Origin: Aquitalea aquatica
Lineage (GTDB): Bacteria > Pseudomonadota > Gammaproteobacteria > Burkholderiales > Chromobacteriaceae
Assembly (NCBI RefSeq): GCF_013911085.1
Contig: NZ_JACERN010000047.1
Location: 1-64,000, forward strand
Direction of reading: 5' to 3'
DNA: 64,000 nt
Shown here one piece after another: positions 1 to 64,000 of this stretch (position 1 is its first letter; every line of letters begins with the position of its first letter). Below the pieces are notes generated by a model. That model saw only the letters and a program-made list of their open reading frames with translations. It was not told where the DNA came from and did not search any database. The position numbers were made by a program, and so were the translations under genes.

Positions 1-347
1 GGAGCCTGAATAACCGGCCGCGCAAATCACTCGGGTTTAAGAAGCCAAGCGAAGCATTCTGGGAATGTTGCTTCAATCTGGATATCAGAATTCCAAGCAC
101 CGTTGCACTTGGCCCTTGAAACCGCCGGTACTTTCTTTTGGCGAAGCAAAAGTAAAGTACCTCGACGGCGGGGCGAGACCCGCGAAGTTGTATTTGCCTT
201 TGATGTTTAAGGGCTGCTGTTGATACACAAAGGGCAAGAATCCGCTCACACGGATGATGGTTTTGATGCCGCTTCCGCGCGGCGAACGGGAAGGAGCGCT
301 TACCTAGCCAAGCCCTAACAGCCTCAGCCCAACCCCATTCCCTCAAC
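1..347. other. Gene-free stretch with imperfect inverted repeat
   Basis: I found no convincing coding region here. Positions 123-172 hold a long imperfect inverted repeat: GTACTTTC-TTTTG on the left and CAAAAG-TAAAGTAC on the right around a GCGAAG loop, with CCGCC/GGCGG outside it. It resembles the palindromic extragenic repeats common in proteobacteria, but I see no second copy in this window. Confidence 0.4.
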
Positions 348-372
348 AAAAAAGGCCCCTTCCGGAGCCTTT
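348..372 (-). terminator. Intrinsic terminator of the 394-828 gene
   Basis: Read on the minus strand, AAAGGCTCC, loop GGAA, GGGGCCTTT form a stem with one G-U pair, followed by a run of T. It lies about 20 bp after the stop codon of the small membrane protein and would end the transcription unit beginning at the DUF815 gene. Confidence 0.8.
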
Positions 373-393
373 GCATGCTGAACCGCACCAACA

Positions 394-828
394 CTACTGC
401 GTCTGGAATGGCAGGCTGTAAGCCTTGTCGCCCAGATGCAGGGTAGCCGTCCAGTGACGGCTACCGGTGGCGCACACCGGCAGGGTGATGCGCGCCTGCC
501 AGTTCGAGCCATCGGCCACAAAGCGATAGCGGTTGAAACCCATGTCCATGTCGGCCATGGCAAACTCCACCGCAGGCTGCTCGACCTGTACCCCTTCCAA
601 TCGCAGCGTAAAGGGCTTGCCGTTTTCCGGCGTGCTGACAAAGTACAAGCTGCCGCCATCCGGTAGCGCGCAGCGCCCCTGGCCAATATTGCAGGCCAGC
701 AGTTGCGGCAGCACCGGCTGATTCTTGTGCTGCAGATACCACCACACCAGCCCGCCCTTGATCGCCGCCAGCAGCAGCAAGGCGCTACCGATCAGCAGCA
801 GTTTTTTCTGTTGGGCATTCATCGTCAT
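394..828 (-). CDS. Small membrane-anchored hypothetical protein
   Basis: This 144-residue protein has one N-terminal hydrophobic segment (about residues 9-31, with LLLIGSALLLLAAIKGGLVWW) followed by a mostly polar domain. It is therefore probably anchored in the inner membrane with a periplasmic C-terminal domain. That domain has two Cys about ten residues apart (LLACNIGQGRCAL) and a later single Cys (PVCATG), so a disulfide is possible. I do not recognise the family. The start ATG overlaps the TGA of the upstream Nudix gene (ATGA) and has a GGAG box seven bases before it, so the genes are translationally coupled. The function is unknown. Confidence 0.8.
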   Translation of the reverse strand: MTMNAQQKKLLLIGSALLLLAAIKGGLVWWYLQHKNQPVLPQLLACNIGQGRCALPDGGSLYFVSTPENGKPFTLRLEGVQVEQPAVEFAMADMDMGFNRYRFVADGSNWQARITLPVCATGSRHWTATLHLGDKAYSLPFQTQ

Positions 829-1766
829 TGCCAGGCTCCACGCATCAGTGCCACACCATGCGCGCCATGCTGGCGCGCGGTTTCCAGATCCTGAGCCTGC
901 AACCCGCCCAGCGCATACACCGGCAGCGGAATGCCGCCGGCCAACACTGCCGCAAAGCCTTCCCAGCCCAATGGCGTGACACCGGGGTGGCTGGCCGTAG
1001 GCTGGACATGGCCGAGCAAGGCGTAATCCAGCGCCAGCTCACCAGCCAGTTGCAGCTCGGCAGCGCTATGCACCGATGCCCCGACCCAGGCAACATCCGG
1101 CCGCTGCTGCAAATGCCGCAAACGCGGACCACTCAGATGCACGCCGTCCACCGGCCAGCCCTGCAGCCAGTCCGGGTCGGCATTCACTACCACCTTGCCA
1201 CCACGCTCATGCACGATGGCAGCAACTTCAGTGACGAATGCCTGTAGCTGCTGCTGGTTCATGTCCGGTTCGCGCACTTGCACCAGCCCGTATGCCGGGC
1301 CGTCGGCCAATGCTTGCAACTGGGCGGCCACGCCGATTTCGTGGGCGCAGGTGATGGCGTACACCGCGGGTAATTGTAGTGATTTCAGTATCGGGCCATT
1401 GGCCGGCAGCATGGGCTCGACACTGGTCTGGCCCGGCTGCTGCCAGGCAAACTGCTGGCTCTCTTGCGGCTGCGGCTGGCCCTGCCAGTCCCACACGCGG
1501 AAAAAGCGCAAATGAACCGAGGCATGCTCGTAGTGATGCACTCGAGTCAGCCAGGGTGTGGCCTGGGTCACAGTGATGGCCATTTCCTCCTGCAACTCGC
1601 GCGCCAGCGCCTGTAGCGCGCTTTCGCCCGGCTCCACCTTGCCGCCGGGAAACTCCCAATAACCGGCATAGGGCTTGCCCTGCGGCCGGCTGCCCAGCAT
1701 GAAACTGCCATCCGGGCGCATCAGCACGCCGGCCACCACTTCGATGATCTTGTTGTCAGAATGCAT
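825..1766 (-). CDS. Nudix hydrolase / thiamine-phosphate-synthase-like fusion protein
   Basis: This 313-residue two-domain protein joins a MutT-like Nudix hydrolase (residues 1 to about 130) to a ThiE-type TIM barrel (about 140-310). The Nudix box is visible as GGKVEPGES followed by ARELQEEM. The C-terminal half has thiamine-phosphate-synthase-like stretches (VQVREPD, VNADPDW, GVHLSGPRL, GASVHSAAEL, YALGG). This fusion is known in proteobacteria; the N-terminal part probably sanitises oxidised nucleotides (8-oxo-dGTP class). Whether the ThiE half still makes thiamine phosphate is not clear from sequence. The gene lies 34 bp after the DMT exporter gene and overlaps the next gene by 4 bp. The ribosome binding site is weak. 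Confidence 0.88.
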   Translation of the reverse strand: MHSDNKIIEVVAGVLMRPDGSFMLGSRPQGKPYAGYWEFPGGKVEPGESALQALARELQEEMAITVTQATPWLTRVHHYEHASVHLRFFRVWDWQGQPQPQESQQFAWQQPGQTSVEPMLPANGPILKSLQLPAVYAITCAHEIGVAAQLQALADGPAYGLVQVREPDMNQQQLQAFVTEVAAIVHERGGKVVVNADPDWLQGWPVDGVHLSGPRLRHLQQRPDVAWVGASVHSAAELQLAGELALDYALLGHVQPTASHPGVTPLGWEGFAAVLAGGIPLPVYALGGLQAQDLETARQHGAHGVALMRGAWQ

Positions 1767-1800
1767 GATTTGTCTTGTCAGCCCATGTCCTGGTCCGCGG

Positions 1801-2679
1801 TTAATGCTTCGCCCTGGCCACCACCACGCCGCTGGCGATAATCAAGGCCCCGCCCAGCCAGGTGCTCATACCCGGCATTTCGGCAAAGAAAAAATACCCC
1901 AGCGCCGCCGCCCACAGCAGGATGCTGTACTCCAGCGGTGCCACGGCCGATAGCGGCACATCGCGCAGCGACAGGGCATTGACGAAGTTGGCCAGACCGC
2001 CGCTCAAGCCCAGCAACAGCAGCACCAGCCAGTCGGTCAGCCCCGGCCACTGCCAGTCGCCGCCCATGCTGATAGCGCTGAACAGCAGCATGATCAGCGT
2101 ACCCAGCATGGCAATGGTGGCCGGGCTGTCATGGGCCGACAGCTGACGGGTCAGCAGTGTGGCCAGGGCATAGGACAAGGCCGAGGCCACCGCCAGCAGG
2201 CTGTAGGCATTGAACTGCAGGCCGGACAGGCCGCACACCACCATGACCCCGATCAGCCCCAGGCCTACCGCCAGCCATTGCCGCCGCCCCACCTGCTCGC
2301 CCAGCCAGAACAGGCCCAGCAGCAGCATGAATATCGGGTTGGCCAGGGTGATCACCGTCACCGTGGCCAGCGGCAAATGCCGCAGCGCCATGAAGAAAGT
2401 CACGATGGTGACCATCACCACCACCCCGCGTAACAAATGCCGCCAGGGGTGGGCGGTAGCCAGCAGGCGCACTGGCGCACTGCTGTGGCGCAGCCCCAGC
2501 ACCAGCAAAATGGGCAGGGCAAACAGCGAGCGGAAGAAGATGATCTCCCCCACCGGATAGCCATGGGTCAGCCATTTGGCGCTGGCATCCATCACGGCCA
2601 GCAGAAAAATGGCCAGGCTGTACAACAGGATGCCGCGTGTCCGGTGTGGCGACGAGGCCGCCACGCTGGCTACACTCAC
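1801..2679 (-). CDS. EamA/DMT-family transporter
   Basis: This 292-residue integral membrane protein has about ten predicted transmembrane helices in two EamA repeats, the usual size and layout of the drug/metabolite transporter superfamily. Such proteins usually export small metabolites or amino acids from the inner membrane; the substrate cannot be told from sequence. The start is GTG, overlapping the stop of the upstream DUF815 gene (GTGA), which implies coupled translation. Two other EamA proteins lie in this window, at 37884 and 44441. Confidence 0.9.
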   Translation of the reverse strand: MSVASVAASSPHRTRGILLYSLAIFLLAVMDASAKWLTHGYPVGEIIFFRSLFALPILLVLGLRHSSAPVRLLATAHPWRHLLRGVVVMVTIVTFFMALRHLPLATVTVITLANPIFMLLLGLFWLGEQVGRRQWLAVGLGLIGVMVVCGLSGLQFNAYSLLAVASALSYALATLLTRQLSAHDSPATIAMLGTLIMLLFSAISMGGDWQWPGLTDWLVLLLLGLSGGLANFVNALSLRDVPLSAVAPLEYSILLWAAALGYFFFAEMPGMSTWLGGALIIASGVVVARAKH

Positions 2680-3554
2680 TTGCCCAGCTCCGCCTTGCGC
2701 TCGCGCGCGCTGCGGCCGGCCCAGTCATTGGCAAACTGCCAGGCCACGCGGCCGGAACGGCTGGCGCGCAGCTGGCTCCATTGCAGGGCGGCGCGCTCGG
2801 CCTCTTTATCCATGGGCAGGGCAAAATGCTCCAGCCAGGTTTTCACCGCAGCCAGATAGGCATCCTGATCGAAGGGATAAAACGATAGCCACAGGCCGAA
2901 ACGGTCGGACAGCGACACCTTTTCCTCGATGGCTTCACCCGGATGAATTTCACCATCGCTCACCCAGCCCTCGCGGTTTTCGCTGTGTTTTTCCGGCATC
3001 AGGTGGCGGCGGTTGGAGGTGGCATACACCAGCATGTTTTCCGCCCGGCGGGCCAGGCCACCATCCAGCGCCGTCTTCAGTGCCTTGTAGGCATCATCGC
3101 CATCTTCGAAGGACAGATCATCGCAAAACAGGATATAGCGCTCCTTGCGCTCGGCCACCAGCGCCATGATCTCGGCCAGATCGGACAGATGATCCTTGTC
3201 CACCTCGATGATGCGCAGGCCCTTGTCGGCAAACTCCGGCAGCAAGGCCTTCACCAGCGAGGACTTGCCGGTGCCGCGCGCACCGGTCAGCAGCACATTG
3301 TTGGCAGGCTTGCCCTTGACGAACTGGCGGGTATTGCGCACCAGCAGCTTGAGCTGGTTGTCGATATGGGTCAGCCGTGCCAGCGGCAGGGTGTGCGGCT
3401 CGTTGACGCCCTCCAGCCAGCCGGCCATGCCCTGCCGCCGCCAGCGATAGGCTGGTGCGCTCCAGTCAGGCTCGGGCCGGGCCGGTGGCAACAAGGGTTC
3501 GAGACGGGCCAGCAGGGCTTCGGCGCGGGCCAGAAAGGCTTCAAGTTGCTGCAT
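2676..3554 (-). CDS. DUF815-family AAA ATPase
   Basis: This 292-residue ATP-binding protein has a Walker A motif (TGARGTGKSS) near residue 87 and a Walker B-like FCDDLSFE. The stretches YATSNRRHL and LSDRFGLWLSF are typical of DUF815 proteins. The ATP-dependent role of the family is not established; it resembles AAA+ loaders. The start ATG at 3554 is chosen because GGAG lies seven bases upstream; an in-frame upstream extension to 3665 runs back through the preceding terminator and is rejected. It is preceded by an intrinsic terminator, so it probably starts a transcription unit that continues through the DMT and Nudix genes. Confidence 0.85.
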   Translation of the reverse strand: MQQLEAFLARAEALLARLEPLLPPARPEPDWSAPAYRWRRQGMAGWLEGVNEPHTLPLARLTHIDNQLKLLVRNTRQFVKGKPANNVLLTGARGTGKSSLVKALLPEFADKGLRIIEVDKDHLSDLAEIMALVAERKERYILFCDDLSFEDGDDAYKALKTALDGGLARRAENMLVYATSNRRHLMPEKHSENREGWVSDGEIHPGEAIEEKVSLSDRFGLWLSFYPFDQDAYLAAVKTWLEHFALPMDKEAERAALQWSQLRASRSGRVAWQFANDWAGRSARERKAELGK

Positions 3555-3568
3555 GTCGTTCTCCGGGC

Positions 3569-3600
3569 AAAAAAACAGGCTGGCACTGCGGCCAACCTGT
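3569..3600 (-). terminator. Terminator between HAD gene and DUF815 gene
   Basis: On the minus strand ACAGG-T-TGGC pairs with GCCA-G-CCTGT around a six-base loop, followed by seven T. It ends the hda-HAD transcription unit 22 bp after the HAD stop codon. Confidence 0.75.
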
Positions 3601-3621
3601 GCGGACGGGATGATGGCAGGC

Positions 3622-4308
3622 TCAGCCGCGCAGGCTGATGATGGGCCAGCCCTGCTCCTTGGCATGCAGGCGCAGGGTATCGTCCGGGTCTACCGCTACC
3701 GGGTTGCTGACAATGGACAGCAGCGGCAGGTCGTTGTGCGAATCGCTGTAGAAGAAGCTGCGGCCATAGCTGGCCAGGGTCTGGCCACGCTCGGCCAGCC
3801 ACATTTCCAGCCGGGTGATCTTGCCGGCCTGGAAGCTGGGCACGCCGGTGTGCTTGCCGGTGTAGCGGCCATCCGCGGTCTGTTCCAGCTCAATGGCAAT
3901 CAGGTGTTCTGCATCCACGCCCAGCTCGGCCGCGATGGGGCCGGTAATGAAGCGGTTGGTGGCGGTGATGATCAGCACTTCATCGCCCTGCTGGCGGTGC
4001 AGATTGAGCAGATCGCGCGCGGCTTGCGGAATGATGGGGCGGATGTGCTCGTCCATATAAGCGGCATGCAGCGCGGCCAGCTCGGCATTGTCGTAACGGG
4101 TGAGCGGCTCCAGCGCGAATTCCAGGTACTCGCCGATATTCAGCGTGCCGGACTTGTACTGCTCGTAGAAATGATTGTTGCGGTGGTCGTAGTAGGCCTG
4201 GTCGACAATGCCGCGCTTGATCAGGAAACGCGGCCATTCGAAATCGGAGTCGCCGATCAGCAGGGTATTGTCCAGATCAAACAGGGCCAGATTGCGTGCT
4301 TGGGTCAT
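3622..4308 (-). CDS. HAD-IB family phosphatase (SerB-like)
   Basis: This 228-residue cytoplasmic haloacid-dehalogenase-type hydrolase has motif I FDLDNTLL at residues 10-17 (nucleophile Asp plus acid/base Asp). Motif II is IITATN, and motif III/IV is YSDSHNDLPLL near the C-terminus. The size and the helical cap after motif I fit the HAD-IB subfamily, which includes phosphoserine phosphatase-like and lipid-phosphate phosphatases. The substrate is unknown. The ATG overlaps the TGA of hda (ATGA), so the two are coupled. Confidence 0.88.
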   Translation of the reverse strand: MTQARNLALFDLDNTLLIGDSDFEWPRFLIKRGIVDQAYYDHRNNHFYEQYKSGTLNIGEYLEFALEPLTRYDNAELAALHAAYMDEHIRPIIPQAARDLLNLHRQQGDEVLIITATNRFITGPIAAELGVDAEHLIAIELEQTADGRYTGKHTGVPSFQAGKITRLEMWLAERGQTLASYGRSFFYSDSHNDLPLLSIVSNPVAVDPDDTLRLHAKEQGWPIISLRG

Positions 4309-4982
4309 GTGTCGGAAGAACTCGCGGTTTGCAAAACGTTTTTCACCAGCGGCACGGTGATGGGGCGGCGCAGCGCCAGCGAATAGCGGTCCAGCATGTC
4401 CAGCATGCCGATCAGGCTGGACAGGTCGCGCCGCCAGTGGGTAAGCAGGTAACGGAAGACATCGTCGGCAATCGCCAGCTGGCGGTTGGCCGCATGGGTA
4501 CGCAGCGCGGCCAGCTTGTCGTCGTCCGACAGCGCTTTTACCTCCAGCACCAGTCCCCAGCCCAGCCGGGTGCGCAGGTCGTCACGCACGGCAGCGGCCA
4601 TCGGCGGCTTGCGCCCGGCCATCAGCAGCCGGCCCTCGCCACTTTCCTTCAGCGAGTTATAAAAGGAGAACAGGGTGATCTGGTCGTCCGGGGCCAGGTC
4701 GTCAACATGGTCCACGGCGATGAAGCTGGCTTCGCGGGCGAAATCGGGCAGATGCTCGTTCTGGCCATCCAGATAGATGGAGGCGCGCCCCAGCCGCTCG
4801 GCGTGGGCAATCCAGGCTTGCAACAGGTGGGTTTTGCCGCTGCCCGGCTCGCCCCACAGATAGATGAAGCGCTCGCCATCCTCCGCCGTGAGGGCGGTAA
4901 TCACCTCGCGGTTGCGCTGGGCCAGAAAATTATCGAAAGCCGGCAGCGGAGTGGGGGTCAGGTCTAGTACTAGCTGGTCCAA
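4305..4982 (-). CDS. hda: DnaA regulatory inactivator Hda
   Basis: Hda is a short DnaA homologue that, with DNA-loaded beta clamp, stimulates ATP hydrolysis by DnaA and so limits re-initiation at oriC. The 225-residue protein has the clamp-binding motif QLVLDL at residues 3-8, a Walker A (GEPGSGKTH, about 44-52) and an AAA+ core, and lacks the DnaA domain IV. The reading frame begins at TTG (4982), directly before the clamp-binding motif; a later start would remove it. The Shine-Dalgarno is weak. It overlaps the HAD gene by 4 bp and is divergent from purM. Confidence 0.92.
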   Translation of the reverse strand: MDQLVLDLTPTPLPAFDNFLAQRNREVITALTAEDGERFIYLWGEPGSGKTHLLQAWIAHAERLGRASIYLDGQNEHLPDFAREASFIAVDHVDDLAPDDQITLFSFYNSLKESGEGRLLMAGRKPPMAAAVRDDLRTRLGWGLVLEVKALSDDDKLAALRTHAANRQLAIADDVFRYLLTHWRRDLSSLIGMLDMLDRYSLALRRPITVPLVKNVLQTASSSDT

Positions 4983-5285
4983 GAGTAAGGTCGTGTGGGC
5001 CGATTGAAGTCAGACGGTGATTTTACGCCGAGATGGCCTGTTGGCGAAACCGCTGCATGCCATTAGTTTGCCGATTCCAGGCGGATAAAAGCCTGTCACA
5101 GCAGCCCGGCACGGCATGGCAGGCCCTGCACAGGGGCGGGCCTGGGCAGCGGCGATGGCGCTTTCTGCGGTGCCATTGCAAATTAAGCGCGGCTTTCTGA
5201 CAGAAATTCAGTTAAAATACAGTGCTTTCGCATCAGCGAAAGCTTGACGTGAAAATACTTCAAGTTAGCAGAAAGCGAGTTTACC
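4983..5285. promoter_or_regulatory. Divergent hda/purM intergenic region
   Basis: This gene-free region carries the promoters of hda (minus) and purM (plus). TAAAAT at 5213-5218 is a plausible purM -10 without a good -35. GCTTTCGC, ATCA, GCGAAAGC at 5224-5243 is a perfect 8-bp hairpin that would lie in the purM leader. No ORF in it is convincing. Confidence 0.5.
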
Positions 5286-6323
5286 TTGAGCACCCAGTCC
5301 CTCAGTTACCGTGATGCAGGCGTGGATATCGACGCCGGCGACGCGCTCGTCGAAAACATCAAGCCCTATGCCAAGCGCACCATGCGCCCGGAAGTTCTCG
5401 GTGGTATCGGCGGTTTCGGCGCACTGGTGGAAATTTCCAAAAAGTACAAAGAGCCCGTCCTGGTATCCGGCACCGATGGCGTGGGCACCAAGCTGAAACT
5501 CGCCTTTGACTGGAATCGCCACGACACCGTCGGTATCGATCTGGTGGCCATGAGCGTGAACGACATCCTGGTTCAGGGTGCCGAGCCGCTGTTCTTTCTG
5601 GATTACTTCGCCTGCGGCAAGCTGGACGTACCGCAAGCCACCGACGTCATCAAGGGCATTGCGGCTGGCTGCGAACAAGCCGGTTGTGCGCTGATCGGCG
5701 GCGAAACCGCCGAAATGCCGGGCATGTACCCGGTAGGCGAATACGATCTGGCCGGCTTTGCCGTCGGTGTGGTGGAAAAGAGCCAGGTGATCACCGGCCG
5801 TACCATTGTCCCGGGCGACGTGGTGCTGGGTCTGGGTTCCAACGGCGTGCATTCCAATGGCTACAGCCTGGTGCGCAAGATCATCGACCGCGCCCAGCCG
5901 GACCTGGACGCCGCCTTTGATGGCGACAAGAGCCTGCGCGATGCGGTGATTGCCCCCACCCGCATCTATGTGAAGCCCCTGCTCAAGCTGATGCAGACCC
6001 TGCCGGTTAAAGGCATGGCCCACATCACCGGCGGCGGCATCACCGAAAACACCCCGCGCGTACTGCCGGACAATGTTGTCGCCCAACTGGATGCAGGCAG
6101 CTGGGAGCTGCCCAAGCTGTTCCAGTGGCTGCAAAAGGAAGGCAATGTCGACAGCCAGGAAATGTACCGTACCTTCAACTGCGGCATCGGCATGGTGGTG
6201 ATCGTGGCCGAAGAGCATGTGGCCGCCGCCACCGCCCTGCTGCAGCAGGAAGGCGAAACCGTACACCGCCTGGGCAGCGTACGCGCCCGCAACGGTGACG
6301 AACACCAGACCCAGATTTCCTGA
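5286..6323 (+). CDS. purM: Phosphoribosylformylglycinamidine cyclo-ligase (AIR synthetase)
   Basis: PurM catalyses ATP-dependent cyclisation of FGAM to aminoimidazole ribotide, step 5 of purine synthesis, in the cytoplasm. The 345-residue protein has the normal family length. Visible family features are [11 protein letters not shown] (about 61-71), the metal/phosphate region [11 protein letters not shown], the stretch [16 protein letters not shown], and [13 protein letters not shown]. The start is TTG at 5286, which gives the standard N-terminus. It is followed by a strong terminator and then purN, the usual neighbour. Confidence 0.96.
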
Positions 6324-6343
6324 GCCTGGCAGTGACAGCAAAC

Positions 6344-6379
6344 GGCGCCGCTAGCACTGCTGGCGGCGCCTGTTTTTTT
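6344..6379 (+). terminator. purM terminator
   Basis: A 13-bp stem with one mismatch (GGCGCCGC at its base) is followed directly by TGTTTTTTT. It lies 20 bp after the purM stop and separates purM from purN. Confidence 0.9.
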
Positions 6380-6420
6380 ACCGGCAAGCAGCATCGCACC
6401 TGCTGTAAACATATGTACCC

Positions 6421-7050
6421 ATGAAGAATATCGTCATCCTGATTTCCGGCCGTGGCTCCAATATGCAGGCCATCGTCGAGGCCAATATCCCGGCGGCACA
6501 CATCGCAGCCGTGGTGTCCAATCGCCCCGACGCCGCTGGCCTCGCCTGGGCAGCAGAGCGGGGTATCGCCACCGCCGTGGTGGACCACAAGCAGTTTGCC
6601 AGCCGCGAAGCATTTGATGCACAGCTGGCGCAAGTGATAGACGGCTATCAGCCCGATCTGGTGGTGCTGGCCGGCTTCATGCGCATCCTGACGGCCGACT
6701 TCACCCGCCGCTACGAAGGCCGCATGCTGAATATCCATCCTTCGCTCTTGCCCGCCTTTCCCGGTTTGCATACCCATGCACGGGCGCTGGAGATGGGCTG
6801 CAAGGTAGCCGGCTGCACCGTGCACTTTGTCACCGCAGAACTGGACCACGGCCCCATCGTGGCGCAAGGCGTGGTGACACTACAGGACAACGACACTCCG
6901 GACAGCGTGGCCGGCCGGGTCTTGCAGCTGGAACACCAGCTCTACCCGGATGCCGTACGCCGCTTTGTGGCTGGCGAGCTGAAGATTGTCGATGGCAAGG
7001 TGGCCTCACCCGCCCAGCCGGCCGCCAGCCTGCTGGCACCTGCGCCCTGA
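6421..7050 (+). CDS. purN: Phosphoribosylglycinamide formyltransferase
   Basis: PurN transfers a formyl group from 10-formyl-THF to GAR, step 3 of purine synthesis. The 209-residue protein has the GAR-binding SGRGSN near residue 9. The catalytic Asn104 and His106 are in NIHPSLLPAFPG, and Asp142 is in LDHGPIVAQ, matching the N/H/D triad of the family. It follows purM after a terminator, so it probably has its own promoter or relies on read-through. The next gene begins 15 bp later. Confidence 0.96.
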   Translation: MKNIVILISGRGSNMQAIVEANIPAAHIAAVVSNRPDAAGLAWAAERGIATAVVDHKQFASREAFDAQLAQVIDGYQPDLVVLAGFMRILTADFTRRYEGRMLNIHPSLLPAFPGLHTHARALEMGCKVAGCTVHFVTAELDHGPIVAQGVVTLQDNDTPDSVAGRVLQLEHQLYPDAVRRFVAGELKIVDGKVASPAQPAASLLAPAP

Positions 7051-7065
7051 GTTGTCGGTCACGGC

Positions 7066-8226
7066 ATGAAATCATCGCTGTGGCTATTCGTCCTGGCCCT
7101 GCTGGCTTCCCTGCTACTGCATGTGGCCATGCTGGGTTCCGGCCTGCTGCCGGAAACCGCGATAGAATTGCCGCCCGATCAGGCCCTGCGCAAGATCGAT
7201 GTAAAAATGCAGGCGCTGCAACTGGAGCAGCCCGCACCAGCAGCCACACCGACTGCCAGACTGCTATCCGGCGGGCCGGCAACGGCGGCAGCAAGGCACA
7301 AGACAAAGCGCAAACGCGATGCCTCGGCAGCTCACGTCAAAGCGGAGCAAGCACCACCCGCAGAGCAAGCGGCCGAGACGGAAGACGCCAGCCAGCCGCT
7401 GGCCGAACAGGCCAATAGCCACCAACAGGAAACAGCCAGTGCACCGGCTGCTGCTCATGCCGAGAAGACCGACAAGGCAGACCAGCATGAGCGTGTAGTG
7501 GAGGCCAGTGCCCCGGCTACCACCGTGGCGGAAAGGCCGGCCGGTTATCTGACACCGGCAAGCGCGCTGCATCGTTTCCCGACGCAAGCCCAGCTGGGCT
7601 ACCAGACCTTCTATAACGGAGCGATGGTCGGCACCGGAAGCCTGAACTGGCAACATGGTCCGAACAGTTATACGCTGGAGATTCGCTTCAACCCGGTTAT
7701 CGGCGGGAATCGGCGCTATCTTTCACAAGGGCAGTTAAACCAGCACGGCCTGCAGCCCGATAGCCTGCAAGCCTGGGTAGGTCATGAAGCCAAGGAGTCC
7801 GCCCGCTTTGACTGGGCAGGCGGCACACTGCACTTTGGTGATCAGGGCGACAAGGAAATCGCCCTGCGCACCGGTGCACAAGATGTATTCAGCCTGGCTT
7901 TCCAGCTGGGGCTGAAGGGCGGCCAGCTTGGCTCCGCCCCGTTACAGATCACCACCGGGAAAAAGGTCTACGACTATCCGATGACCCCCAGTGGAGAAAC
8001 CGATTACGACACCGGCTCCGGCAAGATCCGGGTGATAGTGTTCCGCGCCAAGGGCGAGGATGACATCACCGAATTCTGGCTGGCTCCGGATTTCGCCAAC
8101 CTGCCGGTGCGCATTTCGCGCACCGACAAGAGCAAGCGGGTAGAACTGCGCGCCGTGCTGATCAATATTGACGGCACCGAGCAATGGCGCCTGCCCGCTC
8201 GCCCCATGACCCGGAATAATCATTAA
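7066..8226 (+). CDS. DUF3108-domain exported protein
   Basis: This 386-residue protein has an N-terminal hydrophobic segment (residues 4-24) serving as signal anchor, then an Ala/Glu/Gln-rich low-complexity region (about 45-165). A C-terminal DUF3108 beta-rich domain (about 175-380) contains GYQTFYNGAMVGTGSL and the C-terminal EFWLAPDFANLPVRI. Proteins of this family are found after purN in betaproteobacteria; their function is unknown, probably in the envelope. The stop TAA overlaps the next start (TAATG), so it is coupled to the RsmB-type methyltransferase. Confidence 0.85.
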   Translation: MKSSLWLFVLALLASLLLHVAMLGSGLLPETAIELPPDQALRKIDVKMQALQLEQPAPAATPTARLLSGGPATAAARHKTKRKRDASAAHVKAEQAPPAEQAAETEDASQPLAEQANSHQQETASAPAAAHAEKTDKADQHERVVEASAPATTVAERPAGYLTPASALHRFPTQAQLGYQTFYNGAMVGTGSLNWQHGPNSYTLEIRFNPVIGGNRRYLSQGQLNQHGLQPDSLQAWVGHEAKESARFDWAGGTLHFGDQGDKEIALRTGAQDVFSLAFQLGLKGGQLGSAPLQITTGKKVYDYPMTPSGETDYDTGSGKIRVIVFRAKGEDDITEFWLAPDFANLPVRISRTDKSKRVELRAVLINIDGTEQWRLPARPMTRNNH

Positions 8227-9485
8227 TGAATATCAGCCATAGCCAACTGAAACATATCGAAAACGTCATCGGCCAGATGATCCGCTTTGACCGCCCGGCC
8301 GACGCCGTACTGTCGGCCTACTTCCGTGAAAACGTGAAGCTGGGTTCCAACGACCGCCACCTGATCGCCGAAACCGCCTTTGGCTGCCTGCGCCGCCTGA
8401 TCCAGTTCCGCGCGCTGATCGCCCCGGAAAAAGCCAGCCCGCGCCGGCTGGCCATGGTGGCACTGATGCGCCTGCAAAAACTCAATATCAAGGAACTGGC
8501 CGACGCCACCAGCGCTGGCGAGCGTGAATGGCTGGGCAGCGTCAAGGGCAAGCAACTGGAAGACAACCTGTCCATCGCTGCCGAACTGCCGGAGTGGGTG
8601 ATCGAACGCCTGGCAGAACAAGACCCCAAGGAAGTGCTGGCACTGGGCCTGGGCCTGATGGAACCGGCACCGCTGGATCTGCGCGTCAACACCATGAAGA
8701 TGAAGCGCGACGAAGTGATGGACCGCCTGCGCGCCGACGGCATGCCGTGTGAGCCCACGCCCTACTCGCCCATCGGCATCCGCCTGCAAGACAAGCCGGC
8801 GCTGTCCAAGTACGAGCTGTTCAAGTCCGGGGTCATCGAAGTGCAGGATGAAGGCAGCCAGCTGCTGGGCCTGATCACCGGTGCCCGCCGTGGCGAAATG
8901 GTGGTGGATTTCTGTGCCGGTGCTGGTGGTAAGACCCTGCTGCTGGGTAACCAGATGGCCTCCAGCGGCCGTCTGTACGCCTTTGATGTATCGGAAAAGC
9001 GCTTGGCCAACCTCAAGCCGCGCCTGGCCCGCTCCGGCCTGTCCAATGTGCACCCGCAACTGCTGGCACATGAAAACGACAGCAAGGTAAAACGTCTGGC
9101 CGGCAAGGCCGACCGCGTACTGGTGGATGCACCGTGTTCCGGCCTGGGCACCTTGCGCCGCAACCCGGACCTGAAATTCCGCCAAAGTCCGGAAAGCGTG
9201 GCCGAGCTGAATGTGAAGCAGACTGCCATCCTCGCTTCCGCTGCCCGTCTGGTCAAAGTGGGCGGCCGTCTGGTGTACGCCACCTGCAGCCTGCTGCCGC
9301 AGGAAAACCGCGACATCGTCGAAGCCTTCCTGGCTGCCCACCCGGATTTTGTCCTGCTGCCGATGGATGAAGCGCTAGCCGAACAGAAGATCCCGCTGCA
9401 AATTGGCGACTATCTGGAATTGAAGCCGCACCTGCATAATTCCGATGGTTTCTTCGCTGCGGTTCTGGTCAGGAAAGGTAATTGA
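8226..9485 (+). CDS. RsmB/NOP-family rRNA (cytosine-C5) methyltransferase
   Basis: This 419-residue S-adenosylmethionine-dependent RNA m5C methyltransferase has an N-terminal NusB-like helical region (1 to about 130). The catalytic domain has SAM-binding VVDFCAGAGGKTLLL and the two conserved Cys motifs: DAPCSGLGTLRR (general-acid/release Cys) and YATCSLLPQEN (nucleophile Cys). It probably methylates 16S rRNA C967, as RsmB does, but the family contains paralogues, so the target is inferred. It is coupled to the DUF3108 gene by a 1-bp overlap. Confidence 0.9.
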   Translation: MNISHSQLKHIENVIGQMIRFDRPADAVLSAYFRENVKLGSNDRHLIAETAFGCLRRLIQFRALIAPEKASPRRLAMVALMRLQKLNIKELADATSAGEREWLGSVKGKQLEDNLSIAAELPEWVIERLAEQDPKEVLALGLGLMEPAPLDLRVNTMKMKRDEVMDRLRADGMPCEPTPYSPIGIRLQDKPALSKYELFKSGVIEVQDEGSQLLGLITGARRGEMVVDFCAGAGGKTLLLGNQMASSGRLYAFDVSEKRLANLKPRLARSGLSNVHPQLLAHENDSKVKRLAGKADRVLVDAPCSGLGTLRRNPDLKFRQSPESVAELNVKQTAILASAARLVKVGGRLVYATCSLLPQENRDIVEAFLAAHPDFVLLPMDEALAEQKIPLQIGDYLELKPHLHNSDGFFAAVLVRKGN

Positions 9486-9591
9486 CCTTATCATCGAGTA
9501 TTAGCAAAGTCGAAAATACCGTTTCATCTCGAATGATTCGCAACACGGCTTTGCTGCTCTCTCGATAAACCGCCACGGAGTTCCCTCCCCC

Positions 9592-10950
9592 ATGTCCGAC
9601 ACCAGAGTCGCCCGGCGCCTGGGCCAGCACGGCCTGCGCGCCAGCCGCCGCCTGAGATATCTGTACTTGTCCATGGCACTGTGGCGACGGCGGGCTCCGA
9701 TCTGGATTGCCGCCATTCTGATCGGCCTGGTGGCGGCGGTGTTTGCCAATGGCAGCCATCTGTCGCACGAGCTGTTTTACCAAATATACGACCAGTCGCC
9801 CTTCTGGGCCCTGCTGATCACCCCGGCCGGGCTAGGCTTGTCGGTATGGCTGCTGCGCACCTTTTTCGATGGAGCCGGCGGCGGCGGCATCCCGCAAACC
9901 ATCATCGCCATGCAGCCAGGCATGCACGCCTTGCGCGCGCGCATTCTCACCATGCGCGCCGCCGTGGGCAAGATGGTATTGACGCTGATCGGCGTGGGCT
10001 GCGGTTCCACCATGGGCTACGAAGGCCCTATCGTACAGGTGGGGGCGGCCATCAAGTATTCACTCAATCGCGAAGCCGCCTTGCGCCATGAGGGCGTGGC
10101 GCGCAGCTTTATCCTGGCGGGCGCGGCAGCCGGTGTGGCGGCGGCCTTCAATACTCCGCTGGCCGGTATCGTGTTCGCCATCGAGGAAATGGGCCGCACC
10201 TTCGACCAACGCGCCAGCTCCACCATCCTGCTGTCGGTGATTCTGGCCGGTATTACCGCCATTGCGGTACTGGGCGACTACAACTACTTCGGCGTGGTAT
10301 CCGTAGCGCTGGATCTGCGCTCGGGCTGGATGGCCATTCCGGTGTGCGGCATCATCGGCGGCATCATTGGCGGACTGACCTCGCGCGCCATTCTGGCACT
10401 GGCGCATCACCTGCCCGGCCCACTGCACGGCTGGCGTATCAACTATCCCATTCTGTTTGCCATCGCCTGCGGCTTGCTGCTGGCCGTTATCGGCATCGCC
10501 AGCGATGGCATCACCTTTGGTACCGGCTATTTCCGCGCCAAAGAGATCATCGAGGGGGGCGGCAGCAGCATGCAGGAATACGGCATTCTCAAGCTGGTTT
10601 CGCTGATCATCACCTATATCAGCGGTGCCCCCGGCGGCATGTTCGCCCCCTCGCTGGCAGTGGGAGCCGGCTTTGGCCTGAACATCTCGTTGCTGCTGCC
10701 TTTCTTGCCGCAGGCGGCCATGGTGCTACTTGGCATGGTGGCCTTTTTCTCTGGCATGACACGTGCACCGATGACCGGCTTTGTCATCGTGATGGAAATG
10801 ACGTCTTCTTCATCCACCATGATCATTCCGCTGATGGCTACCGCACTGATGGCGGCCAATGTGTCGCGCTTCATGAACCGCCATGCCTTGTACGACGGGC
10901 AGGCCGAAATATTCTTGCGTCAGCTACGCGCACGCAATCAGGCAAATTGA
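9592..10950 (+). CDS. ClC-type chloride channel or H+/Cl- antiporter
   Basis: This 452-residue inner-membrane protein has the ClC fold with more than ten hydrophobic helices. The ion-pathway motifs are slightly altered: the GSGIP loop reads GGGGIPQ, the GREGP loop reads GYEGPIVQ (the gating Glu is retained), and the third motif is GGMFAPSLAVGAG. Loss of the GSGIP Ser may change anion selectivity. There is no C-terminal CBS domain. A GGAG box lies upstream of the ATG. It is monocistronic by position. Confidence 0.9.
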   Translation: MSDTRVARRLGQHGLRASRRLRYLYLSMALWRRRAPIWIAAILIGLVAAVFANGSHLSHELFYQIYDQSPFWALLITPAGLGLSVWLLRTFFDGAGGGGIPQTIIAMQPGMHALRARILTMRAAVGKMVLTLIGVGCGSTMGYEGPIVQVGAAIKYSLNREAALRHEGVARSFILAGAAAGVAAAFNTPLAGIVFAIEEMGRTFDQRASSTILLSVILAGITAIAVLGDYNYFGVVSVALDLRSGWMAIPVCGIIGGIIGGLTSRAILALAHHLPGPLHGWRINYPILFAIACGLLLAVIGIASDGITFGTGYFRAKEIIEGGGSSMQEYGILKLVSLIITYISGAPGGMFAPSLAVGAGFGLNISLLLPFLPQAAMVLLGMVAFFSGMTRAPMTGFVIVMEMTSSSSTMIIPLMATALMAANVSRFMNRHALYDGQAEIFLRQLRARNQAN

Positions 10951-10975
10951 CCGGCGCAGCCGGCTTACGTACAAT
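10947..10975 (+). promoter_or_regulatory. Sigma70 promoter of grxD
   Basis: TTGACC (10947-10952) and TACAAT (10970-10975) are separated by exactly 17 bp. The predicted transcript start is about 60 nt before the grxD ATG. The -35 overlaps the stop codon of the ClC gene. Confidence 0.75.
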
Positions 10976-11043
10976 AACCCATCATTTCAGTCAAGTATTG
11001 AGGGCAAACCCGCTGTTTGCCCGTTCACCGCAAGGAATTCCTC

Positions 11044-11355
11044 ATGGATACCCAGGACATCATCAAGCAGACCGTTACCGAAAACCCGGTTGTGCTGTTC
11101 ATGAAAGGCTCGGCCCAGTTCCCGCAGTGCGGCTTCTCCTCGCGCGCGGTCCAGATTCTGAAAGCCTGTGGCGTAGAAACCATCAAGACCGTCGACGTGC
11201 TGCAAGACGCCGAAATCCGTCAGGGCATCAAGGAATTCTCCAACTGGCCGACCATTCCGCAGCTCTACGTAAAAGGCGAGTTCATCGGTGGCTCGGACAT
11301 CATGTACGAAATGTATCAGTCCGGCGAATTGCAGGAAGTACTGCAAGGGCTGTAA
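11044..11355 (+). CDS. grxD: Monothiol glutaredoxin GrxD (Grx4 type)
   Basis: GrxD is a CGFS-type glutaredoxin that binds a [2Fe-2S] cluster with glutathione and, with BolA proteins, takes part in Fe-S delivery. The 103-residue protein has CGFS at 29-32, the cis-proline [13 protein letters not shown] and the GGSDI glutathione-binding loop. The ATG at 11044 is preferred to an upstream in-frame ATG at 11017 because AAGGA lies seven bases before it and the result has the standard N-terminus. It is flanked by a good promoter and a terminator, so it is monocistronic. Confidence 0.95.
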
Positions 11356-11381
11356 GCCTCGCCAGCCATGATAAAGAGAGT

Positions 11382-11406
11382 AAACCCGGCTCCAGCCGGG
11401 TTTTTC
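11382..11406 (+). terminator. grxD terminator
   Basis: AACCCGGCT, loop CC, AGCCGGGTT, then TTTTTC. It lies 27 bp after the stop codon. Confidence 0.9.
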
Positions 11407-11678
11407 TTTGCCAACATAGTCAATCCCTACACGCATGAGCAGGTGTGATACCCGGAGTGGCTTACCGGCATGAAATCACTTGCCCAGCCGCCCCTTGCCC
11501 CGCCTTCGCCACAAACCCATACATGATCGGGTCGCGCAGGCCACATCGGCCAGGCCATCCACCCTGTTTTTTTAATGACACCACGACAAGTTGATACCCA
11601 CTGTCGTCAGCCTGTCTTACAATTCAGCAATCAGCGCACTACTGGCAGCCCTCTGCCCTATCCCCACCGGATACCGCC
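11407..11678. other. Intergenic region with a second terminator-like end
   Basis: I see no credible ORF. GGGT at 11529-11532 and ACCC at 11561-11564 could close an imperfect hairpin followed by TGTTTTTTT, so a small transcript ending near 11572 is possible. TACAAT at 11618-11623 is a possible -10 for the EAL gene. Confidence 0.3.
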
Positions 11679-12524
11679 ATGACACCTTCGCAAGCTGCGG
11701 GCTTTCTTGCCCAAACAGAGCACCTCACCAGCCCTGCCACGGCCGACAACGGCGGCGCCATGCCCATCGATGAAATCTGGAAAGCGCTGGTAAACGACCA
11801 GCTGGTGCCGTATTTCCAGCCCATCGTCGACATTCGCAACCGCCGCGTCATCGGTGCCGAGGCACTGGCGCGCTGGCGCCATCCGGCACTGGGTGTGTTA
11901 TCGCCCATTACTTTTGTGCCGGTGATGGAAGAGCGCGGCATGATGCGCGAGCTGACCGAGCTGATTCTGGAAAAATCGCTGTATGCCTGCCGCGACTGGC
12001 TGGACCAGGGGCAGGAATTGCAAGTATCGATCAACCTGTCCGCCCAGCTGCTGGCCGACCCGCAACTGGCGGCGCACCTGGCCCAGAAAACCAGGCTGGC
12101 CGGCCTGAGCCCGGCAAACCTCAGCCTGGAGTTTGCCGAAAGCACCCTGCGCCAGCACTGGGCTATGGCAGACACCCAGCTTCAGGCCTTGCGCCAGGCA
12201 GGTTTTGGCGTGATGGTGGATGAATTCGGTATTGGCACCGGCCTCACCGACAAACTGCTGACCAGCCATTTCAGCGGCCTGAAAATAGACCGCGCCTTTG
12301 TGCATGGCGCTGGCGACAACCAGCACCTGCGGGCGATTCTGGCCGAAGCGCTGGCACTGGCCCAGGCCGGCGGCCTGAGCACGGTAGGCATGGGGGTGGA
12401 GGATGCTGCCGATCTGTCGGTACTGAGCGAACTCGGTTGCCATGCGGTGCAAGGCTATATCTGTGCCGCACCATTGCCGGCCTCAGGGTTAATCCCGTGG
12501 ATTTCCCAGTGGGAAAAGCGGTAG
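11679..12524 (+). CDS. Degenerate EAL-domain protein (probably inactive)
   Basis: This 281-residue soluble protein is almost entirely an EAL domain (about 35-275) with no GGDEF, PAS or membrane part. EAL-type phosphodiesterases hydrolyse cyclic di-GMP. Retained here are Glu61 (EALAR), Asn119 (SINLS), Glu151/154, Asp181, Lys202 (LKIDRAF) and Gln258 (VQGY). The DDFGTG loop reads DEFGIGTG, so the second metal Asp is Glu182, and the conserved Glu of AEGVE is Met238 (GMGVE). These changes suggest loss of catalysis and a role as c-di-GMP binder or protein partner. It lies directly upstream of upp. Confidence 0.85.
   Translation: MTPSQAAGFLAQTEHLTSPATADNGGAMPIDEIWKALVNDQLVPYFQPIVDIRNRRVIGAEALARWRHPALGVLSPITFVPVMEERGMMRELTELILEKSLYACRDWLDQGQELQVSINLSAQLLADPQLAAHLAQKTRLAGLSPANLSLEFAESTLRQHWAMADTQLQALRQAGFGVMVDEFGIGTGLTDKLLTSHFSGLKIDRAFVHGAGDNQHLRAILAEALALAQAGGLSTVGMGVEDAADLSVLSELGCHAVQGYICAAPLPASGLIPWISQWEKR
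12502..12516. promoter_or_regulatory. Perfect palindrome upstream of upp
   Basis: TTTCCCA-G-TGGGAAA is a perfect 7+1+7 inverted repeat inside the last codons of the EAL gene. It ends five bases before TAGAAT (12522-12527), a possible upp -10. The position fits an operator, but the sequence is also coding, so this is tentative. Confidence 0.3.
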
Positions 12525-12550
12525 AATATCGCCCCATACCTCATTCAAAG

Positions 12551-12633
12551 ACCGGCCATGGCAACAAGGCCGGTTTCGCATATCTGAAACAAGCTGCCTG
12601 TGCGCTCCACAAGATCGCCATCGGCAGCTTTTT
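12551..12633 (+). promoter_or_regulatory. Structured upp leader, candidate attenuator
   Basis: Two hairpins precede upp. ACCGGCC (12551-12557) pairs with GGCCGGT (12568-12574). AAGCTGCC (12591-12598) pairs perfectly with GGCAGCTT (12623-12630), followed by a T run to 12633. A small TGTG/CACA stem sits inside the second loop. The second hairpin resembles an intrinsic terminator located 20 bp before the upp ATG, which would suit transcription attenuation. Confidence 0.45.
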
Positions 12634-12653
12634 CGCAAGGTTTGGGACCAAGC

Positions 12654-13286
12654 ATGAACATCCACGTAGTCAACCATCCGCTGGTACAGCACAAACTCGG
12701 CCTGCTGCGCGAGGGCGATATCAGCACCATGAAATTCCGCCAGCTCACCCAGGAACTGGCGCGTCTCTTGGCTTATGAAGCCACCCGCGATTTCGAACTG
12801 GAAGCCACTACCATCGACGGCTGGTGCGGCCAGATCGACATCCAGCAGATCAAGGGTAAAAAAGTCACCGTGGTTCCCATTCTGCGCGCCGGCATCGGCA
12901 TGCTGGACGGCGTGCTCGACCTGGTTCCGTCCGCCAAGATCAGCGTAGTGGGCCTGGCCCGCAACGAAGAAACGCTGGAGCCGGTGTCCTATTTCGAAAA
13001 ATTTGTCGATAGCCTGGACGAGCGCATCGCCATCATCATCGACCCGATGCTGGCAACTGGTGGCTCAATGGTGGCCACCATCGAACTGCTCAAGCGCAAG
13101 GGCTGCAAGCAGATCAAGGCCGTGGTCATGGTAGCGGCACCAGAAGGCGTGAAAGTGGTGAACGATGCCCACCCGGACGTGCAGCTGTATGCTGCCTCGC
13201 TGGACAGCCACCTGAACGAAAATGGCTACATCATTCCGGGTCTGGGTGATGCCGGTGACAAGATCTTCGGCACCAAGCACGCCTGA
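12654..13286 (+). CDS. upp: Uracil phosphoribosyltransferase
   Basis: Upp salvages uracil with PRPP to give UMP. The 210-residue cytoplasmic protein has the normal length. The PRPP-binding loop [10 protein letters not shown] is at 130-139, and the uracil-binding C-terminal segment reads [18 protein letters not shown]. The start at 12654 (MNIHVVNHP) matches the family; an upstream in-frame ATG lies inside the leader hairpin and is rejected. The uracil permease gene lies downstream after one unknown gene, giving a uracil uptake and salvage set. Confidence 0.95.
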
Positions 13287-13306
13287 GTTTGCCGGTGATA
13301 CTTAGC

Positions 13307-13341
13307 ACGCCGCTCATCCGTACCGGAAGGGCGGCGTTTTT
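13307..13341 (+). terminator. upp terminator
   Basis: ACGCCGC pairs with GCGGCGT, with a nested TCCG/CGGA stem inside, followed by TTTTT. It lies 20 bp after the upp stop. Confidence 0.8.
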
Positions 13342-13374
13342 GCAGCCAGCCGCCAAGGAAAAGCAGGGAAAAAG

Positions 13375-14013
13375 ATGAATGCCCATCAACAGATCGATAA
13401 CGACTTTCTGCTGCGCTTTCCCGATGGCCTGCAGGATGCCGCATGGCAGGCACTGGCCAAAAAACACCGCAGCGTGGATAGCGTCATCCAGTTGTGCCAG
13501 CAGGGCCTGACTGCCGAGCGGCTGCAACAGGCCATCACCAGTCAGCGCTATGCCGATATCACCGAAACCTGCCGCCAGATCATTGGCCGCAGCACCACGG
13601 TGAGCACCTTCGAAAAGATGGCCTTTCGCAATTACCTGGGCTTTCGCGATGTGCATGCGGCTTTTGTGCAGGCGCTCTATCGCTTGCTACACCAGTTTGG
13701 CCCGGACAGTTTTGCCGATTTTGTCGAAGTGCTGCAGCTGTGTCGCAACGATGGCAATGCCAATCCGGCCAAGTGGCCGGTGGTGACCTGCTTTCTGGCC
13801 TATAGCCGGCCGGATGAGCATGTGTGCATCAAGCCCACCACCATCAAGAAGGTGGCGGCGCGGCTAAACGTCGATATTGCCTACCGGCCGCTGCCCAATT
13901 ACGACACCTATCAGCGGGTGCAGGCCATGGTGCAGGACTTCCGCCAGCACAGCCAGCTGGCACTGCAGCAGAACAACATCATTGCCCAGGCCATCATGTA
14001 TTGCACGGTCTGA
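13375..14013 (+). CDS. Unknown 212-residue protein between upp and uraA
   Basis: I do not recognise this family. The protein is soluble, with no signal peptide or membrane helix, and appears largely alpha-helical. Possible landmarks are KMAFRNYLGFRD (about 83-94), the central FGPDSFADFVEVLQLC and a conserved-looking CFLAYSRPDEHVCIKP (about 142-157). The last block (KWPVVTCFLAYSRP plus CIKPTT) recalls small nucleic-acid-binding or nuclease-accessory proteins, but I cannot assign a fold. An AGGG box precedes the ATG. It has codon use like its neighbours. It sits 49 bp before uraA and may be cotranscribed with it. Confidence 0.75.
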   Translation: MNAHQQIDNDFLLRFPDGLQDAAWQALAKKHRSVDSVIQLCQQGLTAERLQQAITSQRYADITETCRQIIGRSTTVSTFEKMAFRNYLGFRDVHAAFVQALYRLLHQFGPDSFADFVEVLQLCRNDGNANPAKWPVVTCFLAYSRPDEHVCIKPTTIKKVAARLNVDIAYRPLPNYDTYQRVQAMVQDFRQHSQLALQQNNIIAQAIMYCTV

Positions 14014-14062
14014 GTCAGCGTCAGGCCGTATTTGCTTTTAACAAAAACAGGGAAACCCCATT

Positions 14063-15307
14063 ATGTTCCAACACGTGAAGGTGGCCATCTCCGGCGCCCA
14101 GATCCTGTTCGTCGCTTTCGGCGCACTGGTACTGGTACCGCTGTTGACCGGCCTCAACCCCGCCATGGCCCTGCTCGGTGCCGGCATCGGCACCCTGCTG
14201 TTCCAGCTGTGTACCGGCCGCCAGGTGCCCATTTTCCTGGGCAGCTCCTTTGCCTTTATCGGCCCCATCATTTACTCCATGCATACCTGGGGTCAGGCAG
14301 CCACCATGTTTGGCCTGTTTGCCGCCGGCTTCATGTACTTCGTGTTTGCCGCTATCGTGCGCTGGCGTGGCATGGCGCTGGTCAACAAGCTGCTGCCGCC
14401 GGTGGTGATCGGCCCGGTGATCATGATCATCGGCCTGTCCGTCGCCACCGCAGCGTCCGGCATGGCCATGGGCCAGGCCGGTGGCAAGCAGATCATGCCC
14501 TATGAAACCTCGATGCTGCTGGCGGCCATTTCACTGGCCACCACCGTCATCGTCTCCATCTACGCCCGTGGCATGTTCAAGCTGGTGCCGATTCTGGCCG
14601 GGGTGACTGTTGGTTACATCGCGGCAGCGTTCCTGGGCGTGGTGGACTTTGCCAAGCTGGCCAATGCACCGTGGTTTGCCGCGCCGGTATTCCACAGTCC
14701 GGAAGTGAACTGGTCTGCAGCCTTGTTCATGCTGCCGGTGGCTATTGCCCCGTCCATTGAGCATATCGGTGGCGTAATGGCTATCGGTGGCGTGACCGGC
14801 AAGGACTTCACCAAGACCCCAGGCCTGCACCGCACCCTGATGGGTGATGGCCTGGGCGTGTGCGTGGCTGGCCTGATTGGCGGCCCGCCGGTCACCACCT
14901 ATGCCGAAGTGACCGGCGCGGTGATGATCACCCGCAACTTCAACCCGGTCACCATGACCTGGGCTGCCGTATTTGCCATCTGCATGGCCTTCTTTGGCAA
15001 GTTCAACGCGCTGCTGCAATCCATCCCGATGCCGGTGATGGGCGGCATCATGGTGCTGCTGTTTGGCACCATTGCCTCCATCGGTCTGAAAACCCTGATT
15101 GAAGCCAAGGTTGACCTGATGCAGCCGCGCAATCTGGTGATCATTTCGGTAGTACTGACCGCCGGTATTGGTGGCCTGACCCTGAAGCTGGGCGGCCTGG
15201 AACTGGCCGGCGTGGGCCTGTGTTCCATTCTGGCCATGGCACTGAACCTGATCCTGCCGAAATCCGCAGCGCATCACGATGGTATTGTCGAAGGCCAGGA
15301 CATCTAA
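14063..15307 (+). CDS. uraA: Uracil permease (NCS2 family)
   Basis: This 414-residue inner-membrane nucleobase:proton symporter has about 14 hydrophobic segments. Family motifs are visible: the helix-3 stretch VPIFLGSSFAFIGP, the substrate/proton site PSIEHIGG (Glu and His) and GGPPVTTYAEVTGA (Glu), as in E. coli UraA. The nearby upp gene supports uracil as substrate. It is followed by a strong terminator. Confidence 0.92.
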   Translation: MFQHVKVAISGAQILFVAFGALVLVPLLTGLNPAMALLGAGIGTLLFQLCTGRQVPIFLGSSFAFIGPIIYSMHTWGQAATMFGLFAAGFMYFVFAAIVRWRGMALVNKLLPPVVIGPVIMIIGLSVATAASGMAMGQAGGKQIMPYETSMLLAAISLATTVIVSIYARGMFKLVPILAGVTVGYIAAAFLGVVDFAKLANAPWFAAPVFHSPEVNWSAALFMLPVAIAPSIEHIGGVMAIGGVTGKDFTKTPGLHRTLMGDGLGVCVAGLIGGPPVTTYAEVTGAVMITRNFNPVTMTWAAVFAICMAFFGKFNALLQSIPMPVMGGIMVLLFGTIASIGLKTLIEAKVDLMQPRNLVIISVVLTAGIGGLTLKLGGLELAGVGLCSILAMALNLILPKSAAHHDGIVEGQDI

Positions 15308-15333
15308 ACACCTGACCAGGCTGCAATACAGAC

Positions 15334-15360
15334 AAAAGCGCGGGCTTCCCGCGCTTTTTC
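15334..15360 (+). terminator. uraA terminator
   Basis: AAAGCGCGGG, loop CTT, CCCGCGCTTT, then TTC. It is a strong intrinsic terminator 27 bp after the stop codon. Confidence 0.9.
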
Positions 15361-15539
15361 TTTATATAAATCAGATACGTCGCAATATTACCGCTTCATG
15401 TCCGGATAATGAACGACCGCTGGCCGGCCATATTGGATAATGGCGACACTTTGTTGAAGTTTTTTCAGGGCTTGTTGTGCATCATCAGGCCTCTGCCGTC
15501 AGGGCAGACAGCAAACTCCTTTGTTGTGTTGTGATTGAA

Positions 15540-15569
15540 AACGCCATCTTGCGATGGCGTTATTTTTTT
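15540..15569 (+). terminator. Second plus-strand terminator, possibly bidirectional
   Basis: AACGCCATC, loop TTGC, GATGGCGTT, followed on the plus strand by ATTTTTTT. On the minus strand it is followed by only four T. It could end the GNAT pair transcribed from the right, or a short plus-strand transcript, since uraA already has its own terminator 180 bp earlier. Confidence 0.8.
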
Positions 15570-15578
15570 GCCCTCCAT

Positions 15579-16097
15579 TCAAGCCGCACCGGCTGGTGGA
15601 CAGGTGCGTAGTCTGGCCATCTTCAACACGTCCTCATAGCGGCCAGCGCGCAGCGCATAAGCGCGCAGGCGGGCTTCTTCGACAAAACCGTATTTGCGGT
15701 AGAGCGCCAGCGCCGCCGCATTATCGTCAAACACCGTCAACTCCACCCGATGCAGGCCCAGCCAGTTGTCGGCCAGATCCAGCATGGCCTGCAGCAAAGC
15801 CGAGCCCACGCCCTGCCCCTGCCATTCGCGCTGCACCGCCATGCCCAGGCTGGCACCATGCGCCAGTCTGGGTACACTTTCCCGCCATAGCGAACCATGG
15901 GCAATCACTTGTCCATCCGCGCTTTCCAGCAACAGGGCGTGATGCAGCGGATCGTTGCTGGCAAGACGTTGCTGCCACAGTTGCAGCGAGGGATAGGGTA
16001 ACTGCAAGGTATTGCCATAGCAGAGTGGATCGCTCATCAGCGCCTGCAGTGCCGCTGCGTCAGCTGGCTCGGGCTTGCGAATGTGATACTTGCTCAT
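15579..16097 (-). CDS. GNAT-family N-acetyltransferase (copy 2 of tandem pair)
   Basis: This 172-residue acetyl-CoA-dependent acyltransferase has the acetyl-CoA pyrophosphate loop REWQGQGVGSAL in motif A and the C-terminal ALALYRKYGFVEE of motif B. The substrate is unknown; the length resembles ribosomal-protein or small-molecule acetyltransferases. The start at 16097 (MSKYHIR) has GGAGG upstream and overlaps the TGA of the upstream GNAT gene (ATGA). It is clearly paralogous to the neighbour: both share the block LLQA(M/L)LDL(A/S)DNWLGL. Confidence 0.9.
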   Translation of the reverse strand: MSKYHIRKPEPADAAALQALMSDPLCYGNTLQLPYPSLQLWQQRLASNDPLHHALLLESADGQVIAHGSLWRESVPRLAHGASLGMAVQREWQGQGVGSALLQAMLDLADNWLGLHRVELTVFDDNAAALALYRKYGFVEEARLRAYALRAGRYEDVLKMARLRTCPPAGAA

Positions 16098-16606
16098 GCC
16101 TGTCTTCCCTCCGGCCAATGCAGCCGTGCCATCACCACGCTGTCCACATAGCAGCCATCCTGCAGGATATCCTGGCGCACCACGCCCTCATGCCGAAAGC
16201 CAAAGCGCTCGTACAGCGCAATGGCGCGCTGGTTGTCCTGCTGCGCCATCAGCTCCAGTCGGATCAGCCCCAGCCAGTTATCGGATAGATCGAGCAGTGC
16301 TTGCAGCAGTGCCCGCCCCACGCCCTTGCCTTGCCATTCGTCACGCACCACCAGGAAAATGTCCGCCACATGGCGACAGCGCACCTGCGGCAGAATATTG
16401 AGCCCGGCGCTGGCCATGACCTCGCCGTCGGCCGTACAGGCCACCAGCCAGTGATTGTCCGCCGGCAGGTGCTGTAGCCGGTGCTGCCAGTCGGCAACCG
16501 ACTGGTAAGGCTGTTGCGAGGTATGGCGCACCACGCCTGGAGCGGACTGCAGCTGTGCCATGGCAGCAGCGTCGTCCGGCTCGATACGGCGGATATGAAA
16601 TGACAT
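16094..16606 (-). CDS. GNAT-family N-acetyltransferase (copy 1 of tandem pair)
   Basis: This 170-residue acetyltransferase has motif A RDEWQGKGVGRALL and motif B AIALYERFGFRHEG. It is the upstream member of a tandem duplication with the gene at 15579. The start at 16606 (MSFHIRR) is chosen because AGGAG lies at a good distance; an upstream in-frame extension of 20 residues lacks support. The two genes are translationally coupled. The substrate is unknown. Confidence 0.9.
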   Translation of the reverse strand: MSFHIRRIEPDDAAAMAQLQSAPGVVRHTSQQPYQSVADWQHRLQHLPADNHWLVACTADGEVMASAGLNILPQVRCRHVADIFLVVRDEWQGKGVGRALLQALLDLSDNWLGLIRLELMAQQDNQRAIALYERFGFRHEGVVRQDILQDGCYVDSVVMARLHWPEGRQA

Positions 16607-16752
16607 GCGGCAATGCTCCTGTAAGCAAGTCCTGACCAGATAGCATGACATCATTACAAATAGCACGACTGTTTAACAAGCAGATTCGCCAGACAACAGC
16701 CCCGTTTCATCGCTGAAAACGGCGCTGTCGCTGCTAGTGGCACCTAGCGCAA

Positions 16753-19581
16753 CTAGCGGCTGCGGCAGGCGCGGTCCACCAGGTACATCAGGTTCTGGTA
16801 AGGAATGCCGGAGTTGGCCGACAGGCCGATCTCACAGGTAACGCTATTGGAGAAGCCGCTGCCGCAGTCCTTCACCTGGGCTTTCAAGCCGGTCAGGGCG
16901 CTGGTATTTAGCTCGGGATGGCTGAAGCCCTTGTCACCGGCAAAGCCGCAACAGGTAATGCCTTGCGGCTCGATTACCGTGCTGGCGCAGCGCTTGGCCA
17001 GGGCATTGAGCATGGCGGCCTGACCGGTCTTGCGCATCGAGCACACCACGTGCAAGGCCACCGACTCTGGCTGCGGGGTGAAGGCCAGATGCTCGGCGGC
17101 CACCTCCTGCACGAAGCGGGTGACGTCATACACTTGCAGCTGCTTGCCCTGCAGCCCTTCCAGCATGCTGGCGGTACACACGCCATTGTCGACAATCACC
17201 GGCCAGCGGCCATTGTCACTGGCCTGCATCAAGGCAGCTTCCAGTTCGGCCAGCTTACTGGCGGCCGCGTCCACTGCGCCCTTGGACTTGAACGGTGTGC
17301 CGCAGCACAGGCCATCCATTTGCTGCGGGTAAATCAGCTGGTAACCCGCCTTGCTCAGCACCGAGGCTACCACTTCATTCAGCGGGCGCTGGTCGGGCAG
17401 CGCGGCTGCCGGGGCAAAGGTGCGGGTGAGGCAGGATGGCAAATACACCACCTTGCGCTCGCCCTGTTTGCCACTATCCAGCCGCAGCTTGCTGGCTGCG
17501 CGCGGAAAGTATGGTGTCCAGTAGGGAATACGCCGCCCCACTACCTGGCGCAGGCTGCGCATCAGCACCCCGGTGGCGGCATTGCCGGCCACACTTTGCA
17601 CGGTTTGCAGCGCACGCAAGCCCAGGCGCGCACCCGCAGTTGCTGCACCGTAATGGCCAGCCAGGGTATTGGCCAGTGCCTGGCCGCTATCACTCAGGTT
17701 TTGCTGGCGCAGCTGGCTGGTGAGTGCACCGGTATTGATACCCACCGGGCAGGCGCTCTCGCACAGACCACAGGTGGTACAGGTTTCATCACCGGCAAAC
17801 TGGTAGCGCTCACGCAGCTCATCCAGCCGTGATTTGTCGCTGCCGCTGTGCTCCAGTGCTGCCATTTCGCGGTTGGCAACAATACGCTGGCGCGGGGTCA
17901 AGGTAATCGCGCGGCTGGGGCACATCACTTCGCAGAAACCACATTCAATGCACTTGTCGATCAGGCTATTGGCACTGGGAATCGGCTTCAGGTTGCGAAT
18001 GTGCAGCAGCTTGTCGTGGGTGATGATCACATCCGGATTGAGAATGCCGGCCGGATCAAACAGCGCCTTGATCTCCTGCATGATGCGATAAGCCGCCGGG
18101 CCCCACTCCATTTCGACGAACGGTGCCATATTGCGGCCAGTACCGTGTTCGGCCTTGACCGCGCCTTCATACTCCACCGCCACCAGCTTGCACACGTCCT
18201 CGATAAAGGCTTCGTAGCGCTTGATTTCGGCCTCGCCAGAAAAATTGGGCGTGAATACAAAGTGCAGATTGCCCTCCAGCGCATGGCCGAAGATGATGGC
18301 TTCGTCGTAATGGTATTGGCGGAACAAGGCCTGCAGCTTGAGCGTGCCTTCAGCCAGGTGCTCGATAGGGAATACCACGTCTTCGATGATGACGGTGGTC
18401 TCCGCCGCCCGCATCGCGCCCACACTAGGGAACATGCCTTTGCGGATATTCCACAAGCGGGTGTACTGCTCGGCCACATCGGTGAAATGAATGCCGGACA
18501 GATTGGAAATGGCCGCGATATAGCCGCAGATGGCATTGATCTGCCCGGTCAGCGCCACCGCATCGCGGGCACGGGTTTCGATCAGGATGGCGGCCGCTTC
18601 ATCGCCTAGCGTCTTGAGTTCGGCCGGCACCCCAGCCTTGTTTTCCACCGAGCGCAGGCTGGCGCGGTCCAGCAGCTCGGCCGAGGACACCACGTCCTTG
18701 TGCTGAGCCAGCAGCTGGATGGCATCGCAGGCATCCTTGATGGTGGGAAACAGCACCAATGCCGATGCCTTGTGCGGCAGCTCTTCCACCGTGTGGTAAG
18801 TCACTTCCGATACAAAAGCCAGCGTACCCTCGCTGCCCACGATCAGGTGCAACAGCATGTCCAGCGGGTCGGCAAAATCCACCAGCGCATTCAGGCTGTA
18901 GCCGGTGGTGTTTTTCATCTTGTACTTGCGGCGGATGCGCGCTTCCAGCTCGCCATCGGCGCGAATACGCGCCGCCAGCGCGGCGATGCCGTCCAGCAAG
19001 CCGGCATGCGATTGGCGGAAGGCCGCCACACTGCCCGCATCGCCGGTATCCAGCACCGCGCCATCAGCCAGCACCAGCCGCAGGCTCTTGATGGTCTGGT
19101 AGGTATTCTGCGCGGTTCCGCAGCACATGCCGCTGGAGTTGTTGCTGACAATGCCACCTATCATGGCGGAGTTGATGGTGGCCGGATCGGGACCGATCTT
19201 GCGTCCGAACGGCAGCAGGGCCGCATTGGCGGCGGCACCGATCACCCCCGGCTGCAAGCGGATGGCACGGCCATCATCCAGCACTTGCAGGGCTTTCCAG
19301 CCGTGGCTGGCCACCACCAGGATGGAATCGCTCACTGCCTGGCCGGATAGCGAAGTGCCGGCGGCACGGAAGGTCACCGGCAGCCTGTGTGCTGCAGCCT
19401 GGGCCAGTACGGCTTGCACCTCGGCTTCGTCATGGGTCTGGATGACGATCTTCGGCACCAGCCGGTAACAGGAAGCATCTGTCCCGTAAGCCAGGGTGGA
19501 CAGCGGATCAGTGAACACCCGCTTGGGGTCGATCACTTCGACAATGGCTTGATGAAACAGCCGATAAGCACCTTGCAGCAT
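16753..19581 (-). CDS. FAD/Fe-S oxidoreductase, probable quinone-linked D-lactate dehydrogenase
   Basis: This 942-residue multidomain protein has an FAD-binding type-4 domain (about 35-240, with RAAGTSLSGQA and IGGIVSNNSSG) and an FAD-oxidase C-terminal domain (about 250-520). Two 4Fe-4S clusters follow (CIECGFCEVMCPS and CTTCGLCESACP), then C-terminal CCG domains (LCCGTPFKSKG and ITCCGFAGDKG). This order fits Dld-II type respiratory D-lactate dehydrogenases, which pass electrons to the quinone pool at the membrane. A D-2-hydroxyglutarate dehydrogenase is the main alternative. The start at 19581 has GGAG nine bases upstream. Confidence 0.85.
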   Translation of the reverse strand: MLQGAYRLFHQAIVEVIDPKRVFTDPLSTLAYGTDASCYRLVPKIVIQTHDEAEVQAVLAQAAAHRLPVTFRAAGTSLSGQAVSDSILVVASHGWKALQVLDDGRAIRLQPGVIGAAANAALLPFGRKIGPDPATINSAMIGGIVSNNSSGMCCGTAQNTYQTIKSLRLVLADGAVLDTGDAGSVAAFRQSHAGLLDGIAALAARIRADGELEARIRRKYKMKNTTGYSLNALVDFADPLDMLLHLIVGSEGTLAFVSEVTYHTVEELPHKASALVLFPTIKDACDAIQLLAQHKDVVSSAELLDRASLRSVENKAGVPAELKTLGDEAAAILIETRARDAVALTGQINAICGYIAAISNLSGIHFTDVAEQYTRLWNIRKGMFPSVGAMRAAETTVIIEDVVFPIEHLAEGTLKLQALFRQYHYDEAIIFGHALEGNLHFVFTPNFSGEAEIKRYEAFIEDVCKLVAVEYEGAVKAEHGTGRNMAPFVEMEWGPAAYRIMQEIKALFDPAGILNPDVIITHDKLLHIRNLKPIPSANSLIDKCIECGFCEVMCPSRAITLTPRQRIVANREMAALEHSGSDKSRLDELRERYQFAGDETCTTCGLCESACPVGINTGALTSQLRQQNLSDSGQALANTLAGHYGAATAGARLGLRALQTVQSVAGNAATGVLMRSLRQVVGRRIPYWTPYFPRAASKLRLDSGKQGERKVVYLPSCLTRTFAPAAALPDQRPLNEVVASVLSKAGYQLIYPQQMDGLCCGTPFKSKGAVDAAASKLAELEAALMQASDNGRWPVIVDNGVCTASMLEGLQGKQLQVYDVTRFVQEVAAEHLAFTPQPESVALHVVCSMRKTGQAAMLNALAKRCASTVIEPQGITCCGFAGDKGFSHPELNTSALTGLKAQVKDCGSGFSNSVTCEIGLSANSGIPYQNLMYLVDRACRSR

Positions 19582-19792
19582 GAAGTCTCTCCACGGCGCA
19601 GGCAGCGATTCTGTGTCGGCTTGCCACGCCAGTTTGCACCATCCCGGCCTGCGCTGAACTGCCGCCCCGCACGGGTGGTCCCAAGAATGTTGAAGCGGCA
19701 TAGTGCCACATCTGGCTTTTTCGCCCATCAAGGGATTACCCTGTCAGCCAAAGAGCTTATGCCTTGTAAATAACAGAAAGGGAGACACAGAC

Positions 19793-20347
19793 ATGCTGAT
19801 GCAGATCGATCAGGCCACCCTGCTGGTGGTGGATATCCAGGACAAGCTACTACCAGCGGTAGACCAGGCCGATGCCATGCTGGCGGCCAGCCTGTGGCTG
19901 GTGGGGGTGGCCCATGATACCGGCCTGCCGGTGGTGTTTTCCGAGCAGTACCCACGCGGACTGGGTCATACCGAAGCCAGCCTGCTGGCCACTGCGCCTC
20001 AGGCCACCGTGGTAGAGAAGCTGCACTTTTCCTGCGTGGCGGCAGAATGCCTGCCCGATAGCCTGCTGGCGCGCAAACAGGTGATTGTCTGCGGTATGGA
20101 AACCCATGTCTGCGTGTTGCAGACCGTGCTGCAACTGCTGGCCCTGGGCAAACAGGTATTCGTGGTAGCCGATGCGGTAGCCAGCCGCCGCAACAGCGAC
20201 AAGAAGCTGGGGCTGCAGCGCATGCAGACTGCAGGCGCGGTATTGGTCAGCAGGGAAATGGTACTGTTCGAAATGCTGGGAGTGGCCGGCAGCGAACTGT
20301 TCAAGGCCATGAGCAAGAAATACTTGATGGGGGTGCAGCCAGCCTGA
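19793..20347 (+). CDS. Isochorismatase-family cysteine hydrolase
   Basis: This 184-residue cytoplasmic hydrolase of the isochorismatase/nicotinamidase fold shows the catalytic triad as Asp in LLVVDIQDKL (about 14), Lys in VVEKLHFSC (about 78) and Cys in VCGMETHVCV (about 110). The non-proline cis-peptide region precedes the Cys. The size resembles YcaC-like enzymes of unknown substrate. The ATG at 19793 follows GGGAG at a reasonable distance; 19799 is possible. It is divergent from the lactate dehydrogenase gene. Confidence 0.88.
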   Translation: MLMQIDQATLLVVDIQDKLLPAVDQADAMLAASLWLVGVAHDTGLPVVFSEQYPRGLGHTEASLLATAPQATVVEKLHFSCVAAECLPDSLLARKQVIVCGMETHVCVLQTVLQLLALGKQVFVVADAVASRRNSDKKLGLQRMQTAGAVLVSREMVLFEMLGVAGSELFKAMSKKYLMGVQPA

Positions 20348-20750
20348 TCACTGGTGACAACGAGATTGGTGGTCTGACCGCAGGGTGGTCCCAGCGGCCA
20401 GACCGGCCGGTGGCGGCTATGCCGCTCTGTTTTCTCCTTTGCAGACTGGCGCAGGACGGTGATGGTGGGTCGAAACAGCCATCACCCGTCGCCAGCTACT
20501 GCCATAGATATAGCAAACTGCGTGCCAGATATCCTAAGCAATTGATACAAAAGATATTACCCCATCTCCATCGTGCATAGACTCCGTCAGCAATGACCGG
20601 CAGCAGGAAAAACGCACCAATACAGTGCATTGCTGCACCAGCAGCAACCCACTGCAGGCAATGCGCGCCAACAGGCCGTGGCATCACTCCTGTGCTAGCA
20701 TCTGCGGCTATCCTCCACCTTTTGCCAGTCCCATGCAGGAACACCAAACC
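20348..20750. other. Intergenic region with hairpins, no gene seen
   Basis: Two hairpins follow the isochorismatase-family gene. GGTCTGACCGC pairs with GCGGCCAGACC (20371-20404, one mismatch), and GCGGC-TAT-GCCGC (20413-20425) is followed by a T-rich stretch that could terminate transcription. The remainder has no credible ORF. Confidence 0.45.
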
Positions 20751-21080
20751 ATGACCACACCCACCTTCAAGGACATTCTGGACACCCTCCCCGCCGCCAC
20801 CGGCATTGCCGCCATCGTGCTATTGGACGCTGCGGGTGAGCCTGTCACCCGCCTGGAAAACCAGCCGGGAACCGCCGGCTCGGTACGGGTCTATCACGCC
20901 CTGATCAAGCAGCATGGTCATCTGGACCGTGCTGCTGCAGTGGAAGGCCTGGCGCTCTATGCCGAACATACGGCGGATGCCCGCCAGCATCCGGGCAAAC
21001 ACCCCAATATCGACCGTCTGCTGGCCATTGCCGAAGCCGATGCTCCAGGCTTGCGCGCCCGCATCGTGTTGCAAGACTGA
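20751..21080 (+). CDS. DUF2322-family small protein
   Basis: This 109-residue cytoplasmic protein matches my recollection of the DUF2322 family: an N-terminal FKDILDTLP, a central GSVRVYHAL and the conserved ALYAEHTADAR followed by HPGKHPNIDRL. The function is unknown. The ATG at 20751 has AGGA ten bases upstream; an in-frame ATG at 20733 would add six residues. It converges on the amino-acid permease gene, 55 bp apart. Confidence 0.75.
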   Translation: MTTPTFKDILDTLPAATGIAAIVLLDAAGEPVTRLENQPGTAGSVRVYHALIKQHGHLDRAAAVEGLALYAEHTADARQHPGKHPNIDRLLAIAEADAPGLRARIVLQD

Positions 21081-21135
21081 ACCATCCCCACCGGATGGCA
21101 GACAGCCCGGCTCCGGGCTGCCTGCCACCCCTGCC

Positions 21136-22383
21136 TTACCAGCTTTCCGGCAACACACCAAACAGCGATACCACCGCATACACCCCACTCAGGAAGAAAG
21201 TGGCCATGATCAGCCACTGCACACCGCGGTGAGCATACCAGCCACAGACAAACTCGCTATTGGCATCACCGCGACGACGTGCCGCATTCAGCAGCAAGAC
21301 CGGGATAATACCCATCAACACCCCACCGAAAGTACCGGCGAAATACAGTGCATTGACGAAGCTGGCAATGCCCGAGTAGGCCAGCAGAAAAGGCGGCAGC
21401 GCCACCACCACCAATACCAGTAACCGCTTTGATTTCTGGGTTTCGCTACCCAGACGGAAGTGATCGAAGATATTGGTGAACAGACAGCCACCCAGCCCCC
21501 AGTAAGAAGTCAGCATGGCCAGCAGGGCAAAGATATTGGCGGTGTAATAAGCCCACTGCCCCAACGCCCTGCCCCAGCTCAGTGTGGCCACCTGGGTGAG
21601 ATTGTCCGTGCCTACCAGCGCAATCACCGAAGCGGGAATCAGCGCGACGAAGACAAAGGTCAGCGCCATGCCACACATGATCAACCGTGGCAGCTTGCGC
21701 GGGGCAGACAGATTGCCACGCACCAGTTCGGGTACCAGGAACTGCGCACCAAACACGAATACCGCCAGATTGAACACCGGCACCACATACTGCCAGCGAC
21801 TGAGCCACAGATTGCTCAGGCGCGCATCCTGACTGACGATGGAAGCCATGATCAGCGCCAGAATGATGACAATCATGCTCATGCTGATGACCTTGTTACC
21901 CGCCCCCAGCACCTTCAGGCCCAGATACAACACCGCCACCGACGGCACGATGAACAGGATGCTACCCAGCTCCTTGCTCATGCCATACCCGCCCAGCAAA
22001 TCCAGCAAGATACTGCCACTACCCGCCATATAGGCGGTCAGCGCGCCAAAACTATTCGCCGCAACCGCCAGAAACAACAGCCAGCCCCCCAGGCCGCCCA
22101 GATAGCGGCTGGCCAGGCCGCTGAGTTGGCGGTTGCCACGGGTACGCAGCGCCACCTCGGTCAGGTAGAGCATGGTGATGGTGCACAGCACACAGGTAAT
22201 GGCCAGACACAGCAAGAGCGGGACATAGCCGGTCTTGCGCGCGGCAAAGGCCATGCCCAGTACACCGGCTCCGATATTGGTACCGAAAATGATGCCGATG
22301 GTTTCCAGCCCGCTGATGGGCTGGACCAGCAGGCCGGAATCTTCATGAGACGGCGCCGCTGGCGCAACTTCGCTTGAATGCAT
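21136..22383 (-). CDS. HAAAP-type amino acid permease
   Basis: This 415-residue inner-membrane protein has about eleven helices. The first helix reads IIFGTNIGAGVLGMAF, the pattern of the hydroxy/aromatic amino acid permease family (Mtr, TyrP, SdaC), which are proton symporters. The start at 22383 has GGAG at a good distance; the annotated upstream extension covers the intergenic region only. It lies 72 bp after the NTF2-like gene and is probably cotranscribed with the FAD oxidoreductase, suggesting that it imports that enzyme's substrate. Which amino acid is not evident. Confidence 0.85.
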   Translation of the reverse strand: MHSSEVAPAAPSHEDSGLLVQPISGLETIGIIFGTNIGAGVLGMAFAARKTGYVPLLLCLAITCVLCTITMLYLTEVALRTRGNRQLSGLASRYLGGLGGWLLFLAVAANSFGALTAYMAGSGSILLDLLGGYGMSKELGSILFIVPSVAVLYLGLKVLGAGNKVISMSMIVIILALIMASIVSQDARLSNLWLSRWQYVVPVFNLAVFVFGAQFLVPELVRGNLSAPRKLPRLIMCGMALTFVFVALIPASVIALVGTDNLTQVATLSWGRALGQWAYYTANIFALLAMLTSYWGLGGCLFTNIFDHFRLGSETQKSKRLLVLVVVALPPFLLAYSGIASFVNALYFAGTFGGVLMGIIPVLLLNAARRRGDANSEFVCGWYAHRGVQWLIMATFFLSGVYAVVSLFGVLPESW

Positions 22384-22455
22384 TGGCGTACTCCGGAAAT
22401 TGGACAACAACGCTGTAGCAGCCGGCCGCCATGGCGGCACGGATGGCTAGAGATT

Positions 22456-22827
22456 TCACTGCGGATGTGAGTACAACTTGAAAGCGATGCGCCAACGGCC
22501 CTGACGCTTGAACAGCGAGACGTAATCGGTGAATACCCGACCGGCCAGTGGCGTTTGCAGCTCCGCCATGGCGGCATTGCCGCAGCAGCGGATTTCACTG
22601 ATCTGCAGCCCATAGGGCGCACCCTGTGCATGTGGCGAGGGCCGGCTTTGCAGCAGGCTGCGGTATTGCGCCTGATCCAGCCGTGACTCGGCCCCTTCGA
22701 CATCTCCCAGCAGCAGGGCATCGGGGCGGAAAGCCTCTTCCAGTTTCTCCGGTCGGCCGTAATACAGGGCCTCGTAATAGGCGGTTAGCGCCTGGCGGAT
22801 CTGTTCCAGATCGGATGAGCAGGACAT
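22456..22827 (-). CDS. NTF2-like (SnoaL/DUF4440 type) small protein
   Basis: This 123-residue protein has the cone-shaped NTF2-like pattern: an N-terminal helix pair (LEQIRQALTAYYEALY, then RPEKLEEAF), a short DALLLGDVEG strand and a C-terminal sheet ending in DYVSLFKRQGRWRIAFKLY. Members include isomerases, cyclases and binding subunits. The function here is unknown. It lies 19 bp after the FAD oxidoreductase gene with a good AGGAG site, so it may be an accessory or substrate-handling partner of that enzyme. Confidence 0.75.
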   Translation of the reverse strand: MSCSSDLEQIRQALTAYYEALYYGRPEKLEEAFRPDALLLGDVEGAESRLDQAQYRSLLQSRPSPHAQGAPYGLQISEIRCCGNAAMAELQTPLAGRVFTDYVSLFKRQGRWRIAFKLYSHPQ

Positions 22828-22846
22828 GCGGTTCTCCTGATGGGGT

Positions 22847-24286
22847 CTAGCGGGAATGGGGGGCAGCCGCCTTGGTGGGCGACAGGCCGGAAGGGGCCAG
22901 CTTGCACAGCTGCTGCATCAGCCAGGATGGCTGGCGGTTTTCATCGGCAGCCAGATCGACCTGCCCTACCGCATGGCGGACCAGCCGGCCACCCAGATAG
23001 CGGAAGGGCTCGGGTGGAAAATCGCGCTGCAGGCCATGTACCAGACCGCAGCGCGACCATTCGTTGTCCAGCTGCAGCGCCAGTGCGGCGAGAATCTTGC
23101 CTCCCAGCATGGAGGGGCCGACGCCATTGCCCGAATAGCCAATGGCATAGAAGACATTCGGCTGCTGTGGCAGCGCACCAAAATGCGGCAGGCCATTACG
23201 GGTACGGTCGATGGGTCCGGTCCAGTTACCGGCGATGTCTGCTGTCTGCACCCCTGGATAAGCACGGCGCAAATGGGCGGCCACCGTGGCGGCGATACCA
23301 GATGCGCCATCCAGCTTGCCGGCCAGCTTCGCGCCATATACCAGTTGCTCATTGCCACCGCCCTTGCCGAACACGATGCGGCCATCCGGCGTGGTGCGGT
23401 AGTAGTGCACCAGCATGCGGCTATCGGAAATGGTCATGCCATTGGTCCAGCCACTGGACTGCAGCAGCTCGGGCAGCGGGCGGGTAATGACGACATCGCT
23501 GGACACCACGACAAAGGCCTTGCGAATGTCGGCAAACTGCGCAGCCCAGGCATTCATCGCCAGAATCACCCTGTCGGCGCGTACGCTGCCATGAGTGCAT
23601 TGCACCCGTGCTGGAGTACCACTTTCCAGCCTTTCCATCGGCGAAGACTCGTACACTTTGACCCCGAGCTTACGGGCGTGGCGCAACAGACCACGTGCCA
23701 GCATGGCCGGCTGAATGGAGGCCGATACCGGCTCGAACACCCCGTCCAGATGCAGGCTGGAACCACTCAGCTGCGCCGCCTGCCCTGCGGCCAGCCGTTG
23801 GTATGGCTGCTGGCCCAACAGTTCCAGCCGGCTGACCGTACTGTCCCAGGTGCCAAGCTGGGCAGTCGTCGTTGCCGCCCACAGCCAGCCATCCAGCCGC
23901 AACTGGGCATCGATGTCGTGTTGCTGGCAGAAGGCCTGCAAATCGACGATGGCTTGCGATGACTCCCGGCACAGGCGCAACGCTTCGGCCTCGCCGCACA
24001 TTTTGGCCAGCGACTGAAACTTGGCCCACAGGCTGAGTACAAAGCCGCCATTGCGGCCACTGGCCCCGCTACCGCACAGTCTGGCCTCGACCATGACCAC
24101 CTCGGCCTCCGGCTTGGCCCGCTTGATTTCGATGGCACTCCACAAACCGGTAAATCCGCCGCCCACAATGCAGACATCGGCGCGGATATCCTGCCGCAAT
24201 GGCTCGGGGGAAGCGGGCCCCTCCGCCACCAGCGCTTCGGAAAGCCAGCTACTGAAAGCACTACAGCGGGATGCAGCGGAGGACAT
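22847..24286 (-). CDS. DAO-family FAD-dependent oxidoreductase
   Basis: This 479-residue flavoprotein has the dinucleotide-binding motif VCIVGGGFTGLWSAIEI at about residues 38-54, the second motif GSGASGRNGGF, and the C-terminal GYSGNGVGPSMLGGKILA that closes the FAD site. Similar DAO-family enzymes oxidise amino acids or polyamines, for example gamma-glutamylputrescine oxidase. The substrate is unknown. The gene heads a likely three-gene unit with an NTF2-like protein and an amino acid permease, pointing to amine or amino acid catabolism. AAGGAG precedes the ATG. Confidence 0.87.
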   Translation of the reverse strand: MSSAASRCSAFSSWLSEALVAEGPASPEPLRQDIRADVCIVGGGFTGLWSAIEIKRAKPEAEVVMVEARLCGSGASGRNGGFVLSLWAKFQSLAKMCGEAEALRLCRESSQAIVDLQAFCQQHDIDAQLRLDGWLWAATTTAQLGTWDSTVSRLELLGQQPYQRLAAGQAAQLSGSSLHLDGVFEPVSASIQPAMLARGLLRHARKLGVKVYESSPMERLESGTPARVQCTHGSVRADRVILAMNAWAAQFADIRKAFVVVSSDVVITRPLPELLQSSGWTNGMTISDSRMLVHYYRTTPDGRIVFGKGGGNEQLVYGAKLAGKLDGASGIAATVAAHLRRAYPGVQTADIAGNWTGPIDRTRNGLPHFGALPQQPNVFYAIGYSGNGVGPSMLGGKILAALALQLDNEWSRCGLVHGLQRDFPPEPFRYLGGRLVRHAVGQVDLAADENRQPSWLMQQLCKLAPSGLSPTKAAAPHSR

Positions 24287-24527
24287 GCGGTAATACTCCT
24301 TGTATCAGGACAGGCGACTGCCATTGAAAGATGGCCAAGACGGTAGGGCCAACCTTCGGTGCAGGGCGGAGCTGTTGGAAAGATCAGCAGGGAGCTTATT
24401 TCAATTAGCCAGGCAGATTGATGGGAAAGGACTGAAACAGCAGCGGAAAGGAGTTGAGCCTTGCCGGTAAAATCTGCGGCAGGCACAAGCAGGAAAGTGC
24501 AGTGGACTACAGGAGGAGCGAGACATG

Positions 24528-24555
24528 AAAAAAGCCCGCCGAAGCGGGCTTTTTT
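24528..24555 (-). terminator. Bidirectional terminator after rplI
   Basis: AAAAAAGCCCGC, loop CGAA, GCGGGCTTTTTT gives a T run on either strand. It lies 28 bp after the rplI stop. The rest of 24287-24582 holds only the promoter region of the FAD oxidoreductase gene. Confidence 0.9.
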
Positions 24556-24582
24556 CTTGAAGCAGGATTCCGGATCAGGAAA

Positions 24583-25032
24583 TCAGGCTTGAGCGACCAC
24601 AACAACCTTGATCGGGGATACTACGTCGTGGTGCAGAGCGATTTCGATGTCGTACTCACCGATGGCCTTGAACGGGCCGTTCGGCAGGCGAACTTCGAAA
24701 CGCTTGATTTCCACGCCGAATGCGGTCACGGCTTCAGCCACGTCCACATTGGTCACGGAACCGAACAGACGGCCATCAACACCAGCTTTTTGAGCGATGG
24801 TGATTACAGCGTCAACCAGCTTTTCAGCACGAACCTTGGCATCGGCCAGGATCTCAGCTTGCTTGGCTTCCAGTTCGGCGCGACGAGCTTCGAACTCTTT
24901 CAGGTTGACTTCGGTAGCACGCTTGGCTTTGCCTTGCGGGATCAGGAAGTTACGGGCGTAGCCGTTCTTAACCTTTACCACGTCACCCAGTTGACCCAGG
25001 TTGGCAACTTTTTCGAGCAGAATGATTTGCAT
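24583..25032 (-). CDS. rplI: 50S ribosomal protein L9
   Basis: L9 binds 23S rRNA and restrains frameshifting. The 149-residue protein has the N-terminal rRNA-binding stretch [18 protein letters not shown] and [12 protein letters not shown], a long central helix and a C-terminal domain with [16 protein letters not shown]. It is the last gene of the rpsF-priB-rpsR-rplI operon, 18 bp after rpsR. Confidence 0.98.
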
Positions 25033-25050
25033 CTTAAGTCCTTTCCCGGC

Positions 25051-25278
25051 TTAGTGTTGATCGGTGTAAGGCAGGAAAGCCAGGAAGCGAGCACGCTTGA
25101 TAGCAGTGGTCAGCTGACGCTGGTAGCGAGCCTTGGTACCGGTAATGCGAGCCGGGATGATTTTGCCGTTTTCGGCGATGAAGTCTTTCAGCAGATCAAC
25201 GGATTTGTAATCGATATCCTTGATGCCTTCTGCCGTGAAGCGGCAGAACTTCTTGCGCTTGAAGAGTTGACGAGCCAT
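25051..25278 (-). CDS. rpsR: 30S ribosomal protein S18
   Basis: S18 forms a heterodimer with S6 on the platform of the small subunit. The 75-residue protein shows [24 protein letters not shown] and [20 protein letters not shown], which are diagnostic. It follows priB by 5 bp and precedes rplI in the standard order. Confidence 0.98.
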
Positions 25279-25283
25279 TTTGA

Positions 25284-25583
25284 CTAACCTTTTACAAATT
25301 CAACATATTCGATATTGAGTACCAACCGCGGATTTTTCAGACTGCGCTGGGACAGAAATCCGGTGAATGTCACCGCGTTTCCTGCCAGTTTCCCGGCATG
25401 TTTCCGGGCGTCTTCTCCAATCAGCACGGCCTGGATTTCACAGGCCACATCGCGTTCGAACCCGCCGGCAGTCTGTCTAGACTGGTGCCTGATCCACATT
25501 TCCACCACCGGAATACCGGCAGGGGTGTAACGCAGGGCTTCTTCGCGTTCGACCGTCGCGGTCAATACCAGACGGTTCTGCAA
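25284..25583 (-). CDS. priB: Primosomal replication protein N
   Basis: PriB is a single-stranded-DNA-binding OB-fold protein that helps PriA restart stalled replication forks. The 99-residue protein carries [20 protein letters not shown] and the C-terminal [10 protein letters not shown] typical of betaproteobacterial PriB. The start is TTG at 25583, chosen because AGGAGACAAGGAC lies just before it and this gives the family N-terminus. A longer version starting at TTG 25601 would have no ribosome site. Its position between rpsF and rpsR is conserved. Confidence 0.93.
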
Positions 25584-25601
25584 GTCCTTGTCTCCTGCCA
25601 A

Positions 25602-25979
25602 TTAGGCAGCAGCTTCGGCCTCGGCTGCCGGCTGCTGGGAATCCAGCAGGTTCTTGGCCTTTTCGTCCTTCATCATCGGGGACGCTTCGGTAACGGCGCG
25701 ATCCAGCTTGATGGTGAGGTGACGCAGAACAGCGTCGTTGAACTTGAAGGCGTGCTCGATCTCGGCCAGGGTTTCGGACTGGCACTCAACGTTCATCAGA
25801 ACGTAGTGGGCTTTGTGCAGCTTCTGGATCGGGTAAGCCAGTTGACGACGGCCCCAATCTTCCAGACGGTGAATCTTGCCTTCAGCGGCCAGAACCATGC
25901 CCTTGTAGCGCTCGATCATGGCCGGAACCTGTTCGCTCTGGTCCGGATGGACGATGAACACGATTTCGTAATGACGCAT
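25602..25979 (-). CDS. rpsF: 30S ribosomal protein S6
   Basis: S6 binds 16S rRNA with S18. The 125-residue protein has [45 protein letters not shown] and an acidic Ala/Glu-rich tail. It opens the operon, preceded by AAGGAG and by a hairpin in the leader that may be an S6:S18 binding site. Confidence 0.98.
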
Positions 25980-26001
25980 GTTAACTCCTTATGGCTATTT
26001 A

Positions 26002-26028
26002 GCTTTTTGCCATGCGGTTGCAAAAAGC
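26002..26028 (-). promoter_or_regulatory. rpsF leader hairpin, candidate S6:S18 autoregulatory element
   Basis: On the minus strand GCTTTTTGC pairs perfectly with GCAAAAAGC around the nine-base loop AACCGCATG. The loop contains CCG, the trinucleotide known to be conserved in S6:S18-binding rpsF leaders. It lies about 20 bases before the rpsF Shine-Dalgarno, inside the predicted 5' leader. Confidence 0.55.
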
Positions 26029-26047
26029 AAGGTAGTGAAACCGCAGC

Positions 26048-26076
26048 ATTCTACGCACTTAATCCTGCTGCGGCAA
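26048..26076 (-). promoter_or_regulatory. Sigma70 promoter of the rpsF operon
   Basis: On the minus strand TTGCCG (26076-26071) and TAGAAT (26053-26048) are separated by 17 bp. The predicted start is about 60 nt before the rpsF ATG. Confidence 0.65.
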
Positions 26077-26143
26077 ACAAAATCGGCCAGAGGCTGCGGC
26101 ACAATGCGGCAAGCGTGGCAAAAGCAGCAAGGCTGCTGGGGGC

Positions 26144-26419
26144 TTACAGCCGTTTTTCGCGCCGGACATCGCTGACCAGGCCGTTGTGCAGAATCACCAG
26201 CGTGGTGTAGGGCAGATCGGCATCGCCCAGCCAAAACAGCTGGCGATCGCCGCTGGCGGCGGGATCGGCACGCACGTAATCCGGCTTGCCGGCCGCTTGC
26301 AGCAGCTCGGCTTCACTCATGTCGCGGTGCAGGTGCATGAATTGTTCGAAAGGCAGCGGATCGGCCAGCGACCACGACGACAGCAGCAGGCCTGCCAGCA
26401 CGGACAATACGGTTTTCAT
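26144..26419 (-). CDS. Small exported protein, SmpA/OmlA-like
   Basis: This 91-residue protein has an N-terminal signal peptide (MKTVLSVLAGLLLSSWSLA, cleavage near residue 19). A short domain follows with HRDMSEAELLQAAGKPDYV and a C-terminal strand-rich part. The DMSEAELLQAAGKPD stretch resembles the start of SmpA/OmlA (BamE-like) folds. No lipobox Cys is present, so it is probably periplasmic. The function is unknown. The start at 26419 has AGGA upstream; a longer in-frame version begins in the leader and is less likely. Confidence 0.75.
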   Translation of the reverse strand: MKTVLSVLAGLLLSSWSLADPLPFEQFMHLHRDMSEAELLQAAGKPDYVRADPAASGDRQLFWLGDADLPYTTLVILHNGLVSDVRREKRL

Positions 26420-26644
26420 CTCGGTGATTTCCTGAAAAGGGCGGGAAACGGAATGCGGCAACGCCGAATGAAAGACTAAAGCAAGTGTTGCGCCTGCGCG
26501 CGACCGCTATTGTTAATAGCCGTTAACAGACCTCGCCCCCGCCTTGCGCCACCTGACCGTACAACGAGTACTGTCAGCGTCGGGGGGGGCTTGGCATCGG
26601 TGGGCTGCGAGCTGTAATTAGCGGTTCTAAAGCGTGATTAACGG

Positions 26645-26971
26645 TTAACGGACTTTCTTCACCACTTCGATCAGTTCGGTCACCATGCCGGTGGCGTCGC
26701 CCTCCTGCAAGGCCTTGCTGACACAACCTTTCATGTGGTTTTCCAGCAACTGCATCGATACTGCATCCAGCGCCGACTTCACCGCGGCCACCTGAGTCAG
26801 CACATCCACGCAATAGCGGTCGGCTTCCACCATGCCACTGATGCCGCGCACCTGCCCCTCGATGCGCGCCAGGCGCTTGAGCAGGGCCGACTTGTTCGGC
26901 TGCACCACGCTCTTGCCAGCGACCTCGGGCGGCGTATGGCAGCAGGCATCGGTTTTGGGGCTAAGGCTCAT
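26645..26971 (-). CDS. CsoR-family copper-sensing repressor
   Basis: This 108-residue four-helix DNA-binding protein of the CsoR/RcnR/FrmR family shows a Cu(I) ligand set as Cys54 (DRYCVDVL), His79 and Cys83 (ENHMKGC), the C-H-C fingerprint of CsoR. The typical KSALLKRLARIEGQVRGI stretch lies at about 27-44. The N-terminus holds two extra Cys and a His (DACCHTP). It is the second gene of a unit with a multicopper oxidase, whose upstream region carries a CsoR-like operator, so autoregulation by copper is likely. The start at 26971 has GGAG upstream. Confidence 0.9.
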   Translation of the reverse strand: MSLSPKTDACCHTPPEVAGKSVVQPNKSALLKRLARIEGQVRGISGMVEADRYCVDVLTQVAAVKSALDAVSMQLLENHMKGCVSKALQEGDATGMVTELIEVVKKVR

Positions 26972-26998
26972 GCATACTCCGCTATCGGATAAAAACCA

Positions 26999-27025
26999 GG
27001 GCTGCCAGTGTAACACCGGCAGCCC
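26999..27025 (-). terminator. Hairpin between multicopper oxidase gene and csoR
   Basis: On the minus strand GGGCTGCC pairs with GGCAGCCC around an 11-base loop, followed by TGG and five T. It may act as a partial terminator that lowers csoR expression relative to the oxidase. Confidence 0.55.
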
Positions 27026-27047
27026 CTGTCTTGCGTTGCAGTACCGC

Positions 27048-28550
27048 TCAGGCTTGTACATCCAGCGTAGCCATCATACCGGCGTCTTCATGCTCCAGAA
27101 TGTGGCAGTGGAACATGCGCAAGCCGGGCAAGTGCTGGACAAAGCGCAGCCGCACCGTTTCGCCCGCCGGAATGTTGACGACATCGCGCCAGGCCAGGAA
27201 GGGTTCGTCCTGCCACACCCCGTCATCGGTACGGGCCAGCACCTGGAACTGGGTGCCGTGAATATGGAAGGGATGATCCATATGCGCCTGGCTGACGATA
27301 TCCCACTCTTCGACCTGGCCCACCTTGCCGCTGAAATCCACCCGGTTCATGTCGAACTTCTTGCCATTGATCAGGAACATGGCGCTTGGGTCGGCCATGT
27401 TTTCGCTGAACTCGACTACCCGCTTGACGGCAGGCGCGCCCAGCCCCGCAATCGGGCGCAGCGTTGTTGGCAGCTCGGCCGTTGCCTTGCTACCAGTACG
27501 ACTGATTGTGGCCAGGGTGAGGGTGGTGCTTTGTTCCGGGCCCATGGCCTTGCCGCGGTGGTAGGGCAAGGCCTGCAAGGCAGATGCTTTACCAGCGGCA
27601 AAACGTCCGGTGATGACGATTTCTGCCCGCTCACCAGGCGACAGCAGCAGCGTATCAATGCCACGTGGCGTCGCGATCAGCCCGCCATCTGTCCCCACCA
27701 GCTGCACGTCGTGTGCGGGCAAGGCCAGCTTGAGGATGCGCGCGCTGCAGGCATTCCAGATGCGCCAACGTTGCCGTTCTCCCTCAGCCAGCCCGATGAC
27801 CGGTTGCCAGCCGCCATTGATCAGTACGAACTGGCCTTCACGCCCATCGTGTTGGTCAGCCGCGCCGTTCGCGGCGATCTGACCCTGCGCATCCAGCTTC
27901 AAATCAGACAACACCAGCCATTGCTCCGGCAAATGCGCCAACGGATCGTGACGGCTTTTCACCACGAATACCCCAGCCAGCCCCATGTAAGCCTGCTGAC
28001 CGGTATAGCCGTGCGGGTGCGGGTGATACCAGTAGCTGGCGGCGCTATCTGCCGGTAGCCGGAACTGGTAGTCACGTGTCTGGCCGGGCAGGACCGGATC
28101 ATGCGGATTGCCATCCTGCGTCGCAGGCACCGGCATGCCATGCCAGTGGATGGTGCTGGGCTGGCTTAGCTGATTGGTAAACTGCAAGCTGACGGCATCT
28201 CCCTCCCAGGCGACGATAGCCGGGCCGGGAATCTGGCCGTTATAGGCCCAGAAGGTGGTAGCCGGCTTGCCCGGCAGCAGCGGAAGCTTGACCGGTGCGG
28301 CGGCAAGCTGGCCTACCAAGCGGCCGGCACCGCCATGATTTTGCAGCCGGGACAGCGATGACAATGGCAGGCCACGCGGCAGGCCCAGACTGTCGGCAGC
28401 AGGCATGCTGGCTACGTCGCCAGCGCCATGCCCCATGGCAGCGTGATCCATGCCCGGCATGTCCGCCATGCCTTCGGCCCAGCTCTTGCGTACCAGCAGT
28501 GGTGTCAGCGCCAGTGCGCTGCTCCATTGCAGAAAATGTCTTCTGTCCAT
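27048..28550 (-). CDS. Tat-exported multicopper oxidase
   Basis: This 500-residue periplasmic multicopper oxidase resembles CueO/CopA and probably oxidises Cu(I) or other substrates with O2. A twin-arginine signal is visible (MDRRHFLQWSSALALTPLL). The copper ligands are in four motifs: IHWHGMP, WYHPHPHG, DHPFHIHG and FHCHILEHEDAGM, so the T1 and trinuclear sites look complete. A Met/His-rich stretch (MADMPGMDHAAMGHG) follows the signal and could bind copper. A CueO-type Met-rich insertion near the T1 site is not evident. The start at 28550 has GGAG upstream. Confidence 0.93.
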   Translation of the reverse strand: MDRRHFLQWSSALALTPLLVRKSWAEGMADMPGMDHAAMGHGAGDVASMPAADSLGLPRGLPLSSLSRLQNHGGAGRLVGQLAAAPVKLPLLPGKPATTFWAYNGQIPGPAIVAWEGDAVSLQFTNQLSQPSTIHWHGMPVPATQDGNPHDPVLPGQTRDYQFRLPADSAASYWYHPHPHGYTGQQAYMGLAGVFVVKSRHDPLAHLPEQWLVLSDLKLDAQGQIAANGAADQHDGREGQFVLINGGWQPVIGLAEGERQRWRIWNACSARILKLALPAHDVQLVGTDGGLIATPRGIDTLLLSPGERAEIVITGRFAAGKASALQALPYHRGKAMGPEQSTTLTLATISRTGSKATAELPTTLRPIAGLGAPAVKRVVEFSENMADPSAMFLINGKKFDMNRVDFSGKVGQVEEWDIVSQAHMDHPFHIHGTQFQVLARTDDGVWQDEPFLAWRDVVNIPAGETVRLRFVQHLPGLRMFHCHILEHEDAGMMATLDVQA

Positions 28551-28621
28551 GCGTTGACTCCGTCGGTGGGGGGGCTGAGCCGATGACACGCATGACCCGG
28601 CAAGGTCACCGCAAATCATCC

Positions 28622-28638
28622 ATACCCCCTAAGGGTAT
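28622..28638. promoter_or_regulatory. CsoR-type operator upstream of the multicopper oxidase
   Basis: ATACCC-CCTAA-GGGTAT is a perfect 6-bp inverted repeat with a G/C-rich centre, matching the TACCC..GGGTA pattern of CsoR operators. It lies 72 bp upstream of the oxidase ATG, where it would overlap the promoter. Confidence 0.7.
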
Positions 28639-28723
28639 AAAACCAGTAGAGCAGAGTATAGCCAGCAAGGTTCCACCTGTGATCTGCGCAATGACAAAAA
28701 ACTGTCCTGCATCAAAAAACCCC

Positions 28724-28754
28724 ATGCCGGGGCATGGGGTTTTGTGTGGCGCGG
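28724..28754 (-). terminator. rlmB terminator
   Basis: On the minus strand AAAACCCCATGCC and GGCATGGGGTTTT form a long stem followed by T residues. It lies 11 bp after the rlmB stop. Confidence 0.88.
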
Positions 28755-28764
28755 CGGCGCTGAT

Positions 28765-29520
28765 TCAACTGGTCTTTTCGGCTGCCAGCACCCGCTGACG
28801 GCGGCTTTCGGCCAGCACCATGCCGGAAGATACCGACACGTTCAGGCTTTCCACCGTGCCGAACATGGGAATGGACACCAGCACATCGCAGTGTTCGCGG
28901 GTCAGGCGGCGCATGCCCTCACCTTCCGAGCCCATCACCCAGGCCAGCGGGCCGGCGGCATCGACATGGAACAGATCGGTGTCGGCTTCCATGGTGGTAC
29001 CGGCGATCCACACCCCGGCGTCTTTCAGGTCACGCAGGGTACGGGCCAGATTGGTGACGGTGATGTAGGGAATCACTTCCGCTGCGCCGCAAGCTACCTT
29101 GGATACGGTGGCATTCAGGCCGGCCGAGCGATCTTTGGGGGCGATGACCGCATGTGCGCCCATGGCATCGGCCACCCGCAGGCAGGCACCCAGATTATGC
29201 GGATCGGTGACACCGTCCAGAATCAGCAGCAGCGGCGGTTCGGCCAGATTTTCCAGCACGTCGTCCAGATCGACATGGTTACGGCTGGCATCGATCATGG
29301 CCACCACACCCTGGTGGCGGGCGTTGCCGCTCATGCTGTCCAGCCGCGCCTTGTCGACGATGTGCAGCTTGATGTTTTCTTCGCCAGCCTTTTCCAGCAC
29401 CGCTTTGGCCCGTTCGTCGTGGCGGCCGCCGGCCAGCCAGATTTCGAGCAGGCTCTTCGGGTTCTGCCACAAGCGGGCGTTGATGGCATGAAAGCCGTGA
29501 ATGAGTCGCTTGTTGCTCAT
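28765..29520 (-). CDS. rlmB: 23S rRNA (guanosine-2'-O-)-methyltransferase RlmB
   Basis: RlmB methylates G2251 of 23S rRNA using S-adenosylmethionine. The 251-residue protein has an N-terminal substrate-binding domain starting [14 protein letters not shown] and the SPOUT knotted motifs: [14 protein letters not shown] (motif 1), [10 protein letters not shown] (motif 2) and [10 protein letters not shown] (motif 3). It is monocistronic by position, with a terminator after it. Confidence 0.95.
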
Positions 29521-29604
29521 GCGCTTGAAGCCTTGTAAACGGGGAATGGGCGCTATTGTAGCCGCAAAGCCGGCCAGGCTGCTGCCAAACTACGCGCCGC
29601 CCCG

Positions 29605-32600
29605 CTACAGACCACCCTGCCAGTCGGCCATGATCGCCAGCCGCGCCGACTGGCTGAGCTGTGCCGCCAGCGCCGGAAATTCGGTCGCAGGTACCGGCTT
29701 GCCAAAGTGATAGCCCTGCAACAGCGTGCAGCCTTTGAGTTCGAGAAAATCTGCCTGGGCGGCGTTTTCCACCCCTTCGGCCACCACGCTGAACTTGAGC
29801 TTCCTGGACATGGCGAGAATGGCTTCGGCAATGGCCACGCTGTCTTCATCATCGGGCAGGCCATCGACAAAGGAACGGTCGATTTTCAGCGTATCCAGTG
29901 GGAAGCGCTTCAGATGCGACAGCGAGGAATAGCCGGTGCCGAAGTCATCAATGGATAGCCAGACGCCCAACGCTTTCAGTTCGCCCAACTGGTGCACCGT
30001 TTCCACCGGGTTTTGCATGATCATGCTTTCGGTGATTTCCAGCTCCAACCGGCCAGCCTCCAACCCTGTGGTTTGCAAGGCGCGTGCCACATTGTCTACC
30101 AGCGTGCTCTGCTCGAACTGGCGGGCCGACAGATTGACCGCCACCCGTGGCACATACAGGCCGGCCTGTTCCCAGGCTTTCAGCTGGCGGCAGGCTTCCT
30201 GCAGCACCCAGTCGCCAATCGGCTTGATCAGACCGGTTTCTTCGGCCAGCGGAATGAAGCGCAAAGGCTGAATCAAGCCCAGCTGCGGGTGACGCCAGCG
30301 TATCAACACCTCGACTCCGGACATTTCGCGGCTGGCGGCATTGAGCTGCGGCTGGTAATGCAATTCGAACTCGCCCCGCTCCAGCGCCTGGCGCATGCCG
30401 TTTTCCAGCAGCAGCCGCTCGAAGGTCTGGGTATTCATCTCGGCATCAAAAAACTGATAAGTGTTCTTGCCGGCATCCTTGGCGCGGTACATGGCGACAT
30501 CGGCATTTTTCAGCAGGCTGCGGGCATCTGTGCCGTCATTGGGAAATACGCTGATACCGATGCTGCCGGTGACACACACCTCGTGCTCTTCCAGCCGCAG
30601 GCCACGGCCGAGCACCGCCAGAATATCTTCGGCCAGCGCGGCCAGTTCGGCCTGGTCGGCAAATTCGGTCAGCAGCAGGGTGAACTCATCGCCGCCCTGG
30701 CGTGCCAAGAGGCCACGTTCTCCCACCGAATTGGACAGGCGGATGGCGATTTCGCGCAGCAGTTCATCACCGGATTGATGACCAAAGGAGTCGTTGATCA
30801 GCTTGAAACGATCCAGATCGATAAACATCACCGCCAGCGGGCCGGGTTCGCCGCTCATCTCGACAATGGCCTGTTCGAGTCGGCTGATCAGGCTGCTGCG
30901 GTTGGGCAGGCGGGTGAGCGGGTCGTGATTGGCCAAAAACTGCAGGCGCTCTTCGGCCTGCTTGCGCACGGTAATATCGGAAAACACCGCGACGTAATTG
31001 CTGTGACAACCGGCATCATCGCGCACCAGCGAGATCGACAGCTCGGCCGGATACCAGTCGCCATTCTTGCGCCGGTCGCGCATTTCACCCTGCCACTGGC
31101 CGTGCAGGGCCAGCGCCTGCTGCATCTGCTGGCTGGTCGCATCGCCGTTATCGGCAAAAATGCGCGACAGCTTGCCCAGCGCCTCGCCCTGCTCGTAGCC
31201 GGTAATGCGGGTAAAGGCATGATTGACGGCGATGATGTGGGCGTCCGCATCGAGGATCAGGATGCCCTCGGCCGAATTCTCGAATACCTTGGCGGCCAGC
31301 TTGAGGTTGGTATCTGCCGCAATGCGGTCCGAAATATCCACCACCACACCGATCAAGGCCGGTTTGCCTTCGTACTCCACCAGGCGGCTGTGCACTTCCA
31401 GATCGACCAGATGACCATCACTGCTGATGGCGCGGGTGGTGTAGTGCATGATCTGGATATTCTCGCGCAGCCGGCGCTTGATCTGCAGCCGGATACGGCC
31501 CGCTTCGCTGGCCGGGAGCAGCCGCTCCAGCGCCATGTTCTGCATTTCCTGCGGCGGATAGCCGACAATGTCGGCCAGCTTGGGATTCACATACACCAGC
31601 TTTTCATCCTGCATGATGTAAATGCCCACCAGGGTCTGCTCCACCAGCGCCCAGTACTTGTCTTCGGCCTCTTTCTTGGCTTGCTGTTCTTCGCGGCTGC
31701 GGGTGATGTCAGTGTCCACGCTGCCCACCCCGGCCGGCCGGCCCTGGCTGTCGAACAGCGGAAACTTGCTGACCAGCATGGTGAAGTTGCTGCCCCCCAC
31801 GCTGAAGCTTTCCTCGAACTGGCGCGGCTCCAGGCAACTCAGCACCACGGCGTCCTGTTGCTTGATGCGGCTGGCGTCGTCCTCGGTGAAGTAGTCTTCC
31901 AGTGCTGTCCCCACCATGGCGTGCTCGCTCACCCCCAGCATGCGGCTGTACGCACGATTGGCCAGCAGGAAGCGGCCATCCAGCCCCTTGAGCGACATCA
32001 TGTTGGGGCTGTTGTTGACCAGCGACTCCACCCGCGAACGGAATTCGTTGAGTTCGTCTTCCTTGCGCCGCTGCACATCACTGAGCGTGGCCACCAGCAA
32101 GGCCGCCACGATAAAGGTAAGGCAGAGCACCGTGTCGTTCATCAGCTCGGCCACGCCAACATGCAGATACAACCCCGGCAGGAAACAGGGCAGCGACAAC
32201 AGCAGGCACAGCAGCGAACCGGACAGACAGGCGCCCAAGAGCCGGCCACGGAAGGCAGCCCAGATCAGCAGCGGGAAGAATAATACCGGGCGGGGAAAAG
32301 GCAGGCTTTGCACATTGCTGACCATCGACGCCCATATCACCAGCATCACCAGCAGAATCACCAGCAATTCCAGCAGACGGCGCTGGTCCGGCCAGCCGGT
32401 CATGCGCAACAGTGGCAGCCAGCAGGTCATGGCCAGCATGGCACAGCCGGCAGCCAGGGCAGTCCATTGCAGTACCTGTGGCAATGCGCCATACCACAGC
32501 GCAAAGACACCCAATAAAGCGATCGGAGGAGCGAGCAGATAGGCGGAAACTTCCAGCAGTCGCCACAGCAACTGGGCAATGGCCGAGCCATCCTCCGCGC

Positions 32601-32886
32601 CGGTGTCCCCCTGCAGCAAGCGTGCACCTGGCAGCATCAGCAGCAGCGACGCAGACAGCGCTAGCGCCCATGGCCATGCCAGCCACTGCATGCTGATCAG
32701 TAGCGCTGCCACCGGCCAGCGCCAGGCCACGCCGGCACCACGCCATAGCAGCCAGCCGGCGAACAGGCCGTGTGGCAGGAAACCATATAAAGGAATTTCA
32801 CCCAGCACCTGTCTGGGCCATAACAACAAGCTGGCGGCAAACAGCGCAAAGGCCGCCCAGCTTGCAAACATCCCCTTTGTATTCAC
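29605..32886 (-). CDS. Membrane PAS-GGDEF-EAL c-di-GMP protein
   Basis: This 1093-residue inner-membrane signalling protein has an N-terminal block of about eight hydrophobic helices (1 to about 270, MASE-like sensory region). Three PAS domains follow (about 285-400, 410-525 and 535-650), then a GGDEF domain with an intact ARQGGDEF site and a complete EAL domain. The EAL has EVLIRW, DDFGTGYSS, TLKIDRSF, AEGVE and QGYHFG, so both diguanylate cyclase and phosphodiesterase motifs are present. The net activity cannot be told from sequence. The start is GTG at 32886, with GGAG close to it. It is divergent from mfd. Confidence 0.9.
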   Translation of the reverse strand: MNTKGMFASWAAFALFAASLLLWPRQVLGEIPLYGFLPHGLFAGWLLWRGAGVAWRWPVAALLISMQWLAWPWALALSASLLLMLPGARLLQGDTGAEDGSAIAQLLWRLLEVSAYLLAPPIALLGVFALWYGALPQVLQWTALAAGCAMLAMTCWLPLLRMTGWPDQRRLLELLVILLVMLVIWASMVSNVQSLPFPRPVLFFPLLIWAAFRGRLLGACLSGSLLCLLLSLPCFLPGLYLHVGVAELMNDTVLCLTFIVAALLVATLSDVQRRKEDELNEFRSRVESLVNNSPNMMSLKGLDGRFLLANRAYSRMLGVSEHAMVGTALEDYFTEDDASRIKQQDAVVLSCLEPRQFEESFSVGGSNFTMLVSKFPLFDSQGRPAGVGSVDTDITRSREEQQAKKEAEDKYWALVEQTLVGIYIMQDEKLVYVNPKLADIVGYPPQEMQNMALERLLPASEAGRIRLQIKRRLRENIQIMHYTTRAISSDGHLVDLEVHSRLVEYEGKPALIGVVVDISDRIAADTNLKLAAKVFENSAEGILILDADAHIIAVNHAFTRITGYEQGEALGKLSRIFADNGDATSQQMQQALALHGQWQGEMRDRRKNGDWYPAELSISLVRDDAGCHSNYVAVFSDITVRKQAEERLQFLANHDPLTRLPNRSSLISRLEQAIVEMSGEPGPLAVMFIDLDRFKLINDSFGHQSGDELLREIAIRLSNSVGERGLLARQGGDEFTLLLTEFADQAELAALAEDILAVLGRGLRLEEHEVCVTGSIGISVFPNDGTDARSLLKNADVAMYRAKDAGKNTYQFFDAEMNTQTFERLLLENGMRQALERGEFELHYQPQLNAASREMSGVEVLIRWRHPQLGLIQPLRFIPLAEETGLIKPIGDWVLQEACRQLKAWEQAGLYVPRVAVNLSARQFEQSTLVDNVARALQTTGLEAGRLELEITESMIMQNPVETVHQLGELKALGVWLSIDDFGTGYSSLSHLKRFPLDTLKIDRSFVDGLPDDEDSVAIAEAILAMSRKLKFSVVAEGVENAAQADFLELKGCTLLQGYHFGKPVPATEFPALAAQLSQSARLAIMADWQGGL

Positions 32887-33018
32887 TCTCCCAGTCCTTT
32901 GCAGCCATGCATTGACCCTGCCCGCTCATGCTCGGGGGCAGTGATTATTTGAAGTGTGGTTCAGATGCCTGGCGGATTGCGGGCCTTGTGGCCTCTTGTA
33001 AATGGATGGCAAACACAC

Positions 33019-33047
33019 CTTTGGTATGAAATGCCCGCTGGTATAAT
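33019..33047 (+). promoter_or_regulatory. Extended -10 promoter of mfd
   Basis: TATAAT at 33042-33047 is preceded by TG one base earlier (extended -10), with CTTTGG 17 bp upstream as a weak -35. The predicted start is about 20 nt before the mfd ATG. Confidence 0.75.
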
Positions 33048-33075
33048 ACCCGCAGATCCACGAATGTGAAGAAGA

Positions 33076-36000
33076 ATGTTGGACACTCTGCCCCGCATTG
33101 CCCCGGCCGGTCAAAAGACCCGCTGCCCCGCCCTGCCGGATGGTCTGGACGCGGCCGTACTGGCTGGTCTGGCCCAGGCTGGCCACACCCTGCTCATCCT
33201 CACTGCCGATGCCCAGGCCGCCCAGCGGCTGAAGGCCGAGCTGCCGTGGTTTGCGCCCGACATCAAGGCCGCCTTGCTGCCGGACTGGGAAACCCTGCCC
33301 TACGACCATTTTTCGCCACACGGCGAACTGGTGAGCGAGCGGCTGGCCACGCTGTGGCAAATCCATCGCGGCGAATGCCAGGTGGTGATTGCCCCGGTCA
33401 GCACCGCCATGACGCGGCTGGCCCCGGTCAGCTATCTGCTGGGTCGCACCTTCTTGTTGCAAAGCAAACAGCAACTGGATGTGGAGCAATTGCGCGCCGA
33501 CATGGTGATGGCAGGCTACAACCACGTCACCCAGGTGATGGCACCGGGCGAGTTTTCCATTCGTGGCGGGCTGGTGGACCTGTTCCCCATGGGCAGCACC
33601 CTGCCCTACCGCATCGATCTGTTCGACAAGGAAATCGACAGCCTGCGCACCTTCGATCCGGACAGCCAGCGCACGCTGTACCCGGTGCCGGAAATCCGCA
33701 TGCTGCCGGCACGGGAATACCCGGCCGACGAAAGCGGCGTCACCGCCTTCCGCCAGCATTACCGCGAACGGGTCGAGGGCGATCCGTCCAAAAGCCGTAT
33801 TTATAAAGAGGTATCGGCCAATCTGTTCCCGGCCGGCATCGAGTACTACCTGCCGCTGTTCTTCGACGAAACCGCGACCCTGTTTGACTACGTGGGCGAA
33901 TCCGCGCTGGTGGTGTTGCACCGCGATGTGGCCGGGGCTGCCGACACCTTCTGGAAAGATGTGCAGAACCGCTACCACATGGCGCAGGGCGATCCGGAAC
34001 GTCCGGTACTGCCGCCGGCCGATGTGTTTTTGCGCCAGGACGAGTTCCTCGGCCGCATCAAGCCCTATTCGCGCATTGAAATTCCCGCCAGTGGCGAGCC
34101 GGATGACCTCAGCCTGGCCCTGCCCGACCTGGCGGTGGAACGCCGCGCCGACAACCCGCTGCACAAGCTGGCGCACTATCTGCAAAGCAGCGGCCAGCGC
34201 GTGCTGCTGACAGCAGAAAGCCTGGGCCGGCGCGAAACCATGGTGCAGTTCCTGCAGGAACACGGCATCAAGCCGCAACTGATCGACCACTGGCAGGAAT
34301 TTGCCAGCGGCAGCATGCCGCTGGCGCTGGTGGTGGCCCCGCTATATTCCGGCTTTGCCCAGCAGCAACCGCCGCTGTCCATCATTACCGAGAGCGAGCT
34401 GTACCAGCACATCGCACGCAGCCATACCCGCCGCCGCCATGTGAAGATGAGTTCTGACTCCATGCTGCGCGACCTGGCCGAGGTGAAATCCGGCGACCCG
34501 GTGGTGCACGAGCAGCACGGTATTGGCCGCTATATCGGTCTGGTATCGATGGACCTGGGCGAAGGTGAAACCGAGCTGATGCAGCTGGAGTACGCCGACA
34601 ATGCCACCCTGTATGTGCCGGTGAGCCAGTTGCACCTGATTTCGCGCTATGCCGGCGGCCCCTCAGAACAAGCCCCACTGCACAAGCTGGGCAACCCTGC
34701 CTGGGAAAAGGCCAAGAAGCGCGCCGCCGAAAAAGCCCGCGACACCGCCGCGGAGCTGCTTAATCTATACGCCCAGCGCGCCGCGCGCGAAGGCCACAGC
34801 TTTACCCTGTCCCACCATGATTACGACGCCTTTGCCGCCGGCTTCGGTTTCGAGGAAACCATCGACCAGGCCAATGCCATCGAAGCCGTCATCCACGATA
34901 TGTGCAGCGGCAAGCCGATGGACCGTCTGGTGTGTGGCGATGTGGGTTTTGGCAAGACCGAAGTCGCACTGCGCGCGGCTTTTGTCGCGGTGATGGGTGG
35001 CAAGCAGGTGGCGCTGCTGGTGCCCACCACCTTGCTGGCCGAGCAGCATTTCCAGAATTTCTCCGACCGCTTCAACGACTGGCCGATCAAGATTGCCGAG
35101 CTGTCGCGCTTTCGCAGCGCCAAGGAAAGCAAGGCCGCGCTGGCTGGCCTTGCCGAAGGCACGGTGGATATCGTCATCGGCACCCACAAGCTGGTGCAGC
35201 CGGACATACAGTTCAAGAACCTGGGGCTGGTGATCATCGACGAAGAACACCGCTTTGGCGTGCGCCAGAAGGAACAGCTCAAGCGCCTGCGCGCCAATGT
35301 CGACGTGCTCACCCTCACCGCCACGCCGATTCCGCGCACGCTGTCGATGGCACTGGAAGGGCTGCGTGACTTCTCGGTCATCGCCACCGCGCCCAACCGC
35401 CGGCTGGCGGTGAAAACCTTCATCAGCCCGGCCAGCAATGGGGTGATCCGCGAAGCGGTGCTGCGCGAACTCAAGCGCGGCGGCCAGGTATTCTTCCTGC
35501 ACAATGAAGTCGACACCATCGAAAACATGCGGGAAAAACTGGCCGAACTGGTGCCGGAAGCGCGCATCGGCGTGGCCCACGGCCAGTTGCGCGAACGCGA
35601 GCTGGAACAGGTGATGCGCGACTTCCTGCAGCAGCGCTTCAATGTGCTGCTGTGCTCCACCATCATCGAAACCGGCATCGACATTCCCAATGCCAACACC
35701 ATCCTGATCAACCGCGCCGACAAGTTCGGCCTGGCCCAGCTGCACCAGCTGCGTGGCCGGGTGGGCCGCAGCCATCACCAGGCTTATGCCTATCTGCTGA
35801 CGCCGGATGGCATGACCAAGGACGCCGGCAAGCGGCTGGAAGCCATCCAGCTATCCGGCGAGCTGGGCGCCGGTTTCTATCTGGCCATGCACGATATGGA
35901 AATCCGCGGTGCCGGCGAAGTGCTGGGCGAGGGCCAGTCGGGCGAGATGCAGGAAGTGGGCTTCTCCTTGTTTACCGAGATGCTGAAACAGGCGGTGCGC

Positions 36001-36477
36001 GACCTGAAAAAAGGCCGTGAACCCGACCTGGACGCGCCGCTGGGCGTCACCACCGAAATCAATATGCACAGCCCGGCGCTGCTGCCGGACGCCTACTGCC
36101 CGGACGTGCATGAACGGCTGGTGCTGTACAAGCGCCTGGCCACCTGCGACAGCGAGCAGGAGATCGACGCCATCCACGAGGAGCTGATCGACCGCTTCGG
36201 CCTGCCGCCGCAAACAGTGAAAACGCTGATCGAAAGCCACCGCCTGCGCCTGCTGGCCAAGCCGCTGGGCGTGGCCAAGCTGGACGCCAGCGAAGTGGCC
36301 ATCCAGCTGCAGTTCATCAAGAATCCGCCGATCGACCCGATGAAGATCATCCAGCTGATCCAGAGCAAGAAGAACTACAAGTTGGCCGGCCAGGACAAGC
36401 TGCGGGTGGAAACCCACATCGAAGAAGTCGGCCTGCGCCTGGTACGGGTGAAAGAGCTGCTGAAAGAATTGAGCTGA
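33076..36477 (+). CDS. mfd: Transcription-repair coupling factor Mfd
   Basis: Mfd removes RNA polymerase stalled at lesions and recruits UvrA for repair. The 1133-residue protein has the N-terminal UvrB-like region (to about residue 430) and the RNA-polymerase interaction domain around GDPVVHEQHGIGRYIGL. The SF2 helicase core has Walker A GDVGFGKTEVA near residue 620, the DEEH box (IIDEEHRFGV) near 720, and LTATPIPRTL. The translocation motif reads QLRGRVGRS. A C-terminal TRCF domain follows. The length is normal. Confidence 0.97.
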   Translation: MLDTLPRIAPAGQKTRCPALPDGLDAAVLAGLAQAGHTLLILTADAQAAQRLKAELPWFAPDIKAALLPDWETLPYDHFSPHGELVSERLATLWQIHRGECQVVIAPVSTAMTRLAPVSYLLGRTFLLQSKQQLDVEQLRADMVMAGYNHVTQVMAPGEFSIRGGLVDLFPMGSTLPYRIDLFDKEIDSLRTFDPDSQRTLYPVPEIRMLPAREYPADESGVTAFRQHYRERVEGDPSKSRIYKEVSANLFPAGIEYYLPLFFDETATLFDYVGESALVVLHRDVAGAADTFWKDVQNRYHMAQGDPERPVLPPADVFLRQDEFLGRIKPYSRIEIPASGEPDDLSLALPDLAVERRADNPLHKLAHYLQSSGQRVLLTAESLGRRETMVQFLQEHGIKPQLIDHWQEFASGSMPLALVVAPLYSGFAQQQPPLSIITESELYQHIARSHTRRRHVKMSSDSMLRDLAEVKSGDPVVHEQHGIGRYIGLVSMDLGEGETELMQLEYADNATLYVPVSQLHLISRYAGGPSEQAPLHKLGNPAWEKAKKRAAEKARDTAAELLNLYAQRAAREGHSFTLSHHDYDAFAAGFGFEETIDQANAIEAVIHDMCSGKPMDRLVCGDVGFGKTEVALRAAFVAVMGGKQVALLVPTTLLAEQHFQNFSDRFNDWPIKIAELSRFRSAKESKAALAGLAEGTVDIVIGTHKLVQPDIQFKNLGLVIIDEEHRFGVRQKEQLKRLRANVDVLTLTATPIPRTLSMALEGLRDFSVIATAPNRRLAVKTFISPASNGVIREAVLRELKRGGQVFFLHNEVDTIENMREKLAELVPEARIGVAHGQLRERELEQVMRDFLQQRFNVLLCSTIIETGIDIPNANTILINRADKFGLAQLHQLRGRVGRSHHQAYAYLLTPDGMTKDAGKRLEAIQLSGELGAGFYLAMHDMEIRGAGEVLGEGQSGEMQEVGFSLFTEMLKQAVRDLKKGREPDLDAPLGVTTEINMHSPALLPDAYCPDVHERLVLYKRLATCDSEQEIDAIHEELIDRFGLPPQTVKTLIESHRLRLLAKPLGVAKLDASEVAIQLQFIKNPPIDPMKIIQLIQSKKNYKLAGQDKLRVETHIEEVGLRLVRVKELLKELS

Positions 36478-36500
36478 GTCTGCGCTCCTGACTTAGCCAC

Positions 36501-36533
36501 AACGCCTGCCGCCCAGTGCCGCAGGCGTTTTTT
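36501..36533 (+). terminator. mfd terminator
   Basis: AACGCCTGC pairs with GCAGGCGTT around an 11-base loop, followed by TTTT. It lies 23 bp after the mfd stop. Confidence 0.85.
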
Positions 36534-36671
36534 CTGACAGCCGGTTTGTCATTTGCCATTTGCCAAAGCGCAAAACGCAGCAGAAACACGCTGGCCGCCA
36601 CCGCGCTGGCGGGACTACACTGCAAGGGCAAGACCGCAGAATTCCCATCCAGAAAGCAAAAAGGAAACGCG

Positions 36672-37382
36672 ATGTCCCAGCCCCGCTACCCAGCCCCGCT
36701 ACATGGTGGCAGTGACGATGACGACGATGATGCAGTCAAACTGCCCGCCTTTCGCCGCTACGAATCACAAGGCGTGATCCGGCAGATTTCCTACTATCTG
36801 TCCGGCGAAATTGTCGAGCCCATCCAGTACACCGACTTGCTGTACACCCTGCGCACCGCCAGCGCCACCGACCTGATCTTCCTGCACCTGAACACGCCGG
36901 GCGGCAATTTCGATACCGGCCTGCAGATCATCAACAATATCGCCGCCAGCGACGCCCACGTCATCACCATTCTGGAAGCCCGCGCCTATTCCATGGGCGC
37001 GCTGATCTTCCTGGCTGGGGACGAGCTGATCGTGCACGACACCTGCCAGCTGATGTTCCACAACTACTCCTCTGCCTCCATCGGCAAAGGGAACGAGCAG
37101 GCGGCGCAGGTGATGGCCAGCCGCAAGTGGTTCGACAAGGTGATGCGCAATGTCTGCCGCCCCTTCCTCAGCGATCAGGAGCTGGAGCGCATCAGCAAGG
37201 GCGAGGATATCTGGCTGGATACCGACGACATCCGCCGCCGCCTGCTGCATATCCAGAAAGGCGAGCCAGCGGTCAAACCCAAAGCAGCCAGCGCCAAGGT
37301 CAAACCGGTAGCCGTGAGCGAAGGCGAAGCCGACAGCGTCGCCAAGCCAGCCAGCAAGCCGCGCAAGGGCAAACCGGCCTGA
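36672..37382 (+). CDS. ClpP-like serine protease homologue with Lys/Ala-rich tail
   Basis: This 236-residue protein carries a ClpP/crotonase-like fold in its centre. FLHLNTPGGNFDTGLQI precedes the nucleophile region ARAYSMGALIF (Ser), and QLMFHNYSSA supplies the likely catalytic His. It differs from housekeeping ClpP by an N-terminal acidic run (six Asp after GGS) and a C-terminal Lys/Ala/Pro-rich tail of about 40 residues. Similar ClpP-like proteins occur in proteobacteria and in phages, so the partner unfoldase and the substrate are unknown. AAGGA precedes the ATG at 36672. Confidence 0.8.
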   Translation: MSQPRYPAPLHGGSDDDDDDAVKLPAFRRYESQGVIRQISYYLSGEIVEPIQYTDLLYTLRTASATDLIFLHLNTPGGNFDTGLQIINNIAASDAHVITILEARAYSMGALIFLAGDELIVHDTCQLMFHNYSSASIGKGNEQAAQVMASRKWFDKVMRNVCRPFLSDQELERISKGEDIWLDTDDIRRRLLHIQKGEPAVKPKAASAKVKPVAVSEGEADSVAKPASKPRKGKPA

Positions 37383-37466
37383 GTCCGTACTGAGAGTGGC
37401 TAACAACATAGCGTAGTGCCCCTAGGGCAAGGCGCTACGCCGCAGCAGGGATTTTGTGAGCTGCTC

Positions 37467-37796
37467 TCAATCCACGATGAACAGCCGCGCCCCCGTCTTG
37501 GTAGACGAGCGGTGCGGCTCACTGTCATCGGCTACCTGATAGCTCAGGCCCGGCGTCAGCATGAAGCGGCGGCCATCGGCCAGCTCGGTCAGCAATTCGC
37601 CTTCCAGACACAGCAGGATATGGCCTTTGCGACACCAGTGATCCGCCAGATAACCCGGGCTGTACTCCACCATGCGCACGCGGATGCTGCCGAACTGGCA
37701 GGTGCGCCACAGCGCCATGCCGCTTTCACCAGGATGCTCGGTAGGGGCAATGGCCGACCAGTCGGTCACGCCAAAGGGAAAGTCGCTCAGCTGCAT
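37467..37796 (-). CDS. DHCW-motif cupin-fold protein
   Basis: This 109-residue single-domain cupin has the characteristic YLADHWCRKGHILLCLEGEL block (DHWC plus the downstream His), a beta-barrel metal site, and DDSEPHRSSTKTGARLFIVD at the C-terminus. The metal ligands and substrate are unknown. GGAG lies seven bases before the ATG. It lies upstream of, and divergent by position from, the ClpP-like gene, with which it is convergent. Confidence 0.87.
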   Translation of the reverse strand: MQLSDFPFGVTDWSAIAPTEHPGESGMALWRTCQFGSIRVRMVEYSPGYLADHWCRKGHILLCLEGELLTELADGRRFMLTPGLSYQVADDSEPHRSSTKTGARLFIVD

Positions 37797-37883
37797 GATC
37801 TGCTCCAGTGCTTGAAGTGGTCACCATTTATGACAGAATCTTTGACCTGTTAGCAAGCATGGTCGGCATGCGCGGCTTGCCGC

Positions 37884-38813
37884 TTACTCCGCTTGCCCTG
37901 CACCTGTGGCAGCTGGCGGCACGGAACGCCGCATTGCAGGCAAGAACTGCAATAACAAGGCCGCCAGCACGCAGGCCATGCCGGCCAGCTGGGCGCGACG
38001 GATTTCCTCCTGCAATAGCGCAGCGGCAAACACGAGCGCCGACACCGGCAACACCCCCGTAAACAATGCCGCCTCGCTTGCCGCCACCCGCGCAGCCCCG
38101 GCATACCACAGCACAAAACCCAGCACGGTTGGCACCGCCGCATAATAGGCCAGGCCCAGCAGCGCAGCCGCAGACACCTGCCAGTTGCCCTGCCACTCCA
38201 GCGCGGCGGCCGGCAAGGCCAGCAACAAGCCCAGCGCGCACAGATAGCAAGACAAGGCCAGCGGCGGCAATGGCTGACGCAAACGCCGGTTCAGCAAAAT
38301 AAACAGCGCTTCGCAGGCCACCGCCAGCAGGATCAGCCCATTGCCGGCCAGCTCGCCGGCACTGCCGAAAGACAGTGCAGCACCGCTGCGCAAGGACACC
38401 ATTACCGCCCCCACACTGCACAGCAGCAGGGCCAGCCCTTGCCGCCACTGCATGCTTTCGCGAAACAGCAGCCACGCCAGCAGACTGGACACGGCCGGCA
38501 GTGTGCCCATCATCACGCTGGCACTGGCGGCGGTGCTCAAGCGCACGCCCGCCAGCAGCAACACGGTATAGCCGACACTGCCGGCCCCCGCCTGCAGGAT
38601 CAGCATGATCCAGTCGTGCCGGCAGAGCCTAGGCCAGTCAGCACGCCACCAGCCCATCAGCAGCACAAACAAGGGCAAGGCCATGCCAAAACGGATGGCG
38701 GTGGCGGTAAAGGGCGGCAGGCTGGCGGACACCAGCTTGCTGACCACCACGGTACTGCCGGCCCCCAGCATGGCCAGCAACAGATAGAGATAGGCAATCC
38801 AGCGGGAGGACAT
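37884..38813 (-). CDS. EamA/DMT-family transporter
   Basis: This 309-residue inner-membrane protein has about ten helices in two EamA repeats. It is a probable metabolite exporter of unknown substrate. GGAG precedes the ATG. An AraC-family regulator gene on the same strand ends 94 bp upstream, so that regulator may control it, but the sequence does not prove it. Confidence 0.9.
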   Translation of the reverse strand: MSSRWIAYLYLLLAMLGAGSTVVVSKLVSASLPPFTATAIRFGMALPLFVLLMGWWRADWPRLCRHDWIMLILQAGAGSVGYTVLLLAGVRLSTAASASVMMGTLPAVSSLLAWLLFRESMQWRQGLALLLCSVGAVMVSLRSGAALSFGSAGELAGNGLILLAVACEALFILLNRRLRQPLPPLALSCYLCALGLLLALPAAALEWQGNWQVSAAALLGLAYYAAVPTVLGFVLWYAGAARVAASEAALFTGVLPVSALVFAAALLQEEIRRAQLAGMACVLAALLLQFLPAMRRSVPPAATGAGQAE

Positions 38814-38907
38814 CGGCGGCTCCAGTCACAGCTGATGAAACCGTTAGCTAAACCGATGCCGGCCTGTTCCGGCTTGGACGTTATTGCAGCAGGGAATGAA
38901 CAGCTTC

Positions 38908-39711
38908 TTAGCACAGCGCCCGGGCATAGCGACCTGGCGTAATACCCAGCCGCTGCAGGAATACCCGGTTCATATGGCTTTGATCGGCAAAACCAACAGC
39001 CGCCGCCACATCGGCCAGCGGCCTGCCCTGCGCCATCAGGCCACGCGCCAGGCTCAGCCGCCGCTGTTGCAGGTAGTCATGCGGGCTGCAACCCAGCTGC
39101 TGGCTAAAGCTGCGCAGCAGGCGAAAACGGCTGATGCCAGCCAGCTCCGCCAGCGCGGACAGGCTGTGTGGCTGAGTGGGTGCATCATCCAGCAGCGCCC
39201 GCACCCGGGCGATGGCGGCGGAGCAGGCCGATGCTGCCTGGCGATAGCCATGCGTGGGCAACAGTCGCGACAACAGCTGCAGCATGGCCTGTTCTGCCTG
39301 CAGCCCGGCCACCGCCTCCCCACCCAACAAGGCAAACACCTGGACAAACTGCTGCCGCAGGCCGGCATCACTCAGCTGCGGCAACAGCAGGGGTTGCGGG
39401 CTGGCTTCTTGCTCGGCCAGTTCCTCAGCCAGTTGCTGCCACAGTGCTGGTTGGATATACAGCATGCGCCAGGCGCGGCCGTCCTCCTGCAAGGGCTGGC
39501 CATCGTGCACTTCGCCGGGATTGACCATGATGATGTCCCCCGGCCCGGCATCCACCATGCCGCGACCACTGAAAGAACGCTGCGCCCCGCGCACGATCAG
39601 CCCGATGCCGTATTCCTCGTGGCAATGGCGGGCAAAGGTCCGGCTACTGTCCGCCTGCATGGTGTGAATGCCATGCAGGGCGCTACGGTGATATGCGATG
39701 CGTTCGGCCAT
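38908..39711 (-). CDS. AraC-family transcriptional regulator with cupin N-terminus
   Basis: This 267-residue protein has an N-terminal cupin-like ligand domain (ARHCHEEYGIGLIVRG and DIIMVNPGEVHDG, about residues 27-75). The C-terminal double helix-turn-helix spans about 165-265, with LAELAGISRFRLLRSF and VAAAVGFADQSHMNRVFLQRLGITP. This domain order is common in regulators of adjacent exporters. The likely target is the downstream EamA gene. A strong GGAGGAGG site precedes the ATG. Confidence 0.9.
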   Translation of the reverse strand: MAERIAYHRSALHGIHTMQADSSRTFARHCHEEYGIGLIVRGAQRSFSGRGMVDAGPGDIIMVNPGEVHDGQPLQEDGRAWRMLYIQPALWQQLAEELAEQEASPQPLLLPQLSDAGLRQQFVQVFALLGGEAVAGLQAEQAMLQLLSRLLPTHGYRQAASACSAAIARVRALLDDAPTQPHSLSALAELAGISRFRLLRSFSQQLGCSPHDYLQQRRLSLARGLMAQGRPLADVAAAVGFADQSHMNRVFLQRLGITPGRYARALC

Positions 39712-39796
39712 CCGCCCTCCTCCTGATGCGGCAAAGCAGTCTGCATGCTACTGCGCCAGCCAGCACGGCGACCAGCATCCGCAGCGGTGCAGGACA

Positions 39797-39823
39797 CAAA
39801 AAAGCCCGGAGCGTGCTCCGGGA
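39797..39823 (-). terminator. Terminator downstream of adhE and repeat copy A
   Basis: On the minus strand a CCCGGAGC/GCTCCGGG stem is followed by six T. It would end any transcript coming from adhE through the repeat element. Its arms nearly duplicate the hairpin at 40000-40019. Confidence 0.85.
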
Positions 39824-39828
39824 CTCAG

Positions 39829-39996
39829 ATGATTGACAACCTCTCTCGCTTTCTGAAAAGAAAGCGAGGCTCCCTTACAGGGTAAGGGCGGGGGGATGGG
39901 GAATAGATGGCAAGGCTGCGAAAGCAATCTGTAAGTCGAAAGGCCCGGCTTTGCCGGGTCCGGTGCCATCGCAGCAAATCACTTTGTCAGCAGCCT
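39829..39996. repeat. Structured intergenic repeat, copy A
   Basis: This 168-bp element is shared with 45331-45480. It runs from ATGATTGACAACC to TCAGCAGCCT. It contains a CTCGCTTTC/GAAAGCGAG hairpin with loop TGAAAA (39845-39868) and an AGGCTGC/GCAGCCT outer stem (39913-39919 with 39990-39996). An identical GGCCCGGC-TTT-GCCGGGTC hairpin lies between them. It has no ORF of its own. It sits between adhE and the AraC gene. Confidence 0.8.
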
Positions 39997-39999
39997 GCA

Positions 40000-40019
40000 G
40001 CCCGGAGCATGCTCCGGGC
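40000..40019. other. Perfect palindromic hairpin after adhE
   Basis: GCCCGGAGCATGCTCCGGGC is a perfect 20-base palindrome, 18 bp after the adhE stop. It has no T run. It matches the terminator arms at 39804-39822 except for one or two bases, so the repeat element A is bracketed by near-identical hairpins. Confidence 0.75.
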
Positions 40020-40036
40020 CTGTGCTGTGCCAAGGT

Positions 40037-42712
40037 TTATACCGCTTTGAGCTTGCCCTTGGCCTTGACGCTCACGGCAGGAACGACAGGGGCAGTGGCG
40101 GCTTCGCGCAGATGGGCTTCGCACCAGGCATGGCCATAGTAGCTGTCCAGCAGCAATTGCTTCAGCTCGCTGATCAGCGGGTAACGCGGGTTGGCCCCGG
40201 TGCACTGGTCGTCAAATGCATCCTCGGCCAGCTGGTCCACCTTGGCCAGGAAGTCCGCCTCGCCCACCCCGGCAGCCTGAATCGACATGGGGATGTTCAG
40301 CGTCTGCTTCAGTTCGTCCACCCACTGCACCAGCTTCTCCACCCGCTCGTGATCGCGGCTGGCTTCCAGCCCCAGGTAACGGGCGATTTCGGCATAGCGG
40401 GCCACGCTCTTGGGCCGGTCGTACTGGCTGAACGCGGTTTGCTTGGTGGGAATATCAGCCGCGTTGTAGCGGATGACATTGCTGATCAGCAAGGCATTGG
40501 CCAGGCCGTGTGCCAGGCCGAACTCTGCCCCCAGCTTGTGCGCCATGGAGTGGCAGACGCCGAGGAAGGCATTGGCAAAGGCGATGCCAGCGATGGTGGC
40601 GGCGTTATGCACCTGTTCGCGCGCCTTGGGGTCGCCAGCGCCCTTGGCATAGGCCGAAGGCAGGTAGTCCTTCAGCAGCTTCAGCGCCTGCAAGGCTTGC
40701 GGGTCGGAATACTCGTTGGCCATCACCGAGACATAGGCTTCCAGCGCGTGCGTCACCGCGTCGATGCCGCCAAAGGCGGTGAGCGACTTGGGCATGTCCA
40801 TCACCAGATTGGCATCGATGATGGCCATATGCGGAGTCAGCTCGTAGTCGGCAATCGGGTATTTCACCCCGGTCACTTCGTCGGTCACCACGGCAAACGG
40901 CGTCACTTCCGAGCCGGTGCCGGATGTGGTGGGCACGGCCACCAGCATGGCTTTGCCACCCAGCTTGGGGAATTGGTAAATGCGTTTGCGAATGTCCATG
41001 AAGCGCAATGCCAGGTCGGCGAAATGCACTTCCGGGTGTTCGTACATCACCCACATGATCTTGGCGGCATCCATCGGCGAGCCACCCCCCAGCGCCATGA
41101 TCACATCGGGCTGGAAGGCATGGGCCAGATCAGCCCCCTTGCGCACGATGGCCAGTGTGGGGTCGGCCGGCACTTCGAAGAACACTTCCACTTCCAGCCC
41201 CATTTTCTTCAGCAGGCGGATTGGCTCGTCGACAAAGCCGTGTTCCAGCAGATATTGCCCGGTCACGATCAGGCAGCGCTTTTTGCCGGCCAGGTCTTCC
41301 AGTGCCACCGGCAGGCAGCCACGGCGGAAGTAAATGGACTTGGGCAGTTTGTGCCACAGCATGTTTTCCGCCCTCTTGGCCACGGTTTTCTTGTTGATCA
41401 GATGCTTGGGGCCAACGTTTTCCGAGATGGAGTTGCCGCCCCAGGAACCGCAGCCCAGTGTCAGCGACGGTGCCAAGCTGAAGTTGTACAAGTCGCCAAT
41501 GCCGCCATGCGAGGACGGGGTGTTGATCAGGATGCGCGCGGTTTTCATCTTGTCGCCAAAGTAGCGGATGCGCTCGCCCTGCAAGTCCTGATCGGTATAC
41601 AGCGCCGAGGTATGACCAATACCGCCCAGCGCCACCAGCGCCGCAGCCTTGTCGCAGGCATCGACAAAATCGCGGGCGCGGTACATGGCCAGGGTGGGCG
41701 ACAGCTTTTCGTGGGCGAAGGCTTCGTCATTGGTCAGATCGCTCACCTCACCAATCAGCACCTTGGTATCGGCCGGCACGCTGATGCCGGCCATGGCGGC
41801 AATCTTCACCGCGCTCTGGCCGACAATCGCAGCATTCAGATTACCGCGATTGAGGATGACAGCAGCCACGGCGGCGGTTTCCTGTGCACTGAGAAGGTAA
41901 CCGCCATGACGCGAAAAGCGTTCGCGTACGGCGTCGTAAATGCTGTCCACCACGATGACCGATTGCTCGGAGGCGCACACCACGCCGTTGTCGAAGGTCT
42001 TGGACATCAGGATGGAGGCCACGGCGCGCTTGATGTCGGCGGTTTCGTCGATCACCGCCGGGGTATTGCCCGCGCCCACGCCAATGGCCGGTTTGCCGGA
42101 GGAATACGCGGCCTTCACCATGCCGGGGCCGCCGGTGGCCAGGATCAGATTGATGTCCGGGTGCTGCATCAGCGCGTTGGACAATTCCACGCTCGGTTCA
42201 TCGATCCAGCCGATGATGTCCTTGGGAGCACCGGCAGCCACAGCGGCGTCCAGCACCAGTCGTGCGGCTTCGCAGGTGGAGCGGCGGGCACGCGGATGCG
42301 GCGAGAAGATGATGGCATTACGGGTTTTCAGGGCGATCAGCGCCTTGAAAATGGCCGTGGAGGTAGGGTTGGTAGTGGGCACGATGCCGCACAGGATGCC
42401 GATGGGCTCGGCAATGGTGATGGTGCCGAAGCTGTCGTCTTCCGACAGCACACCGCAGGTCTTTTCATCCTTGTACTTGTTGTAAATGTACTCGGAGGCA
42501 AAGTGGTTCTTGATCACCTTGTCTTCCATCACCCCCATGCCAGTTTCTTCCACCGCCATGCGTGCCAGCGGGATACGCGCATCGGCCGCGGCCAGCGCGG
42601 CACTTCGGAAGATGGCATCGACTTGCTGCTGGGAAAACTCGGCAAAAACTGCCTGGGCCTGTTTGACACGCGCTACCAGCGCATCGAGTTGTTCAAGAGT
42701 GGAAACCGACAT
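40037..42712 (-). CDS. adhE: Bifunctional acetaldehyde-CoA/alcohol dehydrogenase
   Basis: AdhE reduces acetyl-CoA to acetaldehyde and then ethanol with NADH, and forms long filaments. The 891-residue protein has an aldehyde dehydrogenase domain (about 1-440) with the catalytic Cys in NGVVCASEQS. The iron-dependent alcohol dehydrogenase domain (about 450-890) has ALGGGSPMDAAKIMW, TSGTGSEVTPFAV and the His-rich metal site GVCHSMAHKLG. The length is normal. GGAG precedes the ATG. The upstream region carries a perfect inverted repeat. A fermentation role under low oxygen is inferred. Confidence 0.96.
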   Translation of the reverse strand: MSVSTLEQLDALVARVKQAQAVFAEFSQQQVDAIFRSAALAAADARIPLARMAVEETGMGVMEDKVIKNHFASEYIYNKYKDEKTCGVLSEDDSFGTITIAEPIGILCGIVPTTNPTSTAIFKALIALKTRNAIIFSPHPRARRSTCEAARLVLDAAVAAGAPKDIIGWIDEPSVELSNALMQHPDINLILATGGPGMVKAAYSSGKPAIGVGAGNTPAVIDETADIKRAVASILMSKTFDNGVVCASEQSVIVVDSIYDAVRERFSRHGGYLLSAQETAAVAAVILNRGNLNAAIVGQSAVKIAAMAGISVPADTKVLIGEVSDLTNDEAFAHEKLSPTLAMYRARDFVDACDKAAALVALGGIGHTSALYTDQDLQGERIRYFGDKMKTARILINTPSSHGGIGDLYNFSLAPSLTLGCGSWGGNSISENVGPKHLINKKTVAKRAENMLWHKLPKSIYFRRGCLPVALEDLAGKKRCLIVTGQYLLEHGFVDEPIRLLKKMGLEVEVFFEVPADPTLAIVRKGADLAHAFQPDVIMALGGGSPMDAAKIMWVMYEHPEVHFADLALRFMDIRKRIYQFPKLGGKAMLVAVPTTSGTGSEVTPFAVVTDEVTGVKYPIADYELTPHMAIIDANLVMDMPKSLTAFGGIDAVTHALEAYVSVMANEYSDPQALQALKLLKDYLPSAYAKGAGDPKAREQVHNAATIAGIAFANAFLGVCHSMAHKLGAEFGLAHGLANALLISNVIRYNAADIPTKQTAFSQYDRPKSVARYAEIARYLGLEASRDHERVEKLVQWVDELKQTLNIPMSIQAAGVGEADFLAKVDQLAEDAFDDQCTGANPRYPLISELKQLLLDSYYGHAWCEAHLREAATAPVVPAVSVKAKGKLKAV

Positions 42713-43071
42713 GATGCTACTCCAATAAGGAAAGAAATCTGTCAGAGCGGATAAATGGCCATCCGACTATTCCATTTACATGGGAAAATAATCACGGCAT
42801 CTGTTTATCTGGCTCACCGCGCCATTTTTGTAATTAAGCCACTACAAAAATGTCAATTAATCTGTACGGTAAAATTGTCAGACAGCCTTTGTTTTCAAGG
42901 CATCGTCTTAATTAAGGCCAGATTACTCTCTTTATTTAGCCAGCGTTTTGCGCCAGGCCAAACCTGCACAGTAATTTCATCGCTCAATTGAATAAACCGA
43001 GCGCCCGCATGAAACAGCAATAGCAACGGTTTGTAGCGGCTGGCTTACAGCAAGGCTCAGCGACCTGCCGC
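42713..43071. promoter_or_regulatory. adhE upstream region, gene-free and AT-rich
   Basis: This AT-rich stretch has no credible ORF. It holds CATTTTTGTA-N10-TACAAAAATG at 42823-42852, a perfect 10-bp inverted repeat about 110 bp upstream of the adhE start, and a short TGTC-A-GACA palindrome at 42876-42884. Neither matches the FNR or Rex consensus I know. These are possible operators for a redox or metabolic regulator. Confidence 0.5.
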
Positions 43072-43111
43072 AAAAACAAAAACCGCCACGGCGCAATGGC
43101 GCGGTGGCGGT
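43072..43111 (-). terminator. Terminator of the carbonic anhydrase gene
   Basis: On the minus strand ACCGCCAC-C-GCGC pairs with GCGC-C-GTGGCGGT, followed by TTTTGTTTTT. It is a strong terminator 27 bp after the stop codon. Confidence 0.88.
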
Positions 43112-43138
43112 GGATGGGACAAAGCCGCAGGCGGGTGT

Positions 43139-44221
43139 TCAGGGCATGAAGCTGTACTTGAAATACTGGCCTTGCTTCATCAGCTCGCGGATCCGGGCTG
43201 GTGCGGTTTCGCCGTTCAGATTGGTGATGATCAACTTGCCAGCCCCCTGGTGCAGATCGTTGCGGAAGTCGTAGAACGCCCCCAGCACTGCCAGATGTCC
43301 TTGTTCCACCTCACCGGAAAACTTGAGAATGGCGCTTTCCACCTGGTTGTTGATATTGAGCAGCGCGCCATCGGTAGGGTCGATGCCCTGCGGGATATTG
43401 ATGGTGGCCAGTTCCTTGCGGATGGCCGGCTCCAGCTTGCTGTAATCCGCCGAAGCGGCCTTGATGGCACCGCAGGCGGCATGGCCAACAAAAATCAGCA
43501 GCGGGGTATGCAAATGGCGTACCCCATACTCCACCGAGCCTTCTGCGGTGGCCAACTGGTTGCCGATATCGCGCACCATGAACAGGTCATTGACCGCACC
43601 CTTGTCCATCACCTCGCTTTGTACCCGCGAATCCGAGCAGGTGACCACGGTGGCGCGCGGTGTCTGCTTGTCGGCAAAGGTCTTGAAGTAGGCGGCCTTG
43701 TGCTGTGCCATGTAATCGCTGTTGTCATGCAGGATGGTAGCCACCGCAGTACGCACCTGCAGCACCTCGGAGCCATGTCCATGTTCGTCGTGGCTGCTGC
43801 TTTCCTCCGGTTTGCGCGGTGCAGCCTTTGGTTTGGCAACACGGCGTGGCTTGGCCGTACGTTTTGCCTCATGCGCGGCCATGCCCGGTGCATGTACTTC
43901 AGGGCTGGGGCCTAGCGGGGTTTTGATCTGCGGCGGAGCAGACTGTTTCACTTCCGGCTGCAGGGCTTCCGGCTCCTTGGGTTTGGCGCGCGCTGCCGCC
44001 ATGGATGCCGCCAGCTTGCCAGGCAGGATGATGGTTTTTCCAGCGACGGCACCCGCCGCTGGTGACGAAGCAGCCTGCTTGCCGGGCAAAACGATGGGCT
44101 TGCCTTGTGCCGCTGGTTCGGCGGCCTTTTCCTCGGCCACCACGCTGCTGGCCAGTACGCCCAAACCCAAGCACATCATGACTGCCTTGTAGACCGTGGT
44201 GGTCTGCCACATCTTGTTCAT
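43139..44221 (-). CDS. Exported beta-carbonic anhydrase with low-complexity N-terminal region
   Basis: This 360-residue protein carries a beta-class carbonic anhydrase domain (about 150-355) with zinc ligands in TCSDSR (Cys195, Asp197) and GHAACG (His247, Cys250). It converts CO2 to bicarbonate. The N-terminus has a signal peptide (cleavage near residue 29, SSVVA), so it is probably periplasmic. A 110-residue Ala/Lys/Pro-rich stretch follows. Within it the nonamers GKPIVLPGK and GKTIILPGK are a near-perfect repeat about 20 residues apart. Beta carbonic anhydrases are usually cytoplasmic. The start at 44221 has AAGG upstream; 44233 is possible. Confidence 0.85.
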   Translation of the reverse strand: MNKMWQTTTVYKAVMMCLGLGVLASSVVAEEKAAEPAAQGKPIVLPGKQAASSPAAGAVAGKTIILPGKLAASMAAARAKPKEPEALQPEVKQSAPPQIKTPLGPSPEVHAPGMAAHEAKRTAKPRRVAKPKAAPRKPEESSSHDEHGHGSEVLQVRTAVATILHDNSDYMAQHKAAYFKTFADKQTPRATVVTCSDSRVQSEVMDKGAVNDLFMVRDIGNQLATAEGSVEYGVRHLHTPLLIFVGHAACGAIKAASADYSKLEPAIRKELATINIPQGIDPTDGALLNINNQVESAILKFSGEVEQGHLAVLGAFYDFRNDLHQGAGKLIITNLNGETAPARIRELMKQGQYFKYSFMP

Positions 44222-44440
44222 CACGCCTTGCATCCTGTTGTTAGTAAGAGATACCGACAGCCGCAGGCCCTGCCCGAGCCTGGATGCCGGAAGACTTGCC
44301 AGCCGCGCGGGTAGACAAGCCTGTACTCTTTTTATGCTGATCTGATCGGCAATGCTGCTATTTCTGCAGACTACCGTCGATACGGTCGACTACCGCTACT
44401 CGTCGATATCGGCCAGTTTTTTCCAAACTTAACCCTTCCA

Positions 44441-45325
44441 CTACGCGCTGCGCGGCTTGTTCTGCCCCAGCACCACCCCGCCCAGCACCAGCAGGCAGGC
44501 CAGCCACTGGCTGCCCACCAGCGTTTCACCCAGCAACAGCCAGGCCAGCAGCACGGTAAACAAGGGAATCAGATTGATGAAGGCCGAGGCGTGCGCCACC
44601 GGCATCTTGCTGACGGCCCAGGTATACAGGCCGTAAGCCCCCAGGGTGACGCAGGCACCCAGATACAGCACAAGCAGGCTGGGCAGCAATGGAAAGTGCG
44701 TGGGCCACTGTGCCCACGGCGTCAGCAAGGCCGCGCCGAACCAGATGCTGCCCAGCACGGTCTGCATGCCGGTGATGGCCAGGGCCGAATAGCGGCGCGA
44801 CAGCCGTTTGGCAATCAGCACATAGCAGGTGGCGCACAGCATGGCGCAGAACTCCAGCAGATTGCCCAGCGCCGGGTGCGGCGCCTGCGCCGAAGCCTGG
44901 CCGTCCAGCGTCAGCCACAGCACGCCGACAAACGATACCGCCAGCCCCAGCCAGCTGCGTGGGGTCATTTTTTCGCGCAGGAACAACATGGCCCCCACAC
45001 CGCTGAGCAAGGGCAAGGTGGCGGTAATCACCGAGGCCTGCGAGGCCGAGGTATTCACCAAGGCCTGCGCTTCGAACAAAAAATACAGACAAGGCTCGGC
45101 CAGGCCCATGGCCAGCATCCAGCGCCAGTCACCGCGCTGATAACGCCAGCGCTCGCCACGCTGCCACAGCATGGGCAACAGGCAGCAACTGGCGATGATC
45201 ATGCGGGCAAACAGCACCGCCAGCGGGTCGAATACGGCAAACACGATCTTCAGCGCAATAAAGGCGCTGGCCCACAACAACATGGCAGTACTAAGCGCAA
45301 AGGCGGGCAACATGGGGCAATCCAT
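44441..45325 (-). CDS. EamA/DMT-family transporter
   Basis: This 294-residue inner-membrane protein has about ten helices and the EamA pattern; the substrate is unknown. The start at 45325 (MDCPMLPAF) is chosen because it begins just before the first helix. An upstream in-frame extension (to 45457) would run through the repeat element B and is rejected. There is no good Shine-Dalgarno before 45325, which may mean a leader contributed by the repeat element 6 bp upstream. Confidence 0.85.
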   Translation of the reverse strand: MDCPMLPAFALSTAMLLWASAFIALKIVFAVFDPLAVLFARMIIASCCLLPMLWQRGERWRYQRGDWRWMLAMGLAEPCLYFLFEAQALVNTSASQASVITATLPLLSGVGAMLFLREKMTPRSWLGLAVSFVGVLWLTLDGQASAQAPHPALGNLLEFCAMLCATCYVLIAKRLSRRYSALAITGMQTVLGSIWFGAALLTPWAQWPTHFPLLPSLLVLYLGACVTLGAYGLYTWAVSKMPVAHASAFINLIPLFTVLLAWLLLGETLVGSQWLACLLVLGGVVLGQNKPRSA

Positions 45326-45330
45326 TGCAA

Positions 45331-45480
45331 ATGATTGACAACCCCCTTCCCGCTTTCTGAAAGGAAAGCGGGAAGGGGGTTGGGAATAGACGGGAAGGCT
45401 GCCGAAGCAATAAGGTAGTCGAAAGGCCCGGCTTTGCCGGGTCCAGTGCCATCGCACCCAATCACTTTGTCAGCAGCCTT
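45331..45480. repeat. Structured intergenic repeat, copy B
   Basis: This 150-bp element is homologous to 39829-39996. It contains a 19-bp perfect stem (45339-45382, loop TGAAAG) and an AAGGCTGC/GCAGCCTT outer stem (45395-45402 with 45473-45480). The same GGCCCGGC-TTT-GCCGGGTC hairpin is present. It lies directly upstream of the EamA start and downstream of the SDR gene. Confidence 0.8.
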
Positions 45481-45528
45481 AACCGCCGGCGGCCATCGCC
45501 AGCGGCGGTCATTCTCCCATATCCCGTC

Positions 45529-46140
45529 CTAGCGCGTGACTTCGGCAAAGACTTCCAGCACCTTGCCGCTCAAGGGCTGGCTCAGGGCACGCAGATAACT
45601 CTCGGCAATCTGTTCGCTGCTGATCGACATGAAACCGGCAAAAGCCTCGGCACCGCGTTCATCCCCCGCCACCGGGCCGGGGCTGACCAGATTCACCCGC
45701 GCCTGGCCCCACAGCTCCTGCGCGGCCGAGCGAACAAAGGCAGCCAGGCCGGCATTGACCAGGCTGGCGCAACTGCCGCCGTTGATATGTTCACGCTCCA
45801 GCAGGCCGGAAGTCAGCACGAACACCGCACCGGCTTTAAGATGACGTGCACCACTCTGCACCAGCCGCACCTGCCCCATCAATTTGTGGTTCAGCCCGTC
45901 CTGCCAGTCGGCCTCACTCAATTGCGACAGCGGCTTGAACGGCACATGGCCGGCCGTCACCACCACGGCATCCAGATCAGGATGCGCCTGATACATCGCC
46001 TCGATGCTGGCCGGGTCGGTCATGTCCACCTGTACATCCCCGCCCTTGCGACCGCCCACCAGCACCTGATGCTGTGCCGACAGCAGCGCCACCACGGCGC
46101 TACCGATCACGCCGCGTCCACCAATGACCAGTACTTTCAT
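45529..46140 (-). CDS. Short-chain dehydrogenase-like protein lacking the YxxxK motif
   Basis: This 203-residue Rossmann-fold protein has an NAD(P)-binding GGRGVIGSAV (about 7-16) and an SDR-like VLTSG segment with the conserved Ser. Where the Tyr-x-x-x-Lys motif should follow, the sequence reads GGSCASLVNAGL, so the classical catalytic Tyr and Lys are absent. It may be an atypical reductase or a binding protein. The start at 46140 has AAGG upstream. It is divergent from a LysR-type regulator that may control it. Confidence 0.78.
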   Translation of the reverse strand: MKVLVIGGRGVIGSAVVALLSAQHQVLVGGRKGGDVQVDMTDPASIEAMYQAHPDLDAVVVTAGHVPFKPLSQLSEADWQDGLNHKLMGQVRLVQSGARHLKAGAVFVLTSGLLEREHINGGSCASLVNAGLAAFVRSAAQELWGQARVNLVSPGPVAGDERGAEAFAGFMSISSEQIAESYLRALSQPLSGKVLEVFAEVTR

Positions 46141-46399
46141 TGTCTTGCCTTTCATGATTTGACTATCGTTCTAAAAAACATGCCAATCAATCATACACAG
46201 GACAAATTTACAGATTAACCCCTATAAAAAATCTTCAATGTTCAACATAAAGAACAATAAACCAGTAAGCTGCCATGCGAGCGATGCAGGCATCGCCTTC
46301 GGAAAATTCTTACTACTGTTCAAAAAACGGGGCTACTCCTATGCTAATATCCTGACAAAAACACTAAAATCCGCTGGCTCACCCACGCACTGTTCTGCC

Positions 46400-47338
46400 A
46401 TGAAAACAAGCTCCACGCCCTCGCCCGATGCCTTGCTGGCCTTTGATGCCCTGGCCCGCAAAGGCAGTTTTACCGCCGCAGCCGATGACATCGGCTGCGC
46501 CAAAAGCCGCATCAGCCAGCTGGTAAAAGAGCTGGAGCAAGGACTGGGTACGGTGCTGGTACTGCGTAACACCCGGCGGGTGGCGCTGACCGAAACCGGC
46601 CGGCGGCTGGCCGAGCATGCCCGCCAGCTGCGCGAAATGCTGGAGCAGGTGGGGCCGGATATCGAACAGGCCCAGGGCTTGATCGAAGGGCCGCTGCGCA
46701 TCAGCGCCACCGCCTCCTTTGCCCAGTACCTGCTAGCCCCCATGCTGTCCGAGCTGGCGGCCTGTCATCCGGATCTGGAACTGGAACTGCGCGCGGAAAA
46801 CCGCCTGCAAGACCCGATCAACGACGGTGTGGACTTTTGCATCCGCTCGCGCAATGTGCACGACGACCGGCTGGTGGCCAAGCCGCTGGGCTTTGTCTGG
46901 GAAGCGCCCTACGCCTCACCCGACTACCTGGCCAAGGCCCCACCGCTCAACAGCCCGGACGATCTGTGCCGCCACCGCATCCTGCTCAACAGCCACCATG
47001 TCTACGGACGGGAATGGCGGCTGGAAAAAGATGGCGAGCTTAAATCCATCACCACTCGCCCCATGCTGGTATGCGACCAGTACGCCTCGCTGATTTCCGG
47101 GCTGATCGCCGGCCACGGCGTGGCCCTGCTGCCGCACTATGTGGCCAGCCATTATCTGGAGAGCGGCCATCTGGTGCGCGTATTGCCCGGCTGGCAGGGT
47201 GGCAGCTGGCCGGTGTACCTGGTGTTTCCCTATCGCCAGCCCTTGCCGAAAAAATACGAGGCTTTCATCCAGCATGTCACCCCGCGCCTGCGCGCCGTAC
47301 TGGAAGAGCGCCCGCTGTATTCGGGCGAAAAACCCTGA
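46400..47338 (+). CDS. LysR-family transcriptional regulator
   Basis: This 312-residue regulator has an N-terminal winged helix-turn-helix (about 10-70, with FTAAADDIGCAKSRISQLVKEL and RVALTETGRRLAEHA). A C-terminal periplasmic-binding-like effector domain spans about 95-300. The start at 46400 is the first ATG before the HTH; the upstream extension lies in AT-rich intergenic sequence. It is divergent from the SDR-like gene at 45529, the usual arrangement for LysR regulation. The target and effector are unknown. Confidence 0.88.
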   Translation: MKTSSTPSPDALLAFDALARKGSFTAAADDIGCAKSRISQLVKELEQGLGTVLVLRNTRRVALTETGRRLAEHARQLREMLEQVGPDIEQAQGLIEGPLRISATASFAQYLLAPMLSELAACHPDLELELRAENRLQDPINDGVDFCIRSRNVHDDRLVAKPLGFVWEAPYASPDYLAKAPPLNSPDDLCRHRILLNSHHVYGREWRLEKDGELKSITTRPMLVCDQYASLISGLIAGHGVALLPHYVASHYLESGHLVRVLPGWQGGSWPVYLVFPYRQPLPKKYEAFIQHVTPRLRAVLEERPLYSGEKP

Positions 47339-47461
47339 AACAGCCCCCGCTGGCTGGCGCAGCCTTGATCCAGACCAAAGCGGCCGGCGACGGGCTTTGC
47401 CACAATCGCGCGTCATCAGTGCAACGAGAATCAGGCGCAAATGCGCCCAATGAGGCTGGCA

Positions 47462-48643
47462 ATGGAATACGTGGATATTTTGATCGTGGGTGGTGGCATG
47501 GTGGGCAGCGCCCTGGCCACGGCCCTTAGCGGCAAGGGTTTGAGCATTACCGTGCTGGAACAGGCTGCACCGCAGCCCTTCGATCCGGCGCAAGCCCCGG
47601 ACCTGCGGGTTTCGGCCATCAGCCCGGCTTCGGCCAGCCTGCTGGACGGGCTGGGAGCCTGGCAGCACATCCTCGCCATGCGCGCCGCCCCCTACCGCCG
47701 CATGCAGGTGTGGGAAGACCAGGAAAGCAACGGCACGCTGTTCGATGCCGCCGAAGCCGGCGTGGAGGCTCTGGGCCACATCGTGGAAAACCGCATCGTG
47801 CAGTTGGCCACCACCGCCTGCCTGCAGCAAAAAAGCGATATCCGTTACCTGTGCCCGGCGCGCATCACCGCTATTGTTTACGAACCCAAGGCCTCGCGCG
47901 TCACCCTGGAAGATGGCACCATACTGGTCGCCCGCCTGCTGGTTGCCGCCGACGGTGCCCGCTCGCAGGTACGCGATGCAGCCGGCATCGGCATCACCAG
48001 CTGGGACTACCCCATGCATGCGCTGGTGGCCAGTTGCGAAATGGATTACGGCCAGCAGGACATCACCTGGCAGCGTTTCACCGCCACCGGCCCGCAGGCC
48101 TTCCTGCCGCTCACCGGCAGCCACGCCTCACTGGTGTGGTACAACACGCCAACCGAGGTCAAGCGACTGCTGGCGCTGTCGGATGAAGCACTGGTGTCGG
48201 CCTTTTGCGCCAACTTCCCGCAGAAGCTGGGTGGCATCCGCCAGTTGCTGGCACGCGGCTCCTTCGCCCTTACCCGCCGCCATGCCGCCTGCTATGTAAA
48301 GGACGGCGTGGTCCTGGCCGGTGATGCCGCCCACACCATCCATCCCTTGGCGGGCCAGGGTGTGAACCTGGGCTTTCAGGATGTGGCGGTACTGGCCGAG
48401 GTCATCGGCCGTGCCGTCAGTGAAGGCCGCGACTTTGCCGATGCCAGCGTACTCAAGCGTTACGAGCGCCGCCGCAAACCGGCCAATCTGGCGATGCAGA
48501 CCAGCATGGATGCCTTCTGCTATGGCTTTTCCAACAATATCGGCCCGCTCAAGGCCGCTCGCAAGCTGGGGCTGAAACTGGCAGACAAGGCTGGTCCGCT
48601 CAAGCGCGAAGTCATCCGCTACGCGCTGGGGCTGCCACGCTGA
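47462..48643 (+). CDS. UbiH/VisC/COQ6-family FAD monooxygenase
   Basis: This 393-residue flavoprotein hydroxylase probably acts on a ubiquinone precursor ring. The N-terminal FAD motif DILIVGGGMVGSALA is at about 5-19. The DG fingerprint reads LLVAADGARSQVR near residue 165, and the second FAD motif is VVLAGDAAHTIHPLAGQGVNLG. These identify the family, which includes UbiH, UbiI, UbiF and UbiM with different positional specificity; which one this is cannot be settled here. GAGG precedes the ATG at 47462. Confidence 0.88.
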   Translation: MEYVDILIVGGGMVGSALATALSGKGLSITVLEQAAPQPFDPAQAPDLRVSAISPASASLLDGLGAWQHILAMRAAPYRRMQVWEDQESNGTLFDAAEAGVEALGHIVENRIVQLATTACLQQKSDIRYLCPARITAIVYEPKASRVTLEDGTILVARLLVAADGARSQVRDAAGIGITSWDYPMHALVASCEMDYGQQDITWQRFTATGPQAFLPLTGSHASLVWYNTPTEVKRLLALSDEALVSAFCANFPQKLGGIRQLLARGSFALTRRHAACYVKDGVVLAGDAAHTIHPLAGQGVNLGFQDVAVLAEVIGRAVSEGRDFADASVLKRYERRRKPANLAMQTSMDAFCYGFSNNIGPLKAARKLGLKLADKAGPLKREVIRYALGLPR

Positions 48644-48650
48644 ATACGGT

Positions 48651-48668
48651 GGTGGCCACATGGCCACC
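48651..48668. other. Perfect hairpin between convergent genes
   Basis: GGTGGCCA-CA-TGGCCACC is a perfect 8-bp stem between the ends of the UbiH-type gene and aruI. It has no T run, so it may terminate weakly or just stabilise 3' ends. Confidence 0.5.
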
Positions 48669-48688
48669 ATCCTTGCCTTCTCCTGTGG

Positions 48689-50281
48689 CTAGACCTCGTA
48701 CAGCTCGATCAGTGTCGGCTGCCGGCGTTCACATGCGGCCTGCACCAACGGGGCCAGTGCCTCGCCCACTGACAGTCGCTGCGCCTGCCAGCCATAGCTG
48801 CGCGCCAGTGTGACAAAGTCGGGATTGTGCAGATCCACTCCCAGCGTAGCCACTTCAACGGCCTGCATGGCGGCCTTGATTTCGCCGTAGCCGCCATTGT
48901 TCAACAACACCAGCACCACGCAGGCCCCGCACTCCAGCACGCTGCCCAGTTCGGCCAGGGTGAACTGGACGCCACCATCACCCGCCAGGCAGATGACCGG
49001 CTCACCGCTGGCCAACGCCGCACCAAGCGCTGCCGGCAGACCATAACCCAGCGCGCCAAAACCCACCGAGGCATTGAACCAGCGCTGCACCGCCGGTGCG
49101 GCATAGCCCATATTGCCGGCATACACCTGGCGGGTAGAGTCACCCACTATCAGCGCCTGTGGCACAGCATCACGCAGCTGCTGCAGCAAGGCGATATCCT
49201 GCCGCATGCCGGCGGGCAGCTCTTTCCATGCGGCCTGTGCAGTCTGCTGCACCCGCCCCGCCTCCCAGCGGGAGGCCACCGCACCGGCCGGCCACTGCTC
49301 CAGCAACTGCCGCAAGCTGGCTGCGCAGTCGCCCAGCAGGGGCAGGTCGGCCGTACGGTTGCGGAACAGTTGCTGAGCATCGATATCCAGCCGGATCAAC
49401 ACCCCCGGAATGGCAAAGCCACCATCGACATAGGCGTCGTAATCGGTCTGCCCCAGTTCGGTGCCCAGTGCCAGTACCACATCGCTGTCGCGCATCAGCT
49501 GCCGCGCCGCTTGGCTGGAGGCGCTGCAGGACAAGCCCAGCGGATGCTCCGGCGGCAGCACGCCACGGGCATTGATGGTCATCAACGTTGGCGCTTGCAG
49601 GCGCTCGGCCAGTTGACGGATTTCCGCTGCCGCCGCCACCGCCCCGCCGCCGACCAGCAACAGCGGACGGCGCGCGCCATGCAATAGCCGGGCCGCCTGC
49701 GCCAGCGCCGCCGCCTCGGCCACACTGCGCCGCAGCCGTGGCAGCCGGGCAGGCACCGCTGGCAGCCCATCGGCCGCCGCCGACATCAGGTCGAGCGGAA
49801 TCTCGATATGCACCGGCCGGGGCCGCGCACCATCGAACACAGCAAAGGCCCGTGCCAACACCTGTGGCAATTCTTGCGGGCGGGTAATGGTGTGGCTGAA
49901 GGCGCTGACCTGACTGGCCAGTGCCTGCTGATTCGGTAGCTCATGCAAATGGCCGTTGCCCGAGCCCAGCTTGCCCAGTGCGTTGACGCCGGAAATCACC
50001 AGTATGGGAATGGAGTCGGCATAGGCCTGCCCCATGGCGGTCAGGATATTGGTCAGGCCGGGGCCGGTAATCACCAGACACACCCCCGGCTTGCCACTGA
50101 CTCGCGCATAGCCATCCGCCATGAAGCCCAGGCTCTGCTCGTGTCGCGCCGTCACATGACGGATGGGGCTGTCCGCCAGCCCGCGATACAGCTCCACCGT
50201 GTGCACGCCAGGAATGCCGAATACCGTGTCCACGCCATAGCCGGCCAATAATTCGGTCAGATAAACACCTACTGTTTTCAT
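48689..50281 (-). CDS. aruI: 2-Ketoarginine (5-guanidino-2-oxopentanoate) decarboxylase AruI
   Basis: AruI is a thiamine-diphosphate enzyme that decarboxylates 2-ketoarginine to 4-guanidinobutyraldehyde, the second step of the arginine transaminase pathway. The 530-residue protein has the acetolactate-synthase-like three-domain layout. The activating Glu is Glu48 (TARHEQSLGF), and the cofactor motif CLAGDGGVQFTLAEL...NNGGYGEIK lies at about 433-465. The assignment to AruI rather than acetolactate synthase rests on its place directly after aruH. GGAG precedes the ATG. Confidence 0.85.
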   Translation of the reverse strand: MKTVGVYLTELLAGYGVDTVFGIPGVHTVELYRGLADSPIRHVTARHEQSLGFMADGYARVSGKPGVCLVITGPGLTNILTAMGQAYADSIPILVISGVNALGKLGSGNGHLHELPNQQALASQVSAFSHTITRPQELPQVLARAFAVFDGARPRPVHIEIPLDLMSAAADGLPAVPARLPRLRRSVAEAAALAQAARLLHGARRPLLLVGGGAVAAAAEIRQLAERLQAPTLMTINARGVLPPEHPLGLSCSASSQAARQLMRDSDVVLALGTELGQTDYDAYVDGGFAIPGVLIRLDIDAQQLFRNRTADLPLLGDCAASLRQLLEQWPAGAVASRWEAGRVQQTAQAAWKELPAGMRQDIALLQQLRDAVPQALIVGDSTRQVYAGNMGYAAPAVQRWFNASVGFGALGYGLPAALGAALASGEPVICLAGDGGVQFTLAELGSVLECGACVVLVLLNNGGYGEIKAAMQAVEVATLGVDLHNPDFVTLARSYGWQAQRLSVGEALAPLVQAACERRQPTLIELYEV

Positions 50282-50308
50282 GCTTGCATGCTCCGCACTC
50301 GCTAAAGT

Positions 50309-51493
50309 TCAGGCCGGCTGCACCTGCAGGCTGGCAACAAAGCTGGCAATCCGGCGGCAGGCTTCCGCCAGCCGGGCCTCGTCCAGCACAAAGCCCAGCC
50401 GCAGAAAGCCACTGGCGATATCACCGAAAGCGCTGGCATCCAGCACCGCCACGCCGGTCTGGCGGAACAAGCGCCAGGCAAAATCCTCGGCAGCCAGGCC
50501 GCTGTCACGTACGTCGATCAGCATGAACATGCCGGCCTCGGGCAACTGGCAGCGCAGGCCGGGAATATTGCTCAGCAGCCGATAGCAGACATCGCGGCGG
50601 CGGCGATAGGTTTCGCGCATGGCCGGCACGATGCTGTCCCGCTGCAGTACCGCCAGCAGCGCAGCCTCCTGGATAAAGCCTGGCAGGCCATACAACATGC
50701 ACAGCGCCAGCCGGCCCAGATGCCCCACCAACTCGGCCGGGGCCACCACCCAGCCCATGCGCCAGCCAGCCATTGCATGGGATTTGGACAAGCTGCCGAT
50801 AGTGACGGTGCGCTCGGCCATGCCGGGCAAGCTGACCATGCTCAGATGCGGCTGCTCGAAAGTCAGACCGGCATACACCTCGTCCGACACCACCCACAAG
50901 TCGTGCTGCTGCGCCAGCGCGGCGACCTCTTCCAGCTCGGCCCGGCTCATCACCGCCCCGCTGGGATTGTTGGGCGTGGCGAGGAAAATGGCACGGGTAC
51001 GCGGGGTGATGGCCGCCGCCAGCGCACCGGGGCGCAGATGAAAGCCGCGCTCCACATCCACCGCTACCGGCACCAGTGTTGCACCGCTGGCGCGGATGCT
51101 GGCCTCATACGTCAGGTACATCGGCTCGGGCACCAGCACCTCGTCGCCGGGCTGGCACAGGCAGAGTGCCACGGCGAAAAGGCCGTTCTGCGCGCCGGCC
51201 ACCACGATGACCTGTTCCTCGCTCACCATCTGCCCGGTTTGCTCGCTGTGCATGGCCGCCAATGCCTGGCGCAGGGCCGGCCTGCCACTGACATCGCTGT
51301 AGTGGGTGTCTCCCGCCAGCAAGGCGCTGACGGCCCGTTCGCTGATGCTGGCCGGGGTGGCAAAGTCCGGGTCGCCTACGCTGAGGATGAATACCTCCTC
51401 GCCACGCGCCTGGGCCTGCTGCGCGGCATAGTGGATTTGCCAGGCGTCGGTGCGTTTGCCGGCCAGCCGGTCTACCAGACTGGAATAATGCAT
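50309..51493 (-). CDS. aruH: Arginine:pyruvate transaminase AruH
   Basis: AruH moves the amino group of L-arginine to pyruvate, giving 2-ketoarginine and alanine. The 394-residue fold-type I aminotransferase shows the PLP lysine Lys237 in GSLSKSHAMAGWRMG. It also has the substrate-side region ILSVGDPDFATP and NNPSGAVMSRAELEE. The N-terminal stretch and these blocks match my recollection of Pseudomonas AruH closely. AAGGAG precedes the ATG. It lies between the transporter genes and aruI in one operon. Confidence 0.85.
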   Translation of the reverse strand: MHYSSLVDRLAGKRTDAWQIHYAAQQAQARGEEVFILSVGDPDFATPASISERAVSALLAGDTHYSDVSGRPALRQALAAMHSEQTGQMVSEEQVIVVAGAQNGLFAVALCLCQPGDEVLVPEPMYLTYEASIRASGATLVPVAVDVERGFHLRPGALAAAITPRTRAIFLATPNNPSGAVMSRAELEEVAALAQQHDLWVVSDEVYAGLTFEQPHLSMVSLPGMAERTVTIGSLSKSHAMAGWRMGWVVAPAELVGHLGRLALCMLYGLPGFIQEAALLAVLQRDSIVPAMRETYRRRRDVCYRLLSNIPGLRCQLPEAGMFMLIDVRDSGLAAEDFAWRLFRQTGVAVLDASAFGDIASGFLRLGFVLDEARLAEACRRIASFVASLQVQPA

Positions 51494-51517
51494 GCTGCAC
51501 TCCTTGAACTAGAGGGG

Positions 51518-52213
51518 CTAGAAAGCGTTCCGGACTGGCAGGCGCATCTCCAGCCGCTTGAACAGTCGCTCGATCAGCATGGCCAGCAGCAGATAAATCA
51601 ATGCCATGACCAGCAGGGGTTCATACGTGAGGAAGGTCTGATTGCGGATCAGGTTGGCCACGCCCAGCGCATCCATCACCGCCACGGTGGAAGCCAGCGC
51701 AGTGGACTTGAGCAGCATCACCGACTCGCCCGCCAGCGTGGGCAGCAGGATGAAGATGGCCCGTGGCAGCCAGATGCGGCGGATCATCAGCAGCCGCGGC
51801 ATGCCCAGCGCCCGCGCGGCTTCCAGCTCACCCTTGGGCACGCCACGCAAACCACCCTTGATCACCTCGCCGACATAGCCGGCCACGCTCAGCGTGAGTG
51901 CCAGCGCCACATACCAGAAACCTTCGCGCAGATAAGGCCACAGCCAGCTGTCACGCAGCAGCGGAAAACTGACAAACAGGCTGCCCACGCCGTAATACAT
52001 CACGTAAATCTGCACCAGCAGGGGCGTGCCACGGATCAGATTGGTAAAGGACAGACTGAGCCAGGCAATGAAAGGCTGGCGCGACAGCCGGCCAAACCCT
52101 ACCAGCACCGCCAGCGCAAAACCCAGCGTCCCGGCAATCAGCAATAGCTGCAGGGTGGTCATCACCCCCAGCACCATCATCCGGCCATACTCTCCCAGCC
52201 ATTCGAAATTCAT
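51518..52213 (-). CDS. Polar amino acid ABC transporter permease (HisM type)
   Basis: This 231-residue inner-membrane permease has about five helices and the EAA loop GELEAARALGMPRLLMIRR that contacts the ATPase. It pairs with the second permease 14 bp upstream. The family includes histidine/arginine/ornithine (HisQMP) importers. Linkage to aruHI supports arginine or a related basic amino acid as substrate. Confidence 0.9.
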   Translation of the reverse strand: MNFEWLGEYGRMMVLGVMTTLQLLLIAGTLGFALAVLVGFGRLSRQPFIAWLSLSFTNLIRGTPLLVQIYVMYYGVGSLFVSFPLLRDSWLWPYLREGFWYVALALTLSVAGYVGEVIKGGLRGVPKGELEAARALGMPRLLMIRRIWLPRAIFILLPTLAGESVMLLKSTALASTVAVMDALGVANLIRNQTFLTYEPLLVMALIYLLLAMLIERLFKRLEMRLPVRNAF

Positions 52214-52227
52214 GGTGTGCTCCCCGT

Positions 52228-52938
52228 TCAGTGCGCTGGCATCCAGCGGCTGATACGCCGGTCAAACCGGCTGAACAGCAGGTTGGACAACAGGGTGATC
52301 AGCAGATACACCGCAGCCACCGCCAGATAAAACAGCAAATATTCGCGAGTGGAACCGGCCGCCTGCTTGGTGGTGAACAGCAGCTCGTTGTAACCCACCA
52401 CGCTGATCAGGGCGCTATCCTTGATCAGGATCAGCCACAGATTGGACAGCCCACCCAGCGCGTAGGGCAGCATTTCCGGCAGGATGATGCGCTGCACGAT
52501 CATGTGGCGCGGGCAGCCAAAGGCGCGGGCAGCTTCCAGATGGCCGGTGGGGATGGACTGCACCGCGCCCCGGATGATCTCCGCGGCGTAGGCACCCTGC
52601 ACAATGCCCAGCACCACCACGGCGGCCATGAAGCCGTTGATGGGGGCCGGTCCCTGATCCAGCTGCGCCAGCACCCAGTTGATCAGGTCGCCGCCGGCGT
52701 AATACAGCAGCAGGATCAGCAGCAGCTCCGGCACTGCCCGGCACACCGTGGTGTAGGCATTGGCCAGCCGCAACAGCAGCCCGTGGCGGGTCATCTTGAT
52801 CATGGCCACCAGCAGGCCGATACACAGCCCTACTGAAAATGCGCCCAGTGAAATCTGCAGCGTCACCAGCGCGCCCTGCAGCAAGGCGCAGCCCCAGTCC
52901 AGCACCACGGCATCGAATGCCTTGGTCAACCATTCCAT
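52228..52938 (-). CDS. Polar amino acid ABC transporter permease (HisQ type)
   Basis: This 236-residue inner-membrane permease has the EAA loop GHLEAARAFGCPRHMIVQR. The start at 52938 (MEWLTKAF) is preferred because AAGGA lies before it; a 13-residue upstream extension (52977) lacks support. It is the first of the two permease genes after the binding-protein gene. Confidence 0.9.
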   Translation of the reverse strand: MEWLTKAFDAVVLDWGCALLQGALVTLQISLGAFSVGLCIGLLVAMIKMTRHGLLLRLANAYTTVCRAVPELLLILLLYYAGGDLINWVLAQLDQGPAPINGFMAAVVVLGIVQGAYAAEIIRGAVQSIPTGHLEAARAFGCPRHMIVQRIILPEMLPYALGGLSNLWLILIKDSALISVVGYNELLFTTKQAAGSTREYLLFYLAVAAVYLLITLLSNLLFSRFDRRISRWMPAH

Positions 52939-53016
52939 GCCATTTCCTTTCGCATAAGACCTGCTCGTCCTGACCACGAGGCAGGGCAGCCCAGGCAGCC
53001 CCTGCCCTGCGCCGGC

Positions 53017-53787
53017 TTATTTGACGGAAATGTCCACCTTGAAATATTTCTTCTGGATGGCGTTGAAGCTGCCGTCCTGGCGCAGCTTGAGGATGGCATC
53101 GTCAAACTTGCGCTTGAGCACGACATCGCTCTTGCGCAAACCCGCCCCTACGCCGGGACCGAAAATGGGATCGCGCGGTGCCATGCCCTTGGACTCCAGC
53201 GCGGCACCATCCTTGCTCTTGAGGAAATCGCTGGCAGCCAGCGCGTCCAGCAGCATCACATCCACCCGGCCGGCGGCCATGTCGGCATTCAGCTCGTCCT
53301 GGGTGTTGTAATACTTGATACTGGCTACCTGCCCATAACGCTTCTTGATGTAGTCGGCATTGACGGTGGACGACTGCACCCCGATCACCTTGCCCTTCAG
53401 CCCTTCAGGCGTCAGTGTCAGCTTGCTGGCCTTGGGGGCCACGTATTCGGCATCGGTGTAGTAATAAGGCTTGCTGAAGGCAATGACCTTTTCCCGCTCC
53501 GGGGTAATCGACATGGAATTGAAGATGACGTCGATCTTCTTGCTGTTGAGCGAGGGGATGATGCCGTCCCAGGCCACCTCGGTGATCTGGCACTTTTCCT
53601 TGATTTCCTGGCAGATGCGCTGCACCAGCTCGACTTCAAAGCCGCTCCACTGGCCGGAGCTTTGCTTGATGGAAAATGGCGGATAAGGCTCGGCGGCAAT
53701 ACCCACCTTCAGCGGGCCGGCCAGTGTGGCGGCAGCCGGCAGGCTACAGGACAAGGCAAGGCAAATACGCAGCATTGTGGTTTTCAT
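53017..53787 (-). CDS. Polar amino acid ABC transporter substrate-binding protein
   Basis: This 256-residue periplasmic binding protein of the LAO/HisJ class has a signal peptide at residues 1-22. The binding-protein start is KVGIAAEPYPPFSIK, with WSGFEVELVQRIC and the ligand-site stretch NSMSITPEREKVIAFSKPYY. The residues point to a basic or polar amino acid, consistent with arginine. The start at 53787 has GGAG before it. It follows the ATPase gene. Confidence 0.92.
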   Translation of the reverse strand: MKTTMLRICLALSCSLPAAATLAGPLKVGIAAEPYPPFSIKQSSGQWSGFEVELVQRICQEIKEKCQITEVAWDGIIPSLNSKKIDVIFNSMSITPEREKVIAFSKPYYYTDAEYVAPKASKLTLTPEGLKGKVIGVQSSTVNADYIKKRYGQVASIKYYNTQDELNADMAAGRVDVMLLDALAASDFLKSKDGAALESKGMAPRDPIFGPGVGAGLRKSDVVLKRKFDDAILKLRQDGSFNAIQKKYFKVDISVK

Positions 53788-53925
53788 GTCTATCTCTCCA
53801 TAGGGTGGGTGAAGCGATGCGGACGGGTACGGCCAACAACAGAAATGCGTGATCACTACAGCGCAGCTGGCCCCGTGCCGCCTTGTACCAGCGGCTGAAG
53901 TGGCCACAGCGCGTGCCATGCGCAG

Positions 53926-54735
53926 TCAGGCACGGCAGAACTGCGCATTGACGAACTGGCGGCAGCGCTCACTGCCGGGGTTTTCAAATACCTGCCGTGC
54001 CGTGCCGGCTTCTTCGATACAGCCCTGGTGCAGAAACATCACCTTGCTGGACACATCGCGGGCAAAGGCCATCTCATGGGTTACCAACACCATGGTGCAG
54101 CCATCCTGTGCCAGATCGCGGATCACCTTGAGCACCTCACCCACCAGTTCCGGGTCCAGCGCCGAGGTCGGCTCGTCAAACAGCATCACCGAAGGCCGCG
54201 TCGCCAGGGCACGGGCAATAGCTACCCGCTGCTGCTGACCACCGGACAGAAAAGCCGGATAGCTGTGGCGCTTCTCCGCCATGCCCACCTTGGCCAGCAG
54301 CGCTTCGGCCAGGGCGATGGCTTCGCCGCGTGGCTGGCGCAGCACGCGAATCGGCACCTCGATCAGGTTTTCCAGCACGGTCATGTGTGGCCACAGATTG
54401 AAGCTCTGGAACACCATGCCCAGCCGGGTGCGCATGCGGTCCACCTGGGGCGGATCGGCCAGCACGGTCTGGCCATGGCGGTTGGTCTTCAGAGCGACCT
54501 CTTCGCCGGCGATCAGTACCTGGCCGCTGTCGGGAACCTCCAGCATGTTCATGCAGCGCAGCAAGGTACTCTTGCCAGAACCGCTGGCACCGATCAGCGA
54601 CACTACGTCGCCGGTCTGCGCGGTAAAGGACACGCCCTTGAGTACTTCCTGCGCGCCAAATCGCTTGCGCAGATTGCGGATGTCGATGATCGGCGCGACA
54701 GCAGCCGCGCCTTGGGGCATGAAGGTATCGGACAA
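53926..54735 (-). CDS. Polar amino acid ABC transporter ATP-binding protein
   Basis: This 269-residue ATPase powers the import system with Walker A GASGSGKST, Q-loop VFQSFNLWPH, signature LSGGQQQRVAIARALA and Walker B VMLFDEPTSALDPE. The start is taken as TTG at 54735, because GGGGAG lies seven bases before it and the sigma54 start site (about 54796) lies only 61 nt upstream. The ATG at 54720 is an alternative. The longer ORF to 54795 begins before the promoter start site and is rejected. It is the first gene of the six-gene aru/transport operon. Confidence 0.9.
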   Translation of the reverse strand: MSDTFMPQGAAAVAPIIDIRNLRKRFGAQEVLKGVSFTAQTGDVVSLIGASGSGKSTLLRCMNMLEVPDSGQVLIAGEEVALKTNRHGQTVLADPPQVDRMRTRLGMVFQSFNLWPHMTVLENLIEVPIRVLRQPRGEAIALAEALLAKVGMAEKRHSYPAFLSGGQQQRVAIARALATRPSVMLFDEPTSALDPELVGEVLKVIRDLAQDGCTMVLVTHEMAFARDVSSKVMFLHQGCIEEAGTARQVFENPGSERCRQFVNAQFCRA

Positions 54736-54806
54736 GCTGGCTCTCCCCTGAGTGAACAGCAGCACGGGACAGATCGTGGTGCTGCATGGTGGCATGCACT
54801 GCCTTC

Positions 54807-54822
54807 AGCACGTTTCATGCCA
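54807..54822 (-). promoter_or_regulatory. Sigma54 -24/-12 promoter of the arginine transport/aru operon
   Basis: On the minus strand TGGCATGAAACGTGCT matches the TGGCAYR-N4-YTGCW pattern with GG and GC in exact register. The predicted start is about 54796, 61 nt before the ATP-binding-protein start codon. AACTATT occurs at 54841-54847 and 54871-54877 (30 bp apart) and, inverted, at 54900-54906; these are candidate activator sites. Confidence 0.85.
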
Positions 54823-55049
54823 CCTGCCATCCCAGATAAAAACTATTAAAAACAAGGCACTACAATAATCAACTATTGCTGATTTCCTGCATTTGCGTGA
54901 ATAGTTGCGAAACTGCCAGAAATTCAGCAGCCCGCCATGGTCAGCATCGCGCCCCGGCTCACCCACTAGGCGTACAGATTGTCCCCAAGCAGGAGAAGAC
55001 GTGGTATCAATAGGCAAAACAAGAAGAAGTCACATCGGAGGAGGAGTTC
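54823..55049. promoter_or_regulatory. Divergent control region between the aru operon and the sigma54 regulator
   Basis: No ORF here is credible. It includes repeats of AACTATT/AATAGTT (54841, 54871, 54900) and CAATA-N6-TATTG at 54863-54878. GGAGGAG stands before the regulator ATG at 55050. It probably carries the regulator's upstream activator sites and its own promoter. Confidence 0.55.
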
Positions 55050-56480
55050 ATGGACAGCCAACTGGCGTCTGCCATTTCCATTTTCATGGAATTTCTGGAC
55101 GCACTGCCCCAGCCGGTCGCTATCGTCGATGCTGCGGGTAACTATGTGTATTACAACGAAGAAAGCGCCCACATCGACGATTACCAGGCCGCCCATGCCC
55201 TGGGTAATCCGGTGCTGCAGATCTATCCGCAACTGAACCAGCACAGCAGCACCCTGTTGCAGGCCGCGTTCAAGGGCAAGCGCTATCACAACCAGTACCA
55301 GCTGTACTACAACCCCGGCGGCAATCCGGTACACCAGGTGCATACCACCCTGCCCTTGCAGAACAGCGGCGGAGACATCATTGGTGCCATCGAGATTTCC
55401 CGCGACCTGTCAGTCATCAACCACCTGCATGAGCAGTTCATCGACCTGCAGCAAAAGCTGCACGGCCAGCAGCCACCGGGAGATGATGGCATCGTCACCT
55501 GCGAGCCGGAAATGCAGAAGCTGATTCATCAGGCACAACGGCTGGCCAAGACCGATGTACAAGTGCTGATCTACGGTGAAACCGGCACCGGCAAGGAGCT
55601 GTTCGCCCGGCTGCTGCACACCCACAGCGAACGGGCACGCCAGCCCTTCCTGGTGCTCAACTGCGCCGCCATGCCCGAGCCGCTGTTTGAAAGTGCCCTA
55701 TTCGGCACCGTGAAGGGCGCCTTTACCGGCGCCGAAGACCGCAAGGGCCTGCTGGAAAGCGCCCATGGCGGCACGCTGTTTCTGGACGAACTCAATTCGA
55801 TGCCGATGGCGGTGCAGGGCAAGCTGCTACGCGCGCTGCAGGAACAGACCTTCCGCCGCGTCGGCTCCAGCCAGGAGTGCCGGGTGGATGTGCGCATCAT
55901 CGCCGCCACCAACGAGTCGCCGCAAACCATGCTGGACAAGCAGCGCATTCGCCCCGACCTGCTCTACCGGCTGAATGTGGGCTATCTCACCATTCCGCCG
56001 CTGCGCGAACGCAAGCGCGACATCCCGCTGCTGGCCCAAGCCTTTCTGGAAAAAAACGGCAAGATCACCGGCAACCGCGTCAAACGCATCAGCCCAGCCG
56101 TACTGGAGCGGCTACAGCGGCACCGCTGGCCGGGCAATGTGCGCATGCTGGAAAACATCATCCTGCGCAGCCTGATCTTCTGTGAAAATGGCGACGAGCT
56201 GGATTTCATCCTGCTGGAAGAAGACGAGCAACAGCTGGAGCCCCTGCCCCCCTGCACCACCACGACGGCGCTCCCGTCTCCACCGGCTGTGGACAACGAA
56301 GCCTCAGCCTCGCTGGAAGCCCAGGTAGCCGCTTACGAACGCACCCTGTTGCTGCACTACCTCAAGCGCTATCCGAATCTGTCCGAAGCCGCGCGCCAGT
56401 GCGGTCTGCCACGCGCCACCCTGCAATACAAGATGAAAAAGTACGGCATCCGGCTGGCCCAGCAGGTTATCGACGGTTGA
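55050..56480 (+). CDS. Sigma54-dependent transcriptional regulator (PAS-AAA-HTH)
   Basis: This 476-residue enhancer-binding protein has a PAS-like sensory domain (about 10-125), probably detecting a small molecule. The AAA+ domain (about 150-375) has Walker A GETGTGKE (176-183), the sigma54-contact loop GAFTGA (223-228) and Walker B TLFLDELN. A C-terminal Fis-type HTH follows (LSEAARQCGLPRATLQYKMKK). The layout resembles RocR, the arginine regulator of Bacillus. It is divergent from the aru operon and convergent with the carnitine monooxygenase operon, both of which have sigma54 promoters, so it is the likely activator of both. GGAGGAG precedes the ATG. Confidence 0.88.
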   Translation: MDSQLASAISIFMEFLDALPQPVAIVDAAGNYVYYNEESAHIDDYQAAHALGNPVLQIYPQLNQHSSTLLQAAFKGKRYHNQYQLYYNPGGNPVHQVHTTLPLQNSGGDIIGAIEISRDLSVINHLHEQFIDLQQKLHGQQPPGDDGIVTCEPEMQKLIHQAQRLAKTDVQVLIYGETGTGKELFARLLHTHSERARQPFLVLNCAAMPEPLFESALFGTVKGAFTGAEDRKGLLESAHGGTLFLDELNSMPMAVQGKLLRALQEQTFRRVGSSQECRVDVRIIAATNESPQTMLDKQRIRPDLLYRLNVGYLTIPPLRERKRDIPLLAQAFLEKNGKITGNRVKRISPAVLERLQRHRWPGNVRMLENIILRSLIFCENGDELDFILLEEDEQQLEPLPPCTTTTALPSPPAVDNEASASLEAQVAAYERTLLLHYLKRYPNLSEAARQCGLPRATLQYKMKKYGIRLAQQVIDG

Positions 56481-56489
56481 ATGCAACAA

Positions 56490-56521
56490 GCCGGTGCCTC
56501 CCCGCAAGGGAAGACACCGGC
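56490..56521. terminator. Hairpin between convergent regulator and reductase genes
   Basis: GCCGGTG pairs with CACCGGC, with a shorter CCC/GGG stem inside, between the two stop codons. It lacks a T run, so it is only a weak or bidirectional terminator candidate. Confidence 0.4.
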
Positions 56522-56554
56522 CGCACACCGCGAACCTTGCCAGATCGGGTGGAT

Positions 56555-57505
56555 TTACAGATCCAGCACCAGCCGCTCACAGGCAGCACGTGACACACAG
56601 AGCATGACCCGGTCCTGCGCCGCCTGCTCCGCCGCACTCAGATACTGGTCGCGATGCAGGGCCGTCCCTGCCAGCAAGCGGGTCTCGCAAGTGCCGCAAT
56701 AGCCTTCACGGCACAGGCTTTCGACCTGGATGCTGGTTTGCCGCTGAATGGCGTCCAGCATGCTTTCGTCAGCAGCCACCCGCACTTCGCAGCCGGAACG
56801 CGCCAGTTGCACAACAAACTCCGCTCCGCCCGGACTATCCGGCAGGCTAAAGCGCTCGATGTGCAAGCGTCCCTGCTGCGCCACATCTCCTCCGGCTGCT
56901 TCCACCGCAGCAATCAGACGCTGCGGCCCGCAGGCATACACATGGCTTGTGGCGCCCACACCGGCCAGCAGCGCCGCCACATCCAGCCTTGCCCCCTGGC
57001 TGGCATCATACAGCCGCACCGATGCATGCCCGGCCAGCTCCTCGACAAAGGCTGCCTCAGCCGGCGAGCGGTAAGCGTAGTGCAGCTGGAAATCCTGCTC
57101 CCGGCCGCGCATGGCCGCCATATGGGCGATAAAGGGGGTAATGCCGATACCGGCGGCAATGAACAGCAAGGATTCCGCTCCCGGCTGCAGGGCAAACAGG
57201 TTGGCCGGGGTGGTGAGTTCCAGCCCGGCACCCGGCTGCAGGCCATGCAGCCAGGCCGATCCGCCACGCCCACTTGCCTCAAGCTTTACCGCAATATGCA
57301 GGCTGCTGCCGTCATAGCTGGCATCCAGCAGCGAATAGGCATTGACCGGACTATCCGCGCTGCTGCCGGCCCGCAGCAGCAAGTGGCTGCCAGAGCTAAA
57401 TGCAGGATAGCTCGCGTCAGCCGGCTGCAGGGTCAGCGCCCTGATATCCCGTGCCAGCCACTGCGTCGCCAGCAGGTGGCCTTTCATCCAGCGAATCTGG
57501 CTCAT
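56555..57505 (-). CDS. yeaX: Carnitine monooxygenase reductase component CntB/YeaX
   Basis: This 316-residue electron-transfer protein passes electrons from NAD(P)H via FMN and a [2Fe-2S] cluster to the Rieske oxygenase next door. The N-terminal flavin/NAD(P) reductase part (about 1-225) has YSLLDAS, the loop IAAGIGITPFIAHMAAM and ACGP. The C-terminal plant-type ferredoxin domain has CREGYCGTCETRLL and a final Cys in MLCVS. This order and length (E. coli YeaX about 321 residues) fit CntB. It lies 24 bp after cntA. Confidence 0.85.
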   Translation of the reverse strand: MSQIRWMKGHLLATQWLARDIRALTLQPADASYPAFSSGSHLLLRAGSSADSPVNAYSLLDASYDGSSLHIAVKLEASGRGGSAWLHGLQPGAGLELTTPANLFALQPGAESLLFIAAGIGITPFIAHMAAMRGREQDFQLHYAYRSPAEAAFVEELAGHASVRLYDASQGARLDVAALLAGVGATSHVYACGPQRLIAAVEAAGGDVAQQGRLHIERFSLPDSPGGAEFVVQLARSGCEVRVAADESMLDAIQRQTSIQVESLCREGYCGTCETRLLAGTALHRDQYLSAAEQAAQDRVMLCVSRAACERLVLDL

Positions 57506-57529
57506 GCTGCCTCCTTGTTCCGCATGGTT

Positions 57530-58654
57530 TTACTGACGGTAGCATTGCGCCACCATGCGGTGGAAATAGGCGATGCCGTGCTCGCTGATGCCACTGAGGC
57601 TATCGTCCACCATGATGCGCCCCTGGCCGCGGTAACCGCGCGATTGCAGACCGCGCTGCACGCTTTCCACCAGTCGCAGATCCTCCGGGCGGAAGGTCTG
57701 GGTCGCCCAGGTGATAAAATTGCGCTGCTCCGGCGTCACCTCCTTGCTGGGCATCAGCACCTCGTAGTACTGCACCGTCAGCCCCGCCGACACCGGGTAC
57801 TCGTAGATCACCGTCATGGTGTCATCGCCCGGCACCACGTTGAACATGACACAGGGCCATACCCAATAACCGCTGAAAGCCTGGTTGGCGACATCGCCAT
57901 CAAAGGAATATCCCTGGCTGGATGATTTGGAATGGCCGTGTTGCAAGGTCCAGCGGCCATGGAAGGTATGGGTGTAACTGGCGCTGTCCACCGAACTGGA
58001 AAAGCCGGGATGGGCCGGCGCACAGTGGTAGCACTCCATGTAGTTGTCGACAATCACCTTCCAGTTGGCCGGCGTATCGGTAATCGTGCGCGAAGCCACC
58101 TGCAGGCTGGCCACATTGGGACAGACGCTGTGCAGATGCTCGGCCAGCCCGGCCAGCGCGGTTTCCACGGCTTCGGCCTGCATGTCCATATTGATGAAGA
58201 CAAAGCCGCAGTATTCCGCCACCTGTACTGGTGTCAGCCGGTAATCTGCCTTGTCGAAATGGGCCACATTTTCGCAATTGCGCGCCACCGCCAGCTCGCC
58301 ATCCAGCTTGAAGGTCCAGGCGTGATAAGGACAGCTGACGACATTCTTGGCAATGCCGCTGTCTTGCAGCAACTCGTGCCCGCGGTGTGGACAGACATTG
58401 TAGAAAGCCCGCAACACACCATCCCGCCCGCGTACCACCAACAGGTTTTCTCCGGCGATGCGGCGTGTGACATAGGCGTTGTTTTCTGCCAGTTCGCTGC
58501 CGTGGCAGAAACACAGCCAGGACTTGGCAAAAATCTGCTGTTTTTCGTAGTCGAACACCGCATCAGAAGTGTAATAGCGAGCAGGAAGCGTGTAAGCGTG
58601 GCTCATGTCCTGGCAAAAATCATCCGGCAAATCCATTCCGATATCGCGCTGCAT
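57530..58654 (-). CDS. yeaW: Carnitine monooxygenase oxygenase component CntA/YeaW
   Basis: CntA cleaves L-carnitine to trimethylamine and malic semialdehyde with O2 and electrons from CntB. The 374-residue protein has the same length as E. coli YeaW and, as I recall it, extensive identity. The Rieske cluster uses Cys88 and His90 (VCPHRGH) and Cys108 and His111 (SCPYHAW). The mononuclear iron region is DNYMECYHCAPAHP with His210 and His215, and Glu207 corresponds to the bridging Glu of CntA. The start at 58654 has AGGAG upstream. A sigma54 promoter lies 71 bp upstream. Other quaternary-amine oxygenases are less likely. Confidence 0.85.
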   Translation of the reverse strand: MQRDIGMDLPDDFCQDMSHAYTLPARYYTSDAVFDYEKQQIFAKSWLCFCHGSELAENNAYVTRRIAGENLLVVRGRDGVLRAFYNVCPHRGHELLQDSGIAKNVVSCPYHAWTFKLDGELAVARNCENVAHFDKADYRLTPVQVAEYCGFVFINMDMQAEAVETALAGLAEHLHSVCPNVASLQVASRTITDTPANWKVIVDNYMECYHCAPAHPGFSSSVDSASYTHTFHGRWTLQHGHSKSSSQGYSFDGDVANQAFSGYWVWPCVMFNVVPGDDTMTVIYEYPVSAGLTVQYYEVLMPSKEVTPEQRNFITWATQTFRPEDLRLVESVQRGLQSRGYRGQGRIMVDDSLSGISEHGIAYFHRMVAQCYRQ

Positions 58655-58724
58655 CACAGTCTCCTGGGTTGGCTTGCTCAGACGCTGGTCACCAAGCGGC
58701 ACCAGTTGAGCGTGCTGAGCATTT

Positions 58725-58740
58725 AGCAGCTTGCATGCCA
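58725..58740 (-). promoter_or_regulatory. Sigma54 -24/-12 promoter of the carnitine monooxygenase operon
   Basis: On the minus strand TGGCATGCAAGCTGCT matches TGGCAYR-N4-YTGCW in exact register and is nearly identical to the aru operon promoter. The predicted start (about 58714) lies 60 nt before the cntA ATG. Upstream, GTCATT (58759-58764) and AATGAC (58780-58785) form an inverted repeat that could bind the activator. Confidence 0.82.
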
Positions 58741-58907
58741 GCCACAAAATAAAGTCAAGTCATTGTATTTATTAAAAATAATGACAATGCCGCAGGAGAA
58801 AATTTCAGGCAACCACGGGAAAAATCATGAATCTGCCAGTTTTCCGGCAGCCAGAAATAGCAAAACCGGACCTGGGTCCGGTGATGTCAGGAGTAATACG
58901 CGATGGT

Positions 58908-59252
58908 TTAAGGCAGGATTTCCATCTTCTTGACATCAATCTTGCTGCCAGAGAATTCCTTATCTACCTTGCCCTGCAGACGGACTTTGCTTTGCGCGGT
59001 AAATTTTTCAGCCGGCAGATACTTGCTGTCAATTTCCACTTTTGCCGTACCGCTGGCATCCTTGAACTCATAATGCTTGCTATCGATCTGGCGGACGATA
59101 TTGCCCTCCAGCATGACGCGGCTGTCATCGGCAGCCTGCAGCGCCTTGGCAACGGTGGTGAGCGCCGGAGTGCTGCCTTCGCCAACAAACTCGGCATGCG
59201 CGCCAAGTGGCAGCAGGGCGGCGATACTCAGCATGGCAAGAATTTTTTTCAT
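58908..59252 (-). CDS. YgiW/YdeI-type BOF protein
   Basis: This 114-residue periplasmic protein has a signal peptide (MKKILAMLSIAALLPLGAHA) and a bacterial OB-fold domain (VGEGSTPALTTVAKALQ, then VMLEGNIVRQI and KVRLQGKVDKEF). Members of the family are linked to stress tolerance, and the OB-fold may bind small cationic ligands, but the mechanism is not known. The start at 59252 has AAGGA upstream. Confidence 0.88.
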   Translation of the reverse strand: MKKILAMLSIAALLPLGAHAEFVGEGSTPALTTVAKALQAADDSRVMLEGNIVRQIDSKHYEFKDASGTAKVEIDSKYLPAEKFTAQSKVRLQGKVDKEFSGSKIDVKKMEILP

Positions 59253-59375
59253 GATCTGTCCTTGTATGGATGGAAAGTGCTCCACCATTTAAGTCTGACG
59301 AGCTTAAGCCATGCTTAAAGCAGCCATCAGCCAAACCCATCCTTTAGATCCGCCATGCCCATACTGAGCACCCAT

Positions 59376-59405
59376 AAAAAAACCGCCCCCGAAAGGGCGG
59401 TTTTT
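59376..59405 (-). terminator. ppsA terminator
   Basis: On the minus strand AAAACCGCCC pairs with GGGCGGTTTT and is followed by further T. It lies 23 bp after the ppsA stop. Confidence 0.9.
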
Positions 59406-59427
59406 ATCTAGCCGGCTAGTTGCAGAC

Positions 59428-61815
59428 TTAGGCGTTCAGTTCACGAGCCAGGTACAGCCAGGTTTCCACCACAGTGTCCGGGTTGAGGGACACGGTGTTG
59501 ATGCCCTCTTCCACCAGCCACTTGGCGAAGTCCGGATGATCCGACGGACCCTGACCACAGATACCGACATACTTGTCGGCCTTGCGGCAAGCCTGGATCG
59601 CCATATGCAGCATGGCTTTCACGGCTTCGTTGCGCTCGTCGAAGGTGGCGGCAATCGGGCCACCGGAATCGCGGTCCACGCCCAGGGTAAGCTGGGTCAT
59701 GTCGTTGGAACCGATAGAGAAACCGTCGAAGAACTGCAGGAACTTGTCGGCCAGCACAGCGTTGGTCGGCAGTTCGCACATCATGATCAGACGCAGGCCG
59801 TTTTCGCCACGCTTCAGACCATTGGCAGCCAGGATTTCCACAACCTTCTCGGCTTCAGCCAGGGTACGCACAAACGGGATCATCACTTCCACGTTGACCA
59901 GACCCATCTCGTCGCGCACCTTCTTGATGGCGCGGCATTCCAGGTCAAAACAGTCACGGAAGGATTCAGCCACGTAGCGTGCAGCACCACGGAAACCGAT
60001 CATCGGGTTTTCTTCGTGCGGTTCGTACAGCTGACCACCGATCAGGTTGGCGTACTCGTTCGACTTGAAGTCGGACATGCGCACGATGACCTTTTTCGGG
60101 GTGAAGGCTGCGGCCAGGGTAGCAACACCCTCGGCAATCTTGTCCACGTAGAAGTCAACCGGGCTGGCGTAGCCGGAAATGCGATCGCTGATGGTCGCCT
60201 TCAGGTCGGCCGGCAGGGTGTCGAATTCCAGCAGGGCTTTGGGGTGAATACCGATCTGGCGGTTGATCACGAATTCCATGCGCGCCAGACCCACACCTTC
60301 GTTCGGCAGCTGCGCGAAGTCGAAGGCCAGTTCCGGATTACCCACGTTCATCATGATCTTGACCGGAGCGGCCGGCATCTTGTCCAGCTCGAGGTCGATG
60401 ATTTCGACATCCAGCAGGCCGTCATAGATGTTACCGGTATCGCCTTCGGCGCAGGATACGGTCACCTGCATGCCTTCACGCAGGATGTCGGTGGCGTCAC
60501 CACAACCCACCACGGCCGGGATACCCAGTTCGCGGGCGATAATCGCCGCGTGACAGGTACGACCACCACGGTTGGTCACGATGGCGGCGGCACGCTTCAT
60601 CACCGGTTCCCAGTCCGGGTCGGTCATGTCGGTCACCAGTACATCACCAGCCTTGACGCGATCCATTTCGGAGGCGTCCTTGATGGTGCGCACGGTGCCC
60701 TGGCCAATCTTCTGACCAATGGCGCGGCCTTCGCACAGCACGGTGGACTTGCTGTTCAGGCGGTAGCGACGCAGGGTGTCCTTGCGGTCTTCCTGCGACT
60801 TAACGGTTTCCGGACGGGCTTGCAGGATGTACAGCTTGCCGTCTTCGCCGTCACGGCCCCATTCGATATCCATCGGACGGGCGTAGTGCTTCTCGATGAT
60901 CAGCGCGTATTCAGCCAGTTCCGCCACTTCCGCGTCGGTAATGGAGAATTGCTTGCGCTGTTCAGCCGGCACATCCACGGTCTTGACCGAGCGACCAGCC
61001 TGGGAAGCATCGGTGAATTCCATCTTGATCAGCTTGGAACCCATGTTCTTGCGCAGCACAGCCGGACGACCTGCCTTCAGGGTCGGCTTGTGTACGTAGA
61101 ACTCGTCGGGGTTCACTGCACCTTGCACCACGGTTTCGCCCAAACCATAAGAAGCGGTGATGAACACCACGTCTTCGAAGCCGGATTCGGTGTCGATGGT
61201 AAACATCACACCGGCGGCGCCGAGGTCGGAACGCACCATGCGCTGTACACCAGCAGACAGAGCCACCACATCGTGGGCAAAGCCTTTGTGTACGCGGTAG
61301 GAGATGGCGCGATCGTTATACAGAGAAGCAAAAACGTGCTTCATCGCATCCTTGACGTTTTCAAGGCCACGAATGTTCAGGAAGGTTTCTTGCTGGCCTG
61401 CGAACGAGGCATCGGGGAGATCTTCTGCGGTTGCAGAAGAACGGACTGCTACGGAAATATCAGCACCACCGGCATCGGCGACCATCTTGTCCCAGGCAGT
61501 CTTGATATCTTCATCAAGCTTGGCCGGGAAAGGGGTATCGATGATCCACTGGCGAATTTCCTTGCCGACTCGCGCCAACTCGGTCACGTCGTCGATGTCC
61601 AGATTGGACAGCGCGGCGCTGATCTTGTCAGCCAAGCCATTGTGCTGGAGGAAATCTCGGTAGGCATCCGCGGTAGTAGCAAAACCACCGGGGACTCGGA
61701 CGCCCGAGCCTGCCAGCTGACTGATCATTTCACCCAGGGAGGCGTTCTTGCCGCCTACCTGTTCAACGTCAGTCATGCGCAGCTTCTCGAACCAGATGAC
61801 GTAGTTCTCTGCCAT
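59428..61815 (-). CDS. ppsA: Phosphoenolpyruvate synthase
   Basis: PpsA makes PEP from pyruvate and ATP for gluconeogenesis. The 795-residue protein has the ATP-grasp region ([20 protein letters not shown]), the swivelling phosphohistidine domain with [14 protein letters not shown] (His near 421) and the C-terminal PEP/pyruvate barrel ([32 protein letters not shown]). The ATG at 61815 has AGGA at a good distance; a GTG three bases earlier is possible. It is divergent from its regulator ppsR. Confidence 0.97.
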
Positions 61816-62137
61816 CACTTCACTTCCTGTGTTGGATTGGACGGATAGAAAACCCGCATTCTAGCCGAATACCACAGGACTTGCGTAGCCCATTTTGCAG
61901 CGCACAACATCAGGGTTTGCCCCATATCAATGCAAACCACGCCCGAGAATGGTGAGTGTAAGGGCGTTTCTTTGCCGATTTGTGACCGCAATGTAGTGTG
62001 GCAACTACAACAAAAGCCATAGCCAGGGCGGATCATGGCCAATTCATGCCAGCACCCTCACCGCTGCCGTACAGTCGGCGGGCAGGGGTATAATCCCTCA
62101 CAACTATTTTCTTATCGATTCCGAAACAGGTGCATCC
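61816..62137. promoter_or_regulatory. ppsA/ppsR divergent intergenic region
   Basis: This gene-free region holds the promoters of both genes. TATAAT at 62089-62094 fits the ppsR -10, without a clear -35. I see no regulatory element that I can name. Confidence 0.5.
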
Positions 62138-62959
62138 ATGCCACACCGCCGCTCCGCCTTTTTCATCTCCGACCGCACCGGCATCACTGCCGAATCGCTG
62201 GGTAATACCCTGCTGACCCAGTTTGACACCCTGGAATTCAAGCGCGAGGCCATCCCCTTCATCGATACCGTGGAAAAGGCCCAGGTGGTGGTACACCACA
62301 TCCGCGCCGTGGCCGAAGCCGATCACCTGAAGCCACTGGTGTTCACCAGCATCGTCAACCCGGAAGTACGCCAGGTACTGCATATCGACAATGCCCTGGT
62401 GGTGGATTTCTTCGATACCTTCATCGGCGAACTGGAAGCCGAACTGGGACAGAAGGCCTCGCTGACGCTGGGCAAGGCCCATGGCGTGGGCAGCGAGGAG
62501 AAATACGACCACCGCATCGAAGCGGTCAATTTCTCGCTCAATCACGATGACGGCGTAAAACTGAAAGACCTGGCCGAGGCCGACGTCATCCTGGTGGGCG
62601 TATCACGCTCGGGCAAAACCCCCACCTGCCTGTATCTGGCGCTGCAATACGGCATCAAGGCCGCCAACTACCCGCTCACCCCGGAAGACCTGGACAGCCC
62701 CACCCTGCCCAAGATGCTGCTGCCCTACCGCAACAAGATGTTCGGCCTGACCATCGACCCGGCGCGCCTGCACCATATCCGCCAGGAACGCCGCCCGGAT
62801 TCCAAATACGCCAGCCTGGACAACTGTCACTTCGAAGTGAACGAAGCGGAATCGATGTTCCGCTTCCATGGCGTGCCGTTTATCAGCACCACCCACAAGT
62901 CCATCGAAGAAATCGCCACCACCATCATGCACAAGGCCACTTTGTCACGTCGTTTCTAA
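62138..62959 (+). CDS. ppsR: PEP synthase regulatory protein (kinase/pyrophosphorylase)
   Basis: This DUF299 protein inactivates PEP synthase by ADP-dependent phosphorylation of a Thr next to the catalytic His, and reactivates it by pyrophosphorylysis. The 273-residue protein has the P-loop [16 protein letters not shown] near residue 155 and the N-terminal [15 protein letters not shown], both diagnostic. It is divergent from ppsA. Confidence 0.96.
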
Positions 62960-63036
62960 GAGCCGCTGACAAAAACCCTGCTGCTGCGTTGCGCCTCCTT
63001 GCTCCAGGGCCGCTACGCTATTTTGTTAGCCGCTCT
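62959..63036. repeat. Imperfect inverted repeat after ppsR
   Basis: AGAGCCGCTGACAAAA (62959-62974) and TTTTGTTAGCCGCTCT (63021-63036) form a 16-bp inverted repeat with two mismatches around a 46-bp loop. It lies between the ppsR stop and its terminator, and resembles an extragenic repeat unit. Confidence 0.6.
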
Positions 63037-63061
63037 AGGCCGCGCCACCGGCCGGCAAGCG

Positions 63062-63093
63062 AAAAAGGAAGGCTGTCACGCCTTCCTTTTTTT
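63062..63093 (+). terminator. ppsR terminator
   Basis: AAAAAGGAAGGC, loop TGTCAC, GCCTTCCTTTTT gives a perfect 12-bp stem ending in a T run. Confidence 0.9.
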
Positions 63094-63221
63094 ACGCCCC
63101 TGCCGGATCAACATAGCCTCGCAGGCAATATCCCATTGTTTTATATCGATTTTTAAATAAAGAAGAGGAACTGTCGTTAGCAAAAGCGGCTCCAAACACC
63201 ATCACTCCACCGGAGCTGCCC

Positions 63222-63488
63222 ATGTTCATCCTCCCGATTACCAGCTGGCAAAGCTATGCGCCCGGCAGTTGGCGCCAGGGCGCGCAGCTGGCCGGCGTCA
63301 GCGGCAAGCCCGATACGCCCGTGCTCTCCGGCGAACTGCGCAAGGAAATGGCGGAAACCAGCAACAACCAGCAACAACAATCCACCGCCAGCCAGCAACA
63401 GCCGGAGCATCCCCTGCCCGGCAGAGCGGCCCATGCTTACCAGCTTCCCTACAAGCCGGTGGGCAGCGTGATTGATGTCAGCGCCTGA
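63222..63488 (+). CDS. Small Gln-rich hypothetical protein
   Basis: This 88-residue ORF has a good ribosome site (GGAG six bases before the ATG). It begins MFILPITSWQSYAPG and contains a Gln/Asn/Ser-rich stretch (NNQQQQSTASQQQ) at about 47-60. It lacks a signal peptide and a recognisable domain. The composition is low-complexity and the function is unknown. The ribosome site and length make it a plausible but unproven gene. Confidence 0.5.
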   Translation: MFILPITSWQSYAPGSWRQGAQLAGVSGKPDTPVLSGELRKEMAETSNNQQQQSTASQQQPEHPLPGRAAHAYQLPYKPVGSVIDVSA

Positions 63489-63591
63489 TGCTTTTCAGAA
63501 TAATCCTGTCCTATGTATGTCATTTTCTCTGGGTATTTTTGCAACAGCCGCCGCTTGACGGCGGCAAGCCCGCCGTGTTGTGATAGAAAAC

Positions 63592-63645
63592 ATGAACTCC
63601 CGCAACGCATTCGCATCCTTTACCTGGTGGTGGCGCCTCTTCTGA
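63592..63645 (+). CDS. trpS leader peptide (17 codons, three consecutive Trp)
   Basis: A short ORF of 17 codons ends 125 bp before trpS. It reads M-N-S-R-N-A-F-A-S-F-T-W-W-W-R-L-F and stop, with three tandem TGG codons at 12-14. Tandem codons of the cognate amino acid before a terminator are the mark of transcription attenuation, so low Trp-tRNA would stall the ribosome here. The ribosome site is poor, and no protein function is expected. Confidence 0.8.
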   Translation: MNSRNAFASFTWWWRLF

Positions 63646-63673
63646 GGTAGCACCGGCGACTGCGCACGCATAC

Positions 63674-63734
63674 AACCCGGAGGCTGCCGACAAGGCGGAT
63701 CCGGGTTTTGTTTTGTCTACGTTCCGCCTTGTCG
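63674..63734 (+). promoter_or_regulatory. trpS attenuator with competing stems
   Basis: AACCCGGA (63674-63681) pairs with TCCGGGTT (63700-63707), followed by a T-rich run to 63714: a terminator. A competing perfect 12-bp stem pairs CGACAAGGCGGA (63688-63699) with TCCGCCTTGTCG (63723-63734). Upstream, TACCT (63621-63625) and AGGTA (63645-63649) bracket the Trp codons. This fits leader-peptide attenuation of trpS. Confidence 0.75.
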
Positions 63735-63755
63735 ATGGTTTCCGTTAATCACTGA

Positions 63756-64000
<245 letters not shown>

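Follow-up and report, generated by a model that had tools for sequence, protein, structure and literature searches.

A single PAS-type sigma54 activator, encoded in the 64-kb stretch of Aquitalea aquatica DNA analysed here (the window), probably starts two operons through a palindrome upstream of each promoter, and these operons most likely serve one pathway for a cationic amino acid (a reading given a probability of about 0.55). One operon encodes an ABC transporter with AruH- and AruI-like enzymes, and the other a CntA-like Rieske oxygenase with its reductase. The sequence-only reading had placed the regulator between an arginine-type and a carnitine-type operon, and the gene positions confirm this arrangement:

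48689-50281, minus strand: AruI-like thiamine-diphosphate 2-oxo acid decarboxylase (NF005712, 735 bits, cut-off 500)
50309-51493, minus strand: AruH-like PLP aminotransferase (Aminotran_1_2, 230 bits)
51518-52213, minus strand: ABC permease, HisM/ArtM type (scores below the cut-offs of named models)
52228-52938, minus strand: ABC permease, HisQ/ArtQ type (scores below the cut-offs of named models)
53017-53787, minus strand: periplasmic binding protein, Lys/Arg/Orn type (TIGR01096, 216 bits, cut-off 256)
53926-54735, minus strand: ABC ATPase, HisP type (HisP, 330 bits, cut-off 466)
54807-54822, minus strand: sigma54 -24/-12 box TGGCATGAAACGTGCT of the transporter-AruH-AruI operon (sequence match)
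54913-54930, no strand: putative palindromic upstream activator site, CTGCCAGAAATTCAGCAG on the plus strand (matrix scan)
55050-56480, plus strand: PAS-AAA-HTH sigma54 activator (domain matches)
56555-57505, minus strand: reductase, CntB/VanB type with C-terminal 2Fe-2S (Fer2, 49 bits)
57530-58654, minus strand: CntA-like Rieske oxygenase, Ala315 clade (identity and pocket residues)
58725-58740, minus strand: sigma54 -24/-12 box TGGCATGCAAGCTGCT of the Rieske operon (sequence match)
58833-58850, no strand: putative palindromic upstream activator site, CTGCCAGTTTTCCGGCAG on the plus strand (matrix scan)

The top PDB matches of the periplasmic binding protein are Lys/Arg/Orn-binding proteins. 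The start codon of the ABC ATPase is uncertain (TTG 54735 or ATG 54720).

The activator matches PAS_4 (51 bits, cut-off 23), Sigma54_activat (220 bits) and HTH_8 (29 bits, cut-off 22), and its protein contains the string GAFTGA, bearing out the intact loop described earlier. It thus combines a sensor domain, an AAA+ domain with GAFTGA and a C-terminal Fis-type HTH, as sigma54 enhancer-binding proteins do, and both promoters carry the -24/-12 box and upstream site that the targets of such proteins have. The earlier remark that no second activator lies nearby is true for sigma54 activators within the 64-kb window; among the matches listed, this gene is the only PF00158 match on the contig.

The two -24/-12 boxes, previously called near-identical, agree at 13 of 16 positions. 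Upstream of both stands a new element that was absent from the sequence-only reading, an 18-bp palindrome starting 108–112 bp upstream of the -24 element. Box and palindrome within the allowed gap occur exactly twice in the A. aquatica genome, at these promoters, and 14 times across 61 genomes of the family (13 at the two promoters in seven genomes, one elsewhere in G015; none with a reversed-pattern control), in a search that was not blind, as the pattern was written with the sites already known. In a partly blind test, a matrix trained only on nine sites from the arginine side was applied to the Rieske side, where the pair was recovered in 7 of 13 clusters, with none of 2000 dinucleotide shuffles as good in each cluster, and was not recovered in the other 6. 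The arginine-side site is present in all 13, including that of Leeia, which was outside the training set. Across the 64-kb window the top score falls on 54913-54930, itself a training site, and the second best on 58833-58850, which was outside the set. IHF-like sites are weak, which counts against the proposed mechanism: 3 of 20 promoters have one without a mismatch, and 10 of 20 have one with no more than a single mismatch.

The nine genes keep the same order and orientation in 12 of the 61 family genomes, AruI being cut by a contig end in two of these clusters (G036 and G064), and a thirteenth cluster in Leeia has all nine with the Rieske pair inverted. Gene-order conservation, proposed earlier as a check, is therefore found in relatives, with one rearrangement. 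Oxygenases of at least 69% identity are confined to the same 12 genomes as AruI proteins of at least 66% identity or the cut copy. The window neighbours UbiH and PpsA turned up, among the loci searched, in that of G005 alone, so the nine genes stay together even where their surroundings differ. The clusters come from few genera and are therefore not independent. Outside the family, Burkholderia, Pseudomonas and Chromohalobacter have AruH-type modules without the oxygenase.

The sequence-only reading regarded separated operons with a different activator as evidence against itself. No cluster within the family has its operons separated, but 6 of the 13 (five from the Chromobacterium group and that of Leeia oryzae) have a Rieske side without the signature and with an adjoining GbdR-like AraC gene. 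For these six, the sequences make it likely that one half of the conserved cluster has exchanged its regulator. The AraC genes score 276 and 314 bits against the GbdR model, below its cut-off of 480, and a Pseudomonas AraC matches it as well (244 bits), so a GbdR match cannot tell betaine from arginine sensing. For the window's lineage, the earlier proposal of a shared regulator is supported by palindrome, box, near-constant spacing and synteny; it probably does not extend to the six Rieske operons. Shared regulation of both operons is well supported by these sequence comparisons. It is very unlikely that the operons are neighbours by history only and that the Rieske operon answers to another sigma54 activator: the genome does hold 12 full-strength activator domains (at least 215 bits), that of 55050 among them, and the six clusters have a different likely regulator, but the two promoters resemble each other in palindrome and spacing, and the pattern used finds this signature nowhere else in the genome.

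An orthologous activator in a different gene context (G075; 60% identical, helix PRTTLQYK) speaks for the main reading, being accompanied by the palindrome (19.6 bits) and a sigma54 box before a gene for a DokD-type ornithine/lysine decarboxylase. The tie between palindrome and activator is loose. In G024 the DNA-binding region is just 37% identical and the palindrome looks different, yet it scores 17.6 with the first matrix, above the 15.2 of G043 (60% identical).

In the proposed mechanism, the activator would bind at each -24/-12 promoter to the palindrome (consensus near TGCCGRAWWWYYGGCA) that lies some 110 bp upstream; when it senses a cationic amino acid or one of its products, it would let sigma54 polymerase initiate the two operons together. 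The ABC transporter would import the cationic amino acid, the AruH-like enzyme transaminate it and the AruI-like enzyme decarboxylate the resulting 2-oxo acid; a PuuC-like aldehyde dehydrogenase would then oxidise the aldehyde, and the oxygenase with its reductase would cleave the omega-cationic carboxylate at the C-N bond. RocR of Bacillus subtilis is a PAS-type sigma54-family activator that switches several basic-amino-acid operons via upstream sites. The arrangement proposed here would resemble it in all these respects, with a transaminase and an oxygenase in place of the arginase route. Two plain annotations thereby become a regulon open to testing, with its candidate binding site defined.

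A hint of one pathway for both operons comes from the aldehyde dehydrogenase gene, because it joins either operon. A PuuC-like copy lies inside the cluster in three relatives: in two (G011 and G020) it is the first gene of the oxygenase operon, downstream of the signature, and in the third (G084) it follows AruI. The 64-kb window has no match for this enzyme, and the best copy in the genome (59% identical) lies on another contig.

The window oxygenase is 59.5% identical to Acinetobacter baumannii CntA, while a second CntA-like protein of the same genome, located with a BCCT transporter, is 73.4% identical and is likely CntA. These pairwise identities place the window oxygenase outside the CntA group. 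In G000, G005, G011 and G020 the likely CntA group occupies a separate locus, and the window reductase is 47% identical to the one beside the likely CntA. All 12 cluster sequences keep Y203, E205, H208, H213, D323, Y225, N270, Y295, F258 and F319, and with them the catalytic triad, bridging Glu and Tyr203 expected of CntAB; carnitine monooxygenase CntA/CntB (PDB 6y8j; PMC7948474) is a close sequence relative within the Rieske family, with the same triad, bridging Glu205 and Tyr203 for the cation. Position 315 is Ala in all 12, and by eye in the Leeia sequence, but Tyr in CntA itself and in 6 of 6 members of its group; the full carnitine pocket including Tyr315 is thus found in none of the 12 cluster oxygenases. 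This is one of the contrasts with CntA/CntB, along with the lower identity, twelve fixed differences between the oxygenase clade and the CntA group, and other partner genes and regulator. The carnitine demethylation proposed earlier is not upheld, given the likely CntA elsewhere and the replaced pocket residue, and carnitine appears a doubtful substrate. The partner genes of this CntA-like oxygenase, whose pocket is changed, may make it possible to predict its substrate.

The same observations bear on the model of the sequence-only reading, in which an arginine operon and a carnitine or betaine operon are coordinated by one switch as sources of nitrogen. An AruI that passes the 5-guanidino-2-oxopentanoate decarboxylase model, the retained CntA catalytic residues and the sites common to both promoters all agree with it, as do eight clusters (G084, G017, G030 and the five of the Chromobacterium group) without a second CntA-like protein at the threshold used. 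We nevertheless regard it as rather unlikely, since the oxygenase lies outside a likely CntA group that has its own locus, Ala occupies position 315 throughout, all transporter genes of the cluster in the window belong to the basic amino acid type, and co-occurrence of the operons across the 61 genomes and movement of the dehydrogenase fit one pathway better.

For the single pathway, N6,N6,N6-trimethyllysine is the leading guess at the substrate, with arginine close behind; both fit. Trimethyllysine, a methylated lysine that protein turnover releases, would be converted by transamination, decarboxylation and oxidation to delta-valerobetaine, which the oxygenase would split into trimethylamine and glutarate semialdehyde. 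A complete aerobic trimethyllysine route of this kind, with a new CntA-like oxygenase and one sigma54 activator inducing all of it, is a tentative proposal with the odds against it. The resemblance of AruH and AruI to arginine-type enzymes speaks against it, as does a DDAH-like gene in three clusters, which points to guanidino chemistry. A further point against it is that window-type AruH in Burkholderia is accompanied by an acyl-CoA gene set that also adjoins AruH/AruI in Pseudomonas. The glutarate gene csiD was uninformative as a marker for trimethyllysine (3 of 61 genomes pass its cut-off, and it does not track the cluster). DavB/DavA share the start and intermediate of the guessed pathway, turning trimethyllysine into delta-valerobetaine by a monooxygenase and an amidase instead of a transaminase and a decarboxylase, and the portions of these accounts used here mention no oxygenase acting afterwards to release trimethylamine (PMC11773067, PMC8976029). 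Among the best-matching titles and abstract openings of the open-licence literature, no description of the cluster or of a trimethyllysine transaminase route was found. If trimethyllysine is the substrate, the cluster would be a source of trimethylamine and a sink for delta-valerobetaine differing from the DavB/DavA route; both compounds are under study in human metabolism, according to the same portions (PMC11773067, PMC8976029).

Arginine would instead yield 4-guanidinobutyrate, which the oxygenase would cleave to guanidine and succinate semialdehyde. This reading, which we consider unlikely, draws on the arginine-like AruH, AruI and ABC proteins, the aldehyde dehydrogenase that would make 4-guanidinobutyrate, the DDAH-like genes and the likeness in shape of 4-guanidinobutyrate to gamma-butyrobetaine; the oxygenase keeps its carboxylate and cation contacts, and Tyr315 to Ala and Phe247 to Tyr alter the pocket. 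Counting against it, each of the 12 cluster genomes has one or more ureohydrolase-family genes (a family-level assignment), away from the cluster loci, that could do the usual hydrolysis; no riboswitch reached the Rfam gathering score in the window and four cluster loci, where seven tRNA genes, all in L034, were the only matches; and related non-quaternary amines are not CntA substrates according to the sections of PMC7948474 used here. If 4-guanidinobutyrate is the substrate, the cluster would add to the few bacterial guanidine sources reported in the part of PMC11018352 drawn on.

Exclusion of an arginine pathway by the missing guanidinobutyrase was rejected, as 14 of 14 AruH loci lack a ureohydrolase, including 5 canonical-looking aru layouts, and every cluster genome carries ureohydrolase-family genes elsewhere. 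Among 91 AruI loci (the 12 cluster loci and L081-L159; L080 was omitted as a repeat of L032, and L082 was counted although it repeats the genome of L036), window-type AruH (>200 bits) occurs in 24, ureohydrolase (>100 bits) in 28 and both in none.

The arginine transaminase pathway of Pseudomonas aeruginosa uses AruH and AruI, in a gene layout of its own and under two-component control. The window has an aminotransferase and a 2-oxo acid decarboxylase from the same families. In the aru-type Pseudomonas layout (5 of 14 loci), acyl-CoA genes adjoin and there is no oxygenase match; window AruH is 52–56% and window AruI 42–43% identical to the proteins of these operons, and window AruH is 58–62% identical to that of a second Pseudomonas module. 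The model NF005712 is also passed by AruI of the canonical-looking layout and by other AruI proteins, and arginine fits as a predicted substrate of the operon. The acyl-CoA genes found with window-type AruH in Burkholderia were rejected as proof of betaine chemistry, as the same set stands beside AruH/AruI in Pseudomonas. Grouping in an AruI tree (89 rows, quick method) follows kinship and is silent on substrate: one group, supported at 98 and including the window, unites 18 rows with window-type AruH, and three other rows with such an AruH, the two from Chromohalobacter and one on a long branch, fall outside it.

A sigma54 activator gene of the PAS-AAA-HTH type lies between two sets of genes in the window, arranged as follows:

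54735 down to 48689, minus strand: likely operon of an ATPase, a Lys/Arg/Orn-type binding protein, two permeases, an AruH-like aminotransferase and an AruI-like decarboxylase
55050-56480, plus strand: sigma54 activator
58654 down to 56555, minus strand: Rieske oxygenase and reductase, 24 bp apart, beyond the activator

Gaps in the first operon, counted from the AruI end, are 27, 24, 14, 75 and 138 bp, with the second permease and the ATPase taken to start at 52941 and 54731. The gene-order comparison proposed in the sequence-only reading found these nine genes in a single order and orientation in 12 of 61 family genomes, the window's (G000) included; in G036 and G064 the contig stops within AruI, and extra ORFs may interrupt the block (e.g., L036 7661-8071). 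Leeia oryzae provides a thirteenth cluster with all nine genes, in which the oxygenase-reductase pair is inverted and an AraC gene separates it from the activator. The class and order sets are samples in which first-pass candidates were, for some genomes, scored in part. Among the candidates scored, an oxygenase at E 1e-140 or better occurs only in the window's own genome (369 genomes of its class), and one of at least 70% identity only in G000, G005 and G499 (399 genomes of its order), the last probably a Leeia genome, as its coordinates match. Of the loci searched, only that of G005 also has UbiH and PpsA, the neighbours of the cluster in the window. Seven consecutive tRNA genes lie just past AruI in G017 (L034 16244-17042). 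AruH-type modules without the oxygenase are found in Burkholderia, Pseudomonas and Chromohalobacter. Five Pseudomonas loci (L180, L182, L184, L185 and L191) carry a second AruH module, 58-62% identical to the window's and linked to an ABC transporter of the basic amino acid type; two of the five include AruI, and four of these genomes also have an aru-type operon.

The near-identical -24/-12 boxes described before both operons agree at 13 of 16 bases. Comparison of intergenic regions from 12 clusters adds an element that the earlier account had not reported, an 18-bp palindrome upstream of each box, starting 108-112 bp ahead of it in gene orientation (from site coordinates). The site is present on the transporter side in 13/13 clusters and on the Rieske side in 7/13 (the window, G005, G084, G017, G030, G011 and G020); in G011 and G020 the latter precedes a dehydrogenase gene heading the Rieske operon. 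To limit circularity, a matrix was trained on nine transporter-side sites only, and 420 bp ahead of every Rieske operon were scanned for a box with a site at 100-117 bp. Seven clusters score 29.9-37.0, equalled by none of 2000 dinucleotide shuffles, while the remaining six score 3.0-7.4 (483-1355 of 2000 shuffles equally good) and the promoter of what is likely the true cntA in the window's genome 4.3 (1266 of 2000). The test is partly blind only, since the idea for it came from viewing all sequences. A genome-wide box-plus-palindrome pattern, which misses the Chromobacterium-group transporter-side boxes ending in TGCC, gives 14 matches in the 61 genomes, against none for the reversed pattern. 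Thirteen fall at these two promoter types (two each in G000, G005, G011, G017, G020 and G084, and one in G030, whose transporter-side site deviates from the pattern) and one in G015. By eye, the intergenic region also shows short insertions that have inverted ends (GGGGACCTCGAAA... and AAGAACCTGTT...) and resemble small mobile repeats; they lie between box and ATPase gene in L050 and L052 and near the activator start in L036 and L051.

In five Chromobacterium-group genomes, which may represent one event, and in Leeia, the oxygenase gene has an AraC neighbour of GbdR-like profile; the two scanned reach 276 and 314 bits against a cut-off of 480. These are exactly the six clusters without a Rieske-side site; in the other seven, tblastn at 1e-15 gives no hit. 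The six probably had the regulator of the Rieske operon exchanged, whereas for the window's lineage the shared site supports the proposal that one activator serves both operons.

The palindrome, a candidate binding site, tends to accompany this activator, if loosely; the relation is one of correlation. Within the 13 clusters, the activators are 65-100% identical to the window's in the DNA-binding region. Homologues in other gene contexts occur in G075 (63%), where palindrome (19.6 bits) and box precede a DokD-type ornithine/lysine decarboxylase gene, and in G043 (60%), where the palindrome is weaker and closer (15.2 bits). Those of G024 (37%) and G033 (33%) adjoin a SpeF-type ornithine decarboxylase, classified in G024 and judged from a similar start in G033. 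The G024 palindrome, ATGACG..CGTCAT, looks different, yet scores 17.6 bits with the first matrix; G033 has no site of at least 11 bits. The G024 homologue (L039 8451-9860) lacks an exact GAFTGA string.

The cluster oxygenase is 59.5% identical to the carnitine monooxygenase CntA of A. baumannii, compared with 73.4% for a second copy in the window's genome. The genes next to that copy encode a BCCT transporter (821 bits against a cut-off of 647) and a reductase 47% identical to the window's (L058 4487-9413, contig C2); this is likely the true carnitine locus of the genome. CntA substrate contacts named in the relevant part of PMC7948474 are all kept in the cluster oxygenase except Tyr315; the same part describes decreased or abolished activity for every alanine mutant of binding-site residues. 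Position 315 is Ala in 12/12 cluster oxygenases, and likewise in the printed Leeia sequence, and twelve positions are fixed differently between cluster and CntA groups (12 vs 7 sequences). At the search threshold, the Ala315 clade is the only one in G084, G017, G030 and the Chromobacterium-group clusters, which therefore offer no second copy to name as their carnitine enzyme.

In G011 and G020 the oxygenase operon begins with the gene of a PuuC-like dehydrogenase (623-632 bits against a cut-off of 850); in G084 this gene is the last of the transporter operon, the proteins being 71-72% identical. Because the dehydrogenase is placed in either operon, and because the oxygenase clade and its AruI always occur together in the 61 genomes (contig-cut copies included), the arrangement supports a single route in which the oxygenase would act on the acid from the dehydrogenase.

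Trimethyllysine is our tentative choice of substrate (probability roughly 0.3). Every cluster gene would then have a role, and the oxygenase retains its contacts to cation and carboxylate. In a Chromohalobacter locus, AruI and AruH flank the gene of a choline-type binding protein (245 bits against a cut-off of 379), and a trimethylammonium dioxygenase of the TmpA type (440 bits against a cut-off of 400) is encoded nearby. This ties AruHI-like genes to trimethylammonium genes a second time, although the Chromohalobacter AruI branches separately from that of the window. The locus (L136 7123-16950) also encodes an ABC transporter of the basic amino acid type, and an AraC gene of the GbdR-like kind adjoins it with the dioxygenase. 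The known bacterial conversion of trimethyllysine to delta-valerobetaine proceeds through DavB and DavA (PMC11773067, PMC8976029). The protein families, the gene settings in Burkholderia and Pseudomonas, and a DDAH-like gene in each of three clusters point instead to arginine, with 4-guanidinobutyrate as oxygenase substrate, which we rate only a little less probable. The DDAH-like (dimethylargininase-type) genes directly follow AruI at L081 11693-12454, L032 17085-17912 and L033 around 2544; the two that were scanned, L081 and L032, stay under the family cut-offs.
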